Source: a virus. Taken from it: a stretch of 26,843 nt of DNA. Position numbers and translations under genes: made by a program. Each line of letters begins with the position of its first letter. Position 1 is the first letter of the stretch. The stretch spans positions 1 to 26,843 of the IMG/VR virus record IMGVR_UViG_3300029922_000267; one strand, given 5' to 3'. This document shows positions 1 through 26,843 of this stretch, in pieces. The notes below the pieces were generated by a model, which did no database searches, was not told the DNA's origin, and was given only the letters and a program-made list of their open reading frames with translations.

Positions 1-1712
1 TTTTCCTCTGGCATATAACCAGTATAATCTAGGATCAGGAAGCGCGGTATCAACCCCTCGTTCAAAACGCCAGCAGTCAAGTTGTCGTAAAACTCGGCCG
101 GTGTTCCTGTTGCAAACACCGTCAAACACGCACTATGCACTTTCCGCAATTCGCGCTGTTGCCCTTGTTGCCCGCGTTTGCTATATGCCGTTTCGATATA
201 AGTATTTCCCGGCTTAGCGGCGTCTGTCAGCTTCAGCAACCCCTTGTATAAACTTTGATCATTGCCATTAGCATATGGGCTTGACATACGCTTAATGTCT
301 TTGACAAATTCATCCGCTTGAAAAAGTGTTGAAGGGTTTTCAAGCATGTGTTGCGCCAGACCCGGCGCACTGCCAAACTCTTGCATGAACAAATTTGTCA
401 AAAATTCCGTGCGCTGCTTGTATTGCGGGCCGCCTTGCGGGTTGTCGAAAATACGAAGCAATTCATTGCGTATATTGTTTTGTGCATCAAAGCCGAACGA
501 TTTACCGGTTGACGTTTTGGCCAGGACAAGCAACCACAGCGCAAGGCCGTTGCTGCCGAACCGATGCGTCCGACTGAATAGGGTTGACGCCATAGACAGC
601 GCGGCCGCTATAGCAACCTCCGCCACCGGATAAACCGCCGCGCTATACGTGAACCGCATTAGATCGCCAACAAGGCCAGGGATCGGCGGCAAGTCACGTA
701 TATTGACCATGGGCGGCGGTAAATCGGCTTCCGCTGGCGCCGTGAAGACCGGCGGCACATAGGGCGCGAACAAGATCACGGCGCCGGGCTTGCCCTGCCA
801 CGGCTCCCAATCGCGGGCGTTAAACCATGGATCGGGACCAATGTGGGCAATCGGGATCGCTGGCGGCATGCGGTCAAATGACCGTTTGACCATGGAACTG
901 ACATAAGGGCCGCGCCGTGCCTTTTCACGCTTACCTAAACCGGATTGCCGAAAAAGCCTAACCGTCTGGTCATAGTTGCGGGAATAAAAACTAATAATGT
1001 TGATGATTGCAAAGTCAGCTTCAGATTGCGATTTGCCGCCGTAATCTGTTTGCCAGTCGCCAGACCACAAACGATTGAATTTATCGCCATTGCTTGCTAG
1101 TCTGGCGCGTTCAAGCACATCGTAGTCAGATAGCGTTTGCGGTTCACCAATGGGTTTGAACATTGGCGTTTCGACCGGCGGCGACACAAAAGAATAAACT
1201 TTCGCTGTTTGTGCTTGCCGCTCTTGTGGCGCATCGTGCGGGCCAACGCGGTTGCCAGTGAACGTGAAATATCTTTCGCGGTCATAAATTTCAACGCTGT
1301 TGCGCCTGTGTCCTTTGCCTAGCAAAACCGCTTTTGTTATTGCATGAAATCCGACACCGGACGGCGAAGCTTCGGTGTAAGTGTCAAGATAAGCAATGAT
1401 TTCTTGATTTTGCTTTGCAATGGTCGGATCGTTTGCCTTGTTGTCAAGATCAATCCCGGTATAAGGATCGGACGCAGTGAAGACAAACCCAACGCCGTGA
1501 CAATTAACAGCCGACATGCAAGCGGTTGCAAAATCTGCCCAATCAAGCGGATTTGTCACGCTGGCGAGGCGCCCGTCAATCGGCCGCAAAGGCTGCTTGG
1601 TCTTTCTAATTACTTCGGCGCCGTCTTTGTCAACTTCTTTTAATTCAACCTCGCGCCAGCAAATCCATTGCCGAAGCTGTTGCATTTCTAGCGGAATTTG
1701 ATGAAACAGCAC
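1..1712 (-). CDS. Primase-polymerase (AEP) fused to DUF3987-like ATPase, 3' end outside window
   Basis: This frame is open on the minus strand from an in-frame TAG at 1727-1725 to the window edge, giving 570 codons. I chose the GTG at 1712 because AGGGG lies 9 nt upstream; the ATG at 1685 is the alternative. Residues 1-160 carry archaeo-eukaryotic primase motifs: GIDLDN (D88, D90), S-P-S-G-V-G-F-H (H123) and VEIYD (E141, D144) followed by RYFTFTG. This is the pattern of phage/plasmid primase-polymerases such as NrS-1. A helical linker (FNRLWSGDW, about residue 220) follows. From about residue 330 it looks like a DUF3987-type ATPase with a P-loop AKTSTGKS at 398-405. The likely job is to prime and unwind DNA at the phage fork. 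It lies 29 nt downstream of the XRE-like gene and is probably cotranscribed with it. The family call is by motif reading only, and the C-terminus is unseen. Confidence 0.8.
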   Translation of the reverse strand, partial: MLFHQIPLEMQQLRQWICWREVELKEVDKDGAEVIRKTKQPLRPIDGRLASVTNPLDWADFATACMSAVNCHGVGFVFTASDPYTGIDLDNKANDPTIAKQNQEIIAYLDTYTEASPSGVGFHAITKAVLLGKGHRRNSVEIYDRERYFTFTGNRVGPHDAPQERQAQTAKVYSFVSPPVETPMFKPIGEPQTLSDYDVLERARLASNGDKFNRLWSGDWQTDYGGKSQSEADFAIINIISFYSRNYDQTVRLFRQSGLGKREKARRGPYVSSMVKRSFDRMPPAIPIAHIGPDPWFNARDWEPWQGKPGAVILFAPYVPPVFTAPAEADLPPPMVNIRDLPPIPGLVGDLMRFTYSAAVYPVAEVAIAAALSMASTLFSRTHRFGSNGLALWLLVLAKTSTGKSFGFDAQNNIRNELLRIFDNPQGGPQYKQRTEFLTNLFMQEFGSAPGLAQHMLENPSTLFQADEFVKDIKRMSSPYANGNDQSLYKGLLKLTDAAKPGNTYIETAYSKRGQQGQQRELRKVHSACLTVFATGTPAEFYDNLTAGVLNEGLIPRFLILDYTGYMPEE

Positions 1713-1741
1713 CAGACACAACCCCTACGCGCAGCCGAATG

Positions 1742-1969
1742 CTACTGAAACAGCGCCGCGCCGTTCAATGCTTCATAAATTCGCTGCACTTTAGTAACGT
1801 CAGGGCGCCGAATGCGCCGGGTTGCGAATTGTTCCAACCATCCGGGGGTGATGCTCTCGCCGTCCGGCAGAACGCTGTTAACCATGTCGGCCAACACTAG
1901 GTAGGTCATGGCGCGGGGGCGGTTGACCACTAGATTTAGTGTCCGCTCTAGCAAAAGATCACCACTCAT
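1742..1969 (-). CDS. Small XRE/Cro-like DNA-binding protein
   Basis: A 75-residue protein that starts at ATG 1969 behind GGGGA with 8 nt spacing. The central and C-terminal part (YLVLADMVN, then WLEQFATRRIRRPDV, then VQRIYEALNG) has the spacing of a Cro/CI-type helix-turn-helix: a recognition helix followed by the usual 'P-x-V-x-x-x-Q-x-x-Y-E-A-L' helix. It sits at the divergent control region and runs away from the early operon, in front of the primase gene. This is a typical place for a regulator that binds the region between the two operons. Whether it represses, activates or controls lysogeny cannot be told; no integrase is in the window. The protein is short for a full CI and close in size to Cro proteins. 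Confidence 0.6.
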   Translation of the reverse strand: MSGDLLLERTLNLVVNRPRAMTYLVLADMVNSVLPDGESITPGWLEQFATRRIRRPDVTKVQRIYEALNGAALFQ

Positions 1970-1989
1970 TGAAAACGTCCCCAGCTTAG

Positions 1990-2018
1990 GGTATGGGTAA
2001 TACTACTTAGGTAGTCAA
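1990..2018 (-). promoter_or_regulatory. Candidate minus-strand promoter for the XRE-like/primase operon
   Basis: On the minus strand TTGACT (2018-2013) is followed, after 17 nt, by CATACC (1995-1990). The -35 is good and the -10 is weak (3 of 6). A weak -10 with an operator-like dyad in the spacer would fit a regulated promoter, but this rests on motif matching alone. Confidence 0.35.
2002..2015. promoter_or_regulatory. Operator-like dyad ACTAC-TTAG-GTAGT
   Basis: Five-base inverted arms ACTAC/GTAGT flank TTAG. The dyad lies inside the spacer of the candidate leftward promoter and about 35 bp upstream of the rightward -35. CTTAGG also occurs at 1985-1990, and CTAAGG on the plus strand at 2037-2042, so related half-sites may repeat. 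It is a plausible target of the neighbouring XRE-like protein (inference). Confidence 0.35.
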
Positions 2019-2049
2019 AGCGCAACCCCTAGCCGACTAAGGAAACCAG

Positions 2050-2079
2050 TTGACAGCCAAAGCGCCGCGCAGCTAGGAT
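2050..2079 (+). promoter_or_regulatory. Candidate promoter of the early operon
   Basis: A consensus TTGACA (2050-2055), an 18-nt spacer and TAGGAT (2074-2079, 4 of 6 to TATAAT) lie 27 nt before the first early gene. It resembles a host sigma-70 promoter and would start transcription at about 2086. Confidence 0.55.
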
Positions 2080-2105
2080 GCGCGCTGTCTGATCCGGGGG
2101 CGTGC

Positions 2106-2522
2106 ATGGCGAGTAAATACAAGATAAACGTCATGCGGCGCCTTTGGGAGTTGGCAGGCGAACGTATGCAGCTAGCGAAACGCGACGAAAAAGAGTTGCG
2201 TTTATTGCTTTTTGCCGAGTTGTTTCCCGAACCTAAGCCCGGCCGCAACGTGTCGCACGGGATAATTGCAAACGTAAAATTGGCTTATTCTATACCAGCA
2301 ACGGTCGACCAAGACGTTTTAATCGAACGTCTTGAACAAATGGGCGATTTGTTTCCCGAAGTCGATCCGTTCGCCGTAGTTACCTGGAAACCCCAGGTAA
2401 GCGAAGCCGCGTTTTTGGCATTGCCAGACGCGGCCCGTCAAATGCTTGTCGGATTTGTTTCAATCCGGCCCGGCATGCCCACATTGAAACCCGAAAACGC
2501 AAGGGATGAAGACGATGAATAA
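2106..2522 (+). CDS. Early phage protein of unknown function (first gene of the operon)
   Basis: A 138-residue soluble protein starting at ATG 2106 with GGGGG 5 nt upstream. Residues 1-40 are basic and helical (RRLWELAGERMQLAKRDEKELR). Then comes ELFPEPKPGRN, followed by a probable strand segment (GIIANVKLAYSI) and a helical part. The C-terminus is acidic (ARDEDDE). The layout of a helical lead, 'LFP-x-P-K-x-G' and then a beta part resembles a family of small phage proteins found just before recombination ATPases, but I cannot name a domain with confidence. It overlaps the next gene by 8 nt (ATGAATAA), so the two are probably translationally coupled. The placement suggests an accessory role in early DNA metabolism. 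Confidence 0.75.
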   Translation: MASKYKINVMRRLWELAGERMQLAKRDEKELRLLLFAELFPEPKPGRNVSHGIIANVKLAYSIPATVDQDVLIERLEQMGDLFPEVDPFAVVTWKPQVSEAAFLALPDAARQMLVGFVSIRPGMPTLKPENARDEDDE

Positions 2523-2904
2523 CCCTTTTGAAATTGGCAAAACGGCGGCACCTTTCCAAACCGGCCAGGGTCAGGCGCCGCACCCGGCCACCCCATCGCT
2601 GGTTGAGGCGCCCGCAGGAACGCCCGCAGCTGACGCGCCAACCGGCTATGTGCCAGCGCCGGTGAAAGTTGAACAACCGTTTGAACAAGCGGCGCAAGTG
2701 TCCAGCAAAGCAAGCGTCAAGGCGCCAGCCGCACCAGCGCCGGAATTTGTCGCGCCAGCGGTGACGCTTGAAACACTGGCCGCGAAAATCGAACAGTTGC
2801 ACACAATCGTTTCGGCGCACGTTGCAAACAGCAGCACAACATTTGCGCTCATTCACCAAGAGTTCACGGCAATTCAGGCCGCGCTGAAGGCGTCCGGTAA
2901 ATAA
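2515..2904 (+). CDS. Pro/Ala-rich early protein with C-terminal helix, unknown function
   Basis: I take the ATG at 2515, because AAGGG (2501-2505) is 9 nt upstream of it and would be fused to the earlier in-frame ATG at 2506. This gives 129 residues. Residues 1-85 are low complexity, rich in Pro, Ala, Gly and Gln, and probably disordered. Residues about 86-125 (LETLAAKIEQLHTIVSAHV) look like an amphipathic helix suited to self-association. No catalytic motif or membrane segment is seen. It lies directly between the first early gene and the Sak4-like ATPase, with 1 nt before the ATPase start. It may be a partner or scaffold for the recombination proteins (inference); no family is recognised. 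Confidence 0.7.
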   Translation: MNNPFEIGKTAAPFQTGQGQAPHPATPSLVEAPAGTPAADAPTGYVPAPVKVEQPFEQAAQVSSKASVKAPAAPAPEFVAPAVTLETLAAKIEQLHTIVSAHVANSSTTFALIHQEFTAIQAALKASGK

Positions 2905-2905
2905 A

Positions 2906-3625
2906 ATGCAGATTTACAACACCGGCAATTCCGCAACTGGACTTGTCAAAATGTTCATTTACGGTCTTGCTGGTGCTGGCAAAACGCCGCTTGCGGCGAC
3001 GTATCCCGACACGCTGCTAATTGCAACGGAACCCGGCACGCTTTCGCTTCGTCGCGCGCGGTTGCCCTATGTGATCGCGCAGACGCAGAAAGAAGCAATG
3101 GAAGTTATCAATTGGGCCAAGGGTAGCCGCGAAGCTTCCAAATTCAACCTTTTCTTTTTTGACAGCAGCAGCAGCCTTTCGGAAAGCATTTTAACAGCAA
3201 ACGCCAAACGTTTGCGGGATAGGCGTTTATACTCGCCAGCAACATACGATGACACAATGGAAGTAATAAACGCTTTTCTTTCCATTCCCAAACATTTAGT
3301 GATGACGTGCAAGGCGTTAGAAGTTACTGAAGAAATTCCGGCGCCGGTTGGAACTTGGAAACCAGGGGAAACCAATCAGCCAACACTTGTTAAAAGGGTC
3401 GAACCGTTTTGCGCAGTTCCTAAGCTTGGTCCTGCGCAACCTTACCTTTTTGACGAAGTGTTTTACGTTTCGCGGCATGAAGGCGCCACCCCCGGCGCCG
3501 ACTATTCCGCACTAAGATGCAAGGAAAACGGTCACACACGCTACACGCGGGACCGTTCAAGCATGCTGGATTTATGGGAACCAGCCGACATTTCCCATAT
3601 CATTCGCAAAATCAACGGAGTGTAA
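2906..3625 (+). CDS. Sak4-like RecA-fold ATPase (AAA_24), putative ssDNA recombinase
   Basis: A 239-residue P-loop ATPase. Walker A is G20-LAGAGK-T27 and a Walker B-type strand NLFFFD ends at D86. The short N-terminal strand before the P-loop and the size fit the phage Sak4/AAA_24 family. Those proteins are single-domain RecA relatives that help anneal single strands with a phage SSB. The next gene encodes exactly such an SSB-like protein, which supports this call. The likely role is single-strand annealing recombination and fork repair during phage replication. The start at 2906 lies 1 nt after the previous stop, with only a weak ribosome-binding site, so coupling is likely. A generic phage nucleotide-binding protein is the alternative reading. 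Confidence 0.8.
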   Translation: MQIYNTGNSATGLVKMFIYGLAGAGKTPLAATYPDTLLIATEPGTLSLRRARLPYVIAQTQKEAMEVINWAKGSREASKFNLFFFDSSSSLSESILTANAKRLRDRRLYSPATYDDTMEVINAFLSIPKHLVMTCKALEVTEEIPAPVGTWKPGETNQPTLVKRVEPFCAVPKLGPAQPYLFDEVFYVSRHEGATPGADYSALRCKENGHTRYTRDRSSMLDLWEPADISHIIRKINGV

Positions 3626-3629
3626 TAAA

Positions 3630-4358
3630 ATGGGATGGTTTAACGCAGCGAACGTTGACCCGGCGGGATTGGGCCAATCGTTCCCGCTTGGGCGACATTT
3701 GGTTATTGCCAAAAGCAGCGCGGTCACGCCGACAAAAGACAACAGCGGCGGGATGCTGGTGTTCCAGCTTGAAATTATTGACGGCCCGCACAAGGGTTTT
3801 GTCGGCCCCTATCGCTTGAACTTGTGGAACTCATCAACCCAGGCGGCCGAAATCGCGGGCAAACAGCTTTCTGCCATTTGCCATTGCACCGGCATCTTGG
3901 ACCTTGTTGCCCAACCGCCGCCGCACGGCAACGGCCAGCACGGCCAGGAATTTTTCGGCATTCCCTTCATGATTGTTGTGGAAACGCAGCCGGGTAACGA
4001 AAAATATACCCAAATCTCGGCCGTGTTGGATCGGAACGGCAACCCCGCCGTGCGTGGTCAGGCCAACGCCGCACCCCAGCCACAGCCCGCGTGGGGCGGC
4101 CAGCAGCAGGCCACGCCAGCCCAACAGCAGCCCCCGGCGCAGCAGCCCGCACCGGCTTGGGGTGGCGCACAGCAGCCGCAGCAGGCCGCGCAACCCGCAT
4201 GGGGCGGTCCCGCACAGCCGCAAGCGCAACTGGCCGCACAGCCCGCGTGGGGCGGCCAGCAGCAGGCCACGCCAGCCCAACAGCAGCCCCCGGCCCAACC
4301 GGCCGCGCCCGGTTGGGCACAGCCGCCACAAGGCGCCGCGCCCGGTTGGGCACGGTAA
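3630..4358 (+). CDS. DUF669-type ssDNA-binding protein with long Q/P/A-rich tail
   Basis: A 242-residue protein; GGAG lies 9 nt upstream of ATG 3630. Residues 1-140 match the DUF669 pattern: an N-terminal strand region with LGRHLVIAKSS, GGMLVFQLEIIDG, GPYRLNLWN and then a helix QAAEIAGKQLSAICHCTGI, with a final FFGIPFMIVVET strand. DUF669 proteins act as phage single-stranded DNA-binding proteins and are common beside Sak4 ATPases. Residues 145-242 are disordered and contain four PAWGG and two PGWA units among Gln/Pro/Ala. The tail lacks the acidic tip of bacterial SSBs and ends in GWAR. Evenly spaced Trp residues could stack on DNA or drive clustering (inference). The tail is encoded in part by a 58-bp perfect direct repeat. 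Confidence 0.8.
   Translation: MGWFNAANVDPAGLGQSFPLGRHLVIAKSSAVTPTKDNSGGMLVFQLEIIDGPHKGFVGPYRLNLWNSSTQAAEIAGKQLSAICHCTGILDLVAQPPPHGNGQHGQEFFGIPFMIVVETQPGNEKYTQISAVLDRNGNPAVRGQANAAPQPQPAWGGQQQATPAQQQPPAQQPAPAWGGAQQPQQAAQPAWGGPAQPQAQLAAQPAWGGQQQATPAQQQPPAQPAAPGWAQPPQGAAPGWAR
4081..4138 (+). repeat. 58-bp direct repeat, copy 1
   Basis: Identical to 4237-4294, offset 156 bp (52 codons, in frame). It encodes one PAWGG-QQQ unit of the SSB tail. The perfect match at nucleotide level points to recent duplication or gene conversion. Confidence 0.95.
4237..4294 (+). repeat. 58-bp direct repeat, copy 2
   Basis: Perfect copy of 4081-4138 in the same reading frame. Recombination between the two would delete 52 codons of the SSB tail without breaking the frame, so length variants are expected. 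Confidence 0.95.
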
Positions 4359-4367
4359 AATGCAATC

Positions 4368-4400
4368 TGCCGCCGGTCTTTTGATCGGCGGCAACTTTTT
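4368..4400 (+). terminator. Terminator-like hairpin inside the early operon (possible attenuator)
   Basis: TGCCGCCGGTC (4368-4378) pairs with GATCGGCGGCA (4383-4393) through one G-U pair around a TTTT loop, and TTTTT follows at 4396-4400. This has intrinsic-terminator form. It sits between the SSB gene and the next gene's GGAGG, so it would reduce but probably not stop read-through, leaving SSB better expressed than the downstream enzymes. Confidence 0.6.
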
Positions 4401-4412
4401 GGAGGATCAAAC

Positions 4413-4700
4413 GTGGCGACAAAAAACGAAGAACTTGCGAGCGGTTGTTTTTCGCGCGCCATGCCGGATGAACCGATGTTTGTCTTGCTTGCCCGCGATC
4501 CATCAGCGCCGTCGCTTGTTGAAAGTTGGGCACATCGGCGTGCAACTGAAATCGGCCAGGGCAACAGGCCAGAAAGCGACAAGGCGCAAGTTGGCGAAGC
4601 GTATGCACTTGCGTCAAAAATGCGAGCTTGGCGCGCAAATAACGATGGCACATGGCGGAAAGGAACAACACTTTTTCCCGAATTGGAAGACAAGACTTAA
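4413..4700 (+). CDS. Small early protein of unknown function
   Basis: A 95-residue protein starting at GTG 4413 with a strong GGAGG (4401-4405) 7 nt upstream. It has no signal peptide, membrane segment or catalytic motif I recognise. The sequence runs ASGCFSRAMPDEPMFVLLARD, then a helix with SLVESWAHRRA, then another helical stretch around AYALASKMRAW, and it ends acidic. The order 'A-MPDEPMFVL-ARDP-AP-V--WA--R' is one I associate with small hypothetical phage proteins near replication genes, without a known function. It lies directly before the nuclease gene with no gap (stop TAA 4698-4700, next ATG 4701). Confidence 0.75.
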   Translation: MATKNEELASGCFSRAMPDEPMFVLLARDPSAPSLVESWAHRRATEIGQGNRPESDKAQVGEAYALASKMRAWRANNDGTWRKGTTLFPELEDKT

Positions 4701-5555
4701 ATGCAAGTCAGATTGACCGGCTTGCAGCGAACTGCCATGGCGGAAACGCTGAAAGAGCGGATTAACGCCGCTTGTGTCAAGCTGTATTCAGAAGGGCCAC
4801 GTTCGCACCTTGGCGCTTCTGAAATTGGCGAGAAGTGCAAGCGGCGGCTTGTCTATTCCTTTCGCTGGATGGGGCGCGAAGTTTTTGACGGCCGCATGCT
4901 GCGATTGTTCAATCGCGGCCACCGCGAAGAAGACCGCATAATTGAATGGTTGCGCGCGGCCGGCCTGACTGTTCACAGTCACACGCCAGACGGTAAGCAA
5001 ATTCGCATATTTCAAGACCAGCATCACGGCGGATCGCTTGACGGTGTAGCACTGTTGCCGCCAGAAATGGCACTTGATATGCCGCTTGTGCTTGAAATAA
5101 AAACGCACAACTGGAAATCTTTTCGCAACCTTTTAGCCAACAAGGTGCAATTAGCTAAGCCAAAACATTTTAGTCAAATGTCGGAATATGGGTGGTATCA
5201 CTCAATCCAATATGGTCTTTATTTTGCCGTGAACAAAAATGACGATGACATTTATATTGAAATTGTTGAGCTTGATTTTGCACACGGCGAAAGCCTTTCC
5301 CGCAAAGCGCAAGAAATTGTTTTTGCAACAGTGCTGCCCGGCCGGGTGGCAGGAAGCGCCGCGCATAGAGATTGCGAGTTTTGCCCCATGGTGCCGATTT
5401 GTCACAACGGCCAACCGGCAGAAAAAAATTGCCGCAGTTGTGCGCATTCGCGGCCAGTGGCCGGTCAGGATTGGCACTGCGCAAAATTCGGCAAAGATAT
5501 TCCAAAATCCGAAATTCCAAAAGGTTGCCCCATGTGGGCAGAATTTGGCAAATGA
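4701..5555 (+). CDS. PD-(D/E)XK exonuclease of the Cas4/RecB type with Cys-rich C-terminus
   Basis: A 284-residue protein. The core has the nuclease order: helix with ASEIGEKCKRR (39-49), LFNRGHREEDRI (69-80), GGSLDG with D114, LEIKT with E132 and K134 (the E-x-K motif), then SIQYGLY with Q170. This is the RecB/Cas4 superfamily; such phage enzymes resect or trim DNA ends for recombination. The C-terminal third has C225/C228 and C234, which could serve an iron-sulfur or zinc site as in Cas4. It also has a distinct module C244-x2-C247-x-H249, C260-x-K-F and C276-P, which recurs in two downstream proteins. The start at 4701 has only a weak ribosome-binding site and probably relies on coupling. 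It overlaps the helicase gene by ATGA. Confidence 0.82.
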   Translation: MQVRLTGLQRTAMAETLKERINAACVKLYSEGPRSHLGASEIGEKCKRRLVYSFRWMGREVFDGRMLRLFNRGHREEDRIIEWLRAAGLTVHSHTPDGKQIRIFQDQHHGGSLDGVALLPPEMALDMPLVLEIKTHNWKSFRNLLANKVQLAKPKHFSQMSEYGWYHSIQYGLYFAVNKNDDDIYIEIVELDFAHGESLSRKAQEIVFATVLPGRVAGSAAHRDCEFCPMVPICHNGQPAEKNCRSCAHSRPVAGQDWHCAKFGKDIPKSEIPKGCPMWAEFGK

Positions 5556-7174
5556 ACACAGCCGCGCATCAGAACCGTTGGTATCAAGACGAAGCGCAAA
5601 ACGCTTTATTTGCATACTTTTATGAAAAGAGCGGGCACCCTTTAATTGCCTTGCCCACAGGAAGCGGCAAAGGTGTTGTGATCGCGCAATTTTGCGCGAA
5701 GGTTTTGCAGTGGTATCCTTACACCCGTATGATGGTGTTGACGCATGTAAAAGAGCTTGTTGCGCAAAATTACAAACAAATGCTGCGCGCGTGGCCAGAT
5801 GCACCGGCCGGGATATACTCGGCCGGGTTGAAGCGGCGTGATTTTAATTTCCCAATTACTTTTGGTTCTGTATCTTCCGTTGCAAATGTCATCGGCGCAT
5901 TTGGTCATATTGACTTGCTGCTAGTTGACGAAGCGCATTTGATTGGCGACAACGTTGACGCAGAATATTTGAAAATCATCGCGCAGTTGCAATCCGTCAA
6001 TCCAAAATTAAAAGTGATTGGCTTGTCGGCAACGTGCTGGCGCACTGGTATGGGGTTGCTGACAAACGGCCCGATTTTCACAGATATAATTTACAACATT
6101 TGCAACATACGCGGCTTTGCGCGCCTGTTTAGCGAGAACTATCTTGTTCCGCCAATTGCAAAACAAACCGATATTGCCTATGACACGTCCGGCGTCAAAA
6201 TGTCACAAGGGGAATATGCAAAGGGTCAGTTAAACGAAGTCACGGCTGACCAGCGCGTGACATGGGCAGCATTGCAAGAAAGCTTGCATAAGGGCCAGGA
6301 TCGAACAACGCGGCTTGTGTTCTGCACTGGCGTTGAACACGCAGACCTTGCAGCCGATATGCTGCGCGCGCTTGGGCTTAAAGCGAAGTCTGTGCATTCC
6401 AAAATGCCGGAAGGTCAGCGCGACGAAATCATTGCGCAATATCTAAACGGCGAAATTGACACGTTGACAAACAACGGTATTGCGACAACCGGCCTTGATT
6501 ATCCGGCAATTGATCACATTATTATGTTGCGTCCAACAATGTCAGTTGGCCTATGGGTGCAAATGCTTGGGCGCGGCACCCGGCCGTTTGAATTTAATGG
6601 CTGGCGCAAATCGAATTGCCTTGTGACGGATCACGGCCGCAACGCACAGCGGCTAGGCACCATTGACGATCCTTATATACCCAAACAGCGGGTCAAAGGC
6701 GGCGGTGACGCGCCTGTGAAAATTTGCCCGGCTTGTGGCACGTATAACTACGCCAGCGCGGCCATGTGCATTGGCTGCGGCGAACCTTTTCAATTCAGGA
6801 TCGGCTACACAGAAAAGGCCGGTGACGCGCCCCTTGTGCGCAGTGATTTGCCACTTGTTGAACGCTTCGCTGTCAATCACGTATATTATACACAGCACTT
6901 GAAACGCGATGCCGGGCCGCACGATAGGCCGGTTATGAAAGCAACCTATCAATGCGGCTTGCAAAGATTTGTCGAATTTGTTACAGTTGAAAGCCCGCAA
7001 CCATTTGCTCTAAAAAAGTGGCGCGATTGGTGGCGTCAACGCTTTCCGGCGGAGGGGTTCATACCATCATCAGTCAATGAGGCGATGCAATACGTTGACA
7101 GATTGGTCATGCCGAAATATATTGAAGTATGGACAAATAAGAAATATCCAGAAATTTTGAAATATGAATACTAA
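5552..7174 (+). CDS. DEAH-box superfamily 2 DNA helicase with zinc-ribbon insert
   Basis: I place the start at ATG 5552, inside the ATGA overlap with the nuclease, giving 540 residues. The frame is open 60 codons further upstream, but that part would overlap the nuclease core. Motifs in order: I, PTGSGKG (35-41); II, DEAH (126-129); III, SAT (159-161); VI, QMLGRGTRP (337-345). A four-cysteine ribbon C392-x2-C395 / C406-x2-C409 follows, then an unassigned C-terminal domain to 540. It is an SF2 helicase like the phage UvsW/RAD25-like enzymes, likely used for branch migration, origin opening or fork remodelling next to the nuclease. Motif I is odd: Gly41 replaces the usual Thr/Ser that helps hold Mg2+. 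Confidence 0.87.
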   Translation: MNTAAHQNRWYQDEAQNALFAYFYEKSGHPLIALPTGSGKGVVIAQFCAKVLQWYPYTRMMVLTHVKELVAQNYKQMLRAWPDAPAGIYSAGLKRRDFNFPITFGSVSSVANVIGAFGHIDLLLVDEAHLIGDNVDAEYLKIIAQLQSVNPKLKVIGLSATCWRTGMGLLTNGPIFTDIIYNICNIRGFARLFSENYLVPPIAKQTDIAYDTSGVKMSQGEYAKGQLNEVTADQRVTWAALQESLHKGQDRTTRLVFCTGVEHADLAADMLRALGLKAKSVHSKMPEGQRDEIIAQYLNGEIDTLTNNGIATTGLDYPAIDHIIMLRPTMSVGLWVQMLGRGTRPFEFNGWRKSNCLVTDHGRNAQRLGTIDDPYIPKQRVKGGGDAPVKICPACGTYNYASAAMCIGCGEPFQFRIGYTEKAGDAPLVRSDLPLVERFAVNHVYYTQHLKRDAGPHDRPVMKATYQCGLQRFVEFVTVESPQPFALKKWRDWWRQRFPAEGFIPSSVNEAMQYVDRLVMPKYIEVWTNKKYPEILKYEY

Positions 7175-7889
7175 TGAATGCAGCTTCAACACCGCGTTAG
7201 GAATTGAGGCTGTCAATAGCATTTTAATCGGTCAGCTTGTTGAAGTTGAAGTTGACCGCGTTTTGATGAAGCTGCCAGTAATAAGCAAAGACACTTATAC
7301 CATAACGGTGCAAGGCGAAACCAATCGGATTTTATGCCCTATTGGTTGGACAAAAATTTACCGCAATCTTGTCGATCAAAAAGGAAGTGACCAAATGACC
7401 CGTGTTCCCCCCGAAGTTGCAGCCGCCGCGCCAAAGCCAGGACGGCCGCCGAAGTCCGGCGCCAAGGGTGCTATGATGGCGCCTGTTGAACATCCGGCGC
7501 CACAGGCCGCTCAAGGCGCGGCGCCATCGCAGCCCCCCGCAAACCACTATCTGCCGCCCGGCAGCACGGCCGCGCCAACACACGCGCCCCCGGCCGCCGT
7601 GATGGCGCAGGACGCGGAAACGGCCCGGCAATGGGTGTCAGATCGGATTAACGCCGCAATGGCGGAACTGTCGAAAGAACTTGACGGGCTTTTCGAGACG
7701 CTGCTTGAACGCGAACCGGAACCGGCCGCGCCCGTGCGCATGACGTGCGCCGATTGTCAGCACGGCAATTTGGCAACCGGGTTGTGCGACAAGTTCAGCA
7801 TGGCGCCGCCCATGAAGGTCATTGCGAACGCGCAAGCCATGTGCCCCGATTTCTTGCCGGACGCCAGCGAAGAAGTTCCCTACAGCTAA
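7164..7889 (+). CDS. Early protein with Cys-rich C-terminal module; possible internal start
   Basis: A 241-residue protein in three parts. Residues 1-77 form a small beta-rich domain (VEVEVDRVLMKLPV, TYTITVQ). Residues 78-150 are a Pro/Ala-rich linker. Then come a helix (AETARQWVSDRINAAMAELSK, about 151-171) and a Cys module C195-x2-C198-x-H200-x7-C208-x18-C227-P-D-F that probably binds zinc. It overlaps the helicase stop by 11 nt, with a weak site for its first ATG. A second in-frame ATG at 7395 (M78) has AAGGAAG 7 nt upstream, far better than the first, so a 164-residue product is likely as well or instead. The module is shared with the next gene, so the two are related. The function is not known. 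Confidence 0.75.
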   Translation: MNTNECSFNTALGIEAVNSILIGQLVEVEVDRVLMKLPVISKDTYTITVQGETNRILCPIGWTKIYRNLVDQKGSDQMTRVPPEVAAAAPKPGRPPKSGAKGAMMAPVEHPAPQAAQGAAPSQPPANHYLPPGSTAAPTHAPPAAVMAQDAETARQWVSDRINAAMAELSKELDGLFETLLEREPEPAAPVRMTCADCQHGNLATGLCDKFSMAPPMKVIANAQAMCPDFLPDASEEVPYS

Positions 7890-7900
7890 AGGGCAAACAA

Positions 7901-8092
7901 ATGGCACCAACAACCTTCTACAAGCGGCCACCAGAACCAGCGCCAAAATGGGCGCATGGAACTTGCATAGATTGCGAGCATTTTGACGCCGCTAACGATC
8001 AATGTGGAAAGTGGAAAGCCAAGCCGCCGCTTGCGCTTGCTTGTGCTGCGCAAAGACTGTGCCCGGACTACGACGAAAAAATCCCGTTTTGA
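7901..8092 (+). CDS. Small Cys-rich (zinc-binding-like) protein
   Basis: A 63-residue protein; ATG 7901 has AAAGGG (7888-7893) 7 nt upstream. The frame is open before this ATG, but that stretch overlaps the previous gene. Nearly the whole protein is the module C22-x2-C25-x-H27-x7-C35-x18-C54-P-D-Y, with exactly the spacing found at the end of the upstream gene. The shared Cys and His positions suggest one bound metal ion. It is a stand-alone paralogue of that domain, probably made by duplication. No function is known to me; small zinc proteins of this kind in early operons often bind nucleic acid or a partner protein (inference). Confidence 0.8.
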   Translation: MAPTTFYKRPPEPAPKWAHGTCIDCEHFDAANDQCGKWKAKPPLALACAAQRLCPDYDEKIPF

Positions 8093-8106
8093 AAGGAAGT
8101 AACACT

Positions 8107-8532
8107 ATGGACAAGATACATGAAGCCGAAAAGGCAACACAGGAAGAAAACGCAGACAAAGACACCATGTTGCGGTTTATGACCGCGCTTGATGACGCAA
8201 TCAAAGTTGTTCACAAGCGCAATCATAAATGGTGGATAAGCCTGGAAACGGGCGAACCGATAAAGCGCAATGTTGGCGAGTTGCTTATGCTCATCGTCAG
8301 CGAAGTTGCCGAAGGCATGGAAGGCCACCGCAAAAACTTGCAAGACGATAAACTGCCGCGCTTTCCTATGATCACGGTAGAATTGGCCGATGCCATAATT
8401 AGAATTATGGACTTGGCGGGCGGTTTGGGTTTGGAACTGCCCCAAGCATGGTATGAAAAAATGCAGTTCAATTACACACGCATTGATCATACTCGCGCGC
8501 ACCGGCTTGGCGAACACGGCAAGAAATACTAA
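8107..8532 (+). CDS. MazG-like nucleotide pyrophosphohydrolase
   Basis: A 141-residue all-helical protein; ATG 8107 follows AAAGGAAG with a good spacing. The frame opens upstream at 8002, but that part overlaps the small Cys-rich gene and lacks a ribosome-binding site. The helix LLMLIVSEVAEGMEG carries E66-x2-E69 and the helix VELADAIIRIMDLAG carries E92-x2-D95. This is the E-x-x-E / E-x-x-D metal-binding signature of MazG-type NTP pyrophosphatases. Such enzymes hydrolyse NTPs or dNTPs to monophosphates plus pyrophosphate. Phage versions clean the nucleotide pool or alter (p)ppGpp-linked host signalling; which applies here is unknown. The gene ends right where the clamp gene starts (8532/8533). 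Confidence 0.82.
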   Translation: MDKIHEAEKATQEENADKDTMLRFMTALDDAIKVVHKRNHKWWISLETGEPIKRNVGELLMLIVSEVAEGMEGHRKNLQDDKLPRFPMITVELADAIIRIMDLAGGLGLELPQAWYEKMQFNYTRIDHTRAHRLGEHGKKY

Positions 8533-9543
8533 ATGGCACGCGCGGCAGCAAAAGACACGGCGGCAAACGATGAACGCTTGCGTCTAATTGACGCCTTGAA
8601 ATTTGCTGCCGCCGCCATTGAAAAAACAGACGTTTCCGGGCTTTCGGCATTTGTTACGATTTCAAACGGAATTGTTACCGCGCAAAATGACACTTTCGCG
8701 CTTGGCATTAAGACGGTGACCGATCTTGATTTATGCCTGCACGGTGAAAAGCTTCTTGCCGCACTAAATCAATGCACTGCAAACTTTCAAATGGTGCAAA
8801 TCAGCCCGCAAGAATTGTCTGTAAAATCGGGCAGTTTCCGCGCCATTGTGCCAGTCTTGCCATCCGATACCGTGCAACCAATCCTGCCAGACGCGCCCGT
8901 TGGCGCACTCGGCAAACCCGTCACGGATGGCTTAGAAATCTGCGCAAGGCTATGTGTCGGCAAGGGGGATCGCGCCTTTGACCAATCGGTTTTGTTCAAA
9001 GATCAAACAATAGTCGCCACCAATGGCGGGCTGGCAATTGAATACTGGCACGGCTTTGGAATGCCGGGCGGTCAGGCTATGCCAAAAAAGGCCGTTGACT
9101 GCGTGATCAAGCTGAAAAAACCAGTTGTAAGCTTCGGTTTTTCCGAAAACAGCTTGACCATTTTTTTTGATGACGAAAGCTTTATCAAGACCCGCTTGAA
9201 CGTCACCCCATGGCCAGACACAGACGGGATGTTTTTCAAAAGCACACCTTCCGTTGCGCCCGTGCCGTTGTGGAAAGGGTTTGCTGACGGGTTGAAAGCT
9301 TTAGAAAAATTCATTGAAAATGATTTGATTGTGTTTCGGCCGGATATGCTGGCCACCCATACCGATCTAAACCACGCGGCAGCCTCTTACAAAGTTCCCG
9401 GCCTGCCAAACGGTCACAAATTTTCTGCGGCTTATTGGCGTATCATCTTGCCGTTCGCGGAGCAAATCTTTATAGCTCCTGTGGGCAGTCCATGGGCATT
9501 TACCAGCAAAAACCTGCGCGGCTTGATCATTGGGAAACACTAA
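8533..9543 (+). CDS. Putative sliding clamp (DNA polymerase beta-clamp-like)
   Basis: A 336-residue protein close in length to bacterial beta clamps (about 370). It has clamp-like repeating units: a helix ERLRLIDALKFAAAAIE followed by strands around SAFVTISNGIVTAQN. Next comes CLHGEKLLAALNQC, then NFQMVQISPQELSVKSG and FRAIVPVLP, matching the helix-then-strands pattern of a clamp subdomain. Two further blocks (from about residues 115 and 245) look similar but are more diverged. The gene directly precedes and overlaps (TAATG) the DNA polymerase gene, which supports a processivity role: a ring on DNA that holds the polymerase. The call rests on fold pattern and context rather than on a catalytic signature. 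Confidence 0.6.
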   Translation: MARAAAKDTAANDERLRLIDALKFAAAAIEKTDVSGLSAFVTISNGIVTAQNDTFALGIKTVTDLDLCLHGEKLLAALNQCTANFQMVQISPQELSVKSGSFRAIVPVLPSDTVQPILPDAPVGALGKPVTDGLEICARLCVGKGDRAFDQSVLFKDQTIVATNGGLAIEYWHGFGMPGGQAMPKKAVDCVIKLKKPVVSFGFSENSLTIFFDDESFIKTRLNVTPWPDTDGMFFKSTPSVAPVPLWKGFADGLKALEKFIENDLIVFRPDMLATHTDLNHAAASYKVPGLPNGHKFSAAYWRIILPFAEQIFIAPVGSPWAFTSKNLRGLIIGKH

Positions 9544-11420
9544 TGCAAATGCGGCAATTTTTCACCGAAGAAGAATTGTTGGCTTTGCCGCACAATGAAA
9601 TTTTTGTCGGTGATACGGAAAGCTATTCTAACTATTGGCTTGCCGCGTTCAAGCACGTTGCAACAGGAAAAATTGCTTATTTTGAAAGCAAAAATGGCGA
9701 ACGTGTGCAATCGGAATGGTTGCAATTTATGCTTGACCGCTTTTGCATTGTCGGTTTTAATTGGCACAATTTCGACAACGTGCTGCTGTCACTGGCATTA
9801 AGTCAGCGTTTTGGCATAAAAGAATTGAAAGACGCAACCGTTGCTTTAATTGAGCAAGGGGTTAGACCGCGCGAACTAATGAAGCAAAACGGGCTATGGC
9901 TGCATCAAGGCAATTCGGTCGATTTGATTGAAGTCGCGCCCCTGACCGGCAGTCTGAAAAATTATGCTGCACGCCTTAATTGCCCACATTTACAAGACCT
10001 TCCTTTTGATCCGGCTGCGGTGCTGGACTTGGAACAAATAGCTGTCACGCGGCAATACTGCTTTAATGATCTTGACAACACCGAATTGCTTCTTAACGAG
10101 TTGTCGCCGCATTTGGAATTGCGCGCCGCGCTTGGGCAAGAGTTCGGCAAAGACTTGCGTAGCCGGTCAGACGCCCAATTAGCGCAAGAAATTATAAATT
10201 TAGAAATCAAGCGCATCACAGGCAAAGAGCCTAAGCGTGTTGATTTTACTGAATATGTTGGCTCAACTTTCACCTATGACGCACCGGCTTACATCCGTTT
10301 TGTCGATCCTGAATTTAACGCAAAACTTGCGGAAATTTGCGCGGCAGAAATTGAAATCGGAAATAGTGGCCACGTAATTTGCCCGAAAACAATTGAAGGC
10401 CAATGCTTCGTTATAGGCGGCAGACGTTTTGCAATCGGCATGGGCGGCTTGCACAGCCAAGAAAAATCGCAAACGCTGACATGCGGTGAATTTCGCATAC
10501 TTGACCGAGACGTGACCGGCTATTATCCAAATTTGATTTTGAAAAACGGTTTTTCGCCAGAACATTTGGGCGAAACGTTTTTGATAGCCTTGCAAAACAT
10601 TGTTGACAGACGCTATTCCGCGAAGAAATCCGGCAATAAAGTCACAGCAGACAGCTTGAAAATCGCAAGTAACGGCACATTCGGCAAGCTTTCTGATCCT
10701 TATTCTACACTATACAGCCCCAAAATGATGGTGCAAACCACGTTAACCGGCCAACTGTCCTTGTTAATGATTATTGAAATTTTGACTTTGCACGGGTTTA
10801 ATGTAGTGTCGGCAAATACGGACGGGGTTGTTTGCTTGGTCAGGCTAGAGCGTTACAGCGAATTTGTCGCAATCTGGAAAAATTGGGAAGTATTGACGCA
10901 ACTGGAAACGGAAGAAATAGAATATAAAGGGTTGTATTCTAGGGATGTCAACAACTATATTGCTGTAACTGTTGACGGCAAGGTGAAACAGAAAGGGGAC
11001 TATGCTTTTGTTGGTTCTGCTTTAAACAGTCCGTTGTCGAAAAACCCAGACGTGTTTATTTGCTTAGACGCCGTTATTGCGTTCTTGACTAAAGGAACTC
11101 CGTTGCTTGACACAATTAGCAACTCTAAAGACATTACGCGCTTTTTGAAAGTGCAGCGGGTCACGGGGGGCGCACAAAAGGATGGCCGGTATTTGGGCAA
11201 GATTGTGCGATGGTATTACGCAAAGGGTGTCACCGGCTGCATTGCTTATTGTAAAAACGGCAACAAGGTTGGCATGTCCGATGGCGGACGCCCTTTAATG
11301 ATCTTGCCGCAGACCTTCCCGGCAGATGTTGACTTTGCTAAATACGAGGAAACTGCACTGTCTATGTTGGAAAACTTGGGGGCCATGAAGCGCCGAAATT
11401 CACAGTTGACATTCCTCTAG
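9543..11420 (+). CDS. Family-B-like DNA polymerase with 3'-5' exonuclease domain
   Basis: I start it at ATG 9543, in a TAATG overlap with the clamp gene and with GGGA 7 nt upstream, giving 625 residues. Exonuclease motifs: I, FVGDTES (D24, E26); II, FNWHNFDN (D78); III, YCFND (Y172, D176). Polymerase motifs: A, LDRDVTGYYP (D323, Y328); B, KIASNGTFG (K373 to G381); C, SANTDGV (D427). A following VNNYIAV...KVKQKG segment (468-484) resembles the primer-contact region. The order and spacing are those of a compact family B polymerase. Motif C has Asn425 in place of the first Asp of DTD and lacks the usual Tyr; the metal-binding second Asp is kept. No terminal-protein-priming insertion is evident, and a clamp-like gene sits next door. 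Likely the phage replicase. Confidence 0.88.
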   Translation: MQMRQFFTEEELLALPHNEIFVGDTESYSNYWLAAFKHVATGKIAYFESKNGERVQSEWLQFMLDRFCIVGFNWHNFDNVLLSLALSQRFGIKELKDATVALIEQGVRPRELMKQNGLWLHQGNSVDLIEVAPLTGSLKNYAARLNCPHLQDLPFDPAAVLDLEQIAVTRQYCFNDLDNTELLLNELSPHLELRAALGQEFGKDLRSRSDAQLAQEIINLEIKRITGKEPKRVDFTEYVGSTFTYDAPAYIRFVDPEFNAKLAEICAAEIEIGNSGHVICPKTIEGQCFVIGGRRFAIGMGGLHSQEKSQTLTCGEFRILDRDVTGYYPNLILKNGFSPEHLGETFLIALQNIVDRRYSAKKSGNKVTADSLKIASNGTFGKLSDPYSTLYSPKMMVQTTLTGQLSLLMIIEILTLHGFNVVSANTDGVVCLVRLERYSEFVAIWKNWEVLTQLETEEIEYKGLYSRDVNNYIAVTVDGKVKQKGDYAFVGSALNSPLSKNPDVFICLDAVIAFLTKGTPLLDTISNSKDITRFLKVQRVTGGAQKDGRYLGKIVRWYYAKGVTGCIAYCKNGNKVGMSDGGRPLMILPQTFPADVDFAKYEETALSMLENLGAMKRRNSQLTFL

Positions 11421-11434
11421 CGTTAGGCCAAGTT
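11406..11434 (+). promoter_or_regulatory. Weak promoter-like motif before the winged-helix gene
   Basis: TTGACA (11406-11411), a 17-nt spacer and CAAGTT (11429-11434) followed by GCT. The -10 is poor, but the same arrangement TTGACA-N17-(C/T)AAGTTGCT recurs at 12366-12397. It overlaps the end of the polymerase gene. Confidence 0.3.
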
Positions 11435-11439
11435 GCTTG

Positions 11440-11457
11440 GGTTGAAATTTTTCAACC
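11440..11457 (+). repeat. Short inverted repeat before the winged-helix gene
   Basis: GGTTGAAA and TTTCAACC flank TT, giving an 8-bp stem 17 nt ahead of the ATG at 11475. It could be an operator or an mRNA hairpin; no T-run follows, so it is not a terminator. Confidence 0.4.
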
Positions 11458-11474
11458 GACCGAGAGGGAACACT

Positions 11475-12191
11475 ATGACCGCACTTGCCGCTAACCTTAT
11501 GACTTTGCTAACCAACATTGCCGCCGGGGGCGCCACCGCGTTTGCGAACCCGAAAGCGCCGCTTGTCAAGCAGTTGGAGCGCGACGGCTACATTGCGCCA
11601 ACCCCCAGCAATGTTGATCCGACCGACCCGGCCCGCATCTTTTACGCGGTGACCGCGAAGGGCGGCGAACTGTTGCCGCAGCCGCAGCCCCAGGCACCGG
11701 CCGCCAGCGAAGCGCCAGCAGCCCCGGCCGCCAGCGAAGCGCCAGCAGCCCCGGCCGCCGATCCGACCACCGGCACCGAACCGATTGCCGCCGCCACCAC
11801 GGCCGCCCCTGCGGCCACGCGCAAGCCGCGTGTGCAGCGTGTGCAGCGCGAGGTTATTGTTGCACATAGCGGCAAGCGGATGAAGCTGCCCGCCAATATT
11901 GGCAACGTCAACCCTGGCCAAAAGCGCGAAAAATACCCCTTTGGTTCTTTGGCTGCGCCGGACGCAACCGGCTATGACAGTTTTTTCGTGAAGGCAACCC
12001 CCAGCTTTCCGACACCGGCACTGTCGCTTGCCAGTTACGTCACCAAGGCCAATAAAAAATACAAGGACGAAGGGCGGTTCTTCAAGATCATTGCCATGGC
12101 AGCCGGTGAAGATCACGAATTTGACGTTGCAGGGGCGCGCGTCATTCGTATAGATAACGGTGCGGTCAAACAGGAAGCGGCGCCTGAATGA
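11475..12191 (+). CDS. Winged-helix-like protein with repeat-bearing linker
   Basis: I take ATG 11475 because GAGGG (11464-11468) is 6 nt upstream; the frame opens 14 codons earlier. It gives 238 residues. Residues 1-70 resemble a winged helix-turn-helix: LMTLLTNIA, then VKQLERDGYI, then IFYAVTAKGGELL, the last matching the 'Y-x-x-T-x-K-G' wing of MarR-like proteins. Residues 75-115 form an Ala/Pro linker from a 27-bp tandem repeat. Residues about 120-230 form a second domain that starts very basic (RKPRVQRVQREV) and looks mixed alpha/beta (SLASYVTKANKKYKDEGRFF). A DNA-binding role, as regulator or replication accessory, is inferred. It is the last gene before the strong operon terminator. 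Confidence 0.65.
   Translation: MTALAANLMTLLTNIAAGGATAFANPKAPLVKQLERDGYIAPTPSNVDPTDPARIFYAVTAKGGELLPQPQPQAPAASEAPAAPAASEAPAAPAADPTTGTEPIAAATTAAPAATRKPRVQRVQREVIVAHSGKRMKLPANIGNVNPGQKREKYPFGSLAAPDATGYDSFFVKATPSFPTPALSLASYVTKANKKYKDEGRFFKIIAMAAGEDHEFDVAGARVIRIDNGAVKQEAAPE
11697..11759 (+). repeat. 27-bp tandem repeat (2.3 copies)
   Basis: Two perfect 27-bp units (11697-11723 and 11724-11750) plus a 9-bp partial copy encode PAASEAPAA twice in the protein linker. The in-frame unit length lets the copy number vary without breaking the gene. Confidence 0.95.
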
Positions 12192-12213
12192 CCGTTACGG
12201 CCCGCCAGCCGGG

Positions 12214-12242
12214 CGCCTGACTTGCCCCCCGCCGGTCAGGCG
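12214..12242 (+). repeat. Hairpin just after the early operon's last gene
   Basis: CGCCTGAC (12214-12221) pairs with GTCAGGCG (12235-12242) around a C-rich 13-nt loop. No T-run follows. It lies 22 nt past the stop codon and 24 nt ahead of the terminator; it may protect the mRNA 3' end. Confidence 0.5.
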
Positions 12243-12266
12243 TCTAGCGGCTTCCGGTGCCTAGTG

Positions 12267-12304
12267 AAACCCCCAGCGTGCATGGGCGCTGGGGGTTTCT
12301 TTTT
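12267..12304 (+). terminator. Strong rho-independent terminator of the early operon
   Basis: AAACCCCCAGCG (12267-12278) and CGCTGGGGGTTT (12287-12298) form a perfect 12-bp GC-rich stem with an 8-nt loop, followed by CTTTTT. The stretch 12192-12427 has no gene; it holds this terminator, a preceding hairpin and a promoter region. Confidence 0.92.
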
Positions 12305-12350
12305 GCCCGGCAGAAAGAACAAAACGTGAACACATTACAAATTGTCCATG

Positions 12351-12397
12351 TTGCAAAGTTGCTTGTTGACAAGCTTGCTCAACCTTGCTAAGTTGCT
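12351..12397 (+). promoter_or_regulatory. Candidate promoter with clustered TTGCT repeats
   Basis: TTGACA (12366-12371), a 17-nt spacer and TAAGTT (12389-12394) form a plausible promoter for the two small genes downstream. The -35 lies within a dyad GCTTGT-TG-ACAAGC (12361-12374). TTGCT occurs at 12359, 12375, 12385 and 12393, with TTGCA at 12351, which suggests a repeated protein-binding site over the promoter. Confidence 0.45.
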
Positions 12398-12427
12398 CTT
12401 ACCGAAACACAAACCGGAGTGAAGAAA

Positions 12428-12715
12428 ATGATAAAATCAATTTGCGTCAAACCCAAGGCGCTTGCGTTGTGTTTTGTTAAAGCAAGGTTGGCCGCCGATT
12501 TGACACGCGAAGAAACCCAATCGCTAATGCATTGGTGTGACAGCCAGACGGAAGCGCTTTGGGACAACATGAGCTTGCAAGAAATCCTGAACGTCTATCG
12601 CATTTCGGCCGAGAGTGTGACTTGGGAAATGTGGGCGGAGGATGAACCTGAGAACGCGCGCGTTGCGTGGAACCGCGCCGTAATTTCGCCCGGCAACCGC
12701 ATGCGCCCCATCTAA
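12428..12715 (+). CDS. Small protein of unknown function (first of a two-gene cassette)
   Basis: I start at ATG 12428, because CCGGAG (12414-12419) is 8 nt upstream; the GTG at 12419 would overlap that site. The product has 95 residues. It begins with a basic, hydrophobic stretch (MIKSICVKPKALALCFVKARLAADL), which is not a convincing signal peptide. It is then acidic and rich in Trp (four to five Trp after residue 35), with helical segments such as SLQEILNVYRI. There is no known family or catalytic motif. It lies between two terminators with its own promoter, apart from the replication operon. This is the usual setting of small phage genes that act on the host (inference). Confidence 0.65.
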   Translation: MIKSICVKPKALALCFVKARLAADLTREETQSLMHWCDSQTEALWDNMSLQEILNVYRISAESVTWEMWAEDEPENARVAWNRAVISPGNRMRPI

Positions 12716-12743
12716 CGGATAACAAAAAACCGGAGTAAAGCAA

Positions 12744-12971
12744 ATGTCATCACGCAATACTTTGAAAAATTTACCCTATGGCGCATTCAATTGCCGCACG
12801 GCATGGAACCGTGATTTGACACCGGAAGAACGTGTTGCTGTGTGCTTTAGGGATTTGATGCGGTCACTATTTCGGCCGCAAGATCACCCTATTTCATATT
12901 TTGTAACTCATTCGGAAGCCGTGCATTGGATGCGGTTAGCAATAAAAAACCTTAACGATCAAGAACAATAA
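12744..12971 (+). CDS. Small protein of unknown function (second of a two-gene cassette)
   Basis: A 75-residue protein starting at ATG 12744 with CCGGAG 8 nt upstream. Its leader, AACCGGAGTRAAGMAAATG, is nearly the same as that of the previous gene. The protein is basic at the start and has a helical core (LTPEERVAVCFRDLMRSLF) and a second helix (SEAVHWMRLAIKNLN). The segment DLTPEE recalls DLTREE in the upstream protein, which hints at a distant relation, but similarity elsewhere is not clear. There is no membrane segment and no known family. The stop codon lies at the edge of the bidirectional terminator, so the cassette is a neatly enclosed unit. Confidence 0.65.
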   Translation: MSSRNTLKNLPYGAFNCRTAWNRDLTPEERVAVCFRDLMRSLFRPQDHPISYFVTHSEAVHWMRLAIKNLNDQEQ

Positions 12972-13000
12972 AAAAGGGCGCCAGTTAGGCGCCCTTTTTT
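12970..13000. terminator. Bidirectional terminator between convergent operons
   Basis: AAAAAAGGGCGCC (12970-12982) and GGCGCCCTTTTTT (12988-13000) form a perfect 13-bp inverted repeat with a 5-nt loop, with a T-run on both strands. It ends rightward transcription of the small-gene cassette and leftward transcription of the structural operon. Confidence 0.93.
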
Positions 13001-13059
13001 ATTCCCCGGTTTTGAATTGCCGAACGCTTTGCGCGCTCGCCGGCTCGATCTGCCGGCAG

Positions 13060-13866
13060 TTACAACCCGTCAACCCCGCGCGCCGGTGTGAACCGCAAAA
13101 GCTGGTTGCAACCAATGTAATAAGCCGGGTTGATTGCCGCCGCTTGTGTGGTGATGAGCAAATTGACCGTGACGGCCGCACCGGCCGACACAAGCCCAGT
13201 TAGCACCCCGTTGCCGATGAACTGCTGTGTCAGGTTGTCGCTATTGTTAACAACGCTTGACACATTTTCAGTTGTGTAAGACATGCCGAAAAATGCGTCC
13301 GTCACGCCCGGAATGAACGCGAACGATTGCACGTCAATCCAGCCGTCGCACGGGGCGGTGAAAGTCAGGGTTGACGTGTAAACCGTGCTGCTTGCGAGCG
13401 GCGCATCAAAAACATCCCCCCCGATAATCGGCCGGATTGGTGTGCTGCTTGCCCACACTTTGCTCATATTTTGCCAAGACGCATCGGCGCCGGGCGTGGC
13501 GGTGTTACCCTGCACAAGATTGGCATAGATCGCAAACGGCGCCACCCCGCCGCTGCTGTAGCGAACCAGGGCACCCTGGTCATAGGCGAACGCTGTGCCC
13601 CCGTTCGCCGTCGCGCTGATCCAATCGGGCGCGCCGGACTGTTGCAATTGTTGCATTGCAACAGTAACGTCATTTAAGACGCTGTTAATTGTTGTGCGTT
13701 GTATTGACTTCGCTTGCGCGTCTGTTGACAGATTGCGCTGATAGTCGAAAGTGAAGCCCTGCTGATAACTCACGTAACCGCTTGTGTTCAACGGATTGGG
13801 TATGCCGCCGGTTTGCAGATCACCGTTGACAGCCCAAGGAAAAAGAAAGTATTTCGTTACAGCCAT
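13060..13866 (-). CDS. Tail fibre protein (short; baseplate-attaching N-terminus)
   Basis: A 268-residue protein and the last gene of the structural operon. The N-terminus (FPWAVNGD, then GYVSYQQGFTFDYQ, then AKSIQRTTINSVLNDVTVAMQQL) follows the pattern of N-terminal attachment domains of myophage tail fibres that lie just after the baseplate wedge genes. Residues about 90-130 are a Trp/Gly-rich strand segment (WISATANGGTAFAYDQGALVRY) typical of the fibre shaft. The C-terminal half is beta-rich (LTFTAPCDGWIDVQSF) and may form the receptor-binding tip. At 268 residues it is short for a complete long fibre. It could be a short fibre, or an adaptor for one encoded elsewhere. It follows DUF2612 in the usual order, with a 27-nt gap. 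Confidence 0.72.
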   Translation of the reverse strand: MAVTKYFLFPWAVNGDLQTGGIPNPLNTSGYVSYQQGFTFDYQRNLSTDAQAKSIQRTTINSVLNDVTVAMQQLQQSGAPDWISATANGGTAFAYDQGALVRYSSGGVAPFAIYANLVQGNTATPGADASWQNMSKVWASSTPIRPIIGGDVFDAPLASSTVYTSTLTFTAPCDGWIDVQSFAFIPGVTDAFFGMSYTTENVSSVVNNSDNLTQQFIGNGVLTGLVSAGAAVTVNLLITTQAAAINPAYYIGCNQLLRFTPARGVDGL

Positions 13867-13893
13867 TTTACAAGTTCCTTTTGTGTGGGCACA

Positions 13894-14604
13894 TCACCCG
13901 TTTGGCGTGAAAGCCGAGTTGAAGAAGTTTTGATTATTGTTTGCGGCAGTGTTTTGACCATCAGGGCCAAAGCCAAAGACCGGGTAAGTTGCATCAACAA
14001 CTATCAAATCGACCGTTGCAGGACGCGGTATCAAGTCAAATTGCGAAAAAAGAAAGCTTAGAAACGCAGGAATGCCGTTGACACACACAACGCGCATTGA
14101 CATATCCAACCCGTCTATTACATACATCGGGCCGTAATTCGGAACAAGCAAATCTTTCAAAATTTTGTTTGTTTCTGGCACTGTTCCGCGCGCAACAAGC
14201 TGGCGATAGCGCAGTTGCAAAATCAATCGCTTTTGTGGCAAAGTCAACACAAACTGTTCTGTCTGATTTGACGCAAATGTTGAATTGAAAAAGTTTTCAT
14301 TACCGTTCGCGTCTGTGTCTTCGCCGTCAGGGCCGAAGCCGAACGGGTTTGTTGCCGCGCTTGCTGGCAAAATGTAAGTTAGCGGAATGCCAAGAATGAT
14401 CGCCCAAATCACGCAACCAAATTCGTTTGCTGTGCGCAAATCGAAAATGTCAGTGATCCAATTTTCCCAAAACTGCGTTTGGTTCAAGTTATACCAGTTT
14501 TGTTTTGCCTGAATTAGACTTACAAGTTCTGTGCTCTCGTCCCACTCCCATAGGATGAATTGCAGCAAATTGACCGAAAAATTGAACTCGCGGATTGTTC
14601 CCAT
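13894..14604 (-). CDS. DUF2612 baseplate protein
   Basis: A 236-residue protein starting at ATG 14604, 1 nt after the baseplate J stop. Its N-terminal part matches the DUF2612 pattern: LLQFILWEWDES, LIQAKQNWYNLNQTQFWENW, DIFDLRTANEFGCVIWAIILGIPL. This family fills the 'tail protein I' place in many myophages, linking wedge and tail fibre. Residues 88-111 and 210-233 are two copies of a glycine/asparagine motif, FGFGPDG...NFFNS.F, with 17 of 24 residues identical. One copy closes the N-terminal part and the other ends the protein. The repeated motif may be a fibre-docking or trimer-contact element (inference). Confidence 0.82.
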   Translation of the reverse strand: MGTIREFNFSVNLLQFILWEWDESTELVSLIQAKQNWYNLNQTQFWENWITDIFDLRTANEFGCVIWAIILGIPLTYILPASAATNPFGFGPDGEDTDANGNENFFNSTFASNQTEQFVLTLPQKRLILQLRYRQLVARGTVPETNKILKDLLVPNYGPMYVIDGLDMSMRVVCVNGIPAFLSFLFSQFDLIPRPATVDLIVVDATYPVFGFGPDGQNTAANNNQNFFNSAFTPNG

Positions 14605-14605
14605 A

Positions 14606-15820
14606 TCACGTCACCAGAATGACGGAAATGTTTGTTTCGATAACAGTTGCTTTTTGATTTATTGCCATTGGCAATTCTGCCGGTGCAAGTGAACCGCCGG
14701 ACACAAGCGCAATTTGCACAAGTTTGACGTATAGACCTTGGCACTGTTGAATAACAGCCCCGCTAATTTCAAACGGCGATGCGTTTTCGCCAACGGAAAA
14801 ACCTTGCAGCCCCTCGATTGAATTTGCTGCAAACGCCAGAACCGCGTTGATAACGTCTTGCGTAGGGTCGCCAACAAACGTGCCTTGTCGCACGGTCATT
14901 TGCACGAAAATTGGCACAAGCGTTGGCACATCCCATTGCGTCAAATACGGCTGCCCGCTCGCCGGTTCGATCACGCTTAGGGTTTGTGCGCCGTTCCAAC
15001 CGGCGCCCATGCTTTTGTTGATAAGCAACGCTGTTGCAATGTCTGCCGGTGCGCCGCCGTCAACGCATACCCAAATTGATTTGGACGACATTACAATCCC
15101 GCTTATCGTTTGTTCTTCCCAACTTAAATTTTCCAAACCTTGCGAACCAATGACGCCGCTAATTGCGTTGATTGCCGAAAGCGTTGCGCCGATCAAAGAC
15201 ACCCCTTGCAAAAAGAGCGTGTTGCGCCGCAGCGCGCGCAATGCTTCGTCGGATTGTGACACCGTGCCAAGCGTGCCCGCCGTGGCGTTGCTGACGGTTT
15301 CCCAACCCAGGACGCCAGTAACCAGCCCCGTCAGCCCGGCAGACCCGGCACCGCAAGGCACAGGGCCAGCGATCAGGGCGGTAAAGCTTCCCGTGGCCTG
15401 TCCGGTCACCGGGTCTAGCGTCACAGCCGCGTCAAGCGCAAATTGGTCACCGGCCGTTGTTTTGGCGATGGCACCGGCCGGGATCGGTGACCCTTGCTGA
15501 CCAGTCAACAGGACGCCACCAACCTTAGTAAAGGTGTTGCCTTCTCTGGTTAATCCAGTCAAAGCGCAAACTGCCTCAAGCAAAACACCTTCAGCTTGAT
15601 TTGGGTTTATCTGATTTGCAACCGTCGCGTTGTTTTGAATAACGTTTGACCGGGCTTCTGTTTCTGCCGCGATCATCACGCCTTGCGGCGTTCTGGCGTC
15701 CAAATCCAAATCAGAACCGAACGCGCCAACCCATTCGCTTTGCACTTCGGCCAATAGTGTTGACGTGTCGGGCACAACAACCCCGCTTGTGTCAACATAG
15801 TCATAAAGCGTATCGCTCAT
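14606..15820 (-). CDS. Baseplate J-like wedge protein
   Basis: A 404-residue protein. The N-terminus (LYDYVDTSGVVVPDTSTLLAEVQSEW, then LDARTPQGVMIAAE) and the central GVLLTGQQGSPIPAGAIAKT, then TGTLG-like, SDEALRALRR segments follow the Baseplate_J family (P2 gpJ, Mu gp47). These proteins form the ring of wedges around the tail hub and change shape when the sheath contracts. The length is normal for the family. It starts with ATGA overlapping the stop of the gp25-like gene (ATG 15820-15818), so synthesis is coupled to it. It precedes DUF2612 and the fibre, the usual order in contractile tails. Confidence 0.9.
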   Translation of the reverse strand: MSDTLYDYVDTSGVVVPDTSTLLAEVQSEWVGAFGSDLDLDARTPQGVMIAAETEARSNVIQNNATVANQINPNQAEGVLLEAVCALTGLTREGNTFTKVGGVLLTGQQGSPIPAGAIAKTTAGDQFALDAAVTLDPVTGQATGSFTALIAGPVPCGAGSAGLTGLVTGVLGWETVSNATAGTLGTVSQSDEALRALRRNTLFLQGVSLIGATLSAINAISGVIGSQGLENLSWEEQTISGIVMSSKSIWVCVDGGAPADIATALLINKSMGAGWNGAQTLSVIEPASGQPYLTQWDVPTLVPIFVQMTVRQGTFVGDPTQDVINAVLAFAANSIEGLQGFSVGENASPFEISGAVIQQCQGLYVKLVQIALVSGGSLAPAELPMAINQKATVIETNISVILVT

Positions 15821-16185
15821 ATTGCACCTTGGGTTACGGTGTCAGTCACGGTTAGCGTTGGGCTATATATCGTTTGAATTATTGCCACATAAGAAAAAAC
15901 GTCAGCGGTCACAGAATAGGTTAGGGATATGATACGAGTAACACCAGCAACAGACATTAGCGTTGCTCTTGCCGCCGCTTCCCATTTTGCAAAATTCTGA
16001 CTTAACCAAATGTCTTGAAAATACGGCAAACCATCGTTCGGCTGAAACAGCATTTCGCCAAGCAAGCCTTGCATGTATTGCAAGCAGGATTGCGAAAGCG
16101 CGGCTTCGCCAGTCAACAGAACTATGCTGCCAAGACTATTTAGCGTAATGCGATTGCCCGGCGCCGCTATCGTTAAATTGGTCAT
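15817..16185 (-). CDS. gp25-like baseplate wedge protein
   Basis: A 122-residue protein of gp25/GPW size. The pattern TLNSLGSIVLLTGEAALSQSC, then GLLGEMLFQPNDGLPYF, then a long helix FAKWEAAARATLMSVAGVTRI with a final strand SYSVTADVFSYVAIIQ is typical of the gp25-type inner wedge. This protein touches the sheath's first ring and starts sheath assembly. It overlaps both neighbours by ATGA (spike gene before, baseplate J after), so the three are translated together. Confidence 0.82.
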   Translation of the reverse strand: MTNLTIAAPGNRITLNSLGSIVLLTGEAALSQSCLQYMQGLLGEMLFQPNDGLPYFQDIWLSQNFAKWEAAARATLMSVAGVTRIISLTYSVTADVFSYVAIIQTIYSPTLTVTDTVTQGAI

Positions 16186-16856
16186 GTTGCGCTTAGACCC
16201 GTTCCCTTGCCGTCACCAGTTTGCACACCATCAGGCTTGTAATTCAAGAATGGCGTTCCGTTAATATTCAAAGCGCCAGTCAGATTTATGTTTGCCGCAT
16301 TGATGTTCACATTTTCGGTTGCAACAATATCAACGTCAGTTTCCGACAATGTGATTTTGATTGAGCCATCAAGCGATTGAATGACCATCTTACTAAGATC
16401 GCCACCGGCAATTGTGAAACCGTTTACCACGTCCGGGATAAACAAACCATCGGAAAACGAGTGCATGCGTTGCGAATTTGGTGCAGCAGCAGCACCGGCT
16501 TGCAAATACAAGCTAATATCGCGGTCATTCGATTTAATCCAACCGCGCGAACCTGCCACCAATGGAAAGCTGATAAGAAAGCCGCCGCCGCCCAATGCAA
16601 GAACCGGCACAGAAGCAAGGGGTGCCCTGCCCACAAGTGTCGCATCTGTTGTAACCATGTAAATATCCGGCTGCACGGTCGCCAAATTGCTAACCCTATC
16701 GTAAGCAATGACGCTAGCGGGCAACATCCCGTCAATGTCTTTTTTAATCTGCTTGCGCAATTCTTGCAACAGGCCGACAAGTGTGCCTTTATTGGCAAAG
16801 TCATAGCCGGGTAAGGCTGTAGGATCGGGCGGGGGTTGGGTTTGCGTGCCGCTCAT
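16182..16856 (-). CDS. Baseplate central spike (Gp138 N-terminal/gpV type)
   Basis: I use ATG 16856, in an ATGA overlap with the hub gene and with AGGCGG 7 nt upstream, giving 224 residues. An ATG at 16874 is also in frame but would overlap the hub gene by 22 nt. Residues about 40-140 match a gp138-type OB domain: LPASVIAYDRVSNLATVQP, VPVLALGGGGFLISFPL, GWIKSNDRDIS. The remainder (ITLSETDVDIVATENVNIN...NLTGALNIN) has alternating strands typical of a beta-helical spike that punctures the outer membrane. The C-terminus lacks an obvious His-x-His iron-binding tip, so a separate tip protein may be used. It sits next to the hub, as expected. Confidence 0.83.
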   Translation of the reverse strand: MSGTQTQPPPDPTALPGYDFANKGTLVGLLQELRKQIKKDIDGMLPASVIAYDRVSNLATVQPDIYMVTTDATLVGRAPLASVPVLALGGGGFLISFPLVAGSRGWIKSNDRDISLYLQAGAAAAPNSQRMHSFSDGLFIPDVVNGFTIAGGDLSKMVIQSLDGSIKITLSETDVDIVATENVNINAANINLTGALNINGTPFLNYKPDGVQTGDGKGTGLSAT

Positions 16857-17695
16857 AGGTTTGCCGCCTGACATTCCGCCTCATAGTAAAACGGCACGTC
16901 ACGGCTTGTAAGATCAAAGCCAAGCTTGAAAATCACAAAATAACCGTTGGCAGCAGGATTTAGCTTGCTTGTGACGTTCACAGCCCCGCCAAGCTTGACG
17001 CTACCATCAAAAAGAAATTTGACCTTTAAACCTTGTTCGGTCAATTCCGGTATGCCGATCATGCCTGTATTTTCAGACAAGTTTAAGACAGAACCGCTCA
17101 AAGGCGAGTTGACTTTTTTCAGTATCAAGTGCTGGTCGTCAACATAGCACTGACAATTGCCAGCTTTGCCTAGCGTATCAACCTCGGCAAGAGCATTGCC
17201 ACTGTGGGCATAGTTGGAAACGTTCACTTCCGGCGCCTCATTGCGCAGGGAAAGGCCGAGGTTAGACGCCACTCCCGTTGCTATTGTGGAAAGTGTCGAA
17301 ACCTTGCCGCCGCTTCGGCGCCCAACGCTACCTTTTTTGAAGTGACTTGTTCCACATTTCAGCTTCAAACCAATGTCGGGCGGTTGCGTTATTGTGACCG
17401 TCATCACGTCGCCAATGTAAACCGAAAACAAGCCGGTCGATACTCGGCCCGCGCTTAGCGTCACCAGCTTCGGGGTGCGATTTGAATTGAATGGGCTGCT
17501 TTCGGTCAACAGATAATCGCGGTGCGCTTTGTTCATGTTGACTATTTCAATATCACATTCGTTTTGTAAAGCGTTGGCGAATTTTACGCCCCTTGCTTTT
17601 ATTTCAAAATTTTGATCGAACGTGACCAATTCGCTACCAATTTGCACACCGGCAGTTAGCAAGCGCGGGTCGATTTTTGTGACGGCGCCGCTCAT
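16853..17695 (-). CDS. Baseplate hub protein (gp27/gpD-like)
   Basis: A 280-residue protein between plug and spike genes. The N-terminal segment (KIDPRLLTAGVQIGSELVTFDQNFEIKARGVKFANALQNECDIEIVNM) and later TVTITQPPDIGLKLKCG are beta-rich in the manner of tail hub proteins that form the trimeric centre of the baseplate. A mid-region helix (LSTIATGVASNLGLSL) and a strand region (QCYVDDQHLILKKV) follow the usual arrangement of gpD/gp27-like proteins. It joins the tail tube to the spike. The start (ATG 17695) overlaps the plug stop by ATGA and the end overlaps the spike start, so this is a tightly coupled set. The family call is by pattern and position. Confidence 0.72.
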   Translation of the reverse strand: MSGAVTKIDPRLLTAGVQIGSELVTFDQNFEIKARGVKFANALQNECDIEIVNMNKAHRDYLLTESSPFNSNRTPKLVTLSAGRVSTGLFSVYIGDVMTVTITQPPDIGLKLKCGTSHFKKGSVGRRSGGKVSTLSTIATGVASNLGLSLRNEAPEVNVSNYAHSGNALAEVDTLGKAGNCQCYVDDQHLILKKVNSPLSGSVLNLSENTGMIGIPELTEQGLKVKFLFDGSVKLGGAVNVTSKLNPAANGYFVIFKLGFDLTSRDVPFYYEAECQAANL

Positions 17696-18054
17696 ACTGC
17701 AACCGCGTATGGTGGCACAACCTGCGCCTTTAACTGGATTGAATTGACGGCCGCCAAAATCTCATCGTATGACATATAGATTAGCGTTTGTGTCGATCCG
17801 AATTGCGTGAAGTCCGGCAAAGCTTCGTTCTGTGTAAGAAGAAGAAAGTTGCCATTTTGGCCTTGCAAATCTAAAAACGGTATCAAAAATGTTCCGTTAG
17901 TTATGCGCTGGCCAGACAAAATTTGCACTTCATTAACTGCAATGTTGCAGCACATAACGCCGTTGGCTTGAAAAATTCCGAAATCGTAACGGTTATCATC
18001 AAGCGTTGTGCTAAAAGTTTGGTTCGGCACAGCAGAAATTGCAAGGGTTTGCAT
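17692..18054 (-). CDS. Baseplate plug (Pam3 gp18-like)
   Basis: A 120-residue beta-rich protein. The order VPNQTFSTTLDDNRYDFGIFQ, NIAVNEVQILSGQRI, then LQGQNGNFLLLTQNE and STQTLIYMS follows the pattern of the small plug protein of Pam3-type simple baseplates. That protein seals the tail channel between hub and Dit-like ring. It lies between the Dit-like and hub genes, as in such phages. It starts at ATG 18054, which overlaps the stop codon of the Dit-like gene. It overlaps the hub gene by ATGA. Confidence 0.75.
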   Translation of the reverse strand: MQTLAISAVPNQTFSTTLDDNRYDFGIFQANGVMCCNIAVNEVQILSGQRITNGTFLIPFLDLQGQNGNFLLLTQNEALPDFTQFGSTQTLIYMSYDEILAAVNSIQLKAQVVPPYAVAV

Positions 18055-18602
18055 CAGTTGAAAGCCCCAAAATACTTGCCGATGCTATAGGCCGTGCTGC
18101 TATTTGCTGCCTTATCGTTCGCTTGGCTGGTTTCCGTCGCGCTTGCAGTCTGACCATTCAAATTGCCCCCGTTTGAAGTTGTTGCGCTTGGTGGCAATGC
18201 GCTGGTCGAACTGCTGACGAATTTAGCTTCCTCGAATTTCAGCGTTATCATTATTGTGTCAAAGTGCGACACGTCTTCTTTGTGCGGCATTGACGCAATG
18301 AGCATGTTCGGGTAAAGCCCGGTTTTCGTTTGCACTTGAACCGTGTCAGAACCTAAAAAGACTTGGTTTATTTCGTTATATGTGTCAACAAAAGTTTCCG
18401 GCGTTAGAACGAAATTGACGTCAATTTTCAGCGGCTCTATGATGCGGTTATCAACAATAGACCCGCCGCTTTCAAGCGGATGTTTCATGACTTTTGCAGT
18501 TGGGGTTACGTCAGCATTGATCGGACGCGCAGCCGCGAAAAGCTGATTGAAGCTGTTATCAAAAACTGCAACAGTGTCAGCAACCGATTGTGTGCCAGAC
18601 AT
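18054..18602 (-). CDS. Dit-like tail protein
   Basis: A 182-residue protein. Residues 35-130 (KVMKHPLESGGSIVDNRIIEPLKIDVNFVLTP...VQVQTKTGLYPNMLIASMPH...ITLKFEEAKFV) have the strand order of the Dit-like N-terminal domain, which makes the ring joining tail tube to hub. In P2-like naming the place is held by gpX/gpU-like proteins. The C-terminal 45 residues are Ser/Thr/Asn/Ala-rich and probably disordered, except the last ten or so (SIGKYFGAFN). The gene sits between the tape measure gene (8-nt gap) and the plug gene. Confidence 0.78.
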   Translation of the reverse strand: MSGTQSVADTVAVFDNSFNQLFAAARPINADVTPTAKVMKHPLESGGSIVDNRIIEPLKIDVNFVLTPETFVDTYNEINQVFLGSDTVQVQTKTGLYPNMLIASMPHKEDVSHFDTIMITLKFEEAKFVSSSTSALPPSATTSNGGNLNGQTASATETSQANDKAANSSTAYSIGKYFGAFN

Positions 18603-18610
18603 TAAAGCCC

Positions 18611-20350
18611 CTAATGCGAAACGCCGTCTGCAAGATGATTTATAGCTGTATCAACGTGCGTTGTCATGTGCTGATCGACCGCCTTGGCAATGTCGCCAGG
18701 GTCGTTAGATTGGGCATTGATTGTGCTACCCGCCACGTTGACATTATTAACCACCCCCGGCGCCTGACCGGCGGCAGCAAGGCTGGCGGCCGTCTGTGAC
18801 GCAAGCGGGGTGTGCGTGGCATCTATGGCGGCCTGCGCGGCGGGCAGATCGGGCACAGCGCCGCCTATGCCGCCGGGCACGGGCGCGGGTTGCTGGCCAT
18901 GCAGCGGGAAAAGAAAGCCCGGCTCTCGGCCGCCAATAATGGCGCCAGCGTGCCGCAGTTCCCCTTTAATCGCGCCGCCGAACTCGCCAAGCTTGTCAGA
19001 AATAGTTCCGGCAATGTTTTTGGCGCCATCAATAATAGCCTTCAAACTGCCGAATTTTCTTTCAAGAAAATCAATAACTTTCCCAACCTCATCGCGCAAA
19101 GTGTGAAAAGCGTTAATGGGATCAAGCACAACATCCGAAAGAAACTTGAAAAACGATTTGCAAAATTGCCAAAAATCACCAATGATTGTTTTTACTTCTT
19201 TGAAAACTTCGCCAACAATCGGCCAGCGTTTCAGAATTTCGCCAGTGACGGAATTGCTACCTTCCTCAAATTTTTTAATGTCTTCGTAAACAAGCGCAAA
19301 CACGGCCGACAAAGCCAGTATGACAGCAATCACGGCGGTTATGGGGCTAGTCAGGATCAAAAACGCACCAATAAGCAAATTTACGCCGTAACCAAGCAAC
19401 GTCACCGGGCCGATTGCTGCAAGCGCGCCGATGACAATTGCGGCAAAAAACCCCTCAATCAAATATTTGTGCGCACTTATAAACTCAACAAGTTCTTCAA
19501 CCGCATCAAGGAATTTTTCAAGAATTGGCAAAAGATACGTGTCAAGTTCGACCGTCAGCGTATGAAAAAGCTGCTTAACGTCATCCCATTCAATGTTGAA
19601 TTTTTCAGCCGCTTCCGCATCTTCGGCAGTGACAAGGCCGAGTTTCTTTTGACGCGCAAGCAACTCATCTAGTTCTTTGCCGCCGCGCTGTAGCAGCCGA
19701 ATTGTGCCTTCGTCAAAACCAATACCGCGCAAAGCGCCAGCGGTTTCTTGCTTGCTTTTACCTTCGGTTGCCTTTGCCAGTTCCGGCAGCAGCGTAAACA
19801 AGTCTTTTGCTTTGCCCTTTGCATCCGTCATACTCACGCCAAGAGCCGTGAAAAAGGGAAGAATGCGGCTTTGCCCGGTTTCTTCAAACCGGGTTAACTG
19901 ACGGGTGACGCCTAAAATGCTTTCGCCAAAAGCTTCCGCACTGCCGCCCACACGCTTTGCAGCGTTGCCCCAGGCGTCTAAAACTTCCGTTTCAACCCCT
20001 ATTGATCGCGCGCGTTCGCCTAGCTTGTCAGATTGTTCCGCAGTTTCAAAAAAATTGTCAACAAGCTTTTCAACAGCAAACAAAGCTTGGAATGCAGCGG
20101 CAACTTCAAGAGCGTGTTCGATTAGGGTTTCGGTCAGTTCCCCCGCGTGTTCTTTGATAACGTCAAAGCTTTCTGCAACTCGGCTGTTGGTTTCTGCAAT
20201 CCTGTGCCCGGCCTGTTCACCAACCCGGCCGGTCGCTTCCAATTGCGTTGCTGTTTTTTCAGCCGAAGCTGTCGCTTCGTCTTGTGCCCGCTTGGTTTCA
20301 GTAGCCCCTTTGTTTTCAAAAAGGATTGTGAATGTGTCAAGCAGGCTCAT
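18611..20350 (-). CDS. Tail tape measure protein
   Basis: I use ATG 20350, because AAAGG is 6 nt upstream and it overlaps the frameshift product's stop by ATGA; it gives 579 residues. The N-terminal 120 residues are charged helix (coiled-coil-like, KRAQDEATASAEKTATQLEA). A long helical region follows. A hydrophobic stretch from about residue 300 to 370 (FFAAIVIGALAAIGPVTLL, FLILTSPITAVIAVILAL) holds two or three membrane-type segments, as in tape measures that enter the host membrane. The C-terminus is Pro/Gly/Ala-rich. It sets tail length and passes with the DNA. At 579 residues it is rather short, pointing to a tail of modest length; about 0.15 nm per residue in the known families would suggest a tail near 90 nm (inference). 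Confidence 0.88.
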   Translation of the reverse strand: MSLLDTFTILFENKGATETKRAQDEATASAEKTATQLEATGRVGEQAGHRIAETNSRVAESFDVIKEHAGELTETLIEHALEVAAAFQALFAVEKLVDNFFETAEQSDKLGERARSIGVETEVLDAWGNAAKRVGGSAEAFGESILGVTRQLTRFEETGQSRILPFFTALGVSMTDAKGKAKDLFTLLPELAKATEGKSKQETAGALRGIGFDEGTIRLLQRGGKELDELLARQKKLGLVTAEDAEAAEKFNIEWDDVKQLFHTLTVELDTYLLPILEKFLDAVEELVEFISAHKYLIEGFFAAIVIGALAAIGPVTLLGYGVNLLIGAFLILTSPITAVIAVILALSAVFALVYEDIKKFEEGSNSVTGEILKRWPIVGEVFKEVKTIIGDFWQFCKSFFKFLSDVVLDPINAFHTLRDEVGKVIDFLERKFGSLKAIIDGAKNIAGTISDKLGEFGGAIKGELRHAGAIIGGREPGFLFPLHGQQPAPVPGGIGGAVPDLPAAQAAIDATHTPLASQTAASLAAAGQAPGVVNNVNVAGSTINAQSNDPGDIAKAVDQHMTTHVDTAINHLADGVSH

Positions 20351-20897
20351 TTTACGCCTTTCGCGGCCTTTTTCATCGCATACCATTCATTGAAGCGATT
20401 GACAGCAATAACTTCAAAAATATCAAAGGCGTCTTCTAGCGTTAGTTCTGTTTTAAGTTCGCGGAGCGTTGCCTTATTGCTTCCGATAATTGCCCCAATA
20501 AGGGGGTCAACGTTGGGGAAATCTTGTCCAACATAGTCCGCACGGTATTTGCGAAGAAAGTTGAGATTTCCCCTTTGCCGAAAAAACTTGTATTGTATTT
20601 CATCATTTCGATTTCAATACGCACAAGCGTTTCGTAATCGGGGACATGGTTGTCAACCAACGCGCGGGTCTTCAATTCCAGCACGTCACCGTTTGGCATC
20701 GGCACGCCGACGAAACACATAAGCTTCAGCATTATGGCTTCATTGGCCGCGTAATCCCCAACTTTCGGCACAGAAGTCAGCGGATAACCGGCAACAATTT
20801 CCCGGCCTGGAATAGCCGGAAAACGGGAAATCACATATTTTCGCTCATCCCCGCGAAGGGTTTTGACGATGATTTCCTGCGGATCAAGAAGCGCCAT
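20347..20897 (-). CDS. Tail assembly chaperone, -1 frameshift product (GT/E+E'-like)
   Basis: The fused form shares residues 1-106 with the frame 0 product, slips back one base at TTTTTTC (20586-20580), and continues as codon CGG at 20580 for 77 residues to TGA 20349-20347; total 183 residues. The -1 frame is open throughout. It encodes a well-ordered stretch: LRKYRADYVGQDFPNVDPLIG, then SNKATLRELKTELTLEDAFD, then VIAVNRFNEWYAMKKA. This 'D-F-P-x-V-x-P-L-I-G ... LED ... N-E' sequence looks like a conserved second chaperone domain, and it has no start codon of its own with a ribosome-binding site. The stop overlaps the tape measure start by ATGA. The scheme equals lambda G/GT and P2 E/E+E'. Reading the extension as a separate gene is the alternative, and is unlikely. 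Confidence 0.85.
20442..20897 (-). CDS. Tail assembly chaperone, frame 0 product (G/E-like)
   Basis: A 151-residue protein that starts at ATG 20897 in a TAATG overlap with the tube gene. It has the usual place between tube and tape measure, and the mixed alpha/beta start (EIIVKTLRGDERKYVISRFPAIPGREIVA) seen in myophage tail chaperones, followed by helices. Codons 104-106 are AGT TTT TTC and contain the slippery heptamer T TTT TTC. Most ribosomes would go on to the stop at 20444-20442. A minority would slip back by one base and make the longer form listed separately. Both forms coat the tape measure while the tail tube assembles, and are absent from the mature virion in known systems. Confidence 0.85.
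   Translation of the reverse strand: MALLDPQEIIVKTLRGDERKYVISRFPAIPGREIVAGYPLTSVPKVGDYAANEAIMLKLMCFVGVPMPNGDVLELKTRALVDNHVPDYETLVRIEIEMMKYNTSFFGKGEISTFFANTVRTMLDKISPTLTPLLGQLSEAIRQRSANLKQN
20580..20586 (-). promoter_or_regulatory. Slippery heptamer T TTT TTC for -1 frameshifting
   Basis: Minus-strand TTTTTTC (20586 to 20580) lies in the X-XXY-YYZ register of the frame 0 chaperone (AGT TTT TTC = codons 104-106). Both anticodons can re-pair after a slip by -1 (TTT TTT). No firm downstream hairpin was found by eye; a weak CGCA/TGCG pairing is possible. Confidence 0.85.
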
Positions 20898-21352
20898 TAG
20901 CTCGCCGCTTCCGTGCGTGACGTGCTTTCAAACGTGAAGGTGTAAACCTTCGTTTTCAAACGCCCCGCGCTTGACACACTCGGGCCGGGCTGCCCGGCCG
21001 TCATGATGCCGCTTTCAAAAGTATTTGTCGCGCCGCTTGGAAAAAGCGCGACAATTTCAATCACGTCGCGCGCGGAAGTTTTGCCCTTGCCAACCCGATT
21101 GGCGTCAAAAATGATGCCAAGGTTAACGTCATCGTCAGAACCTTCAATGACAGCAATTTTGACTTCAGTTGCAACCGCTTTCGTCCAAGTGATCAAATCG
21201 CCGTTAAGACCAACGGCGCTTTCACCAATCTTAATTTCCGGCAAATCCAATGCGTCAGCGTCATCGGCAAACGCAGTCAAATTGAAACCGTTTGGGAATG
21301 TGTTACTTGCGGTGACCGTCACAACAAGCCCAAAACCAGAAACATTTTCCAT
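20897..21352 (-). CDS. Tail tube protein
   Basis: A 151-residue beta-rich protein, the usual size for a small tail tube subunit. ATG 21352 has AAAGG 9 nt upstream. The run FNLTAFADDADALDLPEIKIGESAVGLNGDLITW, then VAVIEGSDDDVNLGI, RVGKGKTSARDVIEIVALFPSG and AGRLKTKVYTFTFES matches small myophage tube proteins: an acidic loop, then strands, then a 'GRLKT-x-Y-x-F-x-F' ending. Hexamers of it form the inner pipe through which DNA passes. Its gene follows sheath, with a 64-nt gap holding a long hairpin, and is TAATG-coupled to the chaperone gene. Confidence 0.82.
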   Translation of the reverse strand: MENVSGFGLVVTVTASNTFPNGFNLTAFADDADALDLPEIKIGESAVGLNGDLITWTKAVATEVKIAVIEGSDDDVNLGIIFDANRVGKGKTSARDVIEIVALFPSGATNTFESGIMTAGQPGPSVSSAGRLKTKVYTFTFESTSRTEAAS

Positions 21353-21372
21353 ATTCTTTAACCTTTCAGGCG

Positions 21373-21404
21373 TTTAACCTGTAGGCAAATGCCTACAGGT
21401 TAAA
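21373..21404 (-). repeat. 32-bp hairpin between sheath and tube genes
   Basis: TTTAACCTGTAGGCA (21373-21387) and its exact complement TGCCTACAGGTTAAA (21390-21404) flank AA: a 15-bp stem 12 nt past the sheath stop. No T-run follows on either strand, so it is not a standard terminator. The AGGTTAAA of its 3' arm recurs over the tube ribosome-binding site (21364-21357). It may be an mRNA processing, stability or translation-control element. Confidence 0.8.
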
Positions 21405-21416
21405 ACAAGTTGCGAA

Positions 21417-22964
21417 TTACACCAAGGCGTGCGTGCCGACGATCTTGCGAATGTCATTCTTTTTGGCATAGACAAGAATGTAATTCGCTTGCCAAATGGT
21501 GATGCCGTCAACAACGTTACTGCTGAACGTAACATCATACCAGTAACCAGATGCTTGCACTTGCTGCCAAGCGTTCGGCGCCCCGGTGATGGTTGTCACA
21601 GCAAGTTGTTGCGCTTGCGTAAACGTGTTGCCGGTGCTGATTGTGCCGTTATTCACCGCCGCAATGACAATCTGCCGCAGCACCGCCAGCAGCAGGCCGC
21701 GCCCTTGCGCATTCGTCGGAACTTCCGGCACATTCAGCAGGAAAGCAATAAACGAAGACCCGGCAAACGCTTTCAGCCAAATTTCATTGGAATAAGCGTT
21801 CATGTCAGTTGGCGAACTGGACGGCCCGCATGTCACACCCTGCTGATAAAACGCCAACGTCTGCCCGTTGTCCTGCGTCTGCCCGTAGTAGTTCACGCGC
21901 AAAGCGTTGTAGGTTGTGCGGTCTGCATCATTGGTCACCGAAGGTGTCAACCCGGCAACCTGCTGATACATATACGATTGAGAAGCATTCGCCCGCGTGT
22001 AATCGGTTGCCGCCATGATCATGCCCGGCACCATTTCCGGGAACTCGGCCGCAAGCTGTGCAATCGTCATTTCGACACCGGCAACGCCGATGACAAGCGG
22101 TGACACAACAGACGCCGCGATTGGACTTGCGCCGTTCGGCGCGACGGCAAGCAAAAACTTAAAAGAAATGTTCTGCGTTGCTTGCCATGCCGCAAGTTCC
22201 GTAATTTCGGCAATGTTGTCACTGCCGAAAGCTGTGCCGTTCGCGTGCATGAACAAGTAAGACGAAAAGTTGTTGCTGGCGCTTACAGACGCAGCAATTG
22301 CGACGTCTGGCGTTTGCGCCGTGACGCCTTGGGAAACAACAGTGTTTCCGCCAAGCAGGCCAAGCACACCGGCGCAAGTCCCCATGCCGTTCGCAACAGC
22401 AATCGCGCCGCCAACAACGCCGCCAGTAATAACAAACGCCGCGCCCTGCGGCAGCAGCGCATTGTAAACAACCGTCGCCCCGGACCAGTCCGCAACGCTT
22501 GGTTCTGCGGCGCGAATTGCAACTTGCAACGCCGCAGCAACGGCCGCAAGGTTGCCAGCGGCCGCAAAATCAATGCCGGTCACGGTCGCCGTTGTCGCGC
22601 CCAAGGTAAGGTTTAGCGTCCCGGCCGTCACAGCCTGCAACGCGGCAAGGTTGCCGGTCGCCGTTGGATCGCCGTAAATCATACCAGCCTGACCGTTTGG
22701 TGACCACGCGGCAAAGCTGATTTTTTGCGGCGTGGTAACCAACTTGCTAACAAAGCTAAAGTTGAAAGCGGCGCGCGCGTATTCAATTGAGTTAAGACCG
22801 AAATACGTGCCAACATCGGCCGCGTTGTCAAATTCTGCAAAAGAATTTGTTGGCACAAGCGGGTTGTCGGTGAACACGCGAATGATAAGGTCGCGCGCGC
22901 TGACTGTGTTGCCAGCAATTACGCCCGACGTTATGTCAACATAGTTTTGAAAGGAAATGCCCAT
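21417..22964 (-). CDS. Tail sheath protein (DUF3383 type)
   Basis: I use ATG 22964, because GGAGA is 8 nt upstream; a GTG 2 codons earlier is too close to that site. It gives 515 residues. The N-terminus (ISFQNYVDITSGVIAGNTVSARDLIIRVFTDNPLVP, then FAEFDNAADVGTYFGLNSIEYARAAFNFSFVSK) and the C-terminus (SGYWYDVTFSSNVVDGITIWQANYILVYAKKNDIRKIVGTH) match DUF3383 sheath proteins, with the final strand used to link neighbours. The middle (about residues 100-250) is Ala/Gly/Val-rich and is probably an outward-facing domain. The sheath contracts to drive the tube into the host envelope. As one of the most abundant virion proteins it is followed by a stable hairpin. Confidence 0.87.
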   Translation of the reverse strand: MGISFQNYVDITSGVIAGNTVSARDLIIRVFTDNPLVPTNSFAEFDNAADVGTYFGLNSIEYARAAFNFSFVSKLVTTPQKISFAAWSPNGQAGMIYGDPTATGNLAALQAVTAGTLNLTLGATTATVTGIDFAAAGNLAAVAAALQVAIRAAEPSVADWSGATVVYNALLPQGAAFVITGGVVGGAIAVANGMGTCAGVLGLLGGNTVVSQGVTAQTPDVAIAASVSASNNFSSYLFMHANGTAFGSDNIAEITELAAWQATQNISFKFLLAVAPNGASPIAASVVSPLVIGVAGVEMTIAQLAAEFPEMVPGMIMAATDYTRANASQSYMYQQVAGLTPSVTNDADRTTYNALRVNYYGQTQDNGQTLAFYQQGVTCGPSSSPTDMNAYSNEIWLKAFAGSSFIAFLLNVPEVPTNAQGRGLLLAVLRQIVIAAVNNGTISTGNTFTQAQQLAVTTITGAPNAWQQVQASGYWYDVTFSSNVVDGITIWQANYILVYAKKNDIRKIVGTHALV

Positions 22965-22982
22965 TTTCACACTCTCCGAAGG

Positions 22983-23519
22983 TTACACAACCGGGAAGAC
23001 TTCGCCGACAATCGTGCCGGTATATGGTATGCCGTTAACCAACGTGCGAAAGTGTTTCAACACAAAATCGAACGAAGGGGATGCTTCAAACTGATCACGC
23101 TCATCTTTAAACTGCGGATTTCGCACTTCTGTAATGCGCAAAATTTGCGCACCAGCAGAAACAAAAGCCGCAACAGAAACATCACTTGCCAAAATCTGCG
23201 CAGCAACATTAGCATAATCAGACGCCGTAAAGCCTGTTGTATCGGCCGGGTCTTGAATTGCCAAAGCGCCAACTTGGAAAGTGGTCTCAACTTGCTGGGT
23301 TTCGGTCACCGTGCCTTGCCCTGGTGACGTGTTTACAGCTTTTTTGTGCGCCGTGCCATAACGATGATCGCCAAGCTTGGTTAAAAACAGCGTTGGCGCA
23401 AGCGGCGCCCCTTGAAGACGGGGCTGATAATCTTGTTGAATGCCCACAGTTATCGCTTGCGTGGTCAATCCAGCCTGCAACGTGGCGATAATCAGGGCAA
23501 ACAACTGGTTATCAGTCAT
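22983..23519 (-). CDS. Neck/tail terminator protein (gp12-like)
   Basis: I use ATG 23519, in an ATGA overlap with the previous gene, giving 178 residues; the frame opens 13 codons earlier within the upstream gene. The sequence (LFALIIATLQAGLTTQAITVGIQQDYQPRLQGAPLAPTLFLTKL, then TETQQVETTFQVGALA, then ASDYANVAAQILAS and RITEVRNPQFKDERDQFEASPSFDF) follows the pattern of phage neck terminator proteins that end the tube and sheath and dock the tail to the head. It lies directly before the sheath gene, the usual place. It is translationally linked to the gene before it, whose product is also a connector. Confidence 0.75.
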   Translation of the reverse strand: MTDNQLFALIIATLQAGLTTQAITVGIQQDYQPRLQGAPLAPTLFLTKLGDHRYGTAHKKAVNTSPGQGTVTETQQVETTFQVGALAIQDPADTTGFTASDYANVAAQILASDVSVAAFVSAGAQILRITEVRNPQFKDERDQFEASPSFDFVLKHFRTLVNGIPYTGTIVGEVFPVV

Positions 23520-23884
23520 GTTGCCGGGCCAATCTTGACGGCAACTTGACCGTTCCAACCGTTAATGGGAAACCATTCGGTGTTGCTCAAAATTGAATAC
23601 CGATAGGCTGAAAAAACAATTTGGTCGCCCGATCTATCGCGCGTCAAATCATCCATTTTGACAGCGGCGTAAATCATTATGTATTCTTTTTGCGCATCTA
23701 AACCTAAAAATTGCATCATGCTGCGCGGAACAGGTTGAACCTGTGCTTGCACCGGCTCGGGACCAGCAAACGCGGTGACAATTTTTCCAACGCTGTTGAC
23801 AGTTCCGCCGGTTGCAGCATACCATTGAACGGTTACAAAACCCGTCAAGTGCATAGCGCGAATTAGCAGATTGCCCATATTCAT
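23516..23884 (-). CDS. Head-tail connector/neck protein of unknown detailed role
   Basis: A 122-residue protein with a beta-rich pattern: LLIRAMHLTGFVTVQWY, then the Gly/Pro-rich EPVQAQVQPVPRSMMQFLGL, then YIMIYAAVKMDDL, DQIVFSAYRYSIL and WFPINGWNGQVAVKIG. The 'W-F-x-I-N-G-W-x-G-x-V-x-V' ending is one I associate with small collar proteins of myophages, between the HK97 gp10-like and terminator genes. It probably sits in the neck ring. It overlaps both neighbours by ATGA, so its amount is tied to theirs. The exact place in the neck cannot be set by sequence. Confidence 0.6.
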   Translation of the reverse strand: MNMGNLLIRAMHLTGFVTVQWYAATGGTVNSVGKIVTAFAGPEPVQAQVQPVPRSMMQFLGLDAQKEYIMIYAAVKMDDLTRDRSGDQIVFSAYRYSILSNTEWFPINGWNGQVAVKIGPAT

Positions 23885-24423
23885 TGCGCGTCACCGGATT
23901 TCATGACACCGGCAACTTGTGCGCCTTTTTCAAAAACAACATGCGAGACTGTCGCAATCATTAACCCGGTAAAGTTCAAAGGTTTGCGGCCCGTTGCGCT
24001 AAGGTTGCCGATGCCATCAACCCCATAAAATCTTGCGCGCGCTTCAAGCGTTTGAACAGCAAGAATTGGCTGTTGCACACTTGCAATTTGCTTGCGAATG
24101 TCGCCTTCGGCGCGGGCGCCGATAAGGGTCATTGCGTCAACCACGGTCATCGTTCCCGCAAGCACGGCTTTTGCCCCGTGTTCGGCAAACTGCGCCCAAC
24201 TGGCTTGCTTGTCTTGGATCATGGGCCGCAGCCCCATGCGCGGCGGTATGTTTTTGGGCGGGTAACCGTATTCATGAATCGTGGCCACATACGCCACAGG
24301 CACGCCTGTTTTGTATTTGGCGCTGGCAAACCACCCAACCTGCCCGGACACCCCGTCTAGCTTCGCCAGGGCGGCCATAAGCCGCGCGCGGCCAGCGCCG
24401 GGGGTGTGCGTGACTTTGGTCAC
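23881..24423 (-). CDS. HK97 gp10-like neck/tail-completion protein
   Basis: I use GTG 24423, in a GTGA overlap with the previous gene and with GGCGG 6 nt upstream, giving 180 residues. The ATG at 24546 would overlap the previous gene by 127 nt. The sequence has the gp10-type order: GQVGWFASAKYKTGVPVAYVATIHEYGYPPKNIPPRMGLRPM, then a helix WAQFAEHGAKAVLAG, then ALIGARAEGDIRKQI, and finally KPLNFTGLMIATVSHVV. In HK97-like phages this protein sits on the connector below the portal and completes the head-tail joint. It lies between DUF4054 and the small connector gene, a common order. Confidence 0.75.
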   Translation of the reverse strand: MTKVTHTPGAGRARLMAALAKLDGVSGQVGWFASAKYKTGVPVAYVATIHEYGYPPKNIPPRMGLRPMIQDKQASWAQFAEHGAKAVLAGTMTVVDAMTLIGARAEGDIRKQIASVQQPILAVQTLEARARFYGVDGIGNLSATGRKPLNFTGLMIATVSHVVFEKGAQVAGVMKSGDAQ

Positions 24424-24869
24424 CGAAAGCCGCCAACGCGGCGAAAGCCGGACAATTCCGGCGCCCCGCCGACCACGAAGCCGCCCGCGCTTTTCAACAG
24501 CAACAGGGCAAGCAATTGCTGCCCCCATGGCGTTTGATTTAACCATTGTTGAAATTGTGATTGCGATTTCGGCGGTTGAACGGTCACGCGCACTTTGTCA
24601 ATAGCGGCTTCCGTTTCAATGTTTGGCGCCGCCCCATTGTTCTGCGCGATCAATCCAAACAGCGCGGTCAAATGCGCCGTCATTTGATACAACGCCAACT
24701 GACGGCTGGCGCCGTTCAAAAAACCCCAATTATAATTGGAAACCCAATTTATTCCCATGGTGAAATACATGGAAAGAACGGCTTCCGGGTAAATCGCGGT
24801 ATTGGAAAAATAAGGGAATTGCGCTCTAAAATCCGCGTCATCATAAGTCAGATATAACGCGCCGGACAT
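24420..24869 (-). CDS. DUF4054 head-tail adaptor
   Basis: A 149-residue, mainly helical protein. ATG 24869 has AGGGGA about 7 nt upstream. The sequence (DADFRAQFPYFSNTAIYPEAVLSMYFTMGINWVSNYNWG, then RQLALYQMTAHLTALFGL) follows the DUF4054 pattern of small helical adaptors that bind the portal. This is the same role as HK97 gp6-type adaptors. The remainder ('VRVTVQPPKSQSQFQQWLNQTPWGQQLLALL') is the usual C-terminal 'T-P-Y/W-G-x-x-L-x-A-L' helix. It follows the capsid-proximal gene at a 29-nt gap and is linked to the gp10-like gene by GTGA. Confidence 0.82.
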   Translation of the reverse strand: MSGALYLTYDDADFRAQFPYFSNTAIYPEAVLSMYFTMGINWVSNYNWGFLNGASRQLALYQMTAHLTALFGLIAQNNGAAPNIETEAAIDKVRVTVQPPKSQSQFQQWLNQTPWGQQLLALLLLKSAGGFVVGGAPELSGFRRVGGFR

Positions 24870-24898
24870 TTTGTAATTCCCCTGACAATGTGGGCAAC

Positions 24899-25312
24899 TT
24901 ACGCTTTGATTTTTTCCGGTTTGCTGCCTGGTGGCAATTCCGCTTGGGCTGTCGCCATGTTCTTTGGCGCCGGTCTGTCAACAAAATCTTGCGGCATAAG
25001 TGGCGAAGCGGGATCACGGTTGTTCATGTCTTTTGACACTGCGTCGCCGTCAAGCTTTTTATCGGCAACAACTTTCAGGTAACCCATGGTCACCATGTCA
25101 TTGAACTGTTGGTGCGTTTTCAAAAAATCAAGTTCGGCCAGTGTGACAATTGTTGTCACACCCAGCGGTGTGATCAATCCGCGCTTGCGCATGACGCCAG
25201 CGCCACCGTTAATCAACACCCGATTGTTGCCCTTAATCGGCAAGCCGCCCGGTGACAATTTCCAATCACAAAACTCTGTTGAGCAAGTGGCAGTAGAAAC
25301 AATAGTCGGCAT
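24899..25312 (-). CDS. Structural-region protein of unknown function, downstream of the major capsid gene
   Basis: A 137-residue protein. ATG 25312 has GGGGA 6 nt upstream. The N-terminal half (TEFCDWKLSPGGLPIKGNNRVLINGGAGVMRKRGLITPLGVTTIVTLAELDFL) is a Gly-rich beta part with 'G-G-A-G-V ... T-P-x-G-V-x-T', followed by a helical 'FLKTHQQFNDMVTMGYLKVV'. The C-terminal 50 residues (from NNRDPASP) are Pro-rich and charged and probably disordered. It has no known family that I can name. Proteins of this type between capsid and DUF4054 genes are likely head-completion or virion proteins (inference). A hairpin separates it from the capsid gene. Confidence 0.7.
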   Translation of the reverse strand: MPTIVSTATCSTEFCDWKLSPGGLPIKGNNRVLINGGAGVMRKRGLITPLGVTTIVTLAELDFLKTHQQFNDMVTMGYLKVVADKKLDGDAVSKDMNNRDPASPLMPQDFVDRPAPKNMATAQAELPPGSKPEKIKA

Positions 25313-25332
25313 TTGTTTTCCCCAAAAAGCAA

Positions 25333-25360
25333 TTAAGAAAGGGCCGCCACCCTTTCTTAA
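25333..25360 (-). terminator. Terminator-like hairpin after the major capsid gene
   Basis: TTAAGAAAGGG and CCCTTTCTTAA (11 bp each) flank a 6-nt loop, followed on the minus strand by TTGCTTTTT. It starts 20 nt past the capsid stop and ends just ahead of the next gene's GGGGA. A leaky terminator here would leave more capsid mRNA than neck-gene mRNA. Confidence 0.65.
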
Positions 25361-25380
25361 ATTTCAAGCAACGTCAGCAA

Positions 25381-26523
25381 TTAGCAGCCGGTGAACCGGC
25401 GCACCGCATAAGGCCGCTTGCACCAAACGCCAGCAGTCGCGTTGCTGTAGTCTTCCATGTAACCTTTGGCCATTTGCTGCACGCCAATGACGCGGAATTT
25501 GGCCGGAACTGGCTGCATGAAAACGCGGCCGTCATCGGTCGATTTGTCTTTGACCGTTTCAGCGTAAATATAGAAAACGTTGGCGCCAGCGTTCGCGCTT
25601 TCAAGTTCCGGCGCGGAAATCGGGTTGCACATCGGATAGGTTTTCTTCAACCACTCCTCAACACTTTCCGTTCCGTAAACCGCCGTCACAGACAGATAGT
25701 CAATGACAGAAGTCGGCAACGCAAGAATGGTCGCCGTTTTGCGCGGGTCAATCACGTCGCCGGAATTTGTGCGCAAGCTGGACATTGCAAGACGGATGTC
25801 GGCCGTGATTTCAATAAAAGTTTTCGTCGCCCAAGTGGAAAACCCGCTGGCGCCGTTCGGCAAAGTGACGTAAGCAGGCAAGCCGGGATCGTTCAAAAAC
25901 CCGTAGGTCAAATTTGACCCGCTGTTGTAACCAAAAAAGCCAATTGCGTTGCGCTGAATTTCCAACGCAAGGGCCGCCGCATCGCGCTTGTTGGCCGCGC
26001 TGTTCACGCGAATGCGGGACGCGCGCGCTTCTTCAAGCGTGCCAACCTGCATGCCTTCTTCAAAACGCACAACCGTACGTTCATAAAAGTTGGTGTTCCA
26101 GCTTGACAGCGGGATTGCCGTATAGTCGCCATAGGGAACGGAGCTGCCCAAAGCTTCCATGACGCCTTGCACAATTTCTTCGTCTTCCCATGCGCCGGTT
26201 GTGGTCATGCCGACAAGATCATCAATGCGGCGCGCGGCCGTGACAATTTCGACAAAACCGGGCAACCAGTTTTGTAAAAACTGAACTGGCGTAACAACGC
26301 TTGCGGTTGTCAACGGCGCCGTCAAACTGTCAAAACCGACACCGCCATCACCACCGGCCGCATAGGCAAGCATCATGTCGCGCAACTGGCGCGGCGGAAG
26401 TTCAATGCCAAGCGCCGTGAGCTGGTTATAATCGGACGCATCAAACCCGACAAGCGCGGGCATGGCACGGTAAGCAGCGGCCGAACGGTGACCGCGCACA
26501 GGGGAAAGTTGTTTGTTCGCCAC
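25381..26523 (-). CDS. Major capsid protein (DUF2184-like, HK97 fold)
   Basis: I use GTG 26523, because AAAGGA is 9 nt upstream; a TTG at 26541 is in frame but overlaps that site. It gives 380 residues. The sequence has a capsid pattern: a basic N-arm, then GIELPPRQLRDMMLAYAAGGDGGVGFDSL, WLPGFVEIVTAARRIDDLVGMTTTGAWEDEEI, a central GTLEEARASRIRVNSAANKRDAAALALEIQRN helix, then AMSSLRTNSGDVIDPRKTATILALPTSVIDYL and the end strand AVRRF. This follows the DUF2184 major capsid family. It forms the head shell. No N-terminal protease-processing domain or scaffold is visible within the window. It lies after the cement gene and before the neck genes. Confidence 0.82.
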   Translation of the reverse strand: MANKQLSPVRGHRSAAAYRAMPALVGFDASDYNQLTALGIELPPRQLRDMMLAYAAGGDGGVGFDSLTAPLTTASVVTPVQFLQNWLPGFVEIVTAARRIDDLVGMTTTGAWEDEEIVQGVMEALGSSVPYGDYTAIPLSSWNTNFYERTVVRFEEGMQVGTLEEARASRIRVNSAANKRDAAALALEIQRNAIGFFGYNSGSNLTYGFLNDPGLPAYVTLPNGASGFSTWATKTFIEITADIRLAMSSLRTNSGDVIDPRKTATILALPTSVIDYLSVTAVYGTESVEEWLKKTYPMCNPISAPELESANAGANVFYIYAETVKDKSTDDGRVFMQPVPAKFRVIGVQQMAKGYMEDYSNATAGVWCKRPYAVRRFTGC

Positions 26524-26562
26524 GTTAGGAAATCCTTTCAATCAATGCCGATTGCGCGGCGG

Positions 26563-26843
26563 TTAGTTGGTCAGTTCAACAATCGCCGTGCCGTTCGCGG
26601 CCGTTGGCCGCAGGATCACGCGCCCATTCGGGATTGCGGTATAGCCGCCCGGCACCGAACCGCCCGCCGTGTAAGACGCCAGCGCGCCGGTTGCGGTATT
26701 ATAGCAAAGCGGATCATCAACAGCCGCCGCAGTTGTCAACAGCACGGCAAACGTGCCCATGGTGGCGAGCTGTCCCGTGGTGTTGTCCGGCAAGATCATG
26801 GTTGGCGCCAGCGAACCTTGGAACGTGCCATTGCCGTAAAGCA
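26563..26843 (-). CDS. Head cement/decoration protein (partial, 5' end outside window)
   Basis: The frame is open from the right edge to the stop at 26563, so at least 92 residues are seen; the ATG at 26799 is internal. The visible part (NGTFQGSLAPTMILPDNTTGQLATMG, then DPLCYNTATGALASYTAGGSV, then GYTAIPNGRVILRP...GTAIVELTN) has the strand-and-loop style of small structural cement proteins encoded just before capsid genes of this type ('Y-N-x-A-T-G-x-L', 'I-P', and a short final strand). Such proteins bind on the outside of the shell and stabilise it. It is 39 nt before the capsid start, in the same operon. Position and style support the call; the N-terminus is unseen. Confidence 0.6.
   Translation of the reverse strand, partial: LYGNGTFQGSLAPTMILPDNTTGQLATMGTFAVLLTTAAAVDDPLCYNTATGALASYTAGGSVPGGYTAIPNGRVILRPTAANGTAIVELTN

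Follow-up and report, generated by a model that had tools for sequence, protein, structure and literature searches.

Comparative sequence evidence for a −1 programmed frameshift in a phage tail assembly chaperone gene

Introduction

P2 E/E+E′ is a myovirus tail gene with a −1 shift. In phage lambda G/GT, a −1 programmed frameshift supplies the minor long chaperone that links the tape measure and the tube (PMC5009743), and in two HK97-like tail chaperone genes shifting has been measured at 6% and 7% (PMC3711429). A case has also been made for a −1 shift, and for a C domain that had gone unnoticed, in the TAC-N and TAC-NC proteins of the Vandenendeviridae and Andersonviridae (phage Adele; PMC12846349). 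For the training set of the PRFect study, slip sites lie on average 26 nt before the 0-frame stop; for the Xu set the mean is 36 nt (PMC10885494).

The window analysed here, a 26,843-nt stretch of IMG/VR record IMGVR_UViG_3300029922_000267, carries on its minus strand a chaperone locus that resembles lambda gpG/gpGT in the position of the gene before the tape measure, in its predicted −1 shift and in its predicted short and long isoforms (PMC5009743). It differs from lambda in that the 0-frame runs 45 codons past the slip site, a distance of 135 nt compared with the PRFect means of 26 and 36 nt, and in a stem predicted at +6. The long overlap of the two frames, estimated at about 45 codons in a preliminary description of this DNA and found here to be 45, underlies the likeness to P2 E/E+E′ drawn there, which is one of overlap length. 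With the Vandenendeviridae and Andersonviridae the locus shares a conserved putative −1 shift at a poly-T site and a C domain omitted by routine annotation; their motif, GTTTTT, lies near the end of TAC-N, whereas T TTT TTN in the window lies 45 codons before the stop and is followed by the predicted stem. The lambda G/GT strategy is the reading that fits all of the evidence, so the locus would join an already known type of tailed-phage frameshift, that of lambda G/GT and P2 E/E+E′. This reading would supply the missing long isoform for a widespread family of tail modules in myoviruses and prophages. The GenBank records of this family give the short ORF only, or the extension as a separate gene, and leave out the longer protein. 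Comparison of relatives further supports a predicted stem that begins 6 nt after the slip site of a tail chaperone gene, and the heptamer-less clade would serve as a natural experiment in which slip sites change while the fusion protein stays.

Locus architecture and reading frames

The 0-frame tail assembly chaperone gene, TAC-N (20442..20897, minus strand, read 20897..20442), encodes 151 aa in 151 codons and is assigned from the ORF reading, its position between tube and tape measure, the PHROG matches of relatives and the model fold. All elements of the preliminary description are reproduced to the base. Specifically, the slippery heptamer T TTT TTC (20580..20586, minus strand) lies in register at 20586..20580, running from the third base of codon 104 to the end of codon 106, exactly as described. 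The −1 frame is open from 20613 and continues for 77 codons beyond the heptamer to a TGA stop at 20349..20347. This extension (20347..20580, minus strand), the putative C-terminal domain of TAC-NC, is delineated by its frame, PHROG matches, an alignment of 64 cluster representatives and synonymous constraint, and would give a long product of 106 + 77 = 183 aa, the length given earlier. The sole ATG, GTG or TTG in the open −1 frame of the window is the ATG at 20376, at codon 68 of the 77, in agreement with the earlier statement that the extension has no free-standing start codon with a ribosome-binding site.

The chaperone gene sits directly before the tape measure and after the tube, which is the lambda G/GT-type position and recurs in annotated relatives. 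Upstream lie the tail tube gene (20897..21352, minus strand; Pfam PF22764 E217_Gp32, 1e-55), a DUF3383 sheath gene and, upstream of the sheath, the major capsid gene; downstream lie the tape measure gene (18611..20350, minus strand), assigned from its ORF and the tape measure starts of relatives, and genes for a Dit-like protein, a Pam3_gp18-like plug, an E217_GP41-like hub and a Baseplate_J wedge. The tape measure ATG at 20350..20348 (MSLLDTF...) overlaps the TGA of the extension as ATGA, as previously noted. A longest-ORF call places the tape measure start at ATG 20386, inside the extension; MS(I/L)LDTF is the N-terminus of the tape measures of relatives, which point to ATG 20350 as most likely the real start. 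A second IMG/VR contig is identical to the window across the 5,000 bases compared.

Sites of the form XXXYYYZ in register are not rare by themselves, with 31 among the 8,501 codons of ORFs picked by hand from the window, so the case rests on conservation in relatives. Elsewhere in the window, at 5372-5555 on the plus strand, an A AAA AAT near 5421 in ORF 4701-5555 opens into a downstream helicase-like ORF; a shift is improbable there because the likely helicase start is ATG 5552, with a 4-nt overlap.

Relatives and their annotation

The composite 183-aa protein matches 16 phage records. Searches with the extension alone, in which the heptamer formed no part of the patterns, contributed a further 80 viral and 30 genome loci and account for most of the relatives, with uneven database coverage. 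Loci from the extension and chaperone searches were pooled with the phage records and clustered at 80% chaperone identity, giving 77 clusters. In 76 of these the frame of the extension is −1 to that of the chaperone, the remaining one being Burkholderia phage Bm1. In the latter, a single ORF (L064, 2438-2920) fuses the extension to a diverged N part with no shift, and it sits between the baseplate hub and wedge genes rather than at the tape measure. Aeromonas phage Gekk3-15 has a clear relative of the N part (L065, 2465-2887; 1.6e-40) in a different gene order, and no extension was detected there.

Within the close family, only the 0-frame ORF is annotated in Yersinia phage P744, Erwinia phage RF1, two Bordetella phages, Stenotrophomonas phage B2, Plectonema phage Lbo240-yong2 and Pseudomonas phage KLEP17-4. 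The extension is called a separate ORF in the Obolenskvirus phages Brutus (2411-2629) and AB1 (gp85). For the Acinetobacter phage Brutus (L184, 1962-2629), it is recorded as a separate hypothetical ORF despite an in-register T TTT TTA and an open −1 frame; in AB1 (L183, 9-227), it is likewise annotated as a separate hypothetical ORF.

Conservation of the heptamer and dual-coding constraint

Among the 76 clusters with a −1 extension, 73 carry T TTT TTN in register (TTC in 42, TTT in 28, TTG in 2 and TTA in 1), so that an in-register slippery site stands before an open −1 extension, as in the lambda G/GT type, and the frameshift reading of the preliminary description gains support. That description had named, as the observation that would speak against a shift, relatives in which the heptamer is lost and the extension has a start codon of its own; such relatives are not found in the main family. 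The conserved homopolymer run is T6 or T7, and three clusters encode F-L instead of F-F with the T run still kept. A T-ending Ser or Gly codon followed by TTT is observed in 72 of the 76 clusters, compared with 10.6% expected from the codon usage of the same genes upstream. The corresponding binomial P is about 5e-65 to 1e-64 with clusters taken as independent, which they are not fully, and the P values are descriptive because the clusters are related.

Codon identity between same-residue pairs is 1.02-1.08 times expectation over codons 5-103, rises to 1.69 at codons 104-106 and stays at 1.6-2.4 thereafter to the end of the 0-frame. The jump at codon 104 indicates that the second coding begins at the slip site or very close to it. 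In two more distant phages the heptamer differs and the extension is still in −1. In Vibrio phage V039C an in-register A AAA AAG separates homologues of the N part (4.8e-17) and of the extension (1.1e-21). In Obolenskvirus Brutus a homologue of the extension (6.5e-11) follows T TTT TTA, and the −1 frame is open across the annotated gap.

Predicted downstream stem

A feature absent from the preliminary description is a predicted stimulatory stem, separated from the heptamer by the 6-nt spacer GGCAAA (20574..20579, minus strand). Its 5′ arm GGGGAAATCT (20564..20573, minus strand) and 3′ arm AGATTTCCCC (20515..20524, minus strand) form a 10-bp stem in which GGGGAAAUCU (20573..20564) pairs with AGAUUUCCCC (20524..20515), together with inner helices; one of these, a 6-bp inner hairpin (20537..20555, minus strand), comes from single-sequence prediction only. 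The fold in the window has a minimum free energy of −24.9 kcal/mol (z −3.4), and the two arms are further delineated by compensatory changes and RNAalifold.

A folding scan of the family with 36-nt windows in 73 clusters, with 40 shuffles per window as background, gives a mean z of −1.81 at offset +6 alone, with values of about −0.5 to +0.4 elsewhere. Across relatives, the arm near +6 pairs at varied distances, with ends mostly at about +37 to +40, +48 to +56 and +62 to +64. The mean best stem score is 17.1 when each sequence keeps its own partner and 12.5 when partners are swapped between sequences, where none of 300 swaps exceeds 13.3, and at fixed register at least 7 pairs form in 10 of 73 clusters against 1.3 expected (maximum 5). 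In addition, nine sequences that pair in the register of the window show both-side changes in 7 of 9 pairs (17 cells compared with 4.9 in shuffles), and RNAalifold recovers the same stem in this long-range class. The nine were chosen for that pairing, so the partner swap is the fairer test and, like the +6 scan, is unselected. In the class of relatives with local hairpins (A4), covariation does not exceed shuffles and RNAalifold gives no consensus; the claim of covariation is therefore confined to the long-range class, to which the window belongs.

Family and predicted fold of the two domains

The 0-frame protein of the window alone matches no Pfam or PHROG model, and neither it nor the extended protein has a Pfam match even at E 10. 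Some relatives of the N part match PHROG tail-assembly-chaperone families. The extension, for which a search against phage E′/T-type chaperones had been proposed, matches PHROG 3976 (1e-11), 18181, 4774 and 20369, and the 183-aa form matches the tail assembly chaperone family phrog_20369 at 5e-8, consistent with a C domain of TAC type. Profiles of both parts against sequences of solved structures return only unrelated matches.

The N part and the extension were modelled separately rather than as one 183-aa chain. In the AlphaFold2 model of the 0-frame protein (64 sequences), the first 100 residues are confident, with strands and helices, and the C-terminal helix is uncertain. VIA-align relates this model to ORF19 of a V. 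cholerae PICI (Z 9.1), YqbN (3KLU, Z 6.4) and the tail assembly chaperone gp13 of HK97 (2OB9, Z 6.1); the last two are alike in predicted fold at an identity of only 6-11%, and score above mostly unrelated long-helix matches and below Z 8, the safe level of VIA-align. Together with the PHROG matches of some relatives, these scores point to a TAC fold for the N domain. In Foldseek against the PDB, unrelated kinases rank above 2OB9 (E 1.1), and a second look with VIA places three small phage-related chains on top; among viral models, matches to the 0-frame model include several chaperones as well as a phage Maja tape measure chaperone (2e-6). The extension is modelled as a helical domain with individually weak Foldseek matches (best E 0.005), which include ORFs of Serratia phage SMP and Myoviridae ctxpQ22, phages that also match the N part. 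Its fold further matches a 64-aa ORF of PAK_P1 (E 0.11, prob 0.99).

Proposed mechanism and alternative explanations

On the strength of these comparisons, translation from a single start codon very probably yields both TAC-N (151 aa) and, through a −1 programmed ribosomal frameshift, TAC-NC (183 aa). TAC-N would come from the majority of ribosomes, which stay in the 0-frame to the stop at 20442. TAC-NC would come from a minority that are held at the RNA stem 6 nt downstream with two Phe-tRNAs on UUU UUC, shift back by one base to UUU UUU and read on in the −1 frame to the stop at 20347. If the isoforms act like lambda gpG/gpGT, the N domain common to both would coat the tape measure and the C domain would recruit the tube protein. 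The frame, the heptamer and its conservation, the dual-coding constraint and the predicted stem are read from sequence; we infer that ribosomes do shift, how efficiently they do so and what each isoform does.

The extension might instead be a separate small gene with its own start, as the annotations of Brutus and AB1 have it. Some ATG, GTG or TTG, a possible start, lies in the open −1 frame ahead of the conserved block in 48 of 76 clusters, but the other 28 have none there, and in the window the first such codon comes only near the end of the extension. Moreover, constraint sets in at the slip codon and not at a start codon, the Brutus frame is open across the annotated gap behind an in-register T TTT TTA, and Bm1 holds both parts within one ORF, which makes a separate gene very improbable. 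A chance overlap that is not expressed has in its favour that open −1 frames of at least 77 codons follow about 7% of codons in the hand-picked ORFs of the window; it is nonetheless close to untenable, given that the extension is conserved past the 0-frame stop and has PHROG family matches of its own, and that synonymous sites in the overlap are constrained.

Slippage of the polymerase on the T run, rather than of the ribosome, could yield the same −1 product, and is slightly less improbable than a separate gene while still quite unlikely. The conserved element is indeed a homopolymer run of T6 or T7, with A6 in V039C, but a stem that starts exactly 6 nt on the 3′ side of the heptamer suits a pausing ribosome and would not be expected if the polymerase slipped, and runs of 6-7 are short for such slippage. 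Programmed −1 shifting by the ribosome is thus the preferred reading.

Relatives that depart from the canonical site

The −1 extension is also kept in one clade, likewise absent from the preliminary description, that lacks both the canonical heptamer and the stem; the heptamer is thus not needed throughout the family. The clade comprises Yersinia phage P744, Erwinia phage RF1 and several IMG/VR contigs, and two of its loci (L192 and L193) are copies of a single sequence. Its site has the form S TTC TTC G(A/C)A AAG TTY, and folding over 60 nt gives no excess of stem in the three cluster representatives (z 0.4 to 1.6). In the three heptamer-less clusters the extension is intact in −1, with no ATG, GTG or TTG before the conserved block, and codon constraint begins at about the same place. 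The clade might make the same −1 fusion by shifting at a non-canonical sequence; the likeliest is A_AAG within G(A/C)A AAG TTY, immediately downstream of where the heptamer was lost. We hold this proposal tentatively and at somewhat less than even odds; conservation of A_AAG may instead be explained by dual coding. C_UUC_UUC or U_UUC_UUC was rejected as the slip site of this clade, as the base before TTC varies (T, A, C). L189 retains T TTT TTC, and its near-twins L188 and L190 have TCT TTC TTC. In a further relative (L051, 3001-3531), the heptamer is intact and a downstream indel puts the end of the extension in the 0-frame (177 aa), through either a real fusion or a sequencing error.
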